From positions 1 to 64,000 of the forward strand of contig NZ_AHIL01000055.1 in the NCBI RefSeq assembly GCF_000241525.1: a stretch of DNA of 64,000 nt, written 5' to 3'. Positions 1-64,000 of this stretch are shown one piece after another (within the stretch, counting starts at the first letter, position 1; every line of letters begins with the position of its first letter). This DNA is from Comamonas testosteroni ATCC 11996 (GTDB lineage Bacteria > Pseudomonadota > Gammaproteobacteria > Burkholderiales > Burkholderiaceae_C). Under the pieces are notes generated by a model. It saw nothing but the letters and a program-made list of their open reading frames with translations. It made no database searches and was not told where the DNA came from. A program made the position numbers and the translations under genes.

Positions 1-195
1 CAACTGCTGCCAAGGCCGCTGCCCCCCAAGAAGGCTGCAACTACTGCCAAGGCCGCTGCGCCCAAGAAGGCTGCAACTGCTGCCAAGGCCGCTGCCCCCA
101 AGAAGGCTGCAACTGCTGCCAAGGCTGCCGCTCCTGCAAAGGCTGCACCCAAGAAGGCTGCAACCGCTGCCAAGGCCGCCGCTCCCAAGAAGGCT
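1..195 (+). repeat. Tandem coding repeats of the histone-like gene
   Basis: Roughly five imperfect copies of a 33-45 base unit encode Lys-Lys-Ala-Ala-Thr-Ala-Ala-Lys-Ala-Ala-Ala-Pro. Units share long identical stretches such as aagaaggctgcaactgctgc. Arrays like this change length by slippage and recombination. Confidence 0.8.
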
Positions 196-303
196 GCAGC
201 AGCACCCGCTCCTGCCGCAGTGACCGAAACCGCTGCACCCGTGGCACAGACCCGCCTGGCACCTCAAGCCGCCTGGCCCTTCCCCACAGGTAACAAGCCC
301 TGA
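1..303 (+). CDS. Histone H1-like Lys/Ala/Pro-rich DNA-binding protein, 3' part, apparent frameshift
   Basis: Only the 3' end is in the window. From about base 28 the frame ending in TGA at 301-303 reads repeated blocks of the type PKKAATAAKAAA. It closes with a non-repetitive tail ending AWPFPTGNKP. Low-complexity basic proteins of this kind are the HctB/H1-like nucleoid proteins of beta-proteobacteria, which bind DNA non-specifically through lysines. The first 27 bases encode the same repeat (TAAKAAAP) in a different frame. The switch coincides with a run of six C at 22-27, where the equivalent later repeat (95-99) has five. The reading frame therefore appears broken by one inserted base, although the upstream gene is not visible. 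Either a real frameshift or a sequencing/assembly error in a repeat would explain this. The family call is confident; intactness is not. Confidence 0.75.
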   Translation, partial: QLLPRPLPPKKAATTAKAAAPKKAATAAKAAAPKKAATAAKAAAPAKAAPKKAATAAKAAAPKKAAAAPAPAAVTETAAPVAQTRLAPQAAWPFPTGNKP

Positions 304-327
304 TCGGTTCGCTGACCTGCACGCCAT

Positions 328-366
328 AAAAAAGCCCGAGCTCTCCTGCGAGAGCCGGGCTTTTTA
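328..366. terminator. Bidirectional intrinsic terminator
   Basis: A GC-rich hairpin (gcccgagctctc / gagagccgggc, one bulge) is flanked by an A6 run on the left and a T5 run on the right. It lies between the convergent histone-like gene and the kinase gene, so it can stop transcripts from both sides. Confidence 0.85.
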
Positions 367-406
367 CATGCACCGCGATCAGTACCCTCAGGGCACTGAC
401 ATCGCA

Positions 407-1306
407 TCAGGGCTGGAAGTCCAGCTGATAGTTCTGCGGGCCGCGTTGCGCAATCTTCAGCGCCCCCAAGCGGTTGCCCAGTTCGGCGCAACGCACCAGG
501 TCCCAACCACGCTCCAGACCAAACAGGAAGGCACCGCGCCAGGCATCGCCGCAACCCGTGGGGTCGACCACGGCAGCGGGCTTGACCGGAGCAACCAGTG
601 TCTTCTCACCCTGCTGCCAGACTTCGCAGCCTTCGGCACCCAGGGTCACGACCAGACCGCGCACCTTGCGCGAGATCTCGTCAAAGCTCAGGCCCGTGCG
701 CTCGCTGAGCATCTTGCCTTCATAGTCATTCACCGCCACCCAGTCGGCCTGCTCGATAAAGGCCTTGAGTTCATCGCCGTTGAACATGGGCAGGCCCTGA
801 CCCGGATCGAACACAAAAGGAATGCCTGCAGCCTTGAACTGGGCGGCGTGCTCGATCATGGCCTGGCGGCCATCGGGAGCAATGATGCCGACCTTGACCT
901 CGGCAGCCATGTCGGCAGTGATGCGGTTCTCATGCGCCTGCATCATGGCGCCTGGATGGAAGGCAGTGATCTGGTTGTTGTCATGATCGGTCATGATCAT
1001 GCACTGCGCCGTATGCGTGCTCTGCAGCTGACCCACATGACGGGTCTCAATACCCAGCTCCTTGAAGCGCTGCACATAATCCGCACCATCGCTGCCCACC
1101 ATGGCCATGGGCTGCGCATCGCCGCCGAGCAGCTTCAGGCTATAGGCAATATTGCCGGCACAGCCACCAAAGTCGCGGCGCAGCGTGGGCACCAGAAACG
1201 ATACATTCAGTATGTGCAGCTGGTCGGGAAGAATCTGGTCTACGAAACGACCTTCAAAGGTCATGATGTTGTCGAATGCCAGCGACCCGCAGATCAAAGC
1301 GGCCAT
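407..1306 (-). CDS. PfkB-family carbohydrate/adenosine kinase
   Basis: A 299-residue ribokinase-fold (PfkB) kinase. The N-terminal block AALICGSLAFDNIM, followed by FEGRFVDQILPDQLH and the GGCAGN glycine motif, resembles the actinobacterial adenosine kinase AdoK more than ribokinase or fructokinase. The C-terminal signature DPTGCGDAWRGAF holds the anion hole and the catalytic Asp of the D-T-x-G-x-G-D motif. Likely reaction: ATP-dependent phosphorylation of adenosine or a related sugar/nucleoside, in the cytoplasm. The start chosen is the ATG at 1304-1306, because residues upstream of it do not fit the family. It is the last gene of the minus-strand run that begins with accB. Substrate specificity is inferred only. 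Confidence 0.85.
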   Translation of the reverse strand: MAALICGSLAFDNIMTFEGRFVDQILPDQLHILNVSFLVPTLRRDFGGCAGNIAYSLKLLGGDAQPMAMVGSDGADYVQRFKELGIETRHVGQLQSTHTAQCMIMTDHDNNQITAFHPGAMMQAHENRITADMAAEVKVGIIAPDGRQAMIEHAAQFKAAGIPFVFDPGQGLPMFNGDELKAFIEQADWVAVNDYEGKMLSERTGLSFDEISRKVRGLVVTLGAEGCEVWQQGEKTLVAPVKPAAVVDPTGCGDAWRGAFLFGLERGWDLVRCAELGNRLGALKIAQRGPQNYQLDFQP

Positions 1307-1417
1307 GGTGCGTTCTCTTTCAGAAATGAATGAAGGGGGGCTTGCGCCAACAAGGATGTACAACGGGCGTTTCTACTGACGAGACACCTTGCCTGATCCG
1401 CATTGGCACAAGCCGTA

Positions 1418-2713
1418 TTAGGGGTAAAAAACCAGTGCCCGGTAACCCGCCACGGCAGCGCCAAGATCCTGCACTTGCACAGGCACGTTGACGCTCCACT
1501 CCTGACGGGCTTGCAGCTGCTGCGGGGCACCCAGAGGCTTCAGGTCGATGACCCGGCGCAGCAAAGGCCTGTCCTGTGCATCGGTCAGGGTCAGCTCGGC
1601 CATGGGCATGGCCACCGGCACATCGGAGCGATTCTCCAGGGTCAGGCTCCACTGGTACTGACGGGCATCGGCAAGCTGCTTGAAGCCCGAGCCACTGATC
1701 ACCACATCGGCAATCGCGCGGCGGGCCTGCAGCTCGCAACCCGCCAGACTGCAGGCCTTGGCCAGCACGGGAGCCAGCGCCGGATATTGCGCAGCCAGCA
1801 CATCACGCTGCTGCCAGGCATGCTGTCCGACGACACCGGCAACAGCCACCAGCGAGCCCAGCACCAGCGCCACACGCATTCCTGCCGAGTGCCAGAACGC
1901 CTGCCGGCGGGCCTCGCGCACAAAGCCCGGCTCATCGCCTGCAATGGCAACAGCCTCATCCTGATCCGAATCCGTGACAGCCTGCGCCCGGTCCCTGGCA
2001 GGTTGTATATCGCCGATATCGGCGTGCAGCAGCGCCTCTTTGGAGACGGCCTTGGCCTCATCCTCGAGGTCCTGCGCGGCCTCGGGCATCAGGGCCTCGC
2101 TTGGCGGCGGCGATACCAGCAGCTCCGGCTCCAGCGCCGGCTCGGCGGGCACGGGAATATCACTGGTTTCCAGCCTGTCTTCCGGCTCCCTCACCTCGGG
2201 ATGAGGTTCATGCTGAGCAGGCTCTGCATCCTCTTCAGTCAGAGGACGCGCCTGATCGACAAACGAGGACTGTCCATCCGCCATCCCGGGCATGGCCCCG
2301 AAAGGCTCTGGCTCGGAAGCCACATCGGCAGGCTTTGCTGGCGGCGTGGCTGCTCCGGTCTGAGCAACAGTCGCTGCCGCGACTACCGAATCCGAAGCCG
2401 ATTTCTGCGGTGCCTCAGCCTTCTGCGCATCGAAGGCGGGAGCGGCCAGCGCAGAATCTGCGGCCTCCTGCTGCGGCCAAGCCGGCGCCCGTTCGCCAGC
2501 CTGCGTCGGCTGCGCCTCCTGCACGGGCGGCTTCTGCGGCGCATCAGCAGCTTCCGGCTGCAGCAGCTCATCGGGCACGGACTGCAAATCCTGCGAGGCA
2601 TCAAAGACGCTTTGGCACATCCCGCAGCGCACCCAGCCCTGCGAGATGCGCAGCTGGTCGGCAACCACTTTGAAGCGGGTTCCACAGGAGGGGCAACGGG
2701 TGACTTGGCTCAT
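1418..2713 (-). CDS. DUF3426 zinc-ribbon membrane protein
   Basis: 431 residues in three parts. An N-terminal zinc ribbon (CPSCGTRF then CGMCQSVF, an MJ0042-type finger) is followed by about 200 residues of low-complexity Ala/Pro/Glu-rich linker. A transmembrane segment (around VALVLGSLVAVAGVVG) then leads into a C-terminal globular DUF3426 domain. Proteins with this layout are found next to prmA throughout the Burkholderiales; their function is unknown. ATG at 2711-2713 is preferred because the finger begins directly after it. An in-frame start 33 bases upstream would add residues without similarity and has no better ribosome site. The gene lies 61 bases after prmA and is probably co-transcribed with it. 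Confidence 0.85.
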   Translation of the reverse strand: MSQVTRCPSCGTRFKVVADQLRISQGWVRCGMCQSVFDASQDLQSVPDELLQPEAADAPQKPPVQEAQPTQAGERAPAWPQQEAADSALAAPAFDAQKAEAPQKSASDSVVAAATVAQTGAATPPAKPADVASEPEPFGAMPGMADGQSSFVDQARPLTEEDAEPAQHEPHPEVREPEDRLETSDIPVPAEPALEPELLVSPPPSEALMPEAAQDLEDEAKAVSKEALLHADIGDIQPARDRAQAVTDSDQDEAVAIAGDEPGFVREARRQAFWHSAGMRVALVLGSLVAVAGVVGQHAWQQRDVLAAQYPALAPVLAKACSLAGCELQARRAIADVVISGSGFKQLADARQYQWSLTLENRSDVPVAMPMAELTLTDAQDRPLLRRVIDLKPLGAPQQLQARQEWSVNVPVQVQDLGAAVAGYRALVFYP

Positions 2714-2774
2714 CAAGATGTCATTGTAGGCAGCAACCACCCGCACACCTGCTGGCGGCGGGTCTGTCTCGCAA

Positions 2775-3665
2775 TCAGGCCGCGCGCTGGGCGGTCATGA
2801 GAATCCAGCCGTCCTCGCTATCGGCCACCTCAAGCTTGAGATAAGGCGCATAGGCCTCTTTCAGCTCATCGGCCTGGCGCTCCAGAATGCCGGCCAGCAC
2901 CAGATTGCCGCCAGCTTGCACACGGCCGCACAGCAGCGGAGCCAGCACCTTGAGCGGCGTGGCCAGAATATTGGCCAGCACGGTCCGGTACTCGCCGCCA
3001 GCCGCATCGGGCAGACCGGCCTTGATCTCCACATGGTTGGCGCTGCTGTTGTAGTTGGTCGATTCCACGGCTGCGGGATCGATATCCACCGCATCCACAT
3101 CGGTCGCGCCGAACTTGGCGGCACCAATGGCCAAAATGCCCGAGCCACAGCCATAGTCCAGCGTGCGCCCCAGGGAGCCCTCGGGCTGGCGTGCAATCCA
3201 GCGCAGACACATGCGAGTAGTGGGGTGGGTGCCGGTACCAAAAGCCAGACCAGGGTCCAGACGGATGCTGACCTTGGCCTGCTCGGGCAGTTCATGCCAG
3301 GTGGGCACGATCCAGAACTCGGGCGTGATATCCACGGGCTCGAACTGCGACTGCGTCAGGCGCACCCAGTCCTGCTCGGGAACGGGCTTGAGGGCGAGAA
3401 TCTTGCAGCCTTCAAAAAAGTCCTGCGGCAGCAGCAGATCACGCGCTTCGGTGGCCGCAGCTTCGTCGGGATAGAGGGCGATCACGCGGCTGCGGTTCCA
3501 GCCTTCCTTCGGTGCGGGCATGCCGGGCTCGCCGAACAGCGCCTGCTCGGCCTCGGTCTGCGCATCGGCATCTTCTACGGACACGCTCAATGCATCGAGT
3601 GCATCCAGCGCTTCGCTAATGGTTTCGACCCGATCTTCGGGGCACAGCAGGCTCAGCTCGAACAT
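2775..3665 (-). CDS. prmA: Ribosomal protein L11 methyltransferase
   Basis: 296 residues, close to the 293 of the E. coli enzyme. PrmA trimethylates ribosomal protein L11 using S-adenosylmethionine. Visible signatures are LDPGLAFGTGTHPTT, typical of PrmA, the SAM-binding LDYGCGSGILAIGAAK, and the catalytic-site NILATPL motif near residue 230. Two in-frame ATGs are 6 bases apart. The second (3663-3665) has AAGGA at 6-base spacing and gives the usual MFELSL start. An intrinsic terminator separates it from accC upstream, so prmA probably has its own promoter or relies on readthrough. Confidence 0.95.
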   Translation of the reverse strand: MFELSLLCPEDRVETISEALDALDALSVSVEDADAQTEAEQALFGEPGMPAPKEGWNRSRVIALYPDEAAATEARDLLLPQDFFEGCKILALKPVPEQDWVRLTQSQFEPVDITPEFWIVPTWHELPEQAKVSIRLDPGLAFGTGTHPTTRMCLRWIARQPEGSLGRTLDYGCGSGILAIGAAKFGATDVDAVDIDPAAVESTNYNSSANHVEIKAGLPDAAGGEYRTVLANILATPLKVLAPLLCGRVQAGGNLVLAGILERQADELKEAYAPYLKLEVADSEDGWILMTAQRAA

Positions 3666-3740
3666 GGCCATCCTTTCTAGCAACTGCGTCATCCATGCCA
3701 GCTCAGGCCTGATGGAGAGAACGCAGTTGTACTTTCCTGA

Positions 3741-3779
3741 AAAACGAAAATGCTGGCCTCCGTTGCCAGAGGCCAGCAT
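3741..3779 (-). terminator. Intrinsic terminator after accC
   Basis: Perfect 11-bp inverted repeat (atgctggcctc / gaggccagcat at 3750-3760 and 3769-3779). On the minus strand it is followed by a T-rich tail (TTTCGTTTT). It lies 30 bases beyond the accC stop. Confidence 0.85.
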
Positions 3780-3808
3780 GGGAACTCAGAGCAGCAAGGC
3801 TCCTGATC

Positions 3809-5167
3809 TCATCGCTTGTTGGGCGTGCGATGCGTCAGCCACTCTTCCAGATAGTGGATGTTGGTGCCGCCTTCCATGAACTTGGAGTCGACCATCAGAT
3901 CCTGGTGCAGCGGAATATTGGTCTTGATGCCTTCCACCACGGTCTCCAGCAAGGCCGTGCGCATGCGGGCCATGGCCTGCTCGCGGGTATCGCCATAGGC
4001 AATGATCTTGCCGATCATGGAGTCATAGTTGGGCGGCACGAAGTAATTGTTGTACACATGGGTGTCAACACGTACGCCAGGACCTCCGGGAGCATGCCAC
4101 ATGGAGATGCGACCTGGCGAAGGGATGAACTTGTACGGATCTTCGGCGTTCACACGGCACTCGATGGCGTGCCCCTTGAACTCGACCTGGCGCTGGGTGA
4201 AAGGCAGCTTCTCGCCGGCAGCGATCATGATCTGGGTGCGCACGATGTCGATGCCCGTGATCAGCTCGGTGATGGGATGCTCCACCTGCACGCGGGTGTT
4301 CATCTCGATGAAGTAGAACTCGCCGTTCTCGTACAGGAACTCGAAGGTACCCGCACCGCGATAGCCGATCTTCTTGCAGGCCGCAGCGCAGCGCTCGCCG
4401 ATCTTCTCGATCAGACGGCGGGGGATGCCGGGAGCCGGCGCTTCCTCGATCACCTTCTGGTGACGACGCTGCATGGAGCAGTCGCGCTCGCCCAGATACA
4501 CGGCACTCTTGTGCGTATCGGCCAGCACCTGGATCTCCACGTGACGTGGGTTCTGCAGGTACTTTTCCATGTAGACGGCAGGATTGCCGAAAGCAGCGCC
4601 GGCTTCAGCCTTGGTCATCTGCACGGCATTGATCAGCGCAGCTTCGGTGTGCACCACACGCATGCCGCGACCGCCGCCACCGCCCGAGGCCTTGATGATC
4701 ACGGGGTAGCCGATGGTCTTTGCAATGCGCTTGATGAGTGCGGGATCGTCGGGCAACTCGCCGTCCGAGCCGGGCACGCAAGGCACGCCGGCCTTGATCA
4801 TGGCTTGCTTGGCCGAAACCTTGTCACCCATGGTGCGGATGTTCTCGGGCGTCGGGCCGATAAAGGTGAAGCCGCTCTTTTCCACGCGCTCGGCAAAGTC
4901 GGCGTTCTCCGACAGGAAGCCGTAGCCGGGGTGGATGGCTTCCGCATCGGTCACCTCGGCAGCCGAGATGATGGCCGGCATGTTGAGGTAGGACAGTGGG
5001 GAAGGAGCCGGACCGATACACACGGCCTCATCGGCCAGCTTGACGTACTTGGCATCACGGTCGGCTTCGGAGTACACCATCACCGCCTTGATACCCAGCT
5101 CACGGCAAGCGCGCTGGATGCGCAGGGCGATCTCGCCCCGGTTGGCAACCAAAATTTTCTTAAACAT
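3809..5167 (-). CDS. accC: Acetyl-CoA carboxylase, biotin carboxylase subunit
   Basis: 452 residues. Carboxylates the biotin on AccB using ATP and bicarbonate, the first half-reaction of malonyl-CoA synthesis. The start [14 protein letters not shown] is the standard AccC N-terminus. The glycine-rich ATP lid [20 protein letters not shown] and the [13 protein letters not shown] catalytic segment (Glu, Asn and Arg of the active site) are all present. The ATG at 5165-5167 follows GAGGAA at 5-base spacing. It lies 124 bases after accB and is expected to be co-transcribed with it. Confidence 0.97.
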
Positions 5168-5291
5168 GAAGTTCCTCGCAGCTTGGTGCCTGTGCCGCAG
5201 CACAGACCACTGCCAATGACTCAGTCGCGCAGCCAGTGGCTAGCGCACCTCGGCGCTGCAATGCGAACTGCATGCAACGCCTCATGATCTA

Positions 5292-5753
5292 TCACTCGAT
5301 CACGAACAGAGGCTGGCCGTATTCCACAGCCTGGCCGTTTTCACCCAGAACGCGAACAATGGTGCCGGTCTTGTCGGCTTCGATCTCGTTGAGGATCTTC
5401 ATGGCTTCGACGATGCAGATGGTGTCGCCTTCCTTGACCTGGCTGCCCACATCCACAAAGGCCTTGGCGCCAGGGCTGGAGGCACGGTAGAAGGTACCGA
5501 CCATGGGCGACTTGACCACATGCCCTTCTACAGCAGCAGGGGCAGCGGCCGCCACGGGAGCAGCGGCAACGGGAGCGGCAGCCAAGGGGGCAGCCATCAC
5601 AGGAGCCGCCTGCACGGGGGCAGCAACGTATTGGTGGACCACACCTTCGCTCTTGACGATACGGACCTTGCCCTCTGCTTCGGTGATCTCCAGTTCCGAC
5701 ACATTCGATTCGGACACCAGATCAATAAGGGTCTTGAGTTTTCGCAAATCCAT
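5292..5753 (-). CDS. accB: Biotin carboxyl carrier protein of acetyl-CoA carboxylase
   Basis: 153 residues. The N-terminal segment ([13 protein letters not shown]) and the C-terminal biotinyl domain are joined by an Ala/Pro linker (about residues 45-75). The biotin acceptor is Lys119 in the EAMKI motif, with the MVGTFY turn upstream. AccB carries carboxybiotin between AccC and the AccA/AccD transferase, which are not in this window. GGAGCTCCC precedes the ATG. First gene of the accB-accC pair. A 17-base palindrome lies in its leader. Confidence 0.97.
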
Positions 5754-5787
5754 GGGAGCTCCAGCGACGTAATTCTAAACAGGGCGC

Positions 5788-5804
5788 GAATTTACCTCAA
5801 ATTC
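5788..5804. promoter_or_regulatory. Palindrome in the accB leader
   Basis: gaattt-acctc-aaattc is a 6-bp-arm inverted repeat 35-51 bases upstream of the accB start. Position and AT-rich symmetry suit an operator or leader hairpin. No regulator can be assigned from sequence alone. Confidence 0.3.
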
Positions 5805-5900
5805 GGCCTTCTGCGTGCATTGGCAGATATTTTTCACTAACGTCGCCATGGAATTTAGTTACCTACACTTTTCTGACGACAAGAGCAATGTTCATTCGCT

Positions 5901-6452
5901 CTATTTACTCCAATCTGTCAGATCTTCGCTGGAAAGCTCGCCTATTTTACGTTGCCGCACTTGTCCCTTGGCATCAAAAAGAACCGTGAATGGCAAGCCC
6001 CCCTGCAAGTTGCCCAGGCTTCTGCTCAGCCCCAATCCCCCTTGCATGGCGATGGCTACCGGGAATTGCACGGGCTGGCGCTGCAAAAAACGCATCACTG
6101 CTTCGGATTTGTCGACCGCCAACCCCACGACCTGAATGCCTTTTGCGCCCTGCTGCACCGCAAATTCGCTGAGCATGGGCAGCTCCTTGACACAGGGCGG
6201 GCACCAGGTGGCCCAGAAGTTCACCAGCAGGGGACGGCCCTGTAAACCAGCCATGGCAAAAGGCATGCCATCGGGGGTTTCAAACGTCTGACTCCACAGC
6301 TGTGCCTCGACGCCAGGCCCCATGGCCTGTGGCTGGCTGCGCCACCAGGCCACACCGGCGCCGGCCCCGGCCGCCACTGCGGCCACCGCGCCGGTCAGCC
6401 ACAGACGGCGCGAGCCATTGGTCGACTTGTTCTCAGGGGTGTTTTCACTCAT
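5901..6452 (-). CDS. TlpA-family thiol:disulfide oxidoreductase
   Basis: 183 residues. A basic N-terminus and one hydrophobic segment (about residues 15-33) act as a membrane anchor or uncleaved signal. A thioredoxin-like domain follows, with the redox motif WATWCPPCVKELP. TlpA/ResA-type proteins reduce disulfides in periplasmic targets such as apocytochromes. The ATG at 6450-6452 follows AGGAGA. It lies 1 base after the stop of the upstream gene (TGAGATG), indicating translational coupling. The next minus-strand gene is accB, 147 bases away. Confidence 0.88.
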   Translation of the reverse strand: MSENTPENKSTNGSRRLWLTGAVAAVAAGAGAGVAWWRSQPQAMGPGVEAQLWSQTFETPDGMPFAMAGLQGRPLLVNFWATWCPPCVKELPMLSEFAVQQGAKGIQVVGLAVDKSEAVMRFLQRQPVQFPVAIAMQGGLGLSRSLGNLQGGLPFTVLFDAKGQVRQRKIGELSSEDLTDWSK

Positions 6453-6453
6453 C

Positions 6454-7047
6454 TCAGCTCTCCTGCAGCAGCTTGCGCAAGGCTTTGGCGTCGCCACGCG
6501 GGCTTTGGCCACGGCTGTCGGGCTTCATGGCACCGCGCATATCATCATGGTCGTAGACCAGCAGATGCACGCCCACGGTTTCATTGATCGGCTTGCACAG
6601 TGCATGAATGGAAAGCGCCTCGACCGGCTTGCCCTGAAAGCCCGTGACCGTGCTCGGCTCGTATTGCACATGATTGTTGATGAGCGCTATTTCGGCAGAC
6701 TTGGGGTCATCACAGAACAGCTGCAGATAGATATCCGACAGCCGCGTGGCCGTACCGCGCCAGACCGCCCCAGCCAGATGCGGACGAAACTCCTGCAGCC
6801 TGTCCATCCAGAGCAGGGCCAGCTCGCGCAGTGCCTGCAACTCCTGCGGCTGGGTGTCGCCGCAGAACAGCTCTATATATTCACGCACCGCTTCTTCAAG
6901 CTGATCGTTGTCGGGCAGCGCCGTGCGGCCGGGCAGGCCAAGCTGACGCACGGCTCGCTGCTTGGCAGGACCCCATTCGAGGCCCTCCTCCACCACCAGG
7001 CGGGCCGCTGTCTGAGCGATTTCAGCAGTCACGTTATCCAAACTCAT
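6454..7047 (-). CDS. Conserved protein of unknown function
   Basis: 197 residues, no signal peptide or membrane segment. The sequence is well-behaved coding: acidic and Leu-rich in the first half (EEAVREYIELFCGD), with HVQYEPSTVTGFQGKPVEAL further on. I recognise no catalytic motif. It is coupled to the tlpA-like gene (1-base gap) and divergent from mpl, an arrangement I associate with Comamonadaceae, but I cannot name a family. It has no clear Shine-Dalgarno sequence. Confidence 0.75.
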   Translation of the reverse strand: MSLDNVTAEIAQTAARLVVEEGLEWGPAKQRAVRQLGLPGRTALPDNDQLEEAVREYIELFCGDTQPQELQALRELALLWMDRLQEFRPHLAGAVWRGTATRLSDIYLQLFCDDPKSAEIALINNHVQYEPSTVTGFQGKPVEALSIHALCKPINETVGVHLLVYDHDDMRGAMKPDSRGQSPRGDAKALRKLLQES

Positions 7048-7142
7048 AGCGCTATTTCATCACGCCCGCAGCAGCAGGCGCGGCGGGTCATGCACGCATT
7101 GTGACCCAGATGAATGACCGCGCTTTGACCTGGACCGTACAG

Positions 7143-7250
7143 ACCAAGCTTTTGATAGCTGCTAGCACCCGCTTCGTATCGAACCGAAAGTGAAAACACA
7201 TTTAAATCCATATAAATCATGCGCAACCAGCTATCAATTTGATAAGAAAG
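7143..7250. repeat. Fragments of a dispersed 'GATAGCTGCTAGC' intergenic repeat, in the mpl upstream region
   Basis: The sequence ttttgatagctgctagc (about 7145-7161) and agctatcaatttgata (about 7229-7244) match, in opposite orientations, the longer hairpin element between hslV and hslU (43481-43530). The 273-base divergent region 7048-7320 otherwise holds AT-rich stretches but no promoter I can assign with confidence. Confidence 0.5.
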
Positions 7251-7320
7251 GTTACCGCCAGCACCCAGGCGGGCCATGGCTTGCCTCCAGGTCATGCAGG
7301 CAAACGTAGAATCCCCGGCC

Positions 7321-8739
7321 ATGCACATACATATTCTGGGCATTTGCGGCACCTTCATGGGGGGCCTGGCCGCCCTGGCACGAGAAGCCGGTCACAAGGT
7401 GACGGGCTGTGATTCCGGCGTTTACCCGCCGATGAGCGATCAGCTGCGCCAACTGGGCATCGAACTGATCGAGGGCTATGGCGCTGACCAGATTGCGCTC
7501 AAGCCCGATATGTATGTGGTCGGCAACGTCGTCAGCCGCAAACGTCTGCCCGACGGATCGCCCAAATTCCCGCTGATGGAAGCGATTCTGGACACCGGCG
7601 CCGCCTATACCAGCGGCCCGCAATGGCTGGCCGAACATGTGCTGCGCGGTCGCCATGTGCTGGCCGTGGCCGGCACCCACGGCAAGACCACCACCACATC
7701 CATGCTGACCTGGGTGCTGGAGTGCGCGGGTCTGCAACCCGGTTTCCTGGTCGGCGGCGTGCCGCTGGACTTTGGCGTCTCCGCCCGCCTCGGTGCGGCC
7801 CAGCGTCCCGTCGCGGGCCCTGGCCCCGTCGGTGACGAACCCGTGTTTGTGATCGAGGCCGATGAGTACGACACCGCCTTCTTCGACAAACGCAGCAAGT
7901 TTGTGCACTACCGCCCCCGCACGGCCGTGCTCAACAACCTGGAATTCGATCACGCCGACATCTTTGACGATCTGGCTGCCATCGAGCGCCAGTTCCACCA
8001 CCTGATACGCACCGTGCCTTCAACCGGCCGCGTGGTGAGCAATGGCCTGGAAGAAAGCCTGACCCGCGTGCTGGCCCAGGGCTGCTGGAGCGAAGTGCGC
8101 AGCTTCGGCTCGGCTGTCAGCGATTTCAGCGCCGATGGCGATCCCAGCGACTTTGCCGTGCTGCACCGCGGAAAACAGGTAGCGCAACTGCGCTGGAGCC
8201 TGACTGGCGTGCACAACCAGCTCAATGCATTGGCCGCCATCGCTGCCGCCGACCATCTGGGCGTCAGTGCCGAGGCGGCTTGCGAAGCCCTGTCGCGCTT
8301 TCAGAATGTCAAGCGTCGCATGGAGCTGCGCGGCACCGTGAACGGCATCGAGGTCTATGACGACTTCGCCCACCACCCCACAGCCATCCGCACCACCCTG
8401 GACGGCCTGCGCCGCAAGCTCGGGGCAGAGGCCCGCATCCTGGCAGTGTTCGAGCCTCGCAGCAACACCATGAAGCTGGGCACCATGAAGAGCCAGTTAC
8501 CCTGGTCGCTGGAAAGCGCCGATCTGGTCTTCTGCCACACTGCTGGCCTCGACTGGGATGCCGCCGAAGCACTGGAATCCATGGGCGTAGGCGCCGGCCA
8601 GCGCGCTCAGGTAGCGGGTGATATCGAGACCCTGATAGCGCAGATCAGTGCCGTCGTCCAACCTGGTGACCATATCGTCTGCATGAGCAACGGCGGCTTT
8701 GGCGGCATCCACGCCAAGCTGCTGCAAGCGCTGAAATAA
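7321..8739 (+). CDS. mpl: UDP-N-acetylmuramate:L-Ala-gamma-D-Glu-meso-DAP ligase (murein peptide ligase)
   Basis: 472 residues (E. coli 457). Mpl joins recycled tripeptide to UDP-MurNAc, returning cell-wall turnover products to the peptidoglycan pathway. It starts MHIHILGICGTFMGG, a MurC-like Rossmann nucleotide-binding loop. It has the Mur-ligase ATP loop [10 protein letters not shown], the central EADEYDTAFFD motif that distinguishes Mpl from MurC, and a C-terminal domain with DDFAHHPTAI and FEPRSNT. ATG 7321 is chosen because the family starts there; the in-frame upstream codons have no homologue. The gene is monocistronic and followed at once by a terminator. Confidence 0.96.
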   Translation: MHIHILGICGTFMGGLAALAREAGHKVTGCDSGVYPPMSDQLRQLGIELIEGYGADQIALKPDMYVVGNVVSRKRLPDGSPKFPLMEAILDTGAAYTSGPQWLAEHVLRGRHVLAVAGTHGKTTTTSMLTWVLECAGLQPGFLVGGVPLDFGVSARLGAAQRPVAGPGPVGDEPVFVIEADEYDTAFFDKRSKFVHYRPRTAVLNNLEFDHADIFDDLAAIERQFHHLIRTVPSTGRVVSNGLEESLTRVLAQGCWSEVRSFGSAVSDFSADGDPSDFAVLHRGKQVAQLRWSLTGVHNQLNALAAIAAADHLGVSAEAACEALSRFQNVKRRMELRGTVNGIEVYDDFAHHPTAIRTTLDGLRRKLGAEARILAVFEPRSNTMKLGTMKSQLPWSLESADLVFCHTAGLDWDAAEALESMGVGAGQRAQVAGDIETLIAQISAVVQPGDHIVCMSNGGFGGIHAKLLQALK

Positions 8740-8754
8740 GCCTCGAACACAAGC

Positions 8755-8780
8755 AAATGCCCGCTCAACGCGGGCATTTT
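8755..8780 (+). terminator. Intrinsic terminator of mpl
   Basis: 10-bp perfect arms (aaatgcccgc / gcgggcattt at 8755-8764 and 8770-8779), a 5-base loop and a T run, 15 bases after the mpl stop. Confidence 0.9.
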
Positions 8781-8810
8781 CATCAGCGATCTTCAAAACT
8801 GGCATGCCTC

Positions 8811-8904
8811 CACATAGGGACAGCAAGCAAGAGCCGTCTCGCAGCTAGGCTGTCGCCCCCTCCTCGAAGCAGAGAGGGGGAAGCCGCAAAGCGGCTCAGG
8901 GGTG
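8811..8904 (-). repeat. Dispersed GC-rich 3'-end repeat, copy 1
   Basis: On the minus strand it begins ACCCCTGAGCCGC immediately after the stop at 8905. It contains a gcggct/agccgc hairpin and a ccccctc/gaggggg hairpin, and runs on to a gcaagcaagagcc segment shared with the copy at 20477-20558. It has the same orientation relative to the preceding gene as the other copies. Confidence 0.7.
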
Positions 8905-9222
8905 TCAATAACTAATCGACATCGCCGGCACATCCACCCGGATCAAGGGCTTGGACAGCACAGCATGCGCTGCCAGGGCATAGCTGTTGCGCCAGTCTTC
9001 GTTGTCAAACAGCTCGGGGCGATTGCGCGCCTCACGTGCAACCACCACCAGCTTGTCAGCCAGCAGCACCTTGCCCGTGGCCCGCAAAGGCTCGCATTCG
9101 AGCGAGACAAACTGCTGATCCAGCCAACGTCGGCCCTCATCCGAACTTATGGGGGGCAGCGACTGGGTATCGACCCGGTATTCACGGTCGCCATCCAAAA
9201 CCACGATTACTTCACTACGCAT
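8905..9222 (-). CDS. Small conserved hypothetical protein
   Basis: 105 residues. It begins MRSEVIVVLDGDREYRVD, has no signal peptide or membrane helix, and I recognise no motif. The ATG at 9220-9222 is preceded by AGAGGAG at 5-base spacing, strong evidence that it is translated. Upstream in-frame codons were discarded on that basis. It is monocistronic, flanked downstream by a dispersed repeat and upstream by the region shared with the yqcC-like gene. Function unknown. Confidence 0.7.
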   Translation of the reverse strand: MRSEVIVVLDGDREYRVDTQSLPPISSDEGRRWLDQQFVSLECEPLRATGKVLLADKLVVVAREARNRPELFDNEDWRNSYALAAHAVLSKPLIRVDVPAMSISY

Positions 9223-9618
9223 AAATCTCCTCTGACCTGGTGACTCTTGCACCATTCGTTGTCGTGGCCACAGCTTAATGGTGACCGCGGTGCTGAAGAT
9301 GCTGCAAGCTGACGGTTTGCAAACAGCTGCGGCAAACAATGCAGGCCTCAAGGGCTTGCATCAAGCATCACAGTGGTTACGGGAACATAGGCTGCAAAGC
9401 CATGCAAAATAATTAAATTTCATAGCATCATCTGCACGCTTTGCATGAATATAAGGTCAAAACAGTGTTTTTCAAGTGCCATTACGGTCTCGTAACCCGC
9501 CAGTTATCGACATGGTGCGCCCTATCTTGAAAACACGATGACAAGACTCACATAGTAGGCAGCTCTTTGACGAATGCCAGTTTGCAAGGCCGTTGCAATG
9601 CCTTCAGGAACCATCACC
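9223..9618. other. Divergent intergenic region
   Basis: 396 bases between two divergent small genes. The middle (about 9390-9460) is AT-rich and contains an imperfect inverted repeat, gcaaagccatgca / tgcacgctttgc. I see no RNA gene and no convincing ORF. Promoters for both flanking genes must lie here, but none matches a consensus well. Confidence 0.4.
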
Positions 9619-9990
9619 ATGACCGCTGAAAACATCTACCAAGAAATACGCGAGCATCTGCTGCAGCTGGAGGCCGAACTGCAAGTCCAGAAGCTCTGGT
9701 CTGCTGTTGCCCCGGACCCCAAGGCACTGGAGTCCACCACGCCCTTCATGTACGACACGCTCAAGCTGCACGAGTGGCTGCAATGGGTGTTCATCCCGCG
9801 CCTGCGCGCCGTGATCGAGGCCAAGGGTAGCCTCCCCCACCAAAGCCACGTCTATCCGCTGGCCGATCACGAGTGGCAGCAGCGCACCGACTTTGACAAG
9901 CAACATCTGCTGCGCCTTCTCAATCGCATCGATGCCACGCTCAACGGCTGCGATATGACGCCGGAGCCTGCACCAGACACCAAGCACTGA
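9619..9990 (+). CDS. YqcC/DUF446-family protein
   Basis: 123 residues. It resembles E. coli YqcC through the whole length. Shared landmarks are the N-terminal helix (HLLQLEAELQVQKLW), the STTPFMYDTLKLHEWLQWVFIPR block with the conserved Trp-Leu-Gln-Trp, and a C-terminal helix (LLRLLNRIDATLNG). The family is a small alpha-helical cytoplasmic domain of unknown role, often near tRNA pseudouridine synthase truC in enterics; that partner is not here. Start at ATG 9619 with AGGAA about 8 bases upstream. Confidence 0.85.
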   Translation: MTAENIYQEIREHLLQLEAELQVQKLWSAVAPDPKALESTTPFMYDTLKLHEWLQWVFIPRLRAVIEAKGSLPHQSHVYPLADHEWQQRTDFDKQHLLRLLNRIDATLNGCDMTPEPAPDTKH

Positions 9991-10026
9991 GCCGGCAGAC
10001 AACCCGCTCCATCTGGAAAAGCAAAC

Positions 10027-10054
10027 AGGCCACAGGGAACACTCCCTGTGGCCT
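10027..10054. terminator. Bidirectional hairpin between convergent genes
   Basis: Perfect 12-bp inverted repeat (aggccacaggga / tccctgtggcct) with a 4-base loop, between the yqcC-like gene and the DAHP synthase gene. The T tracts are weak. Confidence 0.7.
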
Positions 10055-10079
10055 TCGTCGTTCATGCCCGCCCTGTCGA

Positions 10080-11240
10080 TCAGGCCAGCACTTCAGCTTC
10101 CTGCTTGCTGGCGAGCGCAGCAGCGCGGCGCTGGCTCACGGCCTGCGACAGCTCTTGCAGCGTTGCCAGGGAATCATCCCAGCCCAGGCAGGCATCGGTA
10201 ATGCTCTGGCCATAGGTCAGATCGCCCACTTCGTCCTTGCCGGGCGTGAACTTCTGTGCACCGCCGACCAGGTGGCCTTCGATCATCACGCCGAACACGC
10301 TGCTGGAGCCGCCGGCGATCTGAGCTGCAATATCACGGGCCACATCCTTCTGGCGCTCATGCTGCTTGTTGCTGTTGGCGTGACTGCAGTCCACCATCAG
10401 CGAAGGTGTGAGGCCTGCTGCCTCCAGATCCCGGCAGGCGGCCGCCACATGTGCGGAATCGTAGTTGGGGGTCTTGCCGCCGCGCAGAATCACGTGGCAG
10501 TCCTGGTTGCCTCCCGTGTGCACGATGGCGACCTGACCGTTCTTGTGCACCGACAGGAAGTGGTGACCGCGGCTGGCCGACTGAATCGCGTCTGTGGCAA
10601 TGCGGATATTGCCGTCCGTGCCGTTCTTGAAGCCAATCGGCGCCGAAATGCCCGAGGCCAGTTCGCGGTGCACCTGGCTTTCCGTGGTGCGGGCACCGAT
10701 GGCGCCCCAGCTGATCAGATCACCGATGTACTGGGGCGAGATCACATCCAGAAATTCGCTGGCCGCAGGCACACCCAGACGGTTGATGTCGATCAGGAGC
10801 TGGCGCGCAATTCGCAGGCCTTCGTCGATGCGATAGCTCTGATCCAGGTAGGGATCATTGATCAGTCCCTTCCAGCCCACGGTGGTGCGGGGCTTCTCGA
10901 AATAGACGCGCATCACCACTTCCAGCGTGTCCTTGTACTGCTCGCGCACGACCGCCAGGCGGCCGGCGTAGTCCAGGGCAGCGGCCGGATCGTGAATGGA
11001 ACAAGGGCCGACGATGACCAGCAGGCGGTCATCTTGCGCACGCATGATGTTGTGGATGCTGCGGCGAGTGTCGCTGATCAGCGTCTCCACGGCAGTGCCG
11101 CGAATGGGGAAGAAGCGAATGAGGTGCTCTGGAGGGGGTAACACTGTGATTTCCTTGATGCGTGCGTCGTCGGTCTGGCCTGTCTTGGGAGAGCCGGCGC
11201 GATACCAGGAATCAGTGGCGGAAGTGTTCAGAGCAGTCAT
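10080..11240 (-). CDS. aroG: 3-deoxy-7-phosphoheptulonate (DAHP) synthase, class I
   Basis: 386 residues. Condenses phosphoenolpyruvate and erythrose-4-phosphate, the first committed step of the shikimate pathway. It is a class I (AroG/AroF/AroH) enzyme with no added domain. Visible motifs are VIVGPCSIHD, the metal- and substrate-binding KPRTTVGWKGLINDP, GARTTESQVHRELASG, LRGGKTPNYD and VDCSHANS. The start MTALNT at 11240 matches enzyme length. Which aromatic amino acid inhibits it cannot be read safely. An attenuator (leader peptide plus terminator, 11300-11427) precedes it, so transcription is probably controlled by aromatic aminoacyl-tRNA supply. Symbol used for the class; the isoform is uncertain. 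Confidence 0.95.
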   Translation of the reverse strand: MTALNTSATDSWYRAGSPKTGQTDDARIKEITVLPPPEHLIRFFPIRGTAVETLISDTRRSIHNIMRAQDDRLLVIVGPCSIHDPAAALDYAGRLAVVREQYKDTLEVVMRVYFEKPRTTVGWKGLINDPYLDQSYRIDEGLRIARQLLIDINRLGVPAASEFLDVISPQYIGDLISWGAIGARTTESQVHRELASGISAPIGFKNGTDGNIRIATDAIQSASRGHHFLSVHKNGQVAIVHTGGNQDCHVILRGGKTPNYDSAHVAAACRDLEAAGLTPSLMVDCSHANSNKQHERQKDVARDIAAQIAGGSSSVFGVMIEGHLVGGAQKFTPGKDEVGDLTYGQSITDACLGWDDSLATLQELSQAVSQRRAAALASKQEAEVLA

Positions 11241-11299
11241 GGCAATCTTTCGTGAGGTGTTTGATCGTTGAAAACCGGGGGTGCTGAAACGTAGGGGTG

Positions 11300-11334
11300 A
11301 AAAAAAACCGCCGGGCTTTGCAGCTTCGGCGGTT
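11300..11334 (-). terminator. Attenuator terminator of the DAHP synthase gene
   Basis: On the minus strand AACCGCCG and CGGCGGTT form an 8-bp stem (11327-11334 with 11306-11313) followed by a run of T (11300-11307 is A8 on plus). It begins 30 bases after the leader-peptide stop and ends 59 bases before the aroG start. It must therefore be read through for aroG expression. Its 5' arm can alternatively pair with leader bases 11376-11381 (CGGCGG) or, shifted, with 11388-11393. Confidence 0.88.
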
Positions 11335-11364
11335 CTTTGGGAGGTGTTTGCAGGGTGCGCGCGT

Positions 11365-11427
11365 TTACCTCTCAGCCGCCGGGGGCGAGAACCAAAAGTA
11401 AAAGAAATAGGCGCGTTGCGTTTGCAT
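11365..11427 (-). CDS. Aromatic leader peptide of DAHP synthase attenuator
   Basis: A 20-codon ORF, MQTQRAYFFYFWFSPPAAER. Codons 7-13 are seven consecutive aromatic codons (2 Tyr, 4 Phe, 1 Trp). The stop (TAA) is 30 bases before an intrinsic terminator that precedes aroG. This is the organisation of classical ribosome-mediated attenuators such as pheL. Stalling on the aromatic codons would leave 11376-11381 free to pair with the terminator 5' arm and allow readthrough; smooth translation would let the terminator form. The longer in-frame reading upstream (to 11556) lacks a plausible ribosome site and would run across the likely promoter. Confidence 0.88.
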   Translation of the reverse strand: MQTQRAYFFYFWFSPPAAER

Positions 11428-11463
11428 GTCTTTCAATGTAGCACAGCTCTTTTGCATTGCAAC

Positions 11464-11492
11464 ATCTGTGGCCGGCGCGGCAGTTCTGTCAA
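11464..11492 (-). promoter_or_regulatory. Candidate promoter of the aroG leader transcript
   Basis: A perfect -35 TTGACA (11487-11492), a 17-base spacer and a poor -10 ACAGAT (11464-11469), which would start transcription about 30 bases upstream of the leader ATG. An alternative -35/-10 (TTGCAA-16-TACATT) lies slightly downstream. Long T/A tracts upstream (11518-11590) resemble an UP-element. Confidence 0.45.
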
Positions 11493-11705
11493 AAACAGGT
11501 TCTCCCTCTGACATGGCGTATTTTTCATAGTTTTCTTTCGCGCAAGTTTTTTGCATTTTTTCTATTTTTTTTGAATTTTATTGATGCAAATTTCTAAAAA
11601 ACCAGATTGAATGCAATTTTTCAGCGAATCGACAATATTCGCGCTCAAACACAAAAACACCCTTGAAAGACCCTGCTGGCAGGCGATTGCCGCACTCGGA
11701 AACGA
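11493..11705. other. AT-rich intergenic region upstream of aroG leader
   Basis: About 210 bases with several T6-T9 runs on plus, much more AT-rich than the surrounding coding DNA. No ORF with a usable start or RNA gene was recognised. Together with the leader it fills the 345-base space between the leader peptide and the 3' end of tldD. Confidence 0.4.
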
Positions 11706-11740
11706 CAAGACCCCGGTCTGCCATGCAGAGCGGGGTCTTG
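11706..11740. terminator. Intrinsic terminator after tldD
   Basis: 10-bp arms caagaccccg / cggggtcttg (11706-11715, 11731-11740) lie 32 bases beyond the tldD stop. The T tract is weak on both strands. Confidence 0.7.
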
Positions 11741-11772
11741 CTTTGGGTGGGAAAACCCGCCGGGGGTTTCCG

Positions 11773-13233
11773 TCAGGCCGTGCCGCCGACCGTCAGGCCG
11801 TCGATGCGCAGCGTGGGCTGGCCCACGCCCACGGGCACGCTCTGGCCTTCCTTGCCGCAGGTGCCTACGCCCGAGTCCAGGCGCATGTCGTTGCCTATCA
11901 TGCTGATGTGCTTGAGCGACTCCGGGCCGCTGCCGATGATGGTCGCGCCCTTGACGGGGTACTGGATCTTGCCGTTTTCCACCCAGTAGGCTTCGCTGGC
12001 AGAGAACACGAACTTGCCGCTGGTGATGTCCACCTGGCCGCCACCGAAGTTGGTGGCGTACAGGCCCTTCTTGATGGAGCCGATGATCTCCTGCGGATCC
12101 TTGTCGCCGCCCAGCATATAAGTGTTGGTCATGCGCGGCATGGGAATGTGGGCATAGCTTTCGCGACGGCCATTACCTGTGGGCTTGACGCCCATCAGGC
12201 GCGCATTCATCGAGTCCTGGATATAGCCCTTGAGAATACCGTCCTCGATCAGCACATTGCTCTGGCTGACATGGCCTTCGTCGTCGACGTTCAGAGAGCC
12301 ACGACGATCGGCAATCGTGCCGTCGTCCAGCACGGTCACGCCCTTGGCGGCCACGCGCTGACCGATGCGGCCGCTGAAGGCACTGGAGCCCTTGCGGTTG
12401 AAGTCACCTTCCAGTCCATGACCCACGGCCTCGTGGAACAGCACGCCGGGCCAGCCCGAGCCCAGCACCACGGTCATCACGCCGGCCGGAGCAGGGCGCG
12501 ATTCGAGGTTGACCAGGGCTGCATGCACAGCCTCGTCCACGTACTGGCTGATCTGCTCGTCGCTGAAATAGGCCAGACCGAAGCGACCGCCACCGCCCGA
12601 AGAGCCGACTTCACGGCGGCCCTTTTGCTCGGCGATCACCGTCACAGACAGGCGCACCAGCGGGCGCACGTCGGCCGCCAGCGTGCCGTCCGCACGGGCT
12701 ACCAGCACCACATCGTATTCACTGGCAAGGCCTGCCATGACCTGCACCACGCGCGGGTCCTTGGCGCGGGCCAGCTTTTCCACCTTGCCCAGCAGCTCGA
12801 CCTTGGCCGTGCTGTCCAGCGTGCTGATGGGGTCCAGCTCGGGATAGAGCGAACGGCTTTGTGCAATCTTCTGCGCACCCGCCTTGACGCGGCGCGTCTG
12901 GGTGGCGCTGGAGATGGAGCGCACGGTACGTGCGGCATCCAGCAGCGAGGCTTCGGAAATGTCGTCGGAATAGGCAAAAGCCGTCTTCTCGCCGCTAACC
13001 GCCCGAACGCCTACTCCCTGATCGATGGAGAAGGAGCCGGTCTTGACGATGCCTTCTTCCAGACTCCAGCCCTCGGCGCGGGTGTACTGGAAGTAGAGAT
13101 CGGCGTCATCCACCTGGTGCGAGCGAATTTCGGCAAGCGCACGCGCAAGATGGGTTTCGTCCAGGCCGAAGGGCTCAAGCAGCAACTGACGGGCCGTGGC
13201 CAAGCGTTCGATGGTGGGTTCGCGGGAAATCAT
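11773..13233 (-). CDS. tldD: Metalloprotease TldD
   Basis: 486 residues (E. coli 481). TldD forms a heterodimeric zinc protease with TldE/PmbA that degrades unfolded peptides, matures microcin B17 and removes the CcdA antitoxin. The metal site [12 protein letters not shown] (HExxxH) is intact. The ends [15 protein letters not shown] and [18 protein letters not shown] are typical. The ATG at 13231-13233 gives the normal N-terminus; codons upstream run into a terminator hairpin. A strong terminator lies only 52 bases before the start, so tldD expression requires a promoter inside that gap or controlled readthrough. PmbA is not in the window. Confidence 0.95.
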
Positions 13234-13284
13234 GAGAGCATTGTAGAGATAGCTGCAAGCCCTGACTTGTCTCGGGCTGCGCAT

Positions 13285-13331
13285 AAAAAAGAGCGGAATG
13301 CTGCCCCACCAGGCTGAACAACATTCCGCTC
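13285..13331 (-). terminator. Strong intrinsic terminator between rodA and tldD
   Basis: 10-bp perfect arms (gagcggaatg / cattccgctc at 13291-13300 and 13322-13331), then T6 on the minus strand (13285-13290). It lies 287 bases after rodA and 52 bases before tldD. Confidence 0.85.
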
Positions 13332-13564
13332 CATTCACTTAGCTTCGCACTTGCCGGGTTCCGCCCTGCCCGCTTTGCATGACAGAACCCCACCTGGGTC
13401 TTTGCCGCTCCCGCTTGATCGGTCTTCTGACCCCCCAGAACCGTTTGTAAACGCTGTTTACAGTCCAGGCAAGACCTTGGACGGAACTACTGACATTTTT
13501 CAACGATCTAAGCCCGCCGCCTCGGCACATAACTTCACATAAAACCATCACTCAAGGCTTGCAA
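13285..13564 (-). ncRNA. Candidate structured RNA (sRNA or 5' leader) upstream of tldD
   Basis: The 384-base rodA-tldD gap has no credible ORF but ends in a strong terminator and can fold. On the minus strand GGTCTTGCC (about 13468-13476) pairs with GGCAAAGACC (about 13398-13407) with one bulge. GTTCCGTCC (13479-13487) pairs with GGGCGGAAC (13358-13366). TGTAAACAGCGTTTACA is a local hairpin. GGGTTC/GAACCC would compete with the second helix. A weak promoter (TTGCAA 13559-13564, 17-base spacer, TATGTG 13536-13541) would give an RNA of about 240 bases. It could instead simply be the rodA 3' untranslated region. I do not recognise 6S, SRP or RNase P RNA signatures. Confidence 0.35.
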
Positions 13565-13617
13565 GGTATAGGACTGAAGCTCTCCTTTTAAGAGCACTCA
13601 ATCCCTATCACGGGTCT

Positions 13618-14799
13618 TCACGCATGGGGAATATGCCCATCACCGCCGGGGAGTTGCCGCTGGGCCCGCGACACCGACATCAGCACGCCCAGCGCCAGGC
13701 CCAGCGTGACCATGGCCGTGCCGCCATAGCTGATGAAAGGCAGAGGCACGCCCACCACCGGCAGAATGCCGCTGACCATGCCCATGTTCACGAACGCATA
13801 GGTGAAGAAGATCATGGCCACGGCCGCTGCCATCAGTCGGCCGAACAGCGAGTTGGCATTCATGGAAATGGCCAGCCCCCGCCAGACCAGCAGCAGAAAG
13901 CCGACGATGATGAAGAGATTGCCTATGAGGCCGAATTCCTCGGAATAGGCGGCAAAGATGAAGTCGGTGGTGCGCTCTGGAATGAATTCCAGGTGAGTCT
14001 GCGTGCCCGCCATGAACCCCTTGCCCCAGACACCGCCCGAACCGATGGCGATCATGCCCTGAATGATGTGAAAGCCCTTGCCCAGCGGGTCGCGCGTGGG
14101 GTCCAGCAAGGTGCAGACGCGTGTACGCTGATAGTCATGCAAAAAATACCAGCTCACGCCATCGGCGCAGAGCTGGGGTTCAAACCAGACGATGAGGAAA
14201 ATGCCGACCAAGGCCAGCAGCACGGGCGGCACGATGAGCTTCCAGGGCAGGCCGGCAAAAAAGATCACGGACAGGCCCGCAGCCATCACCAGCAGCGAGG
14301 TGCCCAGATCGGGCTGCTTCATGATCAGGCCCACGGGCACCATCAGCAGCACAAAGGCGATGACAAAGTCCGATGCGCGCAGATTGCCCTCGCGGCGCTG
14401 GAACCACCAGGCCAGCATCAGCGGCGTGGCGATCTTCAAAAGCTCGGAGGGCTGAATCACCACTCCCACATTCACCCAGCGCGTGGCCCCCTTCTTGGTG
14501 ATGCCGAACAGCGCCACCGCCACCAGCAACACCACGCCCAGGGTGTAGAGCGGCACGGCCACCTTCATCAGTTGCTGGGGGGATATCTGGGCCAGCACGA
14601 ACAGCAGGCCCGCCGCAATCAGCATATTGCGACCGTGGTCCACAAAGCGCGTGCCGTGATCGAAACCTGCCGAGTACATGGCCAGCAGCCCCGCACCCGC
14701 CAACATGGCGATAAAGAGAAGCAGCAGGAAATCAAAGCCGCGAAACAGCGGAACAATGCGTTGCAGCAGCGAGGGCTTATCGAATTCGATGGCGGACAT
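13618..14799 (-). CDS. rodA: Rod shape-determining SEDS glycosyltransferase
   Basis: 393 residues with about ten hydrophobic segments. RodA polymerises lipid II into glycan strands in the elongasome with PBP2. SEDS landmarks are ITKKGATRWVNVG, IQPSELLKI, KQPDLGTSL with the catalytic Asp, EFIPERTTDFIFAAYSEEFG and VGVPLPFISYGGTAMV near the C-terminus. The start at 14799 (MSAIEFDKPS) is preferred to the codon 9 bases upstream. Usual partners (pbp2, mreBCD) lie outside the window on the 5' side or elsewhere; upstream here is a divergent esterase gene. Confidence 0.95.
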   Translation of the reverse strand: MSAIEFDKPSLLQRIVPLFRGFDFLLLLFIAMLAGAGLLAMYSAGFDHGTRFVDHGRNMLIAAGLLFVLAQISPQQLMKVAVPLYTLGVVLLVAVALFGITKKGATRWVNVGVVIQPSELLKIATPLMLAWWFQRREGNLRASDFVIAFVLLMVPVGLIMKQPDLGTSLLVMAAGLSVIFFAGLPWKLIVPPVLLALVGIFLIVWFEPQLCADGVSWYFLHDYQRTRVCTLLDPTRDPLGKGFHIIQGMIAIGSGGVWGKGFMAGTQTHLEFIPERTTDFIFAAYSEEFGLIGNLFIIVGFLLLVWRGLAISMNANSLFGRLMAAAVAMIFFTYAFVNMGMVSGILPVVGVPLPFISYGGTAMVTLGLALGVLMSVSRAQRQLPGGDGHIPHA

Positions 14800-14978
14800 G
14801 GGCCGCAATTATCGTGGGAGCCGACCGCCGTGCAGCTTGCAGGGTTGAGCTTTGCTGACGACTCAAGTCGGCCCACGCTCATTCCTCCCCGCCATAGGCC
14901 TTCTCCCCTGATAGTCTTGGAGCAAACCGTCCACAATGGCCGAGACAGAAGTGTTTTTTACCAGAGGAGATTGCCGCT

Positions 14979-15563
14979 ATGACGACCACCCACCTGCTGT
15001 ATCTGCATGGCTTTCGCTCCTCCCCTCAGTCCAGCAAGGCACGCATCATGGCGGACTACGTGGGCGCCAGGCATTCCAAGGTACGCTGGTGGTGTCCTCA
15101 GCTGCCGCCCTCGCCGCGCGAAGCGGCGGCCGTGATCGCCGAGGGCATCGCCAACTGGCCACGCCAGAACATGGCCGTCATGGGCTCGTCGCTGGGCGGC
15201 TATTACGCCAGTTGGGTGGCCCAGCTGGCGCGCTGCAAGAGCGTGATGATCAACCCTGCCGTCAACCCGGCCCGCGACCTGGAAAAATACATTGGCGAGC
15301 AGTCCAGCTGGCATGACCCCGAGGAAAAGTTCTTCTTTCGCCCCGAATACATTGAGGAATTGCGCCAGCTCGACACCCGCACCATGACGCCGGCAGCACC
15401 CGAGATGGTGCTGATCGCCCAGGGCGACGAGGTGCTGGACTGGAACGAGATGAGCGAGCGCTATCCTCACGCCCTGCAATTGGTGCAAGAAGGCGGCGAC
15501 CACGCCCTGAGCAACTTTGCCGAATATCTGGACCGGATCGACGAATTTCTGGCCTTGGCCTGA
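14979..15563 (+). CDS. YqiA-like alpha/beta-fold esterase
   Basis: 194 residues, a small alpha/beta hydrolase of the YqiA/UPF0227 type. Catalytic triad candidates are Ser71 in MGSSLGGYY, Asp in QGDEVLDW and His in GGDHALSN. The oxyanion region is LYLHGFRSSPQSSKA, the usual start of this family. E. coli YqiA hydrolyses short acyl and CoA esters in vitro; the physiological substrate is unknown. The ribosome site AGAGGAG precedes the ATG by 9 bases. First gene of the plus-strand block 14979-21138; a GC-rich hairpin follows it. Confidence 0.88.
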   Translation: MTTTHLLYLHGFRSSPQSSKARIMADYVGARHSKVRWWCPQLPPSPREAAAVIAEGIANWPRQNMAVMGSSLGGYYASWVAQLARCKSVMINPAVNPARDLEKYIGEQSSWHDPEEKFFFRPEYIEELRQLDTRTMTPAAPEMVLIAQGDEVLDWNEMSERYPHALQLVQEGGDHALSNFAEYLDRIDEFLALA

Positions 15564-15618
15564 TCCCCCTCGGCGGACTCCATGCGCCGACCCGGGGAAC
15601 GGCTGTATTGCTGCAACG

Positions 15619-15654
15619 AGCCCCCTGTTCGCGGCCCTGACCGCGCGGGGGGCT
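15619..15654. terminator. GC-rich stem-loop after the esterase gene
   Basis: agccccc / ggggggct arms with an inner gcgg/ccgc pairing, 55 bases after the esterase stop. There is no T run, so factor-independent termination is uncertain. Its right flank shares 13 bases (ggggctgcgtctg) with the region downstream of the STAS gene near 44190-44215. Confidence 0.4.
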
Positions 15655-15736
15655 GCGTCTGATGTTGACCGATCTCAAGCATGAACTGAATCACTTCTGA
15701 GCACCGAATGTTCGGCTCGTGGGAAAATGCGCGGTT

Positions 15737-17806
15737 ATGCACGCACTGTTTGAAGAAGCCGGCAAATTTCTGGCCGGGCGCATCCTCTCCGAAGCCGAAT
15801 CCTCTGCCCAAGTCGAGCTGGACTCGGGCAAGCGGGTCAAGGTCAAGGCCGCCAATATCCTGCTCAAGTTCGAGAAGCCGGCTCCTGCCGAGTTGGTCGC
15901 TCAGGGCCAGGCCCAGGCCGCCGAGATCGATCTGGATCTGGCCTGGGAATTTGCCCCCGAGGAAGAGTTCGGCTTTGCCGACCTGGCGCGTGACTATTTT
16001 TCCGAATCCGCGACGCTGGCCCAGCAGGCCGGTGCGCTGTTCTGCCTGTACGACGCACCGCACTATTTCCGTCGTGCGGGCAAGGGCCGCTTCAAGAAGG
16101 CCCCTGCGGAAATCCTGCAGCAAGCCCTTGCCGCCATCGAGAAGAAAAAACAGATTCAGGCACAGATCGACGCCTGGGCCGAGGAGCTGGGCCGCGGCGA
16201 GTGCCCGCAGGCGATCCGCGAGCAGCTCTACAAGATTCTGTTCAAGCCCGACAAGAACGCCCCCGAATACAAGGCCGTGGTCGATGCCAGCCGCACCACC
16301 AAGCTGGCCCCGCTGGAGCTGCTGCACCGCGCAGGCGCTATTGACTCGTCCTACCAGTTCCACTGGAAGCGCTTCCTGTTCGACAACTTCCCCAAAGGCA
16401 CGGGCTTCCCCGCCGTGCAGGCGCCTCAGCCACCAGCCGACCTGCCCGTGGCCGATGTAAAGGCCTTCTCCATCGACGACTCGGCCACCACTGAAATCGA
16501 CGATGCGCTATCCGTCACCGGCCTGGGTACGGGCACCGTCACCGTGGGCATACACATTGCCGCTCCCGGTCTGGCCATCACACCCGGCGGCGAGCTGGAC
16601 AAGCTGGGCCGCGCCCGCCTGTCCACCGTCTACATGCCCGGCTACAAGATCACCATGCTGCCCGACGACGTGGTGCATATCTATACGCTGGACGAGGGCC
16701 GCTCCAACCCCGCCGTTTCGCTGTATGTGCAGATCAACGAAGAGACGCTGGAGACCATCTCCAGCGAAACCCGTCTCGAACGCGTGCCCGTGGAAGTCAA
16801 CTTCCGCTACGACAAGCTCGATCACATCGTCACCGAGGAATGGCTGACCGACTCCTCAATCGAGGTTGAAAATACGCCTGATTCATTGCTGGGCAAGCGC
16901 AAGGAGCTCACCTTTTTGCAGCGCTGGTCCAAGTTCCTCAAGGCCAATCGCGAAGTGGTGCGCGGCAAGCCCGAGAACTTCAACCGTCCGGACTACAACT
17001 TCCGTCTCGTCGGCAACGACGGCGCCGAGCCCAACGGCAGCGAGCAGGTGCAGATCACCGTGCGCAAGCGCGGCGCGCCGCTGGACCTGATCGTGGCCGA
17101 GGCAGCCATCGTAGCCAACAGCACCTGGGGACTGATGCTGGCCGAGCACGGTGTGCCCGGCATCTACCGCAGCCAGGCCAGCCTGGCACCCGGCGTCAAG
17201 GTGCGCATGAGCACCAAGGCTTTGCCGCACGCCGGCATCGGCGTGAAAGCCTACTCCTGGGCCACCTCCCCGCTGCGCCGCTATGTGGATCTGGTCAATC
17301 AGTGGCAGATCATTGCCTGCGCCCGCCACGGCAAGACGGCCGCCCTGGCAGCGCCCTTCAAGCCCAAAGATGCCGAGCTGTTCGGCATCATCAGCAGCTT
17401 TGACGGTGCCTACAGCGCCTACAACGGCTATCAGGCCGGCATGGAGCGCTTCTGGACGCTCAAGTATCTGGAGCAGAACGGCATTACCGAGCTAACGGCC
17501 AGCGTCTTCAAGGAAGGCCCCAACGGATCCTTCCTGGTGCGAGCCGACAATCTGCCGCTGGTGCTGCCCGTGCTGGGTGCGCAGAACCTGCCGCGCGGCG
17601 CCCATGTGCGCGTCAAGCTGGGTGAAATCGACGAGATCTCGCTGGACATCTCGGGCACGCTGATCGAGCGCCTGGATGCAGGAGCCGAAGCCGGGAGCGA
17701 CGGCGAGGACAGCGCCGAAGACGATGACGACACCGTGGCCGGCCCCATCTCCATTGCAGTGGACATGAACGACGCCGATCCCGCTGCAGACCAGCCAAAG
17801 TCCTGA
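15737..17806 (+). CDS. RNB-domain (RNase II/R family) exoribonuclease
   Basis: 689 residues. RNB proteins degrade RNA 3' to 5' with Mg2+ held by clustered Asp residues. The signature SIDDSATTEIDDALSV and the later GIHIAAPG and YSWATSPLRRYVDLVNQWQ motifs define the catalytic domain (about residues 240-550). The N-terminal 200 residues do not show an obvious cold-shock pair. The C-terminus ends in an acidic tail rather than a recognisable S1 plus Lys-rich extension, unlike E. coli RNase R. It may therefore be a distinct beta-proteobacterial RNB subtype. ATG 15737 gives MHALFEEAGKF; the earlier in-frame start adds six residues without support. Confidence 0.92.
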   Translation: MHALFEEAGKFLAGRILSEAESSAQVELDSGKRVKVKAANILLKFEKPAPAELVAQGQAQAAEIDLDLAWEFAPEEEFGFADLARDYFSESATLAQQAGALFCLYDAPHYFRRAGKGRFKKAPAEILQQALAAIEKKKQIQAQIDAWAEELGRGECPQAIREQLYKILFKPDKNAPEYKAVVDASRTTKLAPLELLHRAGAIDSSYQFHWKRFLFDNFPKGTGFPAVQAPQPPADLPVADVKAFSIDDSATTEIDDALSVTGLGTGTVTVGIHIAAPGLAITPGGELDKLGRARLSTVYMPGYKITMLPDDVVHIYTLDEGRSNPAVSLYVQINEETLETISSETRLERVPVEVNFRYDKLDHIVTEEWLTDSSIEVENTPDSLLGKRKELTFLQRWSKFLKANREVVRGKPENFNRPDYNFRLVGNDGAEPNGSEQVQITVRKRGAPLDLIVAEAAIVANSTWGLMLAEHGVPGIYRSQASLAPGVKVRMSTKALPHAGIGVKAYSWATSPLRRYVDLVNQWQIIACARHGKTAALAAPFKPKDAELFGIISSFDGAYSAYNGYQAGMERFWTLKYLEQNGITELTASVFKEGPNGSFLVRADNLPLVLPVLGAQNLPRGAHVRVKLGEIDEISLDISGTLIERLDAGAEAGSDGEDSAEDDDDTVAGPISIAVDMNDADPAADQPKS

Positions 17807-17835
17807 CCTCCAAACCTCATCGCCCTGACGCTGCC

Positions 17836-18696
17836 GTGAAACTGCCCACCTCTCTTCGACGACTGAGTACGCTGCAGCTGGCGCTGGGCGTGTCCATCGC
17901 CGTCCATGCCGTGTTGCTGACCATCCGTTTCGTGGACCCGGAACGCTTTGAGCGCGTTTTTCAGGACACTCCGCTGGAAGTGATTCTGGTCAACGCCCGC
18001 GCCAACGAGACGCCGGACAAGGCCCAGGCCATTGCCCAGACCTCGCTGGCCGGCGGCGGCGATGCCGACCAGGGCCGCTCCACCAGCCCCATGCCCTACT
18101 CGGCCCTGACGGCGGTGGGCGATGATTTCGAGGAAAAACAGCGTCAGCTCGATGCCATGCAGGAACAGCAGAACCAGTTGCTGACCCAGCTGCGCCAGCA
18201 AGTGGCCGCGCTGCCCCCCATAGACCCGCGCCTGAGTGCCGACAACAAGGCCCTGGAGGCCCAGGAAGAAAAGCGCTTGCAGCTCATCAAGCTGCTGGCC
18301 GAGATTGAAAAGCGCATCAACGCGGAAAACGCCCGCCCAAAGAAGCGCTATATCAGCCCCGCCACCAAGGAGGCCGTGTATGCGGTCTACTACGATGCGC
18401 TGCGCCGCAAGGTGGAGGACAAGGGCACGGAAAATTTCCCCGAGAACAAGGGCAAGAAGCTGTATGGCGAGTTGGTCATGATCCTGACTGTGAATCATGA
18501 CGGCCGCGTACTTTCCACCGAAGTTGTGCAGGGTTCGGGTAACCGCATGCTCGATACCCGTGCCGAGGCCATCGCCCGGGCCGCCGGCCCCTACGGCCAC
18601 TTCGGCCCGGCCATGCGTACCAAGGCCGATCAGATTGCCGTCGTCTCGCGCTTCAGGTTCACACGCGAGCAGACACTGGAAACAGACATAAGGTGA
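17836..18696 (+). CDS. TonB-family energy transducer-like protein
   Basis: 286 residues, GTG start. One N-terminal membrane segment (about residues 15-31, LALGVSIAVHAVLLTIRF, with the His of TonB/TolA transmembrane helices) is followed by a coiled-coil region (about 95-170, Gln/Glu/Lys-rich). A TonB C-terminal-like domain then contains YGELVMILTVNHDGRV and SRFRFTREQ. There is no Pro-Glu/Pro-Lys spacer, so it differs from classical TonB. Role inferred: an inner-membrane anchored, periplasm-spanning transducer or scaffold. It lies 29 bases after the RNB gene and upstream of aroE. Its stop is followed directly by a dispersed repeat. Confidence 0.8.
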   Translation: MKLPTSLRRLSTLQLALGVSIAVHAVLLTIRFVDPERFERVFQDTPLEVILVNARANETPDKAQAIAQTSLAGGGDADQGRSTSPMPYSALTAVGDDFEEKQRQLDAMQEQQNQLLTQLRQQVAALPPIDPRLSADNKALEAQEEKRLQLIKLLAEIEKRINAENARPKKRYISPATKEAVYAVYYDALRRKVEDKGTENFPENKGKKLYGELVMILTVNHDGRVLSTEVVQGSGNRMLDTRAEAIARAAGPYGHFGPAMRTKADQIAVVSRFRFTREQTLETDIR

Positions 18697-18790
18697 CCCC
18701 CTGTGCTGCCTTCGGCGCCTTCCCCCGCTCTCGCATCGCTTCGCTTGAGGGCGGGGAACGCAGCCAGCGCAGCGGGACGGCCCTTGCGCG
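18697..18790 (+). repeat. Dispersed GC-rich 3'-end repeat, copy 2
   Basis: CCCCCTGTG begins at the TonB-like stop codon. A ccttcggcgccttcccccgctctcgc segment and a cagcgcagcggg...cggcccttgc segment follow. This is the same order of blocks as the copies after ftsZ and the Bug gene. It is more diverged than those copies. Confidence 0.6.
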
Positions 18791-18877
18791 GCTGCCTTGG
18801 CTCAGGCTTGGCTGGTTTCGCAGGCTACTGCCCCAACGCATACCCAACTCTGCTCAGCGATTTCCTTCAGCCTTTTT

Positions 18878-19744
18878 ATGACAAATACGCTTGATGCCTA
18901 CTGCGTCATGGGCAACCCCGTTGCCCATAGCCGCTCCCCCTGGATTCATGCCCGCTTTGCCGAGCTGACCGGCCAGCCCCTCAGCTACGACCGCGCCCTG
19001 GTACCGCTCGATGGCTTTGCCGACTTTGTGCGCGACTTTGCCGCGCGCGGCGGCAAGGGCTGCAATGTGACCGTTCCCTTCAAGCTGCAGGCTGCCGAGC
19101 TAGCCACCAGCGCCAGCGAGCGCGTGCGCCTGGCCGGTGCCGCCAACACTCTGGTATTCAGCGCCGACGGCATTCATGCAGATAACACCGATGGCCTTGG
19201 CATCGTGGCCGACATCACCCGCAATGCCGGCGTGCCCATCACCGGGCGCGATGTGCTGCTGCTGGGTGCGGGTGGCGCTGCAGCCGGCTCACTTGGCTCG
19301 CTGATCGAGCAACAGCCGCACCGCATCGTCGTCACCAACCGCACACAGGCCAAGGCGGTGGCGCTGATTGAGCAGCACGCGGCCATTGCCGCACTACATA
19401 AAGTAGAACTGGTAACACTGGAAAGACAAGTGCTTGAGACCGATTTGGCCCAAAATTTCGATATCGTCATCAACGCCACGGCCAGCAGCCTGGCAGGTGC
19501 CGATGTACCAGCCCCCTCATCGGTGCTGCACGCACGCAGTCTGGCCTACGACATGATGTATGGACCCGCCGCCCAGAATTTTCTGAACTGGGCCAGCAGC
19601 CATGGCGCACTGGCGCGTGATGGCCTGGGCATGCTGGTGGAGCAGGCCGCCGAGTCCTTTGCGCTCTGGCGCGGCGTACGTCCGCCGTCGACACAGGTGC
19701 TGGCCGAGCTGCGTGCACTGCTGCTGACCGAAGCGGCCCACTGA
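18878..19744 (+). CDS. aroE: Shikimate dehydrogenase
   Basis: 288 residues. NADPH-dependent reduction of 3-dehydroshikimate to shikimate, the fourth step of the shikimate pathway. The substrate-binding loop VMGNPVAHSRSPWIH, the catalytic Lys in GCNVTVPFK, NTDG, the dinucleotide loop LLGAGGAAAGS and the INATASSL motif are present. The start at ATG 18878 (MTNTLDAYCV) is the family norm; residues upstream derive from the repeat region. It lies 12 bases before mtgA. Confidence 0.96.
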   Translation: MTNTLDAYCVMGNPVAHSRSPWIHARFAELTGQPLSYDRALVPLDGFADFVRDFAARGGKGCNVTVPFKLQAAELATSASERVRLAGAANTLVFSADGIHADNTDGLGIVADITRNAGVPITGRDVLLLGAGGAAAGSLGSLIEQQPHRIVVTNRTQAKAVALIEQHAAIAALHKVELVTLERQVLETDLAQNFDIVINATASSLAGADVPAPSSVLHARSLAYDMMYGPAAQNFLNWASSHGALARDGLGMLVEQAAESFALWRGVRPPSTQVLAELRALLLTEAAH

Positions 19745-19756
19745 GGCGGGCAGATC

Positions 19757-20485
19757 ATGAAAGCTCTGGGCCGACTGTTGCTGCTGATACTCTGCTCGGC
19801 CTTGCTGCTGCAATTGTTTTTTGTGGCACGCATCGCAGTCATGGCCTGGCTGGACCCGGAGTCCACCAGCTATCAGCGCTCCGAAGCCTGGCAGCTTGTG
19901 CACAGCAGCGAGGGCCTGCGCTGGCGCCAGCAATGGGTGGACTACGACCAGATCTCCGGCAGCCTCAAGCGCGCGGTGATTGCCTCCGAGGACGCCGGCT
20001 TCATGGACCACCACGGCGTGGAATGGAATGCCGTTCAGAGGGCATGGCAGCGCAACGCACAAGCCGAGGCCAGGGCCATGCAGGCAGAAAAAGCCGGAAG
20101 CAACAGCAAGCCAGCCAAGGTCTATGGCGGCTCCACCATCACCCAGCAGCTGGCCAAGAACCTGCTGCTGTCGGGCGAACGCAATTTTCTGCGCAAGGGG
20201 CAGGAGCTGGTGCTGGCGCAATTGCTGGAGCTGATGCTGAGCAAGCAGCGCATTCTGGAGATCTACCTCAACAATGTGGAATGGGGCCAGGGCGTGTTCG
20301 GCGCCGAGGCCGCCGCCCGGCATTACTTCCACAAGAGTGCCGCCCAGCTCAATGCGGCTGAGGCAGCACGACTTGCCGCCATGCTTCCGGCGCCCAAGCG
20401 CTTCGAGAAAATGCCGCAATCGCGCTATCTGGCGCAGCGCAGCCGCACGATTGCGCGCTATATACCGATGGTGACGCCCCCCTGA
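19757..20485 (+). CDS. mtgA: Monofunctional biosynthetic peptidoglycan transglycosylase
   Basis: 242 residues, GT51 family. An N-terminal membrane anchor (residues 7-23) is followed by a periplasmic glycosyltransferase domain polymerising lipid II. Motifs are IASEDAGFMDHHG (catalytic Glu), GGSTITQQLAKN, LAQLLELMLSKQRILEIYLN (trimmed here to its core) and AAMLPAPKRF. It lies 12 bases after aroE, so probably co-transcribed. The last two codons and the stop (ACG CCC CCC TGA) lie inside a dispersed intergenic repeat, so the C-terminus has been shaped by that element. Confidence 0.95.
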   Translation: MKALGRLLLLILCSALLLQLFFVARIAVMAWLDPESTSYQRSEAWQLVHSSEGLRWRQQWVDYDQISGSLKRAVIASEDAGFMDHHGVEWNAVQRAWQRNAQAEARAMQAEKAGSNSKPAKVYGGSTITQQLAKNLLLSGERNFLRKGQELVLAQLLELMLSKQRILEIYLNNVEWGQGVFGAEAAARHYFHKSAAQLNAAEAARLAAMLPAPKRFEKMPQSRYLAQRSRTIARYIPMVTPP

Positions 20486-20558
20486 GGCGCTTCGCCTGGG
20501 CGGCCCCGCGCCCTCCCCCGAGGAAGCGGCTCTTGCTTGCCGCCACCCGTATGGAGCG
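20477..20558 (+). repeat. Dispersed GC-rich 3'-end repeat, copy 3, overlapping the mtgA stop
   Basis: Begins ccccccctgaggcgcttcgcc, whose TGA is the mtgA stop. It ends with a ggctcttgcttgc segment that is the reverse complement of the one near 8822-8834. Blocks match copies 1 and 4 in the same order. Confidence 0.65.
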
Positions 20559-20589
20559 TGAAGGTTTTGTACGTGGATAATCGACAGCC

Positions 20590-21138
20590 ATGCGAATTCT
20601 AGGAATCGACCCCGGCCTGCAGACCACGGGCTTTGGCGTCATCGACATGGAAGGCCAGCGCCTGTCCTATGTGGCCAGCGGCACCATACGCACCAACAAG
20701 ATGGAGCTCGGCGACCTGCCGGGTCGCCTCAAGGTGCTGTTTGACGGCATCTCCGAGGTCGCTGCGCGCTACCAGCCTGAGGTAGCCTCCGTGGAAATCG
20801 TTTTCGTCAACGTCAACCCGCAGTCCACGCTGCTGCTGGGCCAGGCACGCGGTGCGGCGCTGACGGCCCTGGTCAACGCCAATCTCGCGGTTTCCGAATA
20901 CACCGCCCTGCAGATGAAAAAAGCCGTGGTCGGTCATGGTCGCGCAGCCAAGAGCCAGATTCAGGAAATGGTCAAACGACTGCTGCAACTGCCTGGACTG
21001 CCTGGTACCGATGCCGCCGACGCGCTGGGACTGGCCATCACCCATGCCCATGCGGCTGCAGCCATGGGACTGATGGCCAAGTCCACCGATCTGCGCCGCA
21101 AGCAACATGCCATGTACCGGGGCGGACGGGTCTATTGA
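20590..21138 (+). CDS. ruvC: Crossover junction endodeoxyribonuclease
   Basis: 182 residues. Resolves Holliday junctions with RuvAB. It has the N-terminal [18 protein letters not shown] with catalytic Asp7, [10 protein letters not shown] with the catalytic Glu, the [20 protein letters not shown]-binding segment and the C-terminal [16 protein letters not shown] with the last acidic residues. ATG 20590 is the standard start. ruvA/ruvB do not follow. The 3' end overlaps the convergent hydrolase gene by 7 bases, so no terminator is available between them. Confidence 0.96.
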
Positions 21139-21983
21139 GCCAGTGCGGACCTGAGCCTGATCCACTGCGCGATCCAGGGAAACACATCGGATTGCGCATT
21201 GCCGGACATCAGCAACCGACTGTGGCTGTAGTCCTCCGCAAAGCCTGCGGCCTTGCTGCATAGCAGAAACTCCACATCAGGCCCTCCGAAGGCCCTGGCA
21301 AGGGCTTCACAGCCCCGCCAGGGAGCGATCACACGGTCCGCAGATCCTGCCAGTGCCAGAACGGGAATCCGAACCTGGGCCAGGCTGCTCGGATAATCCA
21401 TGCCGTCCTTCCCGACAAAGCTGCGGCACAGGTTCCAATGGCACCACTGCCGCATCAGGCGAGCGCTTTCCCTCTCGGGACCCACCATTGAGCTTGCGGT
21501 CAGCCATTGCCTACGGCCTATCCAGGCCCTGTACCCGTGGATTGCGATCCGCGCTGAAAAGGTTGCAGCTGCATGGGTCGTCTGGGCGGCCAGCAACACG
21601 AGACCGGCCAGATGCGCCTGCGCACGCTCGGGCTGGCGCCCTGCCCAGATGGCTGCTGCAATGCCCCCACCACTATGCCCGATGAATACCATGGGCCGAC
21701 CTTGCTCCTGGCGGAGAATCTCTTGAAGAGCGCTGTCAACGTCCTGCTCGGCCACAGTTTCCAGGTCGTAATCGTGGCTGACTGACTGATTCAGCCCATG
21801 TCCTCGCCAATCGAAAAGCCAGACGCCAAAACCCTGCGCAGCGAGGAATCGACCCAGCCTCTGGCATGAGGAGGCGCTGGAAAACGTGCCGTGCGTCACG
21901 ACCACCACCGCCCCCCGCGCGGGGCCGATACGTGTCAGCACGATGGAATGCCCATCCCCGGTCGTCACATCGACTCTTCGCAT
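21132..21983 (-). CDS. Alpha/beta-hydrolase (YheT/lysophospholipase-like)
   Basis: 283 residues. The nucleophile elbow GHSGGG follows the oxyanion motif [10 protein letters not shown] and FDWRGHGLN. The acid is likely the Asp of [11 protein letters not shown], and the base a His near [12 protein letters not shown]. There is no signal peptide, so it is probably cytoplasmic. Such proteins are annotated broadly as serine aminopeptidase S33-type hydrolases; the substrate cannot be named. GGAGGG lies 10 bases before the ATG at 21983. It converges on and overlaps ruvC by 7 bases. Confidence 0.82.
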
Positions 21984-22115
21984 ATAAGGTCAACCCTCCG
22001 TGATCCACTCCCGGTCTGTATTGCAGTGCGTCCGGAGAATGTTCGGCCAGATTCTGGAGATGGTCAATTGCATGACCCAAAATGAGCCTGCTTTAAAGGA
22101 CTCCTTCCCATACAA

Positions 22116-22141
22116 AAAAGCCGCGGCATGCCGCGGCTTTT
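22116..22141. terminator. Intrinsic terminator after the RcnB-like gene
   Basis: A 13-bp perfect palindrome (aaaagccgcggca / tgccgcggctttt) lies 17 bases past the stop at 22158. It has A/T runs on both flanks and so could act in both directions. Confidence 0.88.
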
Positions 22142-22157
22142 CGAGAGGTGTCACGGT

Positions 22158-22586
22158 TTAGTAATTGCCCAGCACCATGGAGGCGATCACGCCTGTGGCA
22201 ATGGCCACCAGCAGATAGTCGCCGCCGTTCTGAATCCAGTGATAGCCACGCGGCGGTGCCGACAGACGGTGACCACGCCAGTCATTCACCACATAGTGCT
22301 GGCTGCGGTATTGGGGCGGCACGCGACTGCCCTTGTACCAGTTATGGTCGGGACCACCGCCACGACGACCATTGTCGTGACGATCGGCATGTCGGTCGTC
22401 GCGCTTGTCATAGCGCTGCTCATGCCGGCCACGATCATCATGGCGACCGCCATGGCGCATGTCCTGCTGTCCATGACCATTGCCCCGGCCGGGGGGCGGT
22501 CCGGGCTGCGCCTGGACGGCCAGACTGCCCAGACCCAGGCATGCGGCAATGGAAGCAGAAAGAATGCGGGTAGTCAAACGGGACAT
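22158..22586 (-). CDS. RcnB-family periplasmic protein
   Basis: 142 residues. A signal peptide (residues 1-27, cleavage likely after VQAQ) precedes a disordered stretch rich in His, Arg, Asp and Gly (about 30-75). The conserved core holds YKGSRVPPQYRSQHYVVNDWRGHRL, ending in RGYHWIQNGGDYLLVAIATGVI. E. coli RcnB helps keep nickel and cobalt levels in balance in the periplasm. The His/Asp-rich segment here could bind metal, but no efflux gene is adjacent. Monocistronic with its own terminator. Confidence 0.85.
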   Translation of the reverse strand: MSRLTTRILSASIAACLGLGSLAVQAQPGPPPGRGNGHGQQDMRHGGRHDDRGRHEQRYDKRDDRHADRHDNGRRGGGPDHNWYKGSRVPPQYRSQHYVVNDWRGHRLSAPPRGYHWIQNGGDYLLVAIATGVIASMVLGNY

Positions 22587-22788
22587 GGGTACTCCTTTGT
22601 CGAATCGTTTCGGTCAACAAGGTGTGCGGCCAGTCATGGCGGTCGCAGCGACTCCATCTTTACCCAATTTCGGCACCGCAAGAAGTGAGCAACTGCCGAT
22701 TTACCACTTTTTGCGCACTGTTTACAGAACAGAAACCCATGAAGCGCCGAGCCGGATTTGGCAAGCCGCTATCAATATTCACTAGCTC

Positions 22789-22980
22789 TCAGATGATGCG
22801 CCCGACAAACATCACGGCAAAAAAGGCCAGACCGGCGATCACCGTCCACTTGAACAGCAAGAAGCCCAGGCGCTTGTAGTGCGCCTTGCCGGTGCCCAGG
22901 TAGAAGGCAAAGCTCAGTGCCGAAGCCAGAATCAGCAAGGCGGCCAGCCAGCGAAAGATCAGCATGGAGGTCTCGCTCAC
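22789..22980 (-). CDS. Small two-helix membrane protein
   Basis: 63 residues, or 58 if the internal ATG at 22965 is used. Two hydrophobic segments (about residues 7-28 and 42-62) are separated by a basic turn ([10 protein letters not shown]). The GTG start overlaps the lpxC stop in a GTGA arrangement, which implies translational coupling to lpxC. I recognise no family. It would be the last gene of the dcw/lpxC transcript. Location suggests an envelope role, but that is inference only. Confidence 0.65.
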
Positions 22981-23900
22981 CAGGCCTGGGCAGGCATGGC
23001 AAAGCCCTGAGGAGCCTGGCGCTCGCTCTCGAAGGTCACCATCTCCCAGGTCTCGGGCTGAGCGATCATGGCGCGCAGCAGCTTGTTGTTGAGGCCGTGC
23101 CCCGAGCGAAAGGCGCTGTAGGCACCGAGAATGGGCTTGCCGATCAGATACAGGTCGCCGATTGCATCGAGTATCTTGTGCTTGGCAAACTCGTCGTCAT
23201 AGCGCAGGCCGTCGCTGTTCAGGACCTTGTAGTCGTCCATGACGATGGCGTTGTCCAGCCCGCCGCCCAGTGCCAGGCCATTGTTGCGCAGCATTTCCAC
23301 GTCCTTGGTGAAGCCGAAGGTGCGTGCACGGGCGATATCGCGTGTGTAGTTGTCCAGGCCCATGTCGAACTCCACGCACTGCCCCGTAGAGTCCACTGCG
23401 GGGTGAGCGAAGTCGATCTCGAAGCGCAGCTTGAAGCCGTGGTAGGGATCGAAGCGTGCCCATTTGAGGTTCTGGCCTTCACCTTCGCGCACCTCGATCG
23501 GGCTCTTGATGCGGATGAAGCGCTTGGGAGCCCTCTGCAATTCGATTCCTGCGCTTTGCAGCAGAAAAACGAACGAGGACGAGGAACCATCGAGAATCGG
23601 CACTTCTTCGGCAGTGATGTCCACATAGAGGTTGTCGATTCCCAGACCGGCGATGGCCGACATCAGGTGCTCTACCGTATGCACCTTGGCGCCGCCGCTG
23701 CCAATGGTGGAGGCCATGCGCGTATCGGTCACTGCCTCGGCGGAAATGGGGATATCCACAGGCTCGGGCAAGTCCACGCGACGAAACACGATGCCGGTAT
23801 CAGGCTGGGCAGGGCGCAGCGTCAACTCGACACGCTGGCCGCTGTGCAGGCCCACGCCTACGGCACGGGAAATGGTCTTGATGGTACGTTGCTGAAGCAT
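22977..23900 (-). CDS. lpxC: UDP-3-O-acyl-N-acetylglucosamine deacetylase
   Basis: 307 residues. Zn2+-dependent deacetylase, the committed step of lipid A synthesis. It begins [21 protein letters not shown]. The metal and catalytic residues sit in [16 protein letters not shown] and in [14 protein letters not shown] (Hx3D). The conserved C-terminal [12 protein letters not shown] holds the general His. It follows ftsZ after 253 bases, the usual end of the beta/gamma dcw cluster. A dispersed repeat in that gap may separate transcripts. Confidence 0.97.
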
Positions 23901-24056
23901 GCTGGTATTTTAAATGGGACAACCCCGAGCCGGCTTACACCGACCCAGGGTTGTCTTAATCGCTGCGATACAGCGAACTGATGGGCCTTCAGTCCTTAAC
24001 GAACCAAAGGCCTTTGCAGCTGACCTCTCAAATACTGGCGAGCACCAACTCAGAGA

Positions 24057-24146
24057 TGCCGAGCAAGGGCCGCCCCCGCAGCGATGGCGTCGTCCCCCTC
24101 CTGCGAAGCGAGAGAGGGGGAAGCGGCGCAGCCGCTCAGGGGGTGT
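24057..24146 (-). repeat. Dispersed GC-rich 3'-end repeat, copy 4 (after ftsZ)
   Basis: On minus it starts CCCCCTGAGCGGC 8 bases after the ftsZ stop codon, with two hairpins (agcggc..gccgct; ccccctc..gaggggg). It runs through gatggcgtcgtccccctcc and gccgagcaagggc. It is the most complete copy and a good reference for the family. Confidence 0.75.
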
Positions 24147-24153
24147 CGGGCTG

Positions 24154-25347
24154 TCAGTCCGCCTGCTTGCGCAGGAAGGCCGGGATCTCCACATCATCCA
24201 TGCCGCCAGATGCCAGAGCGCTCACACGCTCCGAAGCCTGGGTGCGGTTGGTGCGCCAGACGCTGGGCACATTGGTGTTGGCCGTGCCGTATTCCATGCC
24301 GCCCAGGGGAGGCAGGCCCACGGCCACGTTGTCGGTACCAGTACGCAGACCGCCCTGCACCACCTGGATGTTCTGGCGACGCACATTGGGACGCGACAGG
24401 CCGGTGGCCACCACGGTCACGCGGATCTCGTCGCCCAGCGAGTCATCGTAGGCTGCGCCATAGATCACATGCGCATCGGGAGACGCGTAGGCGTTGATGG
24501 TGGACATGGCCAGACGCGACTCGGACAGCTTCAGGCTGCCCTTGGCGGCGGTCACCAGCACCAGCACGCCCTTGGCGCCGGACAGATCGATGCCTTCCAG
24601 CAGCGGGCAGGCCACGGCCTGCTCGGCGGCGATGCGGGCACGATCGGGACCAGCAGCCTTGGCCGTGCCCATCATGGCCTTGCCTGGCTCGCCCATCACG
24701 GTGCGCACGTCTTCGAAGTCGACGTTCACATGGCCGTACTCGTTGATGATTTCGGCAATGCCGCCCACGGCGTTCTTCAGAACGTCGTTGGCATGGGCAA
24801 AAGCCTCGTCCTGGGAGATATCGTCGCCCAGCACATCGAGCAGCTTTTCGTTGAGCACAACGATCAGCGAGTCCACATTCGCTTCCAGCTCGGCCAGGCC
24901 GGCGTCAGCGTTCTGCATGCGGCGACCACCTTCCCACTCGAAAGGCTTGGTCACCACACCCACCGTCAGAATGCCCATTTCCTTGGCCACTCGTGCGATC
25001 ACAGGCGATGCACCGGTACCCGTACCACCACCCATGCCTGCCGTAATGAAGAGCATGTGCGCGCCTTCGATGGCAGCGCGAATATCTTCCACAGCAGCTT
25101 CCGCAGCATCGCGACCCTTGTCGGGCTTGCTGCCGGCACCCAGGCCGCTGCCACCCAGATGGATGGTGCGGTGAGCGCGGCTGCGCAACAGAGCTTGAGC
25201 ATCGGTATTGGCCGTAATGAATTCGACGCCCTGGACGCTGCGTTCGATCATGTGGTCGACGGCATTGCCGCCGCCGCCGCCGACGCCGATCACCTTGATC
25301 TGCGTGCCTTGGTTGAATTCTTCGGTTTCAATCATGTCGATAGGCAT
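24154..25347 (-). CDS. ftsZ: Cell division GTPase FtsZ
   Basis: 397 residues. The tubulin homologue that polymerises into the Z ring. The GTP-binding core (VIGVGGGGGNAV, then the tubulin signature GGGTGTGASP), the T7 catalytic loop NVDFEDVRTVM, and an atypically short variable linker are visible. The C-terminal peptide DDVEIPAFLRKQAD binds FtsA and ZipA-like anchors. AGGAG lies 7 bases before the ATG. A 146-base gap separates it from ftsA and contains a stem-loop. Its stop is followed by a dispersed repeat. Confidence 0.98.
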   Translation of the reverse strand: MPIDMIETEEFNQGTQIKVIGVGGGGGNAVDHMIERSVQGVEFITANTDAQALLRSRAHRTIHLGGSGLGAGSKPDKGRDAAEAAVEDIRAAIEGAHMLFITAGMGGGTGTGASPVIARVAKEMGILTVGVVTKPFEWEGGRRMQNADAGLAELEANVDSLIVVLNEKLLDVLGDDISQDEAFAHANDVLKNAVGGIAEIINEYGHVNVDFEDVRTVMGEPGKAMMGTAKAAGPDRARIAAEQAVACPLLEGIDLSGAKGVLVLVTAAKGSLKLSESRLAMSTINAYASPDAHVIYGAAYDDSLGDEIRVTVVATGLSRPNVRRQNIQVVQGGLRTGTDNVAVGLPPLGGMEYGTANTNVPSVWRTNRTQASERVSALASGGMDDVEIPAFLRKQAD

Positions 25348-25416
25348 GGTGGTGCTCCTGTTCTCTGTTGGTGGTTGGTCGCTGCTGTGGAAAAGAAATT
25401 TCGAACTCTTGAGGTC

Positions 25417-25445
25417 TTCGCGGTCTTCGTCGTCGATACCGCGAA
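25417..25445. other. Stem-loop between ftsA and ftsZ
   Basis: 8-bp perfect arms ttcgcggt / accgcgaa with a 13-base loop, about 70-98 bases upstream of the ftsZ start. No T run follows on the minus strand. It could be a processing site or a regulatory leader hairpin of ftsZ mRNA. Confidence 0.4.
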
Positions 25446-25493
25446 AAATCCATCTGTGGTGGTCCGGTGATGAACATGCGATAAGTGCTCATA

Positions 25494-26723
25494 TCAGAAG
25501 TTCCCCACGATGAAGTCTTTGAACCGGCCAAAAGCGGTCTTCATGGAACCGCTCTTCTGGGCCACCTTGTAGCCACGCAGACGTGCCAGGCGTGCTTCAT
25601 CGAGCAGGCCCATCACCGTGGCGGCACGGGGCTGGGCGACCATGTCGGCCAGCGCACCGGAATATTTGGGAAGCCCGCGACGCACGGGCTTGAGGAAGAT
25701 GTCTTCGCCCAACTCGATCATCCCGGGCATGACGGCGCTACCGCCCGTGAGCACGATGCCCGAGGACAGTACTTCTTCGTAGCCCGATTCTCGGATGACC
25801 TGCTGCACCAGCGAGAAGATCTCTTCCACGCGGGGCTCGATCACGCCGGCCAGGGCCTGCTTGCTGATCATGCGCGGGCTGCGGTCGCCCAGGCCCGGCA
25901 CTTCGACCTGGGCATCGGGATCGGCCAGCAACTGCTTGGCATAGCCGCTCTCGACCTTGATGTCCTCGGCATCCTTGGTGGGGGTACGCAGGGCCATGGC
26001 GATGTCGCTGGTGATCAGGTCACCGGCAATCGGGATCACGGCCGTGTGGCGAATCGCACCGCCGGTGAAGATGGCCACATCGGTCGCGCCCGCGCCGATA
26101 TCCACCACGGCCACTCCCAGCTCGCGCTCGTCGTCGGTCAGCACGGCCTGGGCCGATGCCAGCGGGTTGAGCAGCAACTGCTCGACTTCCAGGCCGCAGC
26201 GGCGCACGCATTTGATGATGTTCTCGGCCGCGCTCTGGGCGCCGGTCACGATATGGATCTTGGCTTCAAGGCGAATGCCGCTCATGCCGATGGGCTCGCG
26301 CACCTCGTGGCCGTCGATGACAAACTCCTGCGCCTCGACCAGCAGCAGACGCTGGTCGGACGAGATATTGATGGCCTTGGCGGTTTCCATCACGCGGGCC
26401 ATATCGGTGGACGAGACTTCCTTGTCCTTGATGGCCACCATGCCGCTGGAATTCAGGCCGCGGATATGACTGCCCGTAATGCCGGTGCACACTCGCTGAA
26501 TCTTGCAATCCGCCATCAGCTCGGCCTCTTTGAGCGCCTGCTGGATGCTTTGCACGGTCGCATCGATGTTCACGACCACGCCGCGCTTCAAGCCGTTGCT
26601 GGGGGCTACGCCCAACCCTGCCAGCTTGAGCTCGCCATTGGACATGACCTCGGCCACCACCGCCATGACCTTGGCCGTGCCGATATCCAGCCCAACAATC
26701 ACATCCTTGTATTCTCTTGCCAT
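25494..26723 (-). CDS. ftsA: Cell division protein FtsA
   Basis: 409 residues. Actin-fold ATPase that tethers FtsZ filaments to the membrane. Phosphate-binding motifs VGLDIGTAKV and VDIGAGATDVAIF and the adenosine motif LTGGSAVMPG are present, along with the FtsA-specific 1C domain (VTGSHI region). The C-terminal amphipathic helix (FGRFKDFIVGNF) is the membrane-targeting sequence. It follows ftsQ after 72 bases. Confidence 0.97.
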   Translation of the reverse strand: MAREYKDVIVGLDIGTAKVMAVVAEVMSNGELKLAGLGVAPSNGLKRGVVVNIDATVQSIQQALKEAELMADCKIQRVCTGITGSHIRGLNSSGMVAIKDKEVSSTDMARVMETAKAINISSDQRLLLVEAQEFVIDGHEVREPIGMSGIRLEAKIHIVTGAQSAAENIIKCVRRCGLEVEQLLLNPLASAQAVLTDDERELGVAVVDIGAGATDVAIFTGGAIRHTAVIPIAGDLITSDIAMALRTPTKDAEDIKVESGYAKQLLADPDAQVEVPGLGDRSPRMISKQALAGVIEPRVEEIFSLVQQVIRESGYEEVLSSGIVLTGGSAVMPGMIELGEDIFLKPVRRGLPKYSGALADMVAQPRAATVMGLLDEARLARLRGYKVAQKSGSMKTAFGRFKDFIVGNF

Positions 26724-26795
26724 ATCAGCTTCCGCCCCCGGTAGGTTCTGTCTTGTCTTTGTGTGCGCCTTGCATGTCTGTTCCCCTGCTCCCGC

Positions 26796-27605
26796 TCATC
26801 GTCTGGCCCTGGCAGCAGTTGCCGGCGCGGAGGTTCCAGTGGTCACGCCCTTGAGTCGCAAGGCATAGCCGTCTTCGTAACGCAGGTCTGCAGACTCCAG
26901 TGCCGCAGCCGAGCGCTTGTATTGAGAGGTGATCTGAGGCAGCGTGCGCACAAAGCGCTGCACGCGCTGCAATATGTCTTCGGTGGTGCCGCCGCCCAGT
27001 TCCAGCAGCGCATCGTTGTCCAGCACCAGCGTCCAACTGCCACGCGCATCCAGAGTCAGGCTGTCCAGTGCCACATCGAGCGGCTTCAAGGCCGGCTCCA
27101 GCGCTCGATACATCTGCAGAACACGCGGGGCCGAGCCCTCGGGGCCTTGCAGACGGGGCAGACCTTCGCGGTCCAGTTCGCCCAGATTGGCTTCGAACAC
27201 TTCACCGGCCTTGTTGACCAGACCGGTACCGGTCTCGGCCCCCCAGAAGGCCTCGGCCACATGCTCCTTGAGCGCAACGCGCAAGCCGTTCGGATACTCG
27301 CGGCGCACCTGCGCCTCCTGCACCCAGGGCACTTGCTCGAATGCGTGCTGAGCCGCCTTCAGGTCCACCGTGAAGAAGTTGCCTTTGAGCACTGGCGCCA
27401 CATTGGCACGCAGCGTCACGGCGTTGTTATGCACCAGCTCGCCTTCCACCACGATGCGGCCGATATTGAAGGCCGGAGTTCGCATCAACCACCACCCCAC
27501 AGCCATCACGCACGCCGTCAAGCAGCCCATGAACATCACCGTGGCAGTGATGTTCATGAGCTTGACGTCGAACGGGACGACGGCTGTGGGGTGGTTGCGG
27601 TTCAT
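26796..27605 (-). CDS. ftsQ: Cell division protein FtsQ
   Basis: 269 residues. A cytoplasmic tail and one transmembrane helix (about residues 20-42) precede a periplasmic POTRA domain ([15 protein letters not shown]...[22 protein letters not shown]) and a beta domain. Bridges FtsL/FtsB to the cytoplasmic ring. The ATG at 27605 overlaps the ddl stop (ATGA), fixing the start; earlier in-frame codons lie inside ddl. Confidence 0.95.
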
Positions 27606-28573
27606 GGCAGCTCCGCTTCTCCATCCAGCGTGCTCATGGCCAGAATGCCAAGGCACAGGTTTTCGTAGCTCACGCCGGAGGCGCGCGCAGCCATGGGGAC
27701 GAGAGAATGCCCCGTCATGCCTGGAGAGGTATTGATCTCCAGCAAGAAAGGCTTGCGGTCGCTGGCGCGAATCATGATGTCGGCACGCGCCCAGCCACGA
27801 CAGCCCAGGGTGCGGAAGGCTTTTTCCACAATGCGCTGGATCTCGGCCTCCTCGGCAGCCGGCAGGCCGCTAGGGCAGTGGTACTGTGTGGTATCTGTGA
27901 AGTACTTGTTCTGGTAGTCGTAGTTGCCTTCGGGCGCAACGATTCGGATCACGGGCAGCGCAGCGGCCTTGGCTCCCGTGCCCAGCACGGGGCAGGTGGT
28001 CTCGTCACCGGCAATGAACTGCTCGCACAGCACTTCTGCGTCGTATTGGGCCGCCAGCTCGTAGGCCTTGGCGCATTCGTCGGCATTCATCACCTTGGTC
28101 AGGCCGATGCTGGATCCGTCGCGTGCGGGCTTGACGATCATGGGAGCGCCCAGGGCCTGCAATGCGTCACGGGTGGCTTCGGCCGAATCGACCATGCGCC
28201 AGTCCGGCGTTGGCAGGCCTTCAAAGCGCCAGATGCGCTTGGTCATGATCTTGTCCATGGCGATGCTGGAAGCCATCACGCCCGAACCCGTATAGGGGAT
28301 GTCCAGCAACTCCAGCGCGCCCTGCACCGTGCCGTCCTCGCCGTAGCGGCCATGCAGCGCGATGAAGCAGCGATCAAAGCCTTGCACCTTGAGCTGGTCC
28401 AGGCCCTGCTCGGCAGGGTCGAACTTGTGGGCATCGACACCCTTGGACTGCAATGCGGCCAGCACGCCAGTGCCGGACATCAGCGAGACCTCGCGCTCGG
28501 ACGAGCGACCGCCCATAAGCACGGCGACCTTGCCCAGTGACTTCACGTCGATATTTGTACCAAACATGCTCAT
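27602..28573 (-). CDS. ddl: D-alanine--D-alanine ligase
   Basis: 323 residues, ATP-grasp. Makes D-Ala-D-Ala for MurF. It has [15 protein letters not shown], the [11 protein letters not shown] loop, the [14 protein letters not shown] clamp, and the metal-binding ending [14 protein letters not shown]. The Tyr of the LPxYxY region (YDYQNKYF) is present. ATGA overlap with murC upstream and with ftsQ downstream. B-type by position within dcw. Confidence 0.96.
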
Positions 28574-30003
28574 TGCGCGCTCCCTGCGGGCGCAGCCAGC
28601 TCTTGTTTCTGAAGCATTTCAACCAATTTTCCAGGCACGGCGCCAATCGACCCGGCCCCCATGCACAGCAATACATCGCCCGCTTGCGCATTGGCAGCGA
28701 TGGCTGCCGGCATATCGGCAATGTTTTCCACAAATACAGGCTCGACCTTGCCTGCCACACGCAAGGCGCGAGCCAGGGATCGACCGTCGGCAGCCACGAT
28801 GGGGGCCTCACCCGCGGCATAGACCTCGGCCAGCAGCACGGAATCGGCGCTGCCGATGACCTTCACGAAGTCCTCGAAACAGTCGCGCGTGCGGCTGTAG
28901 CGGTGCGGCTGGAAGGCCAGCACCAGGCGCTGGCCCGGGAAGGCACCGCGTGCCGCAGCCAGCGTGGCAGCCATTTCCACGGGGTGATGACCATAGTCGT
29001 CGATGACGGTGAAGGTGCCGCCATTGGCAGCCGGCAGCTCGCCATAACGCTGGAAGCGCCGTCCCACACCCTTGAAGCCTTCCAAGGCGCGCAGCAGCGC
29101 CTCGTCGGAGATCTCGAGCTCCATGGCCACCGCCACGGCAGACAGGGCGTTGAGCACGTTGTGCTCGCCTGGCAGGCTCAGCACGACCTCCAGATCGGGG
29201 TAGCTCTGGCCGTTCTGGCGGCGCACGGTAAAGCGCATGCGGCCGGCTTCGGCACGCACGTTCACGGCGCGCACCTGGGCATCTTCGGCAAAGCCGTAGG
29301 TCGTGACAGGGCGCGCCAGCTTGGGCAGGATCTCGCGCACGGCAGGGCTGTCGACGCAGAGAATGGCACGCCCGTAAAACGGCATGCGATGCAAGAAGTC
29401 GACAAAAGCCTGCTTGAGACGGCCGAAGTCATGGCCGTAGGTTTCCATGTGATCGGCGTCGATATTGGTGACGACGGCCATCACAGGCAGCAGGTTCAGG
29501 AAGGAGGCGTCGGACTCGTCAGCCTCGACCACGATGTAGTCGCCCTGACCCAGCTTGGCATTCGCGCCTGCGCTGTTGAGCTTGCCGCCGATCACGAAGG
29601 TGGGGTCCAGACCGGCCTCGGCCAGCACACTGGTCACCAGGCTGGTGGTGGTGGTCTTGCCATGCGCGCCGGCAATGGCGATGCCCTGCTTGAAACGCAT
29701 CAGCTCGGCGAGCATCAGTGCACGAGGAACCACAGGAATCTTTTTCTCGCGCGCAGCCAGGACCTCGGGGTTGTCGCCCTGCACGGCCGTGGATGTCACC
29801 ACGGCATCGCTGCCAACAACGTTCTCGGCCGCGTGACCGACAAAGGTCTTGATGCCCAGGCCCGCCAGGCGGCGCAGCGTGGCGCTGTCAGCCAAATCCG
29901 AGCCTGAAATGGCGTAACCCAGGTTGTGCAGAACCTCTGCAATACCGCTCATGCCGGCGCCGCCAATACCGACAAAGTGAATGTGATGAATGGCGTGTTT
30001 CAT
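28570..30003 (-). CDS. murC: UDP-N-acetylmuramate--L-alanine ligase
   Basis: 477 residues. Adds the first amino acid of the stem peptide. N-terminal [19 protein letters not shown] binds [14 protein letters not shown] is the ATP loop. Central [10 protein letters not shown] distinguishes MurC; C-terminal [10 protein letters not shown] and FQPHRYSRT follow. Both ends overlap neighbours by ATGA (murG upstream, ddl downstream), indicating coupled translation. Confidence 0.97.
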
Positions 30004-31085
30004 GCTGCCAACTCCTCACAAGCGGCGACCACCTTCGCGGTGGCATCAGTCTTTTGCATTTTCTTCGCGAGTTCAGCGCGCTCCAACAGCGTCGCACGCT
30101 GCATATTTTGTAGCATTTCCGCCAACCCTTGGGCGCTCAAAGTACTTTGAGGCTGTAACCAACCGCCACCGGCATCCACCAGGAAGCGGGCATTGCTGGT
30201 CTGGTGGTCATCCACCGCAGCCGGGAAGGGCACATAGACCGCTGCCGCCCCTACAGCGGCGATCTCGGTCACGGTGCTGGCACCGGCACGGCAGACGACG
30301 AGATCGGCATCCGCAAAGGCCTTGGCCGTGTCGTCGATGAAAGGGGTCAGCTCGGCCTGTACGCCAGCAGCCTGATAGTTGGCGCGCAGCGCATCGATCT
30401 GGGCCGTGCCGCTTTGGTGCAGCACCACGGGGCGTTGCTCGGCGGGTATCAGGGCCAGAGCCTGGGGCACGATCTCATTGAGCGCCCTGGCTCCCAGACT
30501 GCCGCCCACCACCAGCAGCTTGAGCGGGCCGCTACGGCCAGCAAAGCGCTGGGCAGGCTCGGCCTGCTCCAGAAACGCTTGACGCAGCGGATTGCCCACC
30601 CACTCCCCCTTGGCAAATACCTTGGGAAAAGCCGTGAACACGCGCTTGGCCACCTTGGCCACAACCTTGTTGGCCATGCCAGCCACGGAGTTCTGCTCGT
30701 GCAGAACCACGGGCACACCCGAAGCGGCAGCCATCAGGCCACCGGGCACGGTGAGGTAACCGCCCAGACCGATGACCACATCGGGCTGCACGCGCTTCAT
30801 CACGGCACGCGCCTGCGAGAAGGCCTTCGCCAGCCTGAACGGCAGTTGCACCAGGGTCTTGAGCCCCTTGCCGCGCACGCCGCCAAATTCGATGAGCTCC
30901 AGTGCGAAGCCCTGGGGCGGCACGATGCGCGACTCCATGGAGCCGGGCGCGCCCAACCAGTGCACATTCCAGCCGCGCGAGCGCAGCTCCTGTGCCACGG
31001 CCAGACCGGGGAAGATATGACCGCCGGTACCACCGGCCATCACCAGTGCCGTGCGCGGCTTGTTTGGCTTGATGAGCAGGCTCAT
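30000..31085 (-). CDS. murG: Undecaprenyl-PP-MurNAc-pentapeptide GlcNAc transferase
   Basis: 361 residues, GT28. Converts lipid I to lipid II on the inner face of the membrane. It has the glycine-rich [16 protein letters not shown] and [12 protein letters not shown] loops, [13 protein letters not shown], and the nucleotide-sugar motif [15 protein letters not shown]. Both junctions (ftsW upstream, murC downstream) are ATGA overlaps. Confidence 0.97.
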
Positions 31086-32353
31086 GCGTGGCCTCCCTTC
31101 ATCAGCAGCTTGTTTTCGTAGTCGACTCGGAGCACCACAGCTATCGCAATCAAATTCATCAAAATAGCCGAACCGCCAAAGCTCATTAACGGCAAAGTCA
31201 GGCCTTTGGTTGGCAAGGCGCCCAGATTCACACCCATGTTGATAAAGGCCTGGAAGCCCATCCAGATCGCCACGCCCTCGGCCACCAGCCCGGCAAAGAC
31301 ACGGTCCAGCGCGATGGCCTGACGGCCGATCAGCATGATGCGGCGGGTCAACCAGAAGAAGACGGCAGCAATCAGCAGCAGGCCGACCAGACCAAATTCT
31401 TCGCCGATCACGGCCAGCAGAAAGTCGGTATGCGCCTCAGGCAGCCAGTGCAGCTTTTCCACGCTGCGGCCCAGGCCCACGCCAAAGATCTCGCCCCGCC
31501 CGATGGCAATCAGCGCATGCGAGAGCTGGTAGCCCTTGCCCAGCGCATGCTTCTCATCCCAGGGATCGAGGTAGGCAAAAATACGTTCACGGCGCCACTC
31601 CGATGTGGCGATGATCATGCCGAAGGCCAGCACCACCAGCAGCGCGATGATGAAGAACATGCGCGCGTTCACGCCACCCAGGAACAGAATGCCCATGGAG
31701 ATCACGACGATCACCATGAAGGCCCCCATGTCGGGCTCGGCCAGCAGCAGCACGCCCACCACGACCACGGCCAGGCCCATGGGCAGCACGGCGCGGAAGA
31801 AGCGCTCCTTGACCTCCATCTTGCGCACCATGTAGTCGGCCGCGTAGATCAGGATGGAGAACTTGGCCAGCTCGGAAGGCTGGAAGTTCATGATGCCCAG
31901 CGACAGCCAACGACGCGCGCCGTTGACCACCGTGCCCACATGCGGGATCAGCACCGCCACCAGCAACACGATGGAGATCAGAAACAGCTTGCGCGCCACC
32001 TTCTCCCAGACATTCATGGGCACCTGGAAGGCCAGCAGCGCAGCCACAAAGGCCATGCCTATCGACATGGTGTGGCGCAGCAGAAAGTGATAGGGCTCGA
32101 TCTTGCCGAAGCGCGGGTTGTCGGGCATCGCAATCGATGCCGAATACACCATGACCAGACTCCAGGACAGCAAGGCGATGACCACCCAGATCAATGCCTG
32201 ATCCAGCCCCAGTACGCTTGCCGGAGTACGAGTAGGACGGTCGTACAGCGGCCCGCCCACGCGCACTGGCAGCACGTCGATGGGCTTGTCCCCGACCGTG
32301 CGGAACCACGAGCGCATGCGACCGGAGAGGCTGGTCAGGAAGGCGGCTGTCAT
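31082..32353 (-). CDS. ftsW: SEDS-family septal peptidoglycan polymerase FtsW
   Basis: 423 residues with about ten membrane spans and a cytoplasmic N-terminal tail of about 50. Polymerises lipid II at the septum with FtsI. Motifs are [33 protein letters not shown] with the catalytic Asp, [19 protein letters not shown] and [17 protein letters not shown] overlap with murD upstream and murG downstream. Confidence 0.97.
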
Positions 32354-34254
32354 GCGCCGTCCTCCAGTTGCTGGCCGGCTTCAAGCGCCAGCTCGCGCAC
32401 CGCTTCCACAAACTGGTGGGCGCGGTCCGCATAGTCCTTGAACATGTCCATGCTCGCGCAGGCGGGCGAGAGCAGCACCGCGTCATTGGCATGGGCCAGG
32501 CGTGCAGCCTGCTGCACGGCGTCCTGCATGCTTGCGGCATCGATCAGGCTCACGCCGGTGTCGCCCAGTGCCTCGCGAATCAGCGGCGCATCCTGGCCGA
32601 TCAGCACGGCCGCGCGCACATAGCGCGAGACGGGCGCGGCCAGCGGGGCGAAGTCCTGGCCCTTGCCCAGCCCCCCCAGAATCACCACGATGCGGTGGTC
32701 CGGCCCCAGGCCCATGAGGGCGGCCACGGTGGCGCCCACATTCGTGCCCTTGCTGTCGTCAAAGTATTCGACATCGCCCACCCGACCCACGGGCTGCACG
32801 CGGTGCGGCTCGCCCCGGTATTCGCGCAGACCGTAGAGCAGCGGTGCCAGCGTGCATCCCGCGCCGGTCGCCAGCGCCAGGGCCGACAGCGCATTGATGG
32901 CGTTATGGCGGCCGCGGATGCGCAGCGCATCGGCGGGCATCAGGCGCACGATGTGCAGATCGTCGACGTTCTTGCCCTTGCTGGTTTCGTCGGCCTCATG
33001 GGCGCGCACCAGCCATGTCATGCCGTTGACCACCTCCAGACCGAAGTCGCCGGGGCGGCGCGGCATGTCGCCGCCAAAGGTGACATGGGCACGCTGGAAC
33101 GTCTTGCCGCGCTTGCCGGGCACCGCCACGGGTGCGGGCAGCATGGCCATGACGACGGGGTCTTCGCGGTTGAGGACCATCAGAGCCTGCTCGCCGAAGA
33201 CATGGGCCTTGGCATCGGCATAGGCCTGCATGCCGCCATGCCAGTCCAGATGGTCCTGGGTGATATTGAGCACCGTGGCTGCCGTGGGCTCGAAGCCGCG
33301 GCAGTCGTCGAGCTGAAAGCTGGACAGCTCCAGCACCCAGGCCTGGGGCAGAGTCTCGGCATCGATGCGCCCGGACAGGGTGTCGAGCAGCGTGGGACCG
33401 ATATTGCCGGCCACGCCCACGCTCAATCCGCCATGCTCCAGCAGTTGACCGGTCAGCGAGGTGACCGTGGTCTTGCCATTGGTGCCGGTGATGCCCAGCA
33501 CCTTGGGCGCATAGCCATGAGCCTCGCGCAGGCCCTTGAGCGCAAAGGCAAACAGGTCCAGCTCGCCCCCCGTGGGCAGGCCGATGCTGCGCGCAGCATT
33601 GAAGACCGGCGCCACGCTGGCCGGGCTCAGGCCCGGCGAACGATAGACGGAGCTCAGGCTCTGGCCGTCGACCAGAGCCGCCGTGAATTCGCCTGCGACA
33701 AAGCGCGCACCGGGCAGCTCGGTCTGCAGCGCGGACAGATAGGGAGGGGCTTCACGCGTGTCGGCCACCGTGACCTCGGCTCCGGCACGCACGCACCAGC
33801 GGGCCATGGCAATGCCCGAGATGCCCAGGCCCAGAATCAGCACGCGCTGCCCCTGCAAGTGCTGCGCCGCGCCTTGCGGCCAATGCACGGGGACGGGCGG
33901 CAGCTCCACCACCTCCTGCTGCTCGGCTTCGGGCTGCGGCTCGGCGGCAGTCACTTCGGCGTCGGCCGCGTCGGAGATGCTGGGGTCGGCAAAGATCTGT
34001 GCCACAAAGGCGGCCGCGTCCCTGGCTGCCGTCAAGGTGGAGATATCGGGCACCGGCTCGGCATCCAAGGTCTTGGCGATGATGACAGACGCTTCTATTT
34101 CAGGAGCGTCTTGCGCTTGCTCCTGAATCACTTCAGACATGTTTTCATCTGAAGCGCTTTGCAGATCAACGGAAGATGCTTGCGTTTGCATAGCACCCGA
34201 TTCCACTTCCGGCAGCAGAACCTGATCATCGAGCTTGAGGTCTTCGTCTTGCAT
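32350..34254 (-). CDS. murD: UDP-N-acetylmuramoyl-L-alanine--D-glutamate ligase with long N-terminal extension
   Basis: 634 residues, about 190 more than E. coli MurD. Residues about 135-634 are a MurD: UDP-binding [19 protein letters not shown] loop [25 protein letters not shown] and [15 protein letters not shown]. It adds D-Glu to UDP-MurNAc-L-Ala. Residues 1-134 are acidic, Ala/Glu/Gln-rich and probably disordered, with no match I recognise. The start at 34254 is supported by GAGGTAA at 7-base spacing and lies 5 bases after mraY. No Met occurs between residue 39 and the core, so an alternative start could remove only part of the extension. The tail overlaps ftsW by ATGA. Confidence 0.93.
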
Positions 34255-34259
34255 GGCGA

Positions 34260-35438
34260 TTACCTCAGCTTCAGGGTGGACAGGCCCAGCAGGCACAGCA
34301 GCATGGTGATGATCCAGAAGCGGATCACGACCTGGGTCTCTTTCCAGCCGCTCTTTTCAAAGTGGTGGTGCAGCGGCGCCATCTTCAGCAGGCGGCGACC
34401 CTCTCCATAGCGCTTCTTGGTGTACTTGAAGTAAGTCACCTGCAGCATCACCGAAATGGCTTCCGCCACAAAGATGCCGCCCATCACGGCCAGCACGATT
34501 TCCTGGCGCACGATCACGGCAATCGTGCCCAGAGCGGCGCCCAGCGCCAGCGCGCCCACATCGCCCATGAAGACCTGGGCGGGGTGCGCGTTGAACCAGA
34601 GAAAGGCCAGACCGGCACCCGCCATGGCGCCGCAGAACACCATCAGCTCGCCCGTGCCGGGGATGCTGGGAAACAGCAGATAGCGCGCATAGGTGGCGTT
34701 GCCGGTCACATAGGCGAAGATGCCCAGCGCCGTGCCCACCATGATGACGGGCATGATGGCCAGACCGTCGAGGCCATCGGTCAGGTTCACGGCATTGCTG
34801 GCGCCCACGATGACCAGATAGGTCATGACGATGAAGCCCAGAACGCCCAGCGGGTAGCTGACTTCCTTGAAGAAGGGCACCATCAGGCCGGCCTTGGGCG
34901 GCAGGTCCATGGAAAAGCCCGACTGCACCCAGGAGACGAACAGCGCAAACACCTCGGCATTGCTGTTCTCGGAGATGCAGAACACCAGATACAGGGCGGC
35001 CAGCAGACCAATGACGGACTGCCAGAAATACTTCTCGCCCGAGCGCATGCCCTCGGGGTCCTTGTTGACGACCTTGCGCCAGTCGTCCACCCAGCCAATC
35101 GCACCGAAGCCCAGCGTGACCAGCAGCACGATCCAGACAAAGCGGTTGGACAGGTCAAACCACAGCAGGGTGGACACGGCAATCGAGAACAGAATCAGCA
35201 CACCGCCCATGGTGGGCGTGCCGCTTTTGACCAGATGGGTCTCCATGCCGTAGCCACGCACGGGCTGACCGATCTTGAGTGCGGTCAGCATGCGAATCGC
35301 CCTGGGGCCGACGATCAGGCCGATCAGCAAGGCGGTGACGGCAGCCAGCACGGCGCGCAGCGTCAGGTACTGGAAGACGCGCAGGAAGCCGAACTCCGGC
35401 GAGATACCCTGCAGCCATTGAGCCAGCATCAGCAGCAT
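34260..35438 (-). CDS. mraY: Phospho-MurNAc-pentapeptide translocase
   Basis: 392 residues, ten membrane spans. Transfers phospho-MurNAc-pentapeptide to undecaprenyl phosphate, making lipid I. It has [21 protein letters not shown] with the Asp pair, [35 protein letters not shown] and the catalytic MAPLHHHFE. The start at 35438 is supported by GGGGAGG and aligns with the E. coli N-terminus. It overlaps the end of murF by 10 bases. Confidence 0.97.
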
Positions 35439-36856
35439 GCGGCCTCCCCGCAGTTGCCCTGCTTCTTGTCTGCGCAGGCCTCAATGCTCTGCACCACTTG
35501 CTCCATCTTCATGAACCGCGAACCCTTGACCAAAACACTACCTACTTTGGGTAAAACTGCGCACACCGCCTGCTGAAGGGCGGCCATGCTATCAAAATAC
35601 TGAGCACCACTGCCAAAGGCAGAGGCAGCAAACGCGCTCTGGTCACCCAGAGCAAAGAAATGGGCAATACCTGCCTGCTGCGCCAGCGCGCCGGCCTCGG
35701 CATGGAACTGCGGGCCGTTATCGCCCACCTCCCCCATATCGCCCAGCACCAGCAACTGCGGTGCGGGCAGCTCGGCCAGCACAGCAATGGCAGCAGCCAC
35801 AGAATCGGGATTGGCGTTATAGGTGTCGTCGACCACCGTAACGCCTTGACCATTGATCTGCACGGCCAGCGCACGCGAGCGGCCGGTCACGGGCTCGAAG
35901 CCGGACAGCCCCTTCGCAATGGCCGCCAGAGACACACCAGCGGCATGGGCACAGGCAGCCGCGGCCAGTGCGTTGCGCACATTGTGGCGGCCGGCAATAT
36001 GCAGCTGCACCGCAGCCACGCCCTGCGGCGTATTCAGTGCAAAGCTCCAGGCTCCATTGGCCCAGACCACATCGCCAGCAAAAACCTGGGCCCCATCAGC
36101 GGCCTCGCCGAACATCAGATTTGGGCGACCGGCGCTCAGCTCCGTCCACAGCGGTGTGTATTCATCTCCTGCAGGGAAGATGGCCACCCCGTCACGGGGC
36201 AGAAAGCTCAGCACCGAACCGTTTTCACGCGCAACGGCTTCCACCGTGCCCATGAACTCCTGGTGTTCGCGCTGGGCGTTGTTGACCAGGGCCACCGTGG
36301 GCTGGCCGATGGCAGCCAGCTCGGCAATCTCGCCGGGGTGGTTCATGCCCATCTCCAGCACCGCAATGCGATGTGCGCCGCTCATGCGCAGCAGGTTCAG
36401 CGGCATGCCGATGGAGTTGTTGAAATTGCCGCGCGTGGCCAGTGCTGCCTCGCCCTGCCCGCCCACGTGCGCACGCAGGATGGACGCGATCATCTGCGTG
36501 ACCGTGGTCTTGCCATTGCTGCCGGTCACGGCAATCAAGGGTAGATCGAACTGTGCACGCCATGCTCGTGCCAACGCGCCCAATGCCAGCAGCGTATCTG
36601 GCACTTCGATTCCGGCCATGCCTGCGGCTTCCAGCCCATGGCTGGCAATGGCCGCCACAGCACCGGCGGCCTGCGCTTGCGGCAGAAAATCATGGGCGTC
36701 AAAACGCTCGCCCTTCAGGGCCACGAACAAGTCCCCGTGCTGCAACGTGCGCGTATCGGTGTGCACGCGTGCCAGCTCCAGCTGGCCGTTGCCGACCAGG
36801 CGGGCTTGGGGGATATGCGTCTGGATCAGCTCCAGCGCTTTTACCAGGGTCATCAT
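35429..36856 (-). CDS. murF: UDP-MurNAc-tripeptide--D-alanyl-D-alanine ligase
   Basis: 475 residues. Adds D-Ala-D-Ala to complete the pentapeptide. ATP loop [39 protein letters not shown] and [11 protein letters not shown] are all MurF-specific. The last 20 residues (ending GNCGEAACC) are Cys-rich and extend past the usual [12 protein letters not shown] end. ATGA overlap with murE. Confidence 0.96.
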
Positions 36857-38358
36857 GACCGAATCTTTCCTTCGCGGGCTGCGAGCGCCTTGTGCGCCTC
36901 AGCCATGTCGGAGAACGGATGGCGCACGCCCTTCGTCTCCTGATAGTCCTCATGTCCCTTGCCGGCAATCAGCACCACATCGCGCGCATCGGCACGGGCA
37001 ATGGCTTGGGCAATGGCCGCCGCGCGGTCGGCCTGAACATGCAATGTCTCGCCCGCCTGCATGCCGGCCAGAATCTGGTCGATGATGCTTTCGGGCACCT
37101 CACTGCGCGGGTTGTCGCTGGTGACGAAAACGCCGTCAGCATTCGCCTGTGCGGCCTGCCCCATCAGCGGGCGCTTGCTGTTGTCCCTGTCACCACCGCA
37201 GCCAAACACGCACCACAGCTTGCCCTGGCGCTGGCGCGCTGCAGGCTGCAAGGCGCGCAGGGCTTTTTCCAGCGCATCGGGGGTATGGGCATAGTCCACG
37301 GCCACCAGAGGCAGGCCAGGCTTGACGATCTGCTGCATGCGACCGGGCACGGGCTCCAGATCTGCACAGGCCTGCACGGCCTGCTCCAGCGTCAGTCCCA
37401 GGCAGCGCAGCGTGGCCAGCACCCCCAGCAGATTGGAGACGTTGTACTGGCCGACCAGACGCGTATTCATGCGCAGGCTGTGACCGGCTTCCAGCACGGT
37501 AAAGCTCAGGCCTTCGTCGCCCAGTCCGATGTCCTTGGCCTGCAGTCGCGCAGGTCCTTGAATGGAAACACTCCAGACATCCATCGCACGGCCCTGCAGC
37601 CTGGCCCAGAGCCTGGCGCCGTGTGCGTCATCGATATTGACCACAGCCGCCGGCAGGCCGGGCCAGTCGAACAACTGGGCCTTGGCCTGCCAGTAGGCAT
37701 CCATGCTGCCGTGGTAGTCCAGATGGTCCTGCGTGAAATTGGTGAACAGGGCCACGCGAATCTTGCTGCCGTCCAGGCGATGCTCGACGATGCCGATGGA
37801 CGATGCCTCGATGGCGCAGGCCGCGAGGCCCTGGTCGGCGTAGCTGCGGAACACGCGCTGCAGCAGCACCGGGTCCGGGGTGGTCATGCCCGTCGACTCC
37901 AGCGCAGGCGGTACGCCCACACCCAGGGTGCCCACCAGCGCACAGCCGGTGCGCGCGTTCAGCGTCACTTTAGAGAGCGCATGCGCCAGCCACCAGGCGG
38001 TGGTGGTCTTGCCATTGGTGCCGGTCACGGCCAGCACGTCGAGCTCGCCGCTGGGATGTGCAAACCATTGGTCGGCAATCAGTCCCGTCGCGGCCTTCAG
38101 ACCCTTGAGAGCTGCAATACGGCCACCGCTCAGATCGAAGGCCTGCAGGCCTTCGGCCTCCACCAGCACGGCAGCGGCGCCCTGCTCCAGTGCCTTGCCC
38201 ACATAGGCTCGGCCATCAGTGGCAGCTCCGGGCCAGGCGACAAAGGCATCGCCTGCCTTGACCTTGCGACTATCGGTCTGCAGGTCACCCTGCACGCGGC
38301 TGCGCAGCCAGGCAACGGCCTCGGCTGCATTGTTCAGGATTTGAATGGGGGTGCTCAT
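36853..38358 (-). CDS. murE: UDP-MurNAc-L-Ala-D-Glu--meso-diaminopimelate ligase
   Basis: 501 residues. Adds the third stem-peptide residue. ATP loop [14 protein letters not shown] and the substrate-specificity motif DNPRSE show meso-DAP rather than lysine. EASSIGIVEHRL, NFTQDHLDYHG and VDYAHTPDAL are also present. ATGA overlap with ftsI upstream and murF downstream. dapF, which makes meso-DAP, is in the same window (50122-51000). Confidence 0.97.
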   Translation of the reverse strand: MSTPIQILNNAAEAVAWLRSRVQGDLQTDSRKVKAGDAFVAWPGAATDGRAYVGKALEQGAAAVLVEAEGLQAFDLSGGRIAALKGLKAATGLIADQWFAHPSGELDVLAVTGTNGKTTTAWWLAHALSKVTLNARTGCALVGTLGVGVPPALESTGMTTPDPVLLQRVFRSYADQGLAACAIEASSIGIVEHRLDGSKIRVALFTNFTQDHLDYHGSMDAYWQAKAQLFDWPGLPAAVVNIDDAHGARLWARLQGRAMDVWSVSIQGPARLQAKDIGLGDEGLSFTVLEAGHSLRMNTRLVGQYNVSNLLGVLATLRCLGLTLEQAVQACADLEPVPGRMQQIVKPGLPLVAVDYAHTPDALEKALRALQPAARQRQGKLWCVFGCGGDRDNSKRPLMGQAAQANADGVFVTSDNPRSEVPESIIDQILAGMQAGETLHVQADRAAAIAQAIARADARDVVLIAGKGHEDYQETKGVRHPFSDMAEAHKALAAREGKIRS

Positions 38359-40103
38359 AGCACAGGCTCCTCAGCGGGTGCAGCCACGATCTGAGGCTTG
38401 ACTTCCTTGTCGGGCTGAACGCCCATGAAACGCAATGTCTGCTGGACCACGTCCGCAAACACCGGGCCGGCCACCGTGCCGCCGTAGTAGGAACCTGTCG
38501 TAGGCTCGTCCACCATCACGGCAACGATGATGCGCGGCTTGTCGATGGGAGCAATGCCCGTGAACCAGGCGCGGTACTTGCCCGCGGCATAGCTCTTGCC
38601 CACCTGCTTGCGGGCAGTGCCCGACTTGCCGCCAATGGTGTAGCCCTCGGCCTGGGCCTTCTGGCCGGTACCGCCTGGGCCGGCAGCAAGACGCAGCATG
38701 TGCAGCACCGCCTCGGCGTTTTCCTTGGAGATCACACGCACGCCCACGGGAGGCTCGCTTGTTTTCAGAATCGTCGAGGGAATGACGTTGCCGTCGTTGG
38801 AGAACACGGTGTAGGAACGTGCCATCTGGAACAGGGAGGCCGACAGGCCATAGCCATAGGACATGGTGGCCTGCTCGATAGGCTTCCAGGTCTTCCAGGC
38901 ACGCAGACGACCCGAGACCGCGCCCGGGAACTGGATCTGAGGCTTCTGGCCGAAGCCCAGCGCACTGAAGTACTCCCACATTTCCTGGGCTGAGAGCTTT
39001 TGCGCCACCTTGGTTGCGCCCACGTTGCTGGACTTCTGGATCACACCCTCCACCGTCAGCGCGCCGTAGTTGTGCGTGTCGGTGATGGTGGAGCCCGTCA
39101 CCGTGTAGCGGCCCGGTGCGGTATCGATGATGGTGCTCGGCTTGACACGCTTGAGCTCCAGGGCGGCGGCCACCGTGATGGGCTTCATGGTCGAACCCGG
39201 CTCGAAGGTGTCGGTCAGCGCGCGATTGCGCAGCTGCTCGCCCGTCAGGTTCTTGCGGTGGCCGGGGTCATAGCTGGGATAGTTCGCCAGGGCCAGCAAC
39301 TCGCCGGTGTGCGCATCCATGACCACCACGCTGCCTGCCTTGGCCTTGAAGGTCTCGACCTGCTGCTTGAGTTTCTGGTAGGCGTAGTACTGGACCTTGC
39401 TGTCAATGGACAGCTGAATATCCTGACCGTCCTGAGGCGGCACTTCATCGCCCACGCCCTCCACCACGCGGCCCAGACGATCCTTGATCACACGACGCGA
39501 ACCAGCCTTGCCGGCTAGTTCCTTGTCGAACGCCAACTCCATGCCCTCCTGACCATGGTCTTCCACATTGGTGAAACCCACGATATGCGCCGCAGACTCC
39601 CCTTCGGGGTACTGGCGCTTGTATTCCTTGCGGTTGTAGATGCCCTTGATATTGAGCGCCACGATCTTCTGGCCCACGTCCCAGTCCAGCTGACGCTTGA
39701 CCCAGACAAAGGTCTTGTCCTCGACATCCAGCTTCTCCATCAGGGAGCGCAGCGGCATGTCCATGAGGCGTGCCACCTCCTTGAGCTTTTGCTGGACTTC
39801 AGGATCCTTCAGATCCACGTCCTCGGGAATAGCCCAGATACTGGCCGCTGGCACGCTGGACGCAAGAATCAGGCCGTTGCGATCCAGCAAACGGCCACGA
39901 TTGGCTGGCAGCTCCAGAGTACGCGCAAAGCGCACAAGACCCTGACGCTTGAAGAAGTCGTTGCCGAAGACCTGCACATAGGCTGCACGCGCACCCAGGC
40001 CCACAAAACCCAGCGCCAGCGCAGCCACAATGAACTTGCTGCGCCACAGCGGTGTTTTCGAAGCCAGCAAAGGGCTGGTGGTATAGAGCACGCTGCGTGT
40101 CAT
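38355..40103 (-). CDS. ftsI: Septal peptidoglycan transpeptidase FtsI (PBP3)
   Basis: 582 residues. A short cytoplasmic tail and a transmembrane helix (about residues 23-42) precede the pedestal domain and a class B penicillin-binding domain. The acyl-enzyme Ser304 is in FEPGSTMKP, with SSN in QKSSNVGATK and KSGT in IGGKSGTARK. It cross-links septal murein with FtsW. Residues from about 562 form a short Pro/Glu-rich tail. ATGA overlaps at both ends. Confidence 0.97.
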   Translation of the reverse strand: MTRSVLYTTSPLLASKTPLWRSKFIVAALALGFVGLGARAAYVQVFGNDFFKRQGLVRFARTLELPANRGRLLDRNGLILASSVPAASIWAIPEDVDLKDPEVQQKLKEVARLMDMPLRSLMEKLDVEDKTFVWVKRQLDWDVGQKIVALNIKGIYNRKEYKRQYPEGESAAHIVGFTNVEDHGQEGMELAFDKELAGKAGSRRVIKDRLGRVVEGVGDEVPPQDGQDIQLSIDSKVQYYAYQKLKQQVETFKAKAGSVVVMDAHTGELLALANYPSYDPGHRKNLTGEQLRNRALTDTFEPGSTMKPITVAAALELKRVKPSTIIDTAPGRYTVTGSTITDTHNYGALTVEGVIQKSSNVGATKVAQKLSAQEMWEYFSALGFGQKPQIQFPGAVSGRLRAWKTWKPIEQATMSYGYGLSASLFQMARSYTVFSNDGNVIPSTILKTSEPPVGVRVISKENAEAVLHMLRLAAGPGGTGQKAQAEGYTIGGKSGTARKQVGKSYAAGKYRAWFTGIAPIDKPRIIVAVMVDEPTTGSYYGGTVAGPVFADVVQQTLRFMGVQPDKEVKPQIVAAPAEEPVL

Positions 40104-40381
40104 TGCGCAGTTCCTGCAGCCGTTTCATGCACGTACTGCGTAATCGCCTGAGAAGCCTGCTTCATCTGCAGCTTTTCTCGCGCCACTGTCTCGATGCGCT
40201 GAGGCGTGGCCTGGGCGCGTTTTTCCACCTGCAGGCGCAGCTGATCCGTCGCCAGCCGACGCGCCTCTGCCTCGGCGCGGTCCAGCTCGGTGAACAGGCG
40301 GCGCGACTCATACTGGGTATGCACCAGAAAAATGGCGCTGGTCATGACCGCCAGCAGCAGCAGCAGGTTTATGCGCAGCAT
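40100..40381 (-). CDS. ftsL: Cell division protein FtsL
   Basis: 93 residues. A single transmembrane helix at the very N-terminus (residues 3-20) is followed by a heptad-like coiled coil (about 25-75). It forms the FtsQLB complex with FtsQ and FtsB. The call rests on topology plus position between rsmH and ftsI. ATGA overlap with ftsI; the gap to rsmH is 43 bases. Confidence 0.92.
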   Translation of the reverse strand: MLRINLLLLLAVMTSAIFLVHTQYESRRLFTELDRAEAEARRLATDQLRLQVEKRAQATPQRIETVAREKLQMKQASQAITQYVHETAAGTAQ

Positions 40382-40424
40382 GGCAGCCCTCCCGCAACCG
40401 TGCTTGCAGCGGCATGGCGATACA

Positions 40425-41354
40425 TCATGCAGGCACCTCGGTGCGCTCTGCGACGCGCATCACGGCAGAGCGCGAGCGCGGATTGGCATCCACCTCGGCA
40501 GCACTGGGCTTGATGCGCTCCAGCGCCTTCAGACGCATGGGCGTGGGAGGCGCAAACGGTGCACGGCGGTCGTAGACCTCCTTGGAATGCTTGGCAATGA
40601 ACTGCTTGACGATGCGATCTTCCAGCGAGTGGAAGCTGATCACGGCCAGACGGCCGCCGGGGGCCAGCACGCGCAGACTGGCTTCTAGCGCTTGCTCAAG
40701 CTCCTGAAGTTCGGCATTGATGAAAATCCGAAGAGCCTGGAAGGTCCGTGTTGCCGGGTTCTGCCCAGCCTCGCGGGTCTTGACCGCGCCAGCCACGAGT
40801 TGGGCCAGCTCGGCAGTGGTGCGTAATGGGCCCTGGCTTTCGCGCCGAGCAACAATCGCCTTTGCAATGGGGCCAGCAAACCGTTCTTCGCCGTAGTCAC
40901 GTATCACCTCCGCAATCTGCTGCACTTCCGCATCTTCGAGCCACTCGGCCACGCTCTGACCACGCGTGGTGTCCATGCGCATGTCGAGGGGGCCGTCAAA
41001 GCGGAAGCTGAAGCCCCGGTCCGGGTTGTCGATCTGGGGCGAACTCACCCCCAGGTCCATCAACACCCCTTGCACACTGCCTTCGGGCAGTTCGCCCAGA
41101 TGGCGAAATCCTTCATGCCGAATCGAAAAACGCGCATCGGTGATGCGCGCCGCCTCAGCAATTGCGTCCGGGTCTTTGTCGAACGCGATCAAGCGCCCGT
41201 CCGGCCCCAGCCTTTGCAAAATGAGCCGGGAATGACCACCTCGACCGAACGTCGCATCGACCCACTGGCCGGCGGGCGGCTCGGCGGCACCACCCAGCAG
41301 GGCGTCCACGGCCTCATCCAGCAAGACGGTGATATGTTGCAACGGCTGATTCAC
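40425..41354 (-). CDS. rsmH: 16S rRNA (cytosine-1402-N4) methyltransferase
   Basis: 309 residues (formerly mraW). Methylates C1402 in the decoding centre. [13 protein letters not shown], the SAM-binding [33 protein letters not shown], and [16 protein letters not shown] are diagnostic. Two GTG codons are possible starts. The second (41352-41354) has AGGAA at 6-base spacing, whereas the first abuts that sequence, so the second is chosen. The SD overlaps the mraZ TAG stop. Confidence 0.96.
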
Positions 41355-41363
41355 AAGCACTTC

Positions 41364-41792
41364 CTACAAAACAAAATCCTGGAAAGCCGCCGGCATCGGT
41401 TGCTGGCGCGCTTCCGCTTCGCGCATTTCATAAGTGGCCTTGTCCCAGACCTCGAAATGCGCCCCCATGCCCAGCATCAAGACCTCTTTGGTCAGACCTG
41501 TGGCCTCACGCAACTCGGGCGAAATCAGCAGCCGACCGGTTGCATCCATCTCCGCATCCATGGCATTGCCCAGAAAAATCCGCTTCCACCACTGAGCCGT
41601 GATCGGCAGTTGCGCGACGCGTTCGCGAAACTGCAGCCACTCGGGGCGCGGAAACAGCAACAGACAGCCATCGGGATGCTTGGTGAAAGTGACCTGCCCC
41701 TCAGCCAAGGACAAAAGGGCGTCACGATGCCGGGTCGGCACTGAGAGCCGCCCCTTTCCATCGAGATTCAGCGAAGACGCCCCTTGAAACAC
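41364..41792 (-). CDS. mraZ: Transcriptional regulator MraZ
   Basis: 142 residues, GTG start. Two SpoVT/AbrB-like domains each carry the DxxGR motif ([10 protein letters not shown] and [10 protein letters not shown]). MraZ is a ring-forming DNA-binding protein that represses its own dcw operon by binding short repeats upstream. First gene of the cluster. A 10-bp-spaced repeat array lies 64-92 bases upstream and is a candidate binding site. A weak SD (GGAG, 11-base spacing) precedes the start. Confidence 0.95.
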
Positions 41793-41855
41793 GGCAAGTT
41801 ACTCCGGTCATCTGGAGCCGCTCGTTCCCCAAAAATGGGCACGAGGGCAGCTTTC

Positions 41856-41883
41856 ACCACTTAATTGCACTTTTTTGCACTGT
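41856..41883 (-). promoter_or_regulatory. Candidate MraZ operator: three 10-bp-spaced AGTG boxes
   Basis: On the minus strand the sequence reads CAGTGCAAAA AAGTGCAATT AAGTGGTG. AGTG recurs at exact 10-base spacing (cact on plus at 41858, 41868, 41878), and the first two boxes share AGTGCAA. MraZ proteins are known to bind short direct repeats spaced one helical turn apart; in Mollicutes the box is AAAGTG-like. The E. coli TGGG box is not evident. Confidence 0.55.
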
Positions 41884-42097
41884 ATCAGCAATTCAAGGTG
41901 AATCCAAACCCGAATGAACAATTATTTGCAATGAAATCAAGCACTTAGAGAGAAAAAGAAAAGCCTTATTCTGAAAATATCTTTCCTTTACAAGCACTTA
42001 GCAAAGTCAATGCAAGTGGACTCTCATTAGGAGGCGTCAATTGCAACCATTCAATTCAATGGAAAGAACTGATTTAAGTCTCGACCTTCTCCTACAA
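41884..42097. other. AT-rich intergenic region between hslU and mraZ
   Basis: A strikingly AT-rich stretch for this genome, within the 354-base gap upstream of the dcw operon. It holds an 11-base direct repeat, caagcacttag, at 41938-41948 and 41991-42001. No ORF or RNA gene is recognisable. It probably contains the dcw promoter(s); AT-richness could also mark nucleoid-protein binding. Confidence 0.4.
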
Positions 42098-42124
42098 ATG
42101 CAAACTGCCCGCACAGGCGGGCAG
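42098..42124 (-). terminator. Intrinsic terminator after hslU
   Basis: 8-bp perfect arms ctgcccgc / gcgggcag with a 4-base loop, then TTTGCATTTG on the minus strand, 22 bases beyond the hslU stop. Confidence 0.8.
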
Positions 42125-42146
42125 CTCGCTTCAAGCGCTCGGTTCT

Positions 42147-43466
42147 TCAAAGAATGAAGCGCGACAGATCCTCATCCTTGCTCAGCACCTGCAGGCGCTG
42201 ATCCACATAGGCAGCATCGATCACCACGGTCTGACCCGAAAGCTTGGCCGCATCGAAGCTGACCTCGTCAAGCAGACGCTCCATCACTGTGGACAGACGC
42301 CGTGCACCGATGTTTTCGGTACTCTCGTTGACGTCAAAGGCAATCGTTGCCAGACGCGTGATGCCCTCTGGCTTGAACTCCAGGGTCACGCCTTCGGTCG
42401 CCAGCAGCGCCTGATATTGCTTGACCAGGGAGGCGTGAGTCTGCATCAGAATCGCCTCGAAGTCCTGTACCGACAGAGATTCCAGTTCCACGCGAATGGG
42501 AAAGCGCCCCTGCAGCTCGGGAATCAGATCGCTTGGCTTGGACAGATGGAAAGCGCCCGAAGCGATGAACAGAATGTGATCGGTCTTGACCACCCCATAC
42601 TTGGTCGAGACGCTGGTGCCCTCGACCAGGGGCAGCAGGTCGCGCTGCACGCCCTGGCGCGAGACGTCAGAGCCGCTGGTTTCCTGGCGCGTCGCCACCT
42701 TGTCGATTTCGTCGATGAAGACAATGCCGTTTTGCTCGGCATTGGCAATGGCGCGGGTCTTGACGTCTTCCTCGTTGACCATCTTTGCTGCTTCCTCATC
42801 GGTCAACAGCTTCAGGGCCTCGGCGATCTTGAGCTTGCGCGTCTTGCGCTTTTCCTGGCCCATATGGCTGAACATGCCGCGCAGCTGCTCGGCCATCTCT
42901 TCCATGCCCTGGGGGCCCATGATCTGCACCTGAGGCATCTGCTCGGCGATGTCGATCTCGATCTCCTTGTCGTCAAGCTGACCTTCGCGCAACTTCTTGC
43001 GGAAAACCTGACGCGCCGTGTTGTCCGCCGGTACTTCGCCGGTGCGGGCCTGCGGGATCAGTACATCGAGAATGCGCTCCTCGGCAGCATCTTCGGCGCG
43101 GGCGCGCATCTTCTTCATGTCCGACTCGCGCGTCTGCTTGACGGCAACTTCGGCCAGATCGCGGATGATGGCGTCCACATCCTTGCCCACATAGCCCACT
43201 TCGGTGAACTTGGTCGCCTCGACCTTGATGAAGGGAGCATCGGCGAGTTTTGCCAGGCGACGCGCTATCTCCGTCTTGCCCACGCCCGTGGGACCGATCA
43301 TCAGAATGTTCTTCGGTGTGATTTCCTGGCGCAGGCCTTCGGGCACCTGCTGGCGGCGCCAGCGATTGCGCAATGCAATCGACACCGCGCGCTTGGCACC
43401 ATGCTGGCCAACGATGTGCTTGTCAAGCTCGGAGACGATCTCCTGGGGAGTCATGGCAGAAGACAT
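42147..43466 (-). CDS. hslU: ATP-dependent protease ATPase subunit HslU
   Basis: 439 residues. AAA+ unfoldase that feeds substrates to the HslV peptidase. Walker [10 protein letters not shown], pore loop [17 protein letters not shown], an intermediate I-domain (about 110-230), Walker [12 protein letters not shown], and the C-terminal DEDLSRFIL that docks into HslV are all present. It follows hslV after 76 bases, which contain a dispersed hairpin element. Confidence 0.97.
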
Positions 43467-43480
43467 GTGAATTCTCAGTC

Positions 43481-43530
43481 AAATATGCCTCTGGCGCTTA
43501 TCCATAAAGCGCCAGCAGCTATCAATTCGG
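43481..43530. repeat. Hairpin element of the 'CTGGCGCTTatccataAAGCGCCAG' family
   Basis: 9-bp arms ctggcgctt / aagcgccag (43491-43499, 43507-43515) plus flanking agctatcaa. Located between hslV and hslU. Partial relatives of the flank occur near 7145 and 7230 in both orientations. This is a second dispersed intergenic family, distinct from the 3'-end repeats. Confidence 0.6.
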
Positions 43531-43542
43531 ATAGACGAGCGC

Positions 43543-44088
43543 TTACAGCGTCTCGATCGTGTGATTCATATTGGTGTAGATGCACAGCTCGCCGGCAATC
43601 GCCAGGGATTTGCGCACCACATCTTCGGCCGACAGCTCGGTGTTGTTGAGCAAGGCCTTGGCTGCGGAATGCGCATAGGCGCCGCCGGAGCCGATGGCCA
43701 CAATGCCCTGCTCGGGCTCCAGAACGTCGCCATTGCCGGTAATGATTAGCGAGGTCGTCGCATCGGCTACTGCCAGCATGGCTTCGAGCTTGCGCAGCAC
43801 ACGGTCGGTGCGCCACTCCTTGGTCAGCTCGATCGCGGCGCGGGTCAGGTTGCCCTGGTGTTTTTCCAGCTTGGCCTCGAAGCGCTCGAACAGCGTGAAG
43901 GCATCTGCGGTTGCCCCCGCAAAGCCCGCCAGCACCTTGCCGTGATAGAGCTTGCGCACCTTGCGCGCCGTGCCCTTGATGACGATATTGCCCAATGTGA
44001 CCTGACCATCACCGCCGATGGCGACTTGCACGCCCTCGGGAGTCTGGCGGCGCACGCTCAAAATGGTGGTGCCGTGAAACTGTTCCAT
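43543..44088 (-). CDS. hslV: ATP-dependent protease peptidase subunit HslV
   Basis: 181 residues. Proteasome-like N-terminal threonine peptidase. The six-residue propeptide MEQFHG is expected to be removed to expose Thr7 (TTILSVRR), as in other beta-proteobacteria. [26 protein letters not shown] and [16 protein letters not shown] are conserved. First of the hslV-hslU pair, the reverse of a stress-operon orphan; no sigma-32 promoter was identified. Confidence 0.97.
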
Positions 44089-44235
44089 CTAGCGCAGATG
44101 GGGGCAGGCAAGATCGACCTCAAGGGGCCCAGAAAAATTAAATTTGCAGCGCTTGCTGTGGATATCGCCTCAAACGGCCAGACTCCCCACCACAGACGCA
44201 GCCCCTTAGGGGAGGCAGCATGGCCACTTCGGGAG

Positions 44236-45963
44236 CTAGTCCCGTCTTGGAATCACCTGAGCATGTTCCTGAATGCCAACAACATTGAAGAACACCGCCA
44301 GCAACTGGTGCAACTGACTGAATTGCAACACGTGACCCAGCTCCTGCATCTGCGCAGCCCAGTTCAGCACCGAGCCTGCGGCAGCAAAGTCCATGCGCAC
44401 CAGGCGCGAGCAGTCAATGGCAATGGCTTCGCCAAGCTTGGCCTTTTCCTGAACCTCGGCAAGCCAGGGCAGTGCATCGCCGTCGATCACGCCTTGCAGC
44501 GCAAAACGCGGCTGATGCTCCTTCCAGAGCATGCCGGGCTGAATCGTCTCCGGCCCCAAGAGCCGGCTATCTTGGGCACGCAGGTTCTGCGCCTGCCCTT
44601 CGTTCGCATACGCGCACAGCGGATCTTCCCATGAGGGTGGCGACAGCTCGTAGGTCACGCAATAGTCCAGCGCCGTCAGCTCAAATTCGTCCTGCAGATG
44701 CATCAGGCGCTGCATGGCCAGACGCAAATACCACCAGTCCTGATCGACGGCGCGATCACCGGAAGGGGTGTGCTTGCTGAGAACCGCCAGCAATCTCTCG
44801 TGACCGGCAAAAACCAGTGATCCTTTTTCGTCGGCCCAGCGCTGCGCCATATCCAGCAGCGGCTTCTTCACGCCGGGGTCGAGGCTTTCCAGAACGCTCC
44901 AGTCCATGACCGAGCTGCCGGCGCTGCGCGCCTTGCTGGCCAGCAGCGCCTTGAAACCAGGCTCATCCAAACGCACAGGAGCCTGCCAGCGAAAGCCGGT
45001 CTGCACTGCTGCGGCATCCGGCGCGGTTTCGCTAAGCCTGCCCGCCTGCTGCGGCATCACAAACCATTGCGGGGCCGAACGACCGAAGCGCGCCACAAAG
45101 TCCATGGCAGCGTCTTCAAACTGAGCTTGCATGCCTGCTGCGCGATACATGTCCAGCAGTGCCAGCCATACCTGCAACTGTGCCGGCGTATCCTGAGCAC
45201 GCTCGGCAATCAATGCCTTGAGACTGGTCTCGGCTGCGACGCTGTCACCGCTGGCAAAGACAATCGCAGCATCCTCCAGCGCGGCATCATGCTCGAAGCG
45301 CGCAAAGGACGGCGGAACCATATTGATATCGGTGGGAGCAGAGACCTCGGTTGTGGCAAATGCCGGCGAAAAGTCTGTCTCGCCCCGCAGGCCCGGCAAA
45401 GCAACAGGATTGCCCTGCCGACCCGATTGCGGCAGTTCCAGATCGCTTGGCAACACATCCTGAAGCAGAGGCAGTGTGCTGATCGAAAGCGGCTGGCTTT
45501 TAAATACCGAAGGCATGCTGCCACCGCCCTCGGGCAGTTGCAGCGGCATGGTGGCGGCATCAGCAGCCAGCTTTCCGCGCCACCATTGCTGGGCCATCTG
45601 CGCTTCGATCTCGTCGATCTTCTTGATGGTTTCTGCGCGCTCGCCCGGCACGGAGCTTTGGGCAGTCTGCAAAAAAGAGGAAGGCGCTAGCGGGGTCGGC
45701 GTCTCGAGTGGAGCCCTGGCAGTCACTGCCATCTTGGACAACTGAGCCTGACGCAGCTTGCGCAACTGGTCAAACTCGCGCTTTCGCACAAAGTCGTTCT
45801 GGCGCTTGCGCTCCAGCATCTCCTTGAGCGCCTGCTTGCTGTACTGGCTTTCTTCGCTTTCCTGGTTGAGATTTTCCAAATCGGACCAATTCACGGTCGG
45901 GTGGCGCACAAAACGCACCACCTTGGACAGCAACCCTCCCGACTTGTTTTCTTCTTTTGCCAT
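44236..45963 (-). CDS. STAS-domain protein with FimV-like/repeat N-terminus
   Basis: 575 residues, cytoplasmic. A basic, charged N-terminus (about 1-80, with a coiled segment EMLERKRQNDFVRKREFDQL) leads to a Pro/Ser-rich linker. A helical middle (about 215-460) resembles tetratricopeptide-type repeats. The C-terminal 90 residues (from RFALQGVIDGDALPWL to the end) look like a STAS/anti-anti-sigma or MlaB-type domain with DCSRLVRMDFAAAGSVLNW. The acceptor Ser/Thr of anti-anti-sigma factors is not obvious. No partner kinase is adjacent. Role unknown; domain assignment is by eye. Confidence 0.65.
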   Translation of the reverse strand: MAKEENKSGGLLSKVVRFVRHPTVNWSDLENLNQESEESQYSKQALKEMLERKRQNDFVRKREFDQLRKLRQAQLSKMAVTARAPLETPTPLAPSSFLQTAQSSVPGERAETIKKIDEIEAQMAQQWWRGKLAADAATMPLQLPEGGGSMPSVFKSQPLSISTLPLLQDVLPSDLELPQSGRQGNPVALPGLRGETDFSPAFATTEVSAPTDINMVPPSFARFEHDAALEDAAIVFASGDSVAAETSLKALIAERAQDTPAQLQVWLALLDMYRAAGMQAQFEDAAMDFVARFGRSAPQWFVMPQQAGRLSETAPDAAAVQTGFRWQAPVRLDEPGFKALLASKARSAGSSVMDWSVLESLDPGVKKPLLDMAQRWADEKGSLVFAGHERLLAVLSKHTPSGDRAVDQDWWYLRLAMQRLMHLQDEFELTALDYCVTYELSPPSWEDPLCAYANEGQAQNLRAQDSRLLGPETIQPGMLWKEHQPRFALQGVIDGDALPWLAEVQEKAKLGEAIAIDCSRLVRMDFAAAGSVLNWAAQMQELGHVLQFSQLHQLLAVFFNVVGIQEHAQVIPRRD

Positions 45964-46009
45964 GGTCCTCTACTTTGCTGCCTGCAGCCCCATCAACGCC
46001 TGACGCAGA

Positions 46010-46753
46010 TCAATCGCCGTACATCTTCTGCTTGAGCTCACGGCGCTGCTGGGCTTCCAGCGACAGTGTAGCCGTGGGGCGAGCCAACAGGCGTCCCACA
46101 CCGATGGGCTCGCCGGTTTCGTCGCAGTAGCCGTAGTCACCAGCATCAATGCGGGCAATGGACTGGTCGATCTTCTTGAGCAGCTTGCGCTCGCGGTCAC
46201 GGGTGCGCAGCTCGAGAGCGTGCTCTTCCTCGATGGTGGCACGATCGGCAGGGTCGGGCACCACGACGGTGTCTTCACGCAGGTTTTCCGCAGTCTCGCC
46301 CGCATTCACATGCATATCGTTCTTGAGCGCGACCAGCTTGCGACGGAAATAGGCCAGCTGGGCGTCGTTCATGTAATCGTCATCAGACATGGCCAGCACT
46401 TCAGCATCGGTCAGCTCCTCTACCGACTTGGTCTTCCAGGCGTTGGCCAGCTTGGGATCTTTCTTGGGCACAGCTTGCTTTGTGTTGGTCATTGCTTTCG
46501 TATCTCTCATGGTTGCCGCTGCCTTGGCTGCCGAAGCTGCCAGGGGCGGAACATCTGTTTCAGGCTGCCGCGCTGGAGGCGATGCAGAACGCTTGGATCT
46601 GGACGATTTGGAAGATTCTCCCGCTGCTGCAGGTACCAGCACCGGGTTGTCCAACGCGGCGTCCACCAAAGAGGTCTCGACGCTGCGGGGGTGCACAGCC
46701 GCTGCCGCAGCTTTGGCTGCAGCCTTGGGCAGATTACTTTTCACAGCGGTCAC
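46010..46753 (-). CDS. dksA: RNA polymerase-binding transcription factor DksA, long form
   Basis: 247 residues against 151 in E. coli. DksA enters the RNAP secondary channel and works with ppGpp. The coiled-coil tip DPADRA (DxxDxA, residues 167-172) is intact. The zinc finger keeps one Cys (C210, YGYCDETGEP) while the other positions are Thr, Ser and Ala (RPTATLSLEAQ), so zinc is probably not bound. About 100 extra N-terminal residues are Ala/Pro/Lys/Ser-rich. The GTG start has AAGGAG at 7-base spacing, which supports the long protein; the internal ATG (46492) has no comparable site. It lies 46 bases upstream of the STAS gene. Confidence 0.93.
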   Translation of the reverse strand: MTAVKSNLPKAAAKAAAAAVHPRSVETSLVDAALDNPVLVPAAAGESSKSSRSKRSASPPARQPETDVPPLAASAAKAAATMRDTKAMTNTKQAVPKKDPKLANAWKTKSVEELTDAEVLAMSDDDYMNDAQLAYFRRKLVALKNDMHVNAGETAENLREDTVVVPDPADRATIEEEHALELRTRDRERKLLKKIDQSIARIDAGDYGYCDETGEPIGVGRLLARPTATLSLEAQQRRELKQKMYGD

Positions 46754-46920
46754 GTCCTGTCTCCTTACAGTACAGAGCCCTTGCAGGGCCGGATTGCTCC
46801 AACACCCTCTTTAGGGCCGGCATTGTAGCCACGCCAGTCGCCCCAGCCCGGCTCCGTTGCACATACCCCACAATTTGCAACAAAGCCTGCGCCTGTTTCG
46901 GTCAGTTTGCGAGAAATAAC

Positions 46921-46952
46921 AGACAAACAAAACGGCCTGCTTGGCAGGCCGT
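46921..46952 (-). terminator. Intrinsic terminator after the COG0523 gene
   Basis: 9-bp perfect arms acggcctgc / gcaggccgt with a 3-base loop, followed on minus by TTTGTTTGTC. It is 56 bases beyond the stop at 47008 and separates this gene from dksA. Confidence 0.85.
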
Positions 46953-47007
46953 CAGTCATTGTCAGCAAACCGTTAGCTTTCGCCGAAACAGCTCCCGAAC
47001 CCAGGGT

Positions 47008-48129
47008 TTACACCAGACATTGGTCCAGTCCCTGGCGAAGAATATCCTGCGGCAGATCGATACCGATGAAGACCATTTTGCTGACTCGCTTTTCATCGGC
47101 TTCCCACTCGGGGCCCAGATCGCTGCCCATGAGCTGGTGCACGCCCTGAAAGATGACCTTGCGGCTGGTGCCCTTCATGTCGAGCACGCCCTTGTAGCGC
47201 AGCATCTTGGGGCCGTAGATATTGACGATGGCGCCCAGGAAGTCCTCCAGCTTGGCCGGATCGAACGCGCGATCGGCCCGGTAGACAAAGCTCTTCACAT
47301 CATCGTCGTGATGATGGTGATGCGGGTGATTGCAGTACTCGCCATGCTCGTGGTCATGGTGGTCGTGGCCACAATGCTCGTCGTGCTGGTGTCCATGGTC
47401 GTGATCGTGCTCGCATTGACCATGGTCATGGTCGCAAGCGCTGTGGTCGTGATGATCGTGGCCGTGATCATCTTCCTTGAGGAAATCGGGGTCGATGTCC
47501 AGCTTGGCGTTCAGGTTGAAGCCACGCAGATCGAACACTTCACTCAGGGGCACATCGCCAAAATGAACGGCACGGATGGGCGCGCGCGGGTTCATGTGCT
47601 TGAGGCGATGGATCAGCGCCTCCTTTTCTGCTTCCGTCACCAGATCTGTCTTGGACAGGAACATCTGGTCGGCAAAGCCCACCTGGCGGCGCGCTTCCTG
47701 GCGATCGTCAAGCTGCTGGTTGGCATGCTTGGCATCCACCAATGTGATGATGGAGTCGATCAGATAGGTCTCGGCGATCTCGTCATCCATGAAGAAGGTC
47801 TGGGCCACGGGGCCAGGGTCTGCCAGGCCGGTGGTCTCGATCACGATACGGTCGAAGTCCACCTGTCCCTTGCGGCGCTTGGCGGCCAGCAACTGCAAAG
47901 CCTCGCGCAGGTCTTCGCGGATGGTGCAGCAGATGCAGCCGTTGCTCATCTGCAGAATCTGTTCTTTGGATTCGGTCTTGAGAATATCGGTGTCGATGTT
48001 CTCCTCGCCGAACTCGTTCTCGATCACGGCAATCTTCATGCCGTGGGATTCGTGCAGCACGCGCTTGAGCAGCGTGGTCTTGCCCGAGCCCAGAAAGCCC
48101 GTGAGGATGGTGACTGGAATGAGAGCCAT
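47008..48129 (-). CDS. COG0523/CobW-family GTPase, His-rich metallochaperone
   Basis: 373 residues. G3E GTPase with Walker A TGFLGSGKTTLL, the metal-binding CxCC motif GCICCT (Cys65, 67, 68), ETTGLADPGP and LSKTDLV. Between the GTPase and the C-terminal domain (about 222-275) is a stretch with more than twenty His plus Asp and Cys, a strong metal-binding candidate. COG0523 proteins of this subtype are zinc chaperones, often zinc-starvation induced, sometimes paired with zinc-free DksA paralogues. ATG 48129 follows AGAGG; upstream in-frame codons are unsupported. I found no Zur-like palindrome upstream. Confidence 0.92.
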   Translation of the reverse strand: MALIPVTILTGFLGSGKTTLLKRVLHESHGMKIAVIENEFGEENIDTDILKTESKEQILQMSNGCICCTIREDLREALQLLAAKRRKGQVDFDRIVIETTGLADPGPVAQTFFMDDEIAETYLIDSIITLVDAKHANQQLDDRQEARRQVGFADQMFLSKTDLVTEAEKEALIHRLKHMNPRAPIRAVHFGDVPLSEVFDLRGFNLNAKLDIDPDFLKEDDHGHDHHDHSACDHDHGQCEHDHDHGHQHDEHCGHDHHDHEHGEYCNHPHHHHHDDDVKSFVYRADRAFDPAKLEDFLGAIVNIYGPKMLRYKGVLDMKGTSRKVIFQGVHQLMGSDLGPEWEADEKRVSKMVFIGIDLPQDILRQGLDQCLV

Positions 48130-48331
48130 GCGTTGAAACCTCTTGCTGCGGCCAGCCGCCACATGCGGCTGTCCAAAAAAACACGGGCGGCGCATCCCTA
48201 TGCGCGCTCCGGTGATAACAGCTGGGGAGTGTAGCGGCGCTTTCAAGCGCTCATGGGCAGCAGGGACGGCAGAAATTTCAGCCAAAAAATCACATCCGTC
48301 ATATACCCAACAATCACTTCAAGCTATCAAA

Positions 48332-49387
48332 TCAGGACTCTTCGTCTTGCTCTTTGTCGTCCGGCTTGCGCAATGGACCGGACGTCTCGCCGACACTGCT
48401 GCGCTGCGCACGCGGGTGGGCTTTTTCATAAGCCTGGGCCAGATGCTGGAAATCCAGCCGCGTATATATCTGCGTGGTGGCAATGCTGGAATGCCCGAGC
48501 AGCTCCTGCACGGCACGCAGATCGCCACTGGACTGCAGCATATGACTGGCAAAGGAGTGACGCAGCACATGCGGGTGCACGCCAGTCGCAAGCCCTGCCT
48601 GCTGGCCTCGCTGCTTGAGACGTGACCAGACTGACTGGGCGCCGAGCCGCTCGCCCCGACGGCCGACGAACAAGGCCGCTTCATCCTGTGCCTTGAGCTG
48701 TGCGGCCCCGACCAGCGCGCTGCTGCGCAGCGCCAGCCAGCGCTGCAAGGCCAGAATCGCCATGCGCCCCACTGGCACAATGCGGCGCTTGCCGCCCTTG
48801 CCCTGAACATGGGCATCACCCGACTCCAGGTCGACCCAGCCTCTGCCTTCATACCGGCTCTGCTGGCCGGGCCGCAGATCCAGCCCCACCAGCTCGGCCA
48901 CACGCAGGCCGCTGCTGTAGAGCAGCTCGGTCATGGCGACGTCACGCGCCTCTATCCACGGATCGGCCTCGGGGTTCTGAAAACTGGCCAATTGCACGGC
49001 GTCGTCCACCGCCAGAGCCTTGGGAAGAGGCTTGGCAGCCTTGGGGCCGCGCACGCCCTCCACGGGGTTGAAAGGCACCAGTTCCCGCTGGGCCGCCCAG
49101 CGAAAAAAGCTGCGCCAGCCCGAAAGAATCAGTGCGATGCCGCGTGCGCTGCGGCCGGCGCCATGCATTTGCGCAGCAAAGCGGCGGATATGTGCGGGCT
49201 GCAGCGCCAAGAGCTCCTGGTCTGCCGCCTGCGCAAAGCTCTGCAGCTTGATCAGGTCCAGTGCATACAGGGTATGCGTGCGCTCGGCCAGGCGCTTTTG
49301 CACACGCACATGCTCCAGATAGCTGTGGACAACTTCCGGAAGCTGCGCGTACTGCTCCTCAAAAGAGGGCTGCTCGCGCTCTTGCAT
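48332..49387 (-). CDS. xerC: Tyrosine recombinase XerC
   Basis: 351 residues. Resolves chromosome dimers at dif with XerD. N-terminal SAM-like domain (residues 18-110). Catalytic residues: Arg in YSSGLRVAELVGLDL, Lys in GKGGKRRIVPV, HVLRHSFASH (His-x-x-Arg), the GHSSIATTQIYTRL block with the second His and the nucleophilic Tyr. A hydrophilic acidic tail of about 25 residues follows the usual end. The dapF-DUF484-xerC neighbourhood matches enteric bacteria, so this is housekeeping, not a mobile integrase. Confidence 0.95.
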   Translation of the reverse strand: MQEREQPSFEEQYAQLPEVVHSYLEHVRVQKRLAERTHTLYALDLIKLQSFAQAADQELLALQPAHIRRFAAQMHGAGRSARGIALILSGWRSFFRWAAQRELVPFNPVEGVRGPKAAKPLPKALAVDDAVQLASFQNPEADPWIEARDVAMTELLYSSGLRVAELVGLDLRPGQQSRYEGRGWVDLESGDAHVQGKGGKRRIVPVGRMAILALQRWLALRSSALVGAAQLKAQDEAALFVGRRGERLGAQSVWSRLKQRGQQAGLATGVHPHVLRHSFASHMLQSSGDLRAVQELLGHSSIATTQIYTRLDFQHLAQAYEKAHPRAQRSSVGETSGPLRKPDDKEQDEES

Positions 49388-49411
49388 CGGTATCTACACC
49401 CTTTTGCAGCC

Positions 49412-50125
49412 TCAGCCGTGCGCCAGCGTCAGCGCAGGAGCGCGCATGCGCGAGAGCGAGGCACTGGCCAGCTCGGAGATGCGTGAAAGGAATTCAAGGC
49501 CCATGGTGGCATCGAAACGCAGCGGGTCAGGCGAGCCCAGCACCAGCATGCCAAAGGCGTTGGAAGTGCTGTCCATGGCACCGTCATGCAGGGTCAGCAG
49601 CGCCACCGACTGCACCGCATTGGGGTTGGGCAGCCAGGTCACGGGCTCGAAACCCATATTGGGGCCGCAGAACGGCATGGTCAGAGACGAGGCAAAGGCC
49701 TTGGCATCATCGCTCACTCCCATGGTGTAGACGGTGCCGCTGTGCGCGCCCGCCACATTCCACAGACGCAGCGCGACCTGGGGGACATCAAACGTGTGCT
49801 GCAGGCTGGCGGTGAGCGCATGGGGCAGCTCGCGCAGGTCCTGTACCTTGACCAGGGCATGGGTCCACTGGTGAATCTTGTTGGCGATGGAGGCGTTCTC
49901 GCTGCCATGGCGCACCATGTCCATGATGCGATGCTCCAGACCCTTGATCTTTTCGCGCAGCATCTCGGCCTGACGCTCCTGCAGGCTGACGGCACGTGGG
50001 CCGTGGCCGCTGATCAAACGCACGCCCGTCAGCATCTCGGCGTGGCGCTCGAAGAAATCGGGATTTTCCTGGAGGTAGTCGGCAATCGACTCTTCGGTCA
50101 TGGCGGTATCGGTCAAGCTGTTCAT
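49412..50125 (-). CDS. DUF484 (GAF-like) protein
   Basis: 237 residues. The N-terminal helix [18 protein letters not shown] is the DUF484 hallmark. A coiled segment (about 45-75) and a GAF-like domain follow. The family sits between dapF and xerC in many proteobacteria (YigA in E. coli); function unknown. ATGA overlap with dapF; 24 bases before xerC, so the three genes form an operon. Confidence 0.9.
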
Positions 50126-51000
50126 AAGGTATCAGGTATGTCGATCTGGCCTTCAAAAACAAATTCGGCAGGGCCTGTCATGCGCACGCGATCCTGCGCA
50201 CCACCAGCCCATTCAATGGTCAGCAGACCGCCGCGGGTATGCACATCGACGCGCTGGTCGAGCAGTCCCCAGCCGATGCCGGCCACCACGGCGGCACAAG
50301 CCCCCGTGCCGCAGGCCAGGGTCTCGCCGGCACCGCGTTCATAGACGCGCAAGCGGACCTCACCACGGTTGAGGATCTGCATGAAGCCGGCGTTCACACG
50401 CTGAGGAAAACGGGCATGGTTCTCGATCAACGGGCCGTGCAACTCCACCAAAGCGGCATTCACATCGTCCACCAGTTGCACCGCATGCGGGTTGCCCATG
50501 GAAACGGGCGCCATCCAGACTGTAGCGGGCTGCAAAGGTGTATCAATCGTCAGAGGCCATTTTTGCGTTGACCCCAAGGCTTCTGGCTCCAGACCGTCGG
50601 TCGTGAAGGGCACCTTGGCCGGATCCAGCTGAGGCGCGCCCATATCGACCGTGACGCGGCCGTTGCCATGAATTTCGGGGGCGATGACGCCCGAGAGGGT
50701 CTGTACGCGGATCACGCTCTTGTCGGTCAGACCCTTGTCATGCACATAGCGCGCAAAACAGCGTGCGCCGTTTCCGCACTGCTCGACCTCGCCACCATCG
50801 GCGTTGTGGATGACATATTCAAAGTCCACGTCCTCTGCGGGTGCAGGGCGCACCGTCAGGATCTGGTCGGCACCCACGCCAAAGTGACGATCGGCCAGGT
50901 AGCGGTACTGGGCGGCGCTCAAGCCCAGACGAGCCTGGGTTTCGTCGAGCACGACAAAGTCGTTGCCCGCGCCTTGCATCTTGGTAAAGCGAATCTGCAT
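50122..51000 (-). CDS. dapF: Diaminopimelate epimerase
   Basis: 292 residues. Converts LL- to meso-diaminopimelate, supplying MurE and lysine synthesis. The two catalytic Cys are in the [13 protein letters not shown] and [14 protein letters not shown] motifs. The start [19 protein letters not shown] at 51000 is the family norm; upstream codons are not. First gene of dapF-DUF484-xerC. Confidence 0.97.
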
Positions 51001-51050
51001 GATGCCGCACATTATCGCGCCGGGCGCAGGATCTGCGCCATGCCATGGGA

Positions 51051-51611
51051 TCAGCGATACAGCTTTTGCAACAACTCCATGAGCTGCACCTGCTCGGCAG
51101 CACTCAGATGCGCGATGGCACGGGTCTCGCTGCTCTTGAGCTCGGGCTCGGCCGTATCCACCAGCTCGCACCCCGCCGCGGTCAGGTACAGGCCCGTGGC
51201 GCGGCCGTCTCGCGGGTGCGGACGCCGCTCCAGAAAGCCGCGTTTGCCCAACGCATCGATCATGCCCACCATATTCGGCGGCAGCACGGCCAGTTGCTGA
51301 CAGAGCTGACGCGAGGTGATGCCCGGGTTGCTGCCCACCAGAGAGAGCACGGAGAATTCGACGATCTTGAGGTCAAAACGCTCCATGCAGCGCATGAAGA
51401 CCCCCACCAGAGCCAGCGAGGCGCGCCTGGCGTTGTAGCCCAGCAGGGATTCCAGAAAGCTGGCATTGACCTGATCGACGGCAAAAACCCCGGCACTGTC
51501 CCTGGGCTCCTGCCCCGAGCCCGGGACGCCCGAGCCGGCCTCTGTGGAGCGCGTGCCGCGCAAAGAGCGTGCAGGTTTGGAATCTGGTTCAGCAGTCTTG
51601 TGAGCGAGCAT
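51051..51611 (-). CDS. MarR-family transcriptional regulator
   Basis: 186 residues. The winged-helix region [31 protein letters not shown] and the wing [19 protein letters not shown] are typical MarR. About 45 residues precede the core, low in similarity. ATG 51611 is preferred to a TTG 24 bases upstream. It is the last gene of the catabolic cluster that begins at 59478. MarR repressors of this subtype commonly respond to aromatic acids or their CoA thioesters. The palindrome at 59503-59517 is its likely operator (inference). Confidence 0.9.
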
Positions 51612-51707
51612 TGGCGATGTCAACTTCGAAGGCAAAAGAGCAATCCAGGAGCGCGATAAAAAGACTGCAATTGTGCCGGTATTGCTCGCATCTTGCAGCC
51701 ATTTAGA

Positions 51708-53471
51708 TCAATGCGCAGAGGTGAAAAGCTGGTTGCCGTGTACGACGGAAGCCTGCGCCCACTGCGCCTTCATCAGATTCAGACGCCAGTCCATTTCGGG
51801 CAGTATGCGCTGCTGCACCTGCTTGCAGGGGCCTCGCCAGCGCTCCCTATCGCCCCCCGCTGTGGCCGCAATACGAGCCCACGCCCAGCCCAGCAGCACC
51901 ACGGCCACGCAGCGCAGATAGTCGTCGGCCACGCGCCAGGCCAGGGTGTCATCTTCCTTGCAGGCCTGCGCCAGCACCGTGGTGAAGTAGCGCAGCTGGG
52001 CCAGGCAGCGCAGCACTTCTGCATCCAGCGCCCGCCCAGCATCCAGGCTGTTGCGCAAAGTCAGCAGCCATTGCCCCATGGCCTGACCACCGTCGGGCAG
52101 CACCTTGCGCACCAGCAGGTCGATGGCCTGAATTTCATTCGTGCCTTCGTAAATCATGGCCACGCGCGAATCACGCACGATCTGCTCTATGCCCCACTCG
52201 CGGATATAGCCGTGGCCGCCAAATACCTGCAGGCAGGCGCTTGAGCCCTCGAATGCCTGCTGGGTCCAGGCCGCCTTGAGCACGGGCGTGATCACGCTGC
52301 ACCACTGCTGGGCCTGATCACGCTCACGTGCGCTTTCGGCATGTCGCGCCATATCGAGATAGATACCGGTCTGGTAGGCCAGCACACGCCCGCCATCCAC
52401 CCAGGCGCGCTGCAAATCGAGCGTGCGGCGAATGGCCGGATGCTCGATGATCAAATCTGCTGCATCGCCAGCGCCACGCGAAGCAGGCACCGCCCCTGGC
52501 GCGCGCATCTGGCGGCGTTCCAGCGCATAGGCATGGGCCTTCTGCCATGCCGCGTCCAGCAGCCCTATGCCCTGGAGCGCCACATGCAGGCGCGCGGCAT
52601 TCATCATCACAAACATGGCGTTCAGGCCCGCTCCGGGCTGGCCTATCAACCAGCCTGCAGCCCCATCAAAGCGCATCACGCAGGTAGGGCTGCCATGCAG
52701 GCCCATTTTTTCCTCGATGCGCTCACAGACCACTCGGTTGCGCTCGCCATCTGGCAATAGCTTGGGCACAAGAAACAGCGACAGGCCCTTGGGCCCTGCA
52801 GGGGCCCCGGGCAGACGCGCCAGCACCAGATGCACGATGTTCTCGCTCAGATCATGCTCGCCGCCCGAAATGAAAATCTTGCTGCCACTGACCTCGAAGC
52901 GCTCGCCCAGCCCGGATTCGCCCACCGGCACGGCCTGCGTGCGCACCTGCCCCAGGTCGCTGCCCGCATGGGCCTCCGTCAGGCACATGGTCGCCAGCCA
53001 TTCGCCGCTGGCCACCTTGGACAGATAGGCTGCCTTAAGCGCATCGCTGCCATGGTGCTTGAGGCACTCATAGGCACCATGCAGCAGGCCCGGAGCCATG
53101 GTCCAGCCATGGTTGGCAGCGCTCAGCCATTCATACAGCACGCCTTCCAGCACCCAGGGCAGCCCCTGGCCGCCATCCTCCTCGGCACAGGCCAGAGCAG
53201 GCCAGCCCGCCTGCCAGAAGTCCTGATATGCCTGGGCAAATCCAGGCGGCGTGGTGACTTTGCCCGCTGCAAACTGCACGCCGACCTCATCGCCTTCACG
53301 CGACAGCGGCGCCACCACCTCGCCCACCCATTTGCCGGACTCCTCCAGCACCTGCTGCATCAGCCCCCGGTCCGTTGCCGCATGCGCCGGCAGGCGCTGC
53401 AATTGCTCATCGGCCTTGAGCACATCGAAAAGAAGAAACGCGTTATCGGCACTGGCGGGCAAATAGGACAT
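51708..53471 (-). CDS. Acyl-CoA dehydrogenase (long, DmdC/FadE5-like subgroup)
   Basis: 587 residues, longer than the 380-400 of short/medium-chain enzymes. A C-terminal extra helical domain follows the catalytic core. FAD/substrate motifs MCLTEAHAGSDLG and KIFISGGEHDL, and QVFGGHGYIREWGIEQIVRDSR with the catalytic Glu in MIYEGTNEIQA, are intact. This subgroup includes 3-methylmercaptopropionyl-CoA and arylpropionyl-CoA dehydrogenases. It presumably introduces the alpha,beta double bond in the acyl-CoA made by the adjacent ligase. Start MSYLPASADNA at 53471; upstream reading enters a dispersed repeat. Confidence 0.92.
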   Translation of the reverse strand: MSYLPASADNAFLLFDVLKADEQLQRLPAHAATDRGLMQQVLEESGKWVGEVVAPLSREGDEVGVQFAAGKVTTPPGFAQAYQDFWQAGWPALACAEEDGGQGLPWVLEGVLYEWLSAANHGWTMAPGLLHGAYECLKHHGSDALKAAYLSKVASGEWLATMCLTEAHAGSDLGQVRTQAVPVGESGLGERFEVSGSKIFISGGEHDLSENIVHLVLARLPGAPAGPKGLSLFLVPKLLPDGERNRVVCERIEEKMGLHGSPTCVMRFDGAAGWLIGQPGAGLNAMFVMMNAARLHVALQGIGLLDAAWQKAHAYALERRQMRAPGAVPASRGAGDAADLIIEHPAIRRTLDLQRAWVDGGRVLAYQTGIYLDMARHAESARERDQAQQWCSVITPVLKAAWTQQAFEGSSACLQVFGGHGYIREWGIEQIVRDSRVAMIYEGTNEIQAIDLLVRKVLPDGGQAMGQWLLTLRNSLDAGRALDAEVLRCLAQLRYFTTVLAQACKEDDTLAWRVADDYLRCVAVVLLGWAWARIAATAGGDRERWRGPCKQVQQRILPEMDWRLNLMKAQWAQASVVHGNQLFTSAH

Positions 53472-53547
53472 ACAAAACCGGCTGCCAAGCAGCAAATAAA
53501 AATCTCTAAAGGCTGCCCCATTCATGCCGACGCGCGGCCCAAGCCTG

Positions 53548-53636
53548 GGATGCCAAGCAAGGGCCGCCCCGCAGCGAGGGCATCGTCCCCTCCCGCGCAG
53601 CGAGAGAGGGGGAAGCCGCAAAGCGGCTCATGGGAG
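53548..53636 (-). repeat. Dispersed GC-rich 3'-end repeat, copy 5
   Basis: On minus it starts TCACTCCCATGAGCCGC directly after the stop of the first Bug gene. Hairpins agccgc/gcggct and cccctc/gaggggg follow, then the gcgctgcggggcggcccttgc block. Order and orientation are the same as copy 4. Confidence 0.72.
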
Positions 53637-53639
53637 TGA

Positions 53640-54647
53640 TCAGGTATCAGCCGTAAACCCGATCTGCTTGACCAGCGGCCCCCAGCGCTCAAATTCGGCC
53701 TGCTGCGAGCGGGCCATCTCCTCGGGCGTGGAGCTGGTGGCAATCAGGCCGACCACACCCACGCTTTCCTTGAGAGCGTCGCTCTTGAGCGCTGCCGTGA
53801 TGGCCGCATGGGCGCGTGCACGCACATCGGCGGGCGTCTTGGCATTGGCATAGAAGCCAAACCATTCCTCGGCCGTCAGATCGGCAAAGCCCTGCTCGGC
53901 AAAGGTGGGCACATTGGGCAGATAGGGGTTGCGCTGCGGGCCGCTGGTGGCCAACACGCGCAGCTTGCCGGCCTTGTAGTAACTCAGGAAGTCGCCGCTG
54001 GGACCCATCACGGCAGCAATCTGGCCACCGGCCAGGTCTGACACGGCAGGCGCCGTGCCGCGATAAGGCACATGGCTGAGCTTGATGCCCGAACGCAGGC
54101 TGAGCAGGGAGCCGATCAGATGCGGCTGGGTACCCGCACCTGGGCTGCCGAAGCTGGCCTTGTCGGGGTTGTTCTTGCACCAGGCCAGGAAGTCCTTGAG
54201 CGTCTTGACCTCGGCCGGCACGGCGGGGCCGACAGCCAGCCCGTGGTGCATGATGGCTCCGATGGAAATCGGCTCGAAATCCTTGGCCTGATAGGTCAGC
54301 TTGCTATAGATGTGGGGATAGATGGAGAAGGCCGAGACCTGGGACAGCACGATGACCGAGCCATCGCCCACGGAGTTGCGCAGATTCTCCAGCGCGATGC
54401 GGCCACCGGCACCGGGCTTGTTTTCCACCACGCCCATGTTCTTGGAGTAGCTGGTGCCGCCGATCTTTTCGGCCACGCGGCGCGCCACCGAGTCACCGGC
54501 ACTGCCTGCGGGAAAGCCGTAAAGAATGCGCACCTGCTCCAGCGGCCCGCTGCCCTGGGCATGGGCACTGCGGCCGGCGATGCCGCCGAATGCGGCCAGC
54601 GCTGCGCCAGCGCCCAGGCCTTTGACGAAATTGCGACGATCTTGCAT
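53640..54647 (-). CDS. Bug-family (tripartite tricarboxylate) solute-binding protein, Tat signal, copy A
   Basis: 335 residues. The N-terminus MQDRRNFVKGLGAGAALAAF has a twin-arginine (RRxFxK) motif with a hydrophobic core ending in AHAQ, so it is probably exported folded by Tat. The mature protein is a Bug/TctC domain: VRILYGFPAGSAGDSVARRV, VVENKPGAGGRIALENL, KASFGSPGAG, PTFAEQGF. Bug proteins bind carboxylates and other organics with nanomolar affinity and feed TctAB or unrelated importers; no TctA/B is nearby. It is a tandem near-duplicate of the gene at 54738. Confidence 0.93.
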   Translation of the reverse strand: MQDRRNFVKGLGAGAALAAFGGIAGRSAHAQGSGPLEQVRILYGFPAGSAGDSVARRVAEKIGGTSYSKNMGVVENKPGAGGRIALENLRNSVGDGSVIVLSQVSAFSIYPHIYSKLTYQAKDFEPISIGAIMHHGLAVGPAVPAEVKTLKDFLAWCKNNPDKASFGSPGAGTQPHLIGSLLSLRSGIKLSHVPYRGTAPAVSDLAGGQIAAVMGPSGDFLSYYKAGKLRVLATSGPQRNPYLPNVPTFAEQGFADLTAEEWFGFYANAKTPADVRARAHAAITAALKSDALKESVGVVGLIATSSTPEEMARSQQAEFERWGPLVKQIGFTADT

Positions 54648-54737
54648 GGTTTGTCTCCTTTATTGTTCGATCGCTATGTGCAGGCTTGAGCCTGTCTGAA
54701 AAATCCCGACCCGAATGCTATTCGATACCGAGGGCCA

Positions 54738-55745
54738 TCAGGAATCGCCCGTAAAACCGATCTGCTTGACCAGAGGACCCCAGCGCTCGAACTCGGCCTG
54801 CTGCGAACGGGCCATCTCCTCGGGCGTGGAGCTGGTAGCAATCAGGCCCACCACGCCCAGGCTTTCCTTGAGTGCATCGCTCTTGAGCGCTGTCGTGATG
54901 GCCGCATGGGCGCGTGCACGCACGTCGGCCGGTGTCCTGGCATTGGCGTAGAAGCCAAACCACTCTTCAGCGGTCAGGTCGGCAAATCCCTGCTCGGCAA
55001 AAGTGGGCACATTGGGCAGATAGGGGTTGCGCTGCGGTCCGCTGGTGGCCAGCACGCGCAGCTTGCCGGCCTTGTAATAGCTCAGATAGTCGCCGCAAGG
55101 CCCCATGATGGCCGCGATCTGGCCGCCCACGACGTCCGAGACACCGGGTGCCATGCCACGATAGGGCGCATGGCTGAGTCTGACGCCGGAGCGCAGGCTG
55201 AGCAGCGCCCCCAGCAGATGCGGCTGACTGCCGGCACCGGGGCTGCCGAAGCTGGCCTTGTCGGGGTTGTTCTTGCACCAGGCCAGAAAATCCTTGAGCG
55301 TCCTGACCTCGGCCGGCACGGCGGGGCCGACGGCCAGACCGTGGTGCATGATGGCTCCGATGGAGATCGGCTCGAAATCCTTGGCCTGATAGGTCAGCTT
55401 GCTGTAGATATGGGGATAGATGGAGAAGGCCGAGACTTGGGACAGCGCAATCACCGAGCCGTCCCCCACGGCATTGCGCAGATTCTCCAGCGCAATGCGG
55501 CCACCGGCACCGGGCTTGTTCTCCACCACGCCCATATTCCTCGTGTAGCTGCTGCCACCCATCTTCTCGGCCACACGGCGGGCCACCGAGTCACCAGCGC
55601 TGCCTGCCGGAAAGCCGTACAGAATGCGCACCTGCTCCAGCGTTCCACCTCCCTGGGCATAAGCACTGCGACCGGCGATGCCGCCGAATGCGGCCAGCGC
55701 TGCGCCAGCGCCCAGTCCTTTGACAAAATTGCGACGACCTTGCAT
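54738..55745 (-). CDS. Bug-family solute-binding protein, Tat signal, copy B
   Basis: 335 residues, aligning end to end with the neighbour without gaps and with roughly 30 differences by eye (about 90% identity). It starts MQGRRNFVKGLGAG with the same RRxFxK signal. Differences include the ligand-lobe region (MGPCGDYLSYY against MGPSGDFLSYY) and loop residues, so ligand preference may have diverged. The start at 55745 has AGGAGACAAG upstream, matching the neighbour's start. The 90-base gap between copies contains a small caggct/agcctg hairpin. Confidence 0.93.
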   Translation of the reverse strand: MQGRRNFVKGLGAGAALAAFGGIAGRSAYAQGGGTLEQVRILYGFPAGSAGDSVARRVAEKMGGSSYTRNMGVVENKPGAGGRIALENLRNAVGDGSVIALSQVSAFSIYPHIYSKLTYQAKDFEPISIGAIMHHGLAVGPAVPAEVRTLKDFLAWCKNNPDKASFGSPGAGSQPHLLGALLSLRSGVRLSHAPYRGMAPGVSDVVGGQIAAIMGPCGDYLSYYKAGKLRVLATSGPQRNPYLPNVPTFAEQGFADLTAEEWFGFYANARTPADVRARAHAAITTALKSDALKESLGVVGLIATSSTPEEMARSQQAEFERWGPLVKQIGFTGDS

Positions 55746-55849
55746 GACTTGTCTCCTGCTTGAAATACGGACTCTTCGGTCCTGTGGAATCAATACCTGT
55801 CTCAATCTTTGGCACTGAGCTGGCTCTGACACTCTCCAAGCCAGAGACA

Positions 55850-55921
55850 TCGAGCAAGGACAGCCCCGCAGCGATGGTGTCGTCCCCCTTGGGGGAAGGC
55901 GCAAAGTGCCTCAGGGGGTAA
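55850..55921 (-). repeat. Dispersed GC-rich 3'-end repeat, copy 6
   Basis: On minus, the SDR stop is followed within a few bases by ACCCCCTGAGGCAC. A cccccaaggggg short hairpin, cgacaccatcgctgcgggg, and tgtccttgctcgatg follow. Internally shorter than copy 4. Confidence 0.68.
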
Positions 55922-55924
55922 CAC

Positions 55925-56692
55925 TTACCGAGGAGCCATGCGCAGCGCACCATCCAGACGAATCACCTCGCCATTGAGATGATCGTTGTGCACGATATGC
56001 ACAGCCAGATCGGCAAACTCCGAAGGCTTGCCCAGGCGCGAAGGAAAGGGGATGGATGCCGCCAGCGACTGCTGCACGGGCTCGGGCAACTCCTTCATCA
56101 ACGGTGTGGCGAACAAGCCTGGCGCCACGGTGCAGACACGAATGCCGTGCTGGGCCAGATCACGTGCCATGGGCAGCGTCATGCCAACCAGGCCGCCCTT
56201 GGATGCGCTGTAAGCCTGCTGCCCTACCTGGCCATCAAAGGCCGCCACCGAGGCGGTGTAGAGAATCACGCCACGCGCGCCATCCTCCAGCGCTGCCAGC
56301 TTGGCGCAGCGTGCAGCAAACAGTCGCGTCATGTTGTAGCTGCCGACAAGGTTGACGCGAATCACGCGCTCAAAGTCTTCCAGCGGAGCGGGCTCGCCGT
56401 CGCGGCCGATCACGCGCTTGGCGGTACCGATGCCGGCCACATTCATGAGAATGCGCGCATCGCCTCCCCATTGCTCGCGAACGGCATCCAGCGCCGCCGT
56501 GACGCTGGCCGCATCGCAGATATCGCACTCCAGCGCCAGTCCGCCGATCTCGGCAGCCACCACCTTGGCTTTGTCGAGCTGGCGATCGAGCACGGCAACC
56601 CTGGCCCCTGCGGCAGCCAGCGCACGCGCCGTGGCTTCACCCAGGCCCGAGGCCCCCCCGGTCACTATGGCAATCTGATCCTGAACTTGCAT
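55925..56692 (-). CDS. SDR-family 3-hydroxyacyl-CoA dehydrogenase (HSD10-like)
   Basis: 255 residues. Short-chain dehydrogenase with TGGASGLGEATARAL (NAD-binding Gly motif), Asp at the end of beta-2 (AVLDRQ), NVAGIG, the catalytic Ser in YTASVAAFDG and the YxxxK in AYSASKGG. It resembles type II 3-hydroxyacyl-CoA dehydrogenases. In this context it would oxidise the 3-hydroxyacyl-CoA produced by the crotonase. It lies 60 bases after the ligase gene. Confidence 0.9.
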   Translation of the reverse strand: MQVQDQIAIVTGGASGLGEATARALAAAGARVAVLDRQLDKAKVVAAEIGGLALECDICDAASVTAALDAVREQWGGDARILMNVAGIGTAKRVIGRDGEPAPLEDFERVIRVNLVGSYNMTRLFAARCAKLAALEDGARGVILYTASVAAFDGQVGQQAYSASKGGLVGMTLPMARDLAQHGIRVCTVAPGLFATPLMKELPEPVQQSLAASIPFPSRLGKPSEFADLAVHIVHNDHLNGEVIRLDGALRMAPR

Positions 56693-56752
56693 ATCACTAT
56701 CCTTTTAAAAGCTGCTTGTGCTTTCTGTTATCGGGCTCAAGCCTGTTCTGGC

Positions 56753-58657
56753 TCAGAGATTGGGCTTGAGGATCAAGGCCAGCGTTTCGTCGTACAGGCC
56801 TGCCACCACATCGGCACGGTGCTGGAGCACGGCACGCTGGTTGATGGAGCCCTTGTCCGTGACTTCGCCCAGGTCCAGCGATGGCGGCTTGATCGCAGCC
56901 ACCGCACGCGCAATGCGGGTGGCACTGCCGGTTGCCGTCTGCGCCAGCTGGTTCAGAACCGTCTGCAGATGCTGCTGCACGGGCTCGCTGTGCATGATCT
57001 GCTCCATCGTCGCTCCCGCTGCCAGGCCGCTTAAGGCCGCACAGGCCGGGGTCCCGAAAACGATGGCACCGACCTCCTTGCGGTCCAGGCCCGTCAGCAC
57101 CACGTCCTGGATATAGGGCGCGCCTGCGTGAATGATCCTCGCCCGCAGCGGCCCCACATTGACGAATGTGCCCGTGGCCAGCTTGAAGTCTTCTGCAATG
57201 CGGCCATCGAAGCGCAGACCCTGGTTTCGATCCTGCGGGTCGCGCCATTGCACGGCGTCGCCGGTGCGGAAATATCCGTCCTCGTCAAACGCCTCGTGCG
57301 TGGCTTCGGGCGCGCGCCAGTAGCCGGGCGTGACGTTCGGTCCGCGGTAGCGCACCTCCAGCTTGCCGTCCACAGGCGCCAGCTTGAGCTCCAGACCCGG
57401 CACCGGTACGCCCAGGTCCCCGGAACGCACGTCGGGACGGTTGATGAACAGGGCGGATGGCGAGGACTCGGTCATGCCTAGGCCCGTGCCCATCACGATG
57501 CGCTCGCCACACTCTGCCTCCTGGGTGCGATGCAGGCTATCCCAGACGGGCTGCGCCAAAGAGGCTCCGGCGTAAAAGAACATCTTGACGCGCTTGAGCA
57601 GGCTGCTGCGCAACTGCGCATCGCTCTCCATGGCGCGGGCGATGTATTCGAAGCCCGTGGGTACATTGAAGTAAACGGTGGGAGAAATCTCGCGCAGATT
57701 GCGCAGCGTCTCGGCAATGCCCGCCGCCGTCGGCTTGCCTTCGTCGATGTAGACCGTGCCGCCGTGGTAGAGCGCAAGGCCGATGTTCTTGTTGCCTCCG
57801 AAAGTGTGATTCCAGGGCAGCCAGTCCACCAGCACGGGTGGGCCTTTGACCATATCGGGCATGGTCTGGGCAATCTGCTGCTGGTTGGCACACCACATTC
57901 CGTGGGTGTTGATCACGGCCTTGGGCAGCTTGGTCGATCCCGAGGTGAAAAGGAACTTGGTGATGGTGTCGGGCCCGGTGGCCTGCATGGCAGCATCCAC
58001 CTCAGCTGTGGGCGCGGTCTCCAGCAGATCAGCAAACAAGGTGCAGGTCTGGGCGTCGACGGCCGGCTTGCGGTAGACCACCTCACAGCCCTTGGGCAGC
58101 ACGGCGCGTACCGCCTTGTCATAGCGCGCGGCATCGGCGGCAAAGATCAGGCCTGGCGTGAGCGTGTCGACCACATGGCGCAGCTTGGCGTAATCGGTGC
58201 TGACCAGCGAATAGGCCGTGGAGACCGAGCAATAGGGCACGCCTGCATACAGGCAGCCCATGGCCAGCATGGCATGGTCCAGGTCGTTTTCGCTGAGGAT
58301 GATGACAGGGCGCTCTGCCGAGAGCTTTCTGTCCAGCAAGGACTGCGCGATGCTGCGCGCCGCGGCCAGCGTCTGGGCATAGCTGATGCGTTGCCAGTCT
58401 CCTGTGCTGCCGTCTGCCAATCGCTGCCGCTGGGCGATGAAGGTCTGCTGCGGCGTGGTCTGCGCCCAGTGCACCAGCCTGTCCGTCATGCGCGCTGCGT
58501 GCTCTGCCAGCGCCTGGTCGGAGCGCACGTAGAAAGTACCCTCGCCTGCTTCCCTGACCTGGATGCTGCGCACGCCGAACTCCAGCTCGCGGTAGCGGGG
58601 CATGTCCCCCTCTACTACCTGGCCGAGGGCCTGCATGGCTGTGTTTGTCTCCTGCAT
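56753..58657 (-). CDS. Feruloyl-CoA synthase-like AMP-forming acyl-CoA ligase
   Basis: 634 residues. ANL-superfamily ligase: the P-loop FLFTSGSTKLPKAVINTH, GTGLGMTESSP, YFRTGDAVQWRD and the hinge FDGRIAEDFKLATGTFVNVGPLR. The hinge and the overall length are closer to feruloyl-CoA synthases and related aryl-acid ligases than to fatty-acid ligases. The usual lysine of the C-terminal domain is within NQGLRFDGRIAEDFKL. It would activate an imported acid as its CoA ester. ATG 58657 with GGAG at 9 bases is preferred to a GTG 15 bases upstream. Confidence 0.88.
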   Translation of the reverse strand: MQETNTAMQALGQVVEGDMPRYRELEFGVRSIQVREAGEGTFYVRSDQALAEHAARMTDRLVHWAQTTPQQTFIAQRQRLADGSTGDWQRISYAQTLAAARSIAQSLLDRKLSAERPVIILSENDLDHAMLAMGCLYAGVPYCSVSTAYSLVSTDYAKLRHVVDTLTPGLIFAADAARYDKAVRAVLPKGCEVVYRKPAVDAQTCTLFADLLETAPTAEVDAAMQATGPDTITKFLFTSGSTKLPKAVINTHGMWCANQQQIAQTMPDMVKGPPVLVDWLPWNHTFGGNKNIGLALYHGGTVYIDEGKPTAAGIAETLRNLREISPTVYFNVPTGFEYIARAMESDAQLRSSLLKRVKMFFYAGASLAQPVWDSLHRTQEAECGERIVMGTGLGMTESSPSALFINRPDVRSGDLGVPVPGLELKLAPVDGKLEVRYRGPNVTPGYWRAPEATHEAFDEDGYFRTGDAVQWRDPQDRNQGLRFDGRIAEDFKLATGTFVNVGPLRARIIHAGAPYIQDVVLTGLDRKEVGAIVFGTPACAALSGLAAGATMEQIMHSEPVQQHLQTVLNQLAQTATGSATRIARAVAAIKPPSLDLGEVTDKGSINQRAVLQHRADVVAGLYDETLALILKPNL

Positions 58658-58695
58658 TGTCTTTGTCTCCACAGCGTTGTTCTTTGAGGTTGCTT

Positions 58696-59478
58696 TCAGT
58701 CCTTGCTGACCTTGGCGGCCCGCCCGGACAGGAATTCCTGCAACCGGAACTTGGCTTCTGGCGCGCTCTGCGCCACGGCGGCCATCAGAGCTTCTGTCAT
58801 AAGCCCCTGATCGGCGGGCTGATCGGCAATCCGGGGCAACGCGTGCATCAGAGCGTAGTTGGTCATGGGCGCGTTTTCGGCAATGCGCAGCGCCAGCTCC
58901 ACGGCCTTGTCCAACGCATGTCCTTCGGGTACCAGATATTGCGACAGACCAATTCGCTCACCCTCTTCAGCCTTGTACACACGGCCCGTAAACATCATGT
59001 CGGCCATGCGTGCGGCTCCGATCAGGCGCGGGATGCGCACCGAGCCGCCGCCGCCCACGAAAATGCCACGCGAACCTTCGGGCAAGGCATAGAAGGTGCT
59101 GCTGTCGGCCACACGGATATGGCAGGCGCTGGCCAGCTCCAGGCCGCCGCCCACCACTGCACCATGCAAGGCGGCGACTACGGGCACCGCGCCAAACTGC
59201 ACCTGACGCAGCGCCTCGTGCCACATGCGCGAGTGCAGAACGCCCTGGGCAGCATCGCGCTCGCTGAGCTCGCTCAGATCCAGGCCGGCGCAGAAATGCG
59301 GTCCATCGCCATCCACCACGGCCGCGCGCACGCTGGCGGGCAGATTCATGAACACATCGCGCAGACCCAGCACCAGCCCATCGGACAAGGCGTTGCGCTT
59401 GGCGGCACGCATCAGACGAATAACGGCAACCTGCTCGGCTTCACCACGGAACTCAATTGCAATTTCTTTATGAGTCAT
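58696..59478 (-). CDS. Enoyl-CoA hydratase/isomerase (crotonase)
   Basis: 260 residues. Crotonase fold with HFCAGLDLSEL (oxyanion loop) and HGAVVGGGLELASACH (second oxyanion and catalytic region). The second catalytic Glu position of canonical hydratase is replaced around LPEGSRGIFVGGGGSVRI, which retains a Glu. First gene of the catabolic transcript. ATG 59478 has AAAAGGA at 7-base spacing; two upstream in-frame ATGs lack this. It hydrates the 2-enoyl-CoA made by the acyl-CoA dehydrogenase, or performs an aldol-type cleavage as in ferulate pathways. Confidence 0.9.
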   Translation of the reverse strand: MTHKEIAIEFRGEAEQVAVIRLMRAAKRNALSDGLVLGLRDVFMNLPASVRAAVVDGDGPHFCAGLDLSELSERDAAQGVLHSRMWHEALRQVQFGAVPVVAALHGAVVGGGLELASACHIRVADSSTFYALPEGSRGIFVGGGGSVRIPRLIGAARMADMMFTGRVYKAEEGERIGLSQYLVPEGHALDKAVELALRIAENAPMTNYALMHALPRIADQPADQGLMTEALMAAVAQSAPEAKFRLQEFLSGRAAKVSKD

Positions 59479-59496
59479 AACCATTCCTTTTGCATC

Positions 59497-59526
59497 ATTA
59501 TTGTTATTTAAAATAACTAAATGCAA
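59497..59526 (-). promoter_or_regulatory. Promoter with palindromic operator for the catabolic cluster
   Basis: -10 AATAAT (59497-59502), 18-base spacer, -35 TTGCAT (59521-59526). The palindrome gttattt-a-aaataac (59503-59517) fills the spacer, so a bound repressor would block RNA polymerase. AT-rich palindromes of this size are typical MarR operators, and a marR gene closes the cluster (51051-51611). Confidence 0.6.
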
Positions 59527-59637
59527 GACATCCCAGGCTGTTTGCTCTCAGTGCTTTCCCCGATTCGCGCAGCATGAGTGCACAACTAGTCCGGGTGTGA
59601 CATTCACGAACGCGGCGACTTCGCATAATGTGACCTC

Positions 59638-61332
59638 ATGACATCACCCCGCCAGCCCCGTCCCAGCCAGTTGCTTCAGCCCCAGCGCGCGCCAGTTCCC
59701 GCGCGAGATGCTTCCACGCTTTTGTTGCTGCGCGACTGCGCCGACGGCAATGGTTTTGAAGTGCTGATGACAAGGCGTGCCGATCAAGGCATCTTTGCCA
59801 ATGCCTATGTTTTCCCCGGCGGTGGCCAGGAAGATGAAGATGCAGCCCCCGCCAGTCATGCGCTGGCGCGCGTGCGTCCCAGCATGATCGCCGAGGCGGG
59901 AGATGAACGCATTACCCAGGCTCTGGCAGGCATTCGCGAGACTTTTGAGGAGCTGGGCATCCTGCTGGCCTATGACCAGGCCGGCCAACCCGTTCCACCG
60001 GCCCAGGTTCAGCAACTGGACCGCAAGGCATCGCTGTATGAGCAATGCCGTGCGCGCGGCTGGACGCTGGCCGTGGACCAGCTCTGGTATCTGGCCCACT
60101 GGACCGCACCACTGGACCTGCCCAAGCGCTTTAACGTGCCGTTCTTTGTGGCCCGCATGCCCGAGGGGCAAACGGCAGTGGCCGATGAAACCGAGCAGTT
60201 CGAGCCCACCTGGATCTCTCCGCAGGATGCGATCGCGCGCTTTGAAGAGAAAAAGCTGTTCATCCTCTTTCCCACCCAGCGTACATTGCAGCGCATCGCT
60301 CACCTGCCCGATGCTCAGGCCGTGATCCACACCCTGCTCAGCGAAAAGCCGCTGTGGCAGGCCTGCCCCCGTGGCGGCCACCTCAAAGGCAAAGACACAC
60401 GCCATACCGAAACCGATATGGCCTATGGCGAGCTGGAGATGGTGCTGCCTGACGGCCACGGCATTCACCATCTGGACTGGCAGCCTGAAAAGGCCGTGCC
60501 GCTGCGCAAGAACCTGCTGCGCCTGACGGCCCCCAACTCCGGCATGATGACCGGCCCCGGAACCAACAGCTATCTGGTCGGCGATGCGCATACCGGCTAT
60601 ATCGCCATCGATCCCGGCCCGGACGATGCTGATCATCTGCAGCGCCTGCACGATGCAGCCGGCGGCGATATCCGTTTCATCGTCTGCACCCATTCCCACC
60701 CCGATCACTCGCCGGGTGCCGCGCCGCTGCAGGCCATGGTCCTGCTCTCCGGCCACGCCAGGCCGCCCATCATGGGCCTGCCTTCGGCACCCACGGCACG
60801 CGCCAACAGCCGCTTCAGACCCGAGGTGACGCTACAGGACGGAGAGCGCATCACACTTAGCGGACAAGGCACAGAGGGCGAGATCACGCATACGCTGCAA
60901 GCCATCTTCACGCCCGGCCACGCGGCCAACCACCTGTGCTTTGTGCTGGAGGAGGACGCACTGCTATTCAGCGGCGATCACATCCTCAATGGCAGCACCA
61001 CCGTCATCAGCCCGCCGGACGGCAACATGATCGATTACCTCGATTCGCTGGACCGGCTGCATGCCATGTGTCTGGAGCACGACATTCGCTACATCCTGCC
61101 CGCCCATGGCTATGTGCTGGGCTTTGCGCGTCATCAGATCACCCGCCTCAAGTCCCACCGCCTGGCGCGCGAGGCCAAGGTGCATCAGGCCATGCGCACC
61201 AAGCCGGACGGCAGCATTCAGGACTGGGTGGCGATTGCCTATGCCGACACGCCGCAGGCCCTGTGGCCCGTGGCCCAGCAATCGCTGCTGGCGCATGTGG
61301 AACGCATCCAGAAGCTCTGCCTGGGCCGATAG
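59638..61332 (+). CDS. Nudix hydrolase-MBL fold hydrolase fusion
   Basis: 564 residues, two enzymes in one chain. Residues 25-250: Nudix domain of the NUDT7/19 kind, with AYVFPGGGQEDED and, after an insert of about 27 residues, AGIRETFEELGILL (RExxEE box). Residues 290-560: metallo-beta-lactamase fold of the LACTB2 kind, with GPGTNSYLV, the zinc motif THSHPDHS (His352, His354, Asp356, His357), FTPGHAANHL and FSGDHILNG. Fusion suggests sequential hydrolysis of CoA-, nucleotide- or thioester-type substrates. It is divergent from the catabolic cluster and may be housekeeping. Confidence 0.9.
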   Translation: MTSPRQPRPSQLLQPQRAPVPARDASTLLLLRDCADGNGFEVLMTRRADQGIFANAYVFPGGGQEDEDAAPASHALARVRPSMIAEAGDERITQALAGIRETFEELGILLAYDQAGQPVPPAQVQQLDRKASLYEQCRARGWTLAVDQLWYLAHWTAPLDLPKRFNVPFFVARMPEGQTAVADETEQFEPTWISPQDAIARFEEKKLFILFPTQRTLQRIAHLPDAQAVIHTLLSEKPLWQACPRGGHLKGKDTRHTETDMAYGELEMVLPDGHGIHHLDWQPEKAVPLRKNLLRLTAPNSGMMTGPGTNSYLVGDAHTGYIAIDPGPDDADHLQRLHDAAGGDIRFIVCTHSHPDHSPGAAPLQAMVLLSGHARPPIMGLPSAPTARANSRFRPEVTLQDGERITLSGQGTEGEITHTLQAIFTPGHAANHLCFVLEEDALLFSGDHILNGSTTVISPPDGNMIDYLDSLDRLHAMCLEHDIRYILPAHGYVLGFARHQITRLKSHRLAREAKVHQAMRTKPDGSIQDWVAIAYADTPQALWPVAQQSLLAHVERIQKLCLGR

Positions 61333-61398
61333 CGCGCCGCGACCGCCGCGCTAGACCTGTGGACAACTAGGACATGGCCGGAGCATTAAGCTCTCGCC

Positions 61399-62166
61399 AT
61401 GTCTGAATCCCTGCCTGAACAAGAAAGCATCCGCCTGGCCAAGCGCCTGGCGGAGCAAGAACAATGCTCGCGCCGCGAGGCCGAGCTCCATATCGTCGCG
61501 GGCAATGTCCAGGTGGATGGCAAAGTGGTGCAAGTGCCCGAAACCCGTGTGCGCCCCGACCAGGTAGTGATCCTGCGCAAGGATGCCAAGCCTGAAGCCA
61601 TTCCGCCTGTCACCATCCTCATGAACAAGCCTGCGGGCATGACCCAGGGCCCGGCCTATGGCCGCGTGCGCAGCGCGCATTCGCTGCTGAGCGAAGACAC
61701 CAAGGCCAAGCTGGACACGCCCATGCCCCAGCTGGTGCTCGATCATCACTTCAGGAATCTGGAGTCGTTTCTGACGATTCCGCTGCCTGCCAGCGGCCTT
61801 ATCGTCTACACCCAGGACAAGCGCGTGGCACGCAAGCTGACCGAGGAAGGCATGTGGCTGGAGCAGGAAATCATCGTCGGCGTGGAGGGCCAGATCATTG
61901 AAGATGGCCTGGAGATCCTGTACGAAGGTCTGCCCATTCCCGGCGGTAACGGCCATCGCCGCATGCCCCCCTGCCATGTGAGCTGGCAAAGCGACAACCA
62001 CCTGCGCTTCGCTCTCAAGGGCATTGCACCCGAAGAGATCGAGAAGATGTGCGCCGCCATCGGCCTGACGGTGGTCAGCATGCGCCGGCTGCGCCTTGGC
62101 CGCGTCTCTCTGGCCAAAGTGCCCGAGGGACAGTGGCGCTATCTGATGCCCTGGGAAAGGTTCTGA
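61399..62166 (+). CDS. RsuA/RluF-family pseudouridine synthase homologue, catalytic motif degenerate
   Basis: 255 residues. An N-terminal S4 RNA-binding domain (about 10-60, RLAKRLAEQEQCSRREAELHI) is followed by a pseudouridine-synthase-like domain starting ILMNKPAGMTQG. In active members the next motif is GRLDxxTxGLLLLTND with the essential Asp. Here the corresponding stretch is HHFRNLESFLTIPLPASGLIVYTQD, so the Asp is replaced (Glu or shifted) and residues are inserted. The C-terminal MRRLRLGRVSLAKVPEGQWRYL is normal. Likely an RNA-binding protein with altered or lost catalysis. ATG 61399, 66 bases after the fusion gene. Confidence 0.82.
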   Translation: MSESLPEQESIRLAKRLAEQEQCSRREAELHIVAGNVQVDGKVVQVPETRVRPDQVVILRKDAKPEAIPPVTILMNKPAGMTQGPAYGRVRSAHSLLSEDTKAKLDTPMPQLVLDHHFRNLESFLTIPLPASGLIVYTQDKRVARKLTEEGMWLEQEIIVGVEGQIIEDGLEILYEGLPIPGGNGHRRMPPCHVSWQSDNHLRFALKGIAPEEIEKMCAAIGLTVVSMRRLRLGRVSLAKVPEGQWRYLMPWERF

Positions 62167-62224
62167 GCGGATCGACCTTCGCGCGCCTCGAACCGGACTC
62201 GGCTGCGGCGCGCTCCGGTCCGCT
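62164..62224. terminator. Large inverted repeat between convergent genes
   Basis: tgagcgga ... tccgctca flank an inner gcgcgcc / ggcgcgc pairing, spanning the stop codons of both convergent genes. No T run. Possibly a bidirectional terminator. Confidence 0.4.
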
Positions 62225-63252
62225 CAATCCGCCTTGAAGCCCGTCGCTGCCACCGCCTTGCCCCATTTGACGGTATCGGCAGCAATGATGTCGGCAAACT
62301 GCTGCGCGCTGGTGCCCGTGACCCTGAAGCCGGCCTCCTGCAGCCGCGCCCTGCCGTCTCTCGATTGCAGGACCCTGAGCAGATCGGCATTGAGCTTGCT
62401 CACCACCTCCGCAGGTGTCCTTGCTGGCGCCACGATGCCGAACCAGGAGCTGAACTCCAGGCTGCCAAAGCCCTGCTCCTTCATGGTCGGCAGCTCGGGC
62501 AACTGCTCCACGCGCGCGCTGCCCGTGCTTCCCAGGGCCACCAGCTTGCCGGCACGCACCTGCGGGATCGCCATGCCGGAGGAAGCGAACACGCCCTGCA
62601 CATCGCCGCTGAAAATGCCGCTCAAGGCATCCGAAGTGCTCTTGTAGTGCACCACCTCGGGTTTGGACTGCACGGCATCGCCAAACATATAGGCCCCGAA
62701 ATGCCCCGGCGTGCCCGCTCCGAAAGTGGCCATGAACAAGCCGTTTTGCAGCCGGGTCCAGGCCACGAAGTCCCTGACATTGCGCGCCTTGACCTTTTCG
62801 GGATTGACCAGCAGCACGAAGTCGGAGCTCACCACCTGGCTGACGGGAACGAAATCCTTGCGCGGCTGGTAGGCAAGCCGTTGGTAGGTATTGGGCGCGA
62901 TGCTGAGCTGTCCGGTCTCGGCCAGCATGATGGTGTAGCCGTCGGCCGGTGCACGCGCCGCCTCGCTGGCTGCGATCAGGCCGGCGGCACCGGGCTTGTT
63001 GTCCACCACCACGCCCACGCCACCCCAGGCTTCAGAGAGCTTCTGAGCCAGCAGCCGGGCCACTACATCGGGTCCCGTGCCTGCTGGAAATCCCACAATC
63101 ATGCGCACCGTCTTGCTCGGATAAGCCGTCTGGGCCTGCGCGACTCCTACGGCTGCGCCGCCGCCAGCCAACAGCGCCAGGGCCATCAGCCGACGTCGCC
63201 AGGTGCGTGCTAAAGCGGGTCCGGGCAGGTTCCGGGCTTGCAGTACTTTCAT
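62224..63252 (-). CDS. Bug-family (tripartite tricarboxylate) solute-binding protein, Sec signal
   Basis: 342 residues. A long N-region (about 22 residues, Arg-rich, no consecutive RRxFxK) precedes a hydrophobic core and a cleavage site near VAQAQ. Mature domain: VRMIVGFPAGTGPDVVARL, VVVDNKPGAAGLIAASEA, PTMKEQGFGSLEF. It differs clearly from the Tat-type pair at 53640-55745. It lies 27 bases after the DUF3237 gene and forms a two-gene unit with it. Ligand unknown; no TctAB in the window. Confidence 0.92.
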   Translation of the reverse strand: MKVLQARNLPGPALARTWRRRLMALALLAGGGAAVGVAQAQTAYPSKTVRMIVGFPAGTGPDVVARLLAQKLSEAWGGVGVVVDNKPGAAGLIAASEAARAPADGYTIMLAETGQLSIAPNTYQRLAYQPRKDFVPVSQVVSSDFVLLVNPEKVKARNVRDFVAWTRLQNGLFMATFGAGTPGHFGAYMFGDAVQSKPEVVHYKSTSDALSGIFSGDVQGVFASSGMAIPQVRAGKLVALGSTGSARVEQLPELPTMKEQGFGSLEFSSWFGIVAPARTPAEVVSKLNADLLRVLQSRDGRARLQEAGFRVTGTSAQQFADIIAADTVKWGKAVAATGFKAD

Positions 63253-63279
63253 GTTTTGTCTCCTTGTTGCGATGCTGTT

Positions 63280-63765
63280 TCACAGCACTTCGAAAAACCG
63301 CATGACGACCTGCTCCGGAAAGCGCGCCCCCGCGCCCACGAACAGGCGCTGCCCTAGCCAGGCAAAGCGCTTGGAGGCCGTTTCAAAGCGGGGTGCACAG
63401 CGAAAGTAGATCGCCGAGGGATCGACGGTCTCGCCGCGGCGCAGGCGCTGCATCAGCTCGGCCGGCCCGGTTCGCAATGCCTGGTTGCTCACATAGATCA
63501 GATCGCCACCGTCGGTTTCGATGACGTAGCGCGCGTCCAGCTCGGCAACTTCCTCACTGACCAGCAGCTGGAAGTCGGCCCCGCCCGGCAGCACACGCGC
63601 CGACCAGTCCTCTCCCTGCACCTGCCCGCCGACGATGGGAATCACACGCCGCAAGCCGCGCGTTGTCGCGCCCACCTCCTGCGCCGGCCCCACCTGTACG
63701 CGAAATTCGGCAAAGTGGCGCAGCCCTGGAGCGGCAATCTGGAAATCATGGTTTGGCGACAGCAT
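63280..63765 (-). CDS. DUF3237-domain protein
   Basis: 161 residues covering one DUF3237 domain: FRVQVGPAQEVGATTRGLRRVIPIVGG, VLPGGADFQLL, AELDARYVIETDGGDLIYVSN, AIYFRCAPRFETASKRFAWL, LFVGAGARF. A beta-barrel family of unknown function, often encoded beside Bug-type binding proteins in Burkholderiales. ATG 63765 has AAGGAG 5 bases upstream; the longer in-frame reading is unsupported. Confidence 0.9.
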   Translation of the reverse strand: MLSPNHDFQIAAPGLRHFAEFRVQVGPAQEVGATTRGLRRVIPIVGGQVQGEDWSARVLPGGADFQLLVSEEVAELDARYVIETDGGDLIYVSNQALRTGPAELMQRLRRGETVDPSAIYFRCAPRFETASKRFAWLGQRLFVGAGARFPEQVVMRFFEVL

Positions 63766-63865
63766 GGCTCTCCTTGCGATGTCCAAGCACAGGAACATGA
63801 GCGTAAGCACTGTTGAAGATTTCTCTGTCCCCCAAGAAGATGACAGCCCACACCAAGACACACTG

Positions 63866-64000
63866 ATGAGAACCTGGACGCTCCCTTCGACGACTGACGC
63901 CATGCCGGCCAGTGATATGGCCCAAGCCAGCGGCATGGCCCAGGCCAGCATCTTGCTGGCCGGTCTGGTGGAGCATCTGGGGCAGAGCCGTTTTGCCCAG
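63866..64000 (+). CDS. 5' end of an unidentified plus-strand gene
   Basis: An ORF opens at ATG 63866 and is still open at the window edge (45 codons: MRTWTLPSTT then a hydrophobic helix-like MAQASILLAGLVEHLGQSRF). Start uncertain; later in-frame ATGs at 63899, 63917 and 63935 are possible, and none has a good ribosome site. It is divergent from the DUF3237-Bug pair, the position of a local regulator. Too little is visible to assign a family. Confidence 0.4.
   Translation, partial: MRTWTLPSTTDAMPASDMAQASGMAQASILLAGLVEHLGQSRFAQ

Follow-up and report, generated by a model that had tools for sequence, protein, structure and literature searches.

How is the aroG gene of Comamonas testosteroni controlled, and does the short stretch of DNA in front of it form a switch that reads the supply of aromatic amino acids? 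In the window, the whole stretch of 64,000 nucleotides analysed here, the initial annotation had placed a small ORF rich in aromatic codons and an intrinsic terminator before a DAHP synthase gene. Read directly, the minus strand carries, in this order, an extended -10 box, a gap of 7 nt, the leader ORF, a spacer, a stem-loop followed by a T8 run, and aroG, with tldD lying upstream of the leader on the same strand. The coordinates that had been assigned proved exact to the base, the claimed seven consecutive aromatic codons do occupy codons 7-13 of a 20-codon ORF, and the proposed alternative pairing partner of the terminator at 11376-11381 reads CGGCGG at exactly that place. The extended -10 box before the leader ATG had been missed and is new here. 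The features of the locus are the following:

11435..11443, minus strand: extended -10 box TGCTACATT, the predicted leader promoter (TG at 11443-11442, TACATT at 11440-11435), from the cross-locus comparison
11427..11427, minus strand: predicted transcription start, the A of the leader ATG, placed by the 7-nt gap to the -10 box
11365..11427, minus strand: leader peptide ORF, MQTQRAYFFYFWFSPPAAER, 20 codons (ATG 11427-11425, TAA 11367-11365), read directly
11389..11409, minus strand: aromatic codon run, codons 7-13, Tyr Phe Phe Tyr Phe Trp Phe, read directly
11411..11415, minus strand: segment 1, CGCGC, predicted to pair with segment 2' if no ribosome covers segment 1 (fold and partner-swap test)
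11376..11381, minus strand: segment 2, CGGCGG, putative 5' arm of the antiterminator (GGCGG conservation; covariation with segment 3)
11358..11362, minus strand: segment 2', GCGCG, predicted partner of segment 1 (fold and partner-swap test)
11327..11332, minus strand: segment 3, CCGCCG, putative arm common to antiterminator and terminator (covariation)
11313-11308, minus strand: segment 4, the terminator CGGCGG, read directly
11302..11338, minus strand: predicted intrinsic terminator stem-loop, segments 3:4 (fold and conservation of the CCGCC..GGCGG-T stem)
11300..11307, minus strand: T8 run of the terminator, read directly
10080..11240, minus strand: aroG, DAHP synthase (AroFGH type), the presumed controlled gene (TIGR00034, 529.8 bits against a cut-off of 173.2)

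The narrower AroG model NF006723 gave the same gene 550.6 bits, below its cut-off of 568. Two further hairpins were noted around the locus: a twelve-pair hairpin with a T-rich tail at 10054-10027, 3' of aroG, which is likely the aroG terminator, and, by eye, a hairpin AAGACCCCG..CGGGGTCTT with a weak T run close behind tldD at 11739-11707, which is perhaps the tldD terminator. The former came from a simple hairpin scan with a loop limit of 8, in which the terminator of the aroG leader is not listed. A search of the window against Rfam gave no match at gathering score, and three matches from another search (E values of 1.6-3.7), all to unrelated families, were set aside as chance level.

The initial annotation had made its reading depend on the leader ORF being conserved in related species, and this is what we found. 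Among the best 80 aroG loci of the Comamonadaceae, one (L031) has only 31 upstream bases and was left out of the counts; all of the remaining 79 carry an aromatic leader ORF upstream of aroG, defined here as an ORF with an ATG start, 12-34 codons and at least five aromatic residues in nine. These leaders are 18-25 codons long and comprise 52 distinct peptides, that of the closest named relative among the best 80 loci, Comamonas testosteroni JL40 (98% AroG identity), being identical to the peptide of the window. ORFs of this kind occur on the sense strand in 79/79 loci; when the same stretches are read in antisense, 2/79 have one, and 940 control blocks of 420 bases from elsewhere in these loci have none. 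Across relatives, the aromatic runs are maintained with differing residue order and differing synonymous codons, as the proposed comparison of codon changes had anticipated. In a wider set that reaches beyond the Comamonadaceae, 90 of 94 loci have an ATG-started ORF with at least five aromatic residues in nine, although the ORF picked in one of these 90 (L138) is the wrong one; by eye, the run is shorter in L178 and stands behind a non-ATG start in L129 and L179. Two distant leaders retain the stems without an intact run, L186 having lost the aromatic run and the ORF of L138 being interrupted by a stop after three Phe codons.

Codon content was compared across 167 leaders (L117 and L138 were left out of this codon and frame count), of which 92 belong to the Comamonadaceae set (60 distinct peptides, including that of L096, from another family) and 75 lie outside it (73 distinct). 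The Comamonadaceae set has a mean of 4.1 Phe, 1.7 Tyr and 1.1 Trp codons, with Trp present in 91/92, and the other leaders have a mean of 4.6 Phe, 2.0 Tyr and 0.6 Trp codons, with Phe in 75/75, Tyr in 69/75 and Trp in 35/75, leaving 40 without a Trp codon. To judge from the codons, Phe, Tyr and Trp may all serve as signals in Comamonas. A scripted motif search found GGCGG close to the ORF end in 77/79 Comamonadaceae loci; it was found in 158 of the 167 leaders, where it is read in three frames (the frame count excludes the nine without GGCGG in the searched stretch). It encodes Gly-Gly in 73/89 leaders of the Comamonadaceae set, and x-Ala in 57/69 and Arg-Arg or Trp-Arg in 8/69 of the others; in many Acidovorax-type leaders the stop codon follows directly after it, and elsewhere the ORF continues through it. 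With GGCGG kept while frame and residues change, what is conserved at the switch is the RNA and not the peptide.

Counted from the first base of the final aromatic codon, the start of GGCGG follows 11-15 nt later in 46 of 47 aligned loci; the exceptional locus has a Phe codon just before segment 2. These observations bear on the possibility of nascent-peptide sensing as exemplified by TnaC, in which the peptide itself arrests its ribosome and the signal is a free aromatic amino acid or a pathway compound and not tRNA charging. Bulky aromatic residues in a row close to the end of a short peptide would suit such an arrest; however, the leaders differ widely in which aromatic residues they have and in what order, and also in their C-terminal residues, no fixed motif is visible, and the constant spacing between run and GGCGG fits stalling on codons, and we consider arrest by the peptide very unlikely.

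In all 79 Comamonadaceae loci a box of the pattern TGnTAnA[GT]T precedes the leader ATG with a gap of 6, 7 or 8 nt (8, 47 and 24 loci, respectively), the pattern having been allowed a spacing of 4-10 nt and having also been used to choose between in-frame ATGs. With this extended -10 box only 6-8 nt away from the ATG in 79/79 loci, the leader mRNA is probably leaderless, with its start at or next to the leader ATG. The box emerged from the locus comparison, a simple scan of the window finding no sigma-70 promoter by its rules; by eye, a weak -35-like TTGCAA stands at 11462-11457. Of 46 dereplicated loci, 45 have 140-152 nt between the -10 box and the T run, the other having 166 nt; the ORF end, by contrast, lies a variable 86-157 nt from the aroG match (L031 and L041, for which the wrong ORF had been picked, left out). 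Transcription starting downstream of the terminator had been named as an outcome that would speak against attenuation; the predicted promoter sits upstream of the terminator instead, and together with the conservation of the ORF it supports the attenuation reading. Outside the Comamonadaceae, a looser pattern recovered an extended box in 23/82 loci; of all 93 loci scanned in the wider set, 37 showed no box. For L105 and L109, which belong to a family of the order with large genomes, inspection by eye places a -10-like box tens of bases upstream of the leader ATG, and a leaderless start is therefore not universal.

The compensatory stem changes that the initial annotation had suggested looking for were seen for three helices. 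The CCGCC..GGCGG-T terminator stem is present in 79/79 Comamonadaceae loci and in 96/96 loci of the wider covariation set, in which the inner pair of segments 3:4 is A-T in 55 and G-C in 33 loci (88/96 paired), and the outer pair is A-T in 85, G-C in 10 and G-T in 1. For segments 2:3, counted without the 7/96 loci that have no located segment 2, the tested position is A-T in 34 and G-C in 23 loci, with 61/89 paired and 28/89 having no standard pair there. On the 89 loci, 0/10,000 shuffles, which ignore relatedness, reached the observed pairing of either 3:4 or 2:3, and the same result (0/10,000, phylogeny not modelled) was obtained on 83 distinct triples. The pairing of segment 1 with segment 2' survives changes between GCGCG/CGCGC, CGTTC/GAACG and GCGAA/TTCGC, and a partner-swap test on 46 loci gave 0/10,000, the swaps again ignoring relatedness. 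This duplex test was used beside the alignment test because MAFFT breaks the register of the 1:2' helix; the alignment result was mixed, at 1/500 for the covariation score and 245/500 for pairs with two-sided change, with shuffles that ignore relatedness. The outer antiterminator is weakly supported, at 284/10,000 in the duplex test. L003, a near copy of the window, was excluded from both the duplex partner-swap test and the ribosome-position folding tests. Another alignment, A3, omits L086, L100, L104, L147, L183 and L186. Taken as they stand, the compensatory changes support the predicted terminator, the antiterminator and the third helix, 1:2'. As for stability, the terminator piece (58 nt) reaches -20.8 kcal/mol, its shuffles averaging -9.7 (z -4.35; 0/200 shuffles as low). 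The whole 140-nt leader stands out less (z -1.69; 13/200 as low), and no unusual stability is seen for the antiterminator stretch of the window (91 nt; z -0.75; 33/200 as low).

To see how far the element extends, a covariance model (R1) was built from the Comamonadaceae loci and applied at a threshold of E <= 0.01. Among the 399 genomes of the order, 97 gave matches, at 99 places in all; 12 of these genomes are in the Comamonadaceae, and the count is a lower bound for weak matches (strict filters). All 90 examined places lie just upstream of an aroG match on the same strand; the nine others of the 99 include the weakest matches. In the class, R1 matched 13/369 genomes: three of the own family, four in two other families, whose loci (L115-L118) have aroG and aromatic leaders, and six without aroG. 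The eight class-level loci L119-L126 (E 4e-4 to 7e-3), which have no aroG match, were dropped as chance; three of them gave no ORF and one a 4-of-9 aromatic run. Across the 94 checked loci (90 from the order and 4 from the class, with L053 and L061 omitted), the element lies -5 to 151 nt from the aroG match, and no leader stands before a gene other than aroG. A wider model, R2, matched 180/399 genomes of the order at E <= 0.01, of which only the places with E <= 7e-6, 105 in 104 genomes, were accepted as likely real because weaker ones resemble plain terminators by score; in the class it matched 11/369 genomes at 1e-4, with four at E 2.5e-5 to 9.6e-5. A weak R2 match at 22206-22114 of the window (E 0.004), a terminator-like hairpin, is probably due to chance. 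In 20 upstream regions of DAHP synthases, taken from 27 such places in 21 genomes and representing 16 families in which R2 gave nothing better than 1e-5, a similar test found no aromatic leader, two of the regions having a chance ORF with four aromatic residues in nine; the element is therefore bound to certain families and does not accompany every aroG. R2 detects no leader at the aroG copy carried on a plasmid of Cupriavidus sp. EM10.

This linkage also bears on whether the terminated RNA might be mainly a trans-acting small RNA, or the peptide might act in trans, with attenuation of aroG being secondary. Trans action has been reported for rnTrpL and peTrpL of Sinorhizobium meliloti, and the terminated Comamonas transcript, about 128 nt long, would begin with the AUG, as rnTrpL does (both according to the available parts of PMC7298713). 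Yet the pairing in cis accounts for the conservation, and the element is linked to aroG in 94/94 loci checked, which leaves a primary role in trans extremely unlikely. That the hairpin is a plain terminator for tldD read-through beside a spurious ORF, with no regulation at all, is barely credible, for although terminators between genes are common and tldD does precede the leader in the same orientation, such ORFs occur in 0/940 control blocks, a conserved promoter box stands between tldD and the terminator, the segments co-vary three ways, and tldD has by eye its own hairpin close behind it.

The analysis shows the parts of the aroG leader, how they are conserved and co-vary, and that they are linked to aroG. 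The leader is very probably a ribosome-mediated transcription attenuator, and it is best explained as one that senses Phe, Tyr and, depending on the lineage, Trp. We infer the following course, from the leaderless start through stalling and termination to the amino-acid response and its direction. Transcription would start at or next to the leader ATG, and a ribosome would translate the 20-codon leader while RNA polymerase proceeds. If charged Phe-, Tyr- or Trp-tRNA is scarce, the ribosome would stall in codons 7-13, where it would cover segment 1 and free segment 2; segment 2 would then pair with segment 3 before segment 4 is made, so that no terminator would form and aroG would be transcribed. 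With an ample supply, the ribosome would reach the stop codon and cover segment 2, and segments 3:4 would terminate transcription at 11300. Without a ribosome, segment 1 would pair with segment 2', and the terminator would form as well.

Folding tests with a ribosome placed on the RNA fit this course in their geometry, but their outcome is partly fixed by the way they are set up. The edge of the ribosome footprint was taken to lie 12 nt past the A-site codon. When the RNA was cut behind segment 3, which excludes the terminator, a stall on at least one aromatic codon gave the antiterminator in 46/46 loci, and stalls on all codons except the last did so in 41/46. A ribosome at the stop codon gave the terminator in 46/46, the folded RNA being that downstream of the ribosome and so without segment 2, and the terminator also formed in 46/46 without a ribosome. 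In the full-length RNA after a stall, the terminator is still the minimum-energy fold in 42/46 loci, and antitermination must therefore be kinetic. In no more than 31/46 loci is segment 2 covered by a ribosome that has reached the stop codon, and a ribosome on the last aromatic codon hides part of segment 2, 3/5 of the GGCGG bases pairing in the window.

The same genome has a second AroFGH-type DAHP synthase (C10:23878-24936, L002; 56% identical), upstream of which no aromatic leader was found by eye or by script. Two further model matches in this genome (E 0.2 and 0.7) have no aroG and were rejected. Profiles for TrpR and TyrR (PF01371, TIGR04381) gave no match in the genome at E <= 0.001, with E. 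coli controls positive, which agrees with the absence of both regulators from classes other than gammaproteobacteria stated in the accessible portion of PMC5343134. Attenuation at a DAHP synthase had been presented by the initial annotation as a notable alternative to repression by TyrR and TrpR; it now looks less unusual, TrpR and TyrR being reported as gammaproteobacterial and Corynebacterium glutamicum offering a precedent (PMC5343134, PMC4046766 and PMC11802643, as far as their available text goes). Among the open-access papers listed, judged by titles and the beginnings of abstracts, none reports an aroG leader for Burkholderiales or betaproteobacteria, and the main text of a 2010 survey of premature terminators (PMC2965389) does not contain "DAHP" or "heptonate". 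A 2010 survey of structured RNAs names a "Burkholderiales-1" motif, for which its available text holds no details for comparison (PMC2864571), and it is possible that the aroG attenuator was already detected as an anonymous motif in an earlier survey.

What the element offers is a testable answer to how the first committed aromatic step is controlled in bacteria reported to be without TrpR and TyrR (PMC5343134, available text), an absence that the present analysis confirms for this genome only. We are evenly divided on a broader picture, in which one old attenuator would govern the shikimate entry across much of an order reported to be free of TrpR and TyrR, the mixed codons would act as an OR gate for Phe, Tyr and Trp, gain and loss of Trp codons would tune lineages, and a leaderless start in the Comamonadaceae would let the ribosome load as the RNA emerges. 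Leaders with and without Trp codons make a natural series for testing the integration of several amino acids by one mixed run of codons. The mechanism itself is classic.

In the trpL, pheL and pheST leaders of E. coli, attenuation relies on an antiterminator and a terminator that are mutually exclusive, and these leaders carry a Shine-Dalgarno site. They likewise have an ORF with the sensed codons and take aminoacyl-tRNA supply as the signal (PMC11802643, in its available parts), but they control different genes and each senses a single amino acid. The enteric TyrR/TrpR system shares a metabolic goal with the aroG leader (PMC5343134, available text), although it consists of protein regulators, neither of which was found in the Comamonas genome. 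Closer in its predicted start is rnTrpL/trpL of S. meliloti, a leaderless RNA whose 5' end is at the leader ATG and which attenuates trpE(G); it differs in that target, in belonging to an alphaproteobacterium and in its reported trans functions (available parts of PMC7298713). A survey of Actinobacteria found Phe and Tyr operons not to be preceded by conserved RNA structures (PMC1262725, available text). At the same enzyme step, the DAHP synthase gene aroF of C. glutamicum is reported to be under attenuation by the aroR leader, with more transcription under Phe limitation (PMC11802643 citing Neshat 2014; PMC4046766), so that, going by the accessible text of these sources, the principle of classic attenuation is known for a DAHP synthase in Corynebacterium also. 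The likeness is one of description: aroR is actinobacterial and its leader peptide has Phe-Tyr-Phe (PMC11802643, PMC4046766, available parts), whereas the Comamonas leader has seven aromatic codons, Trp among them.
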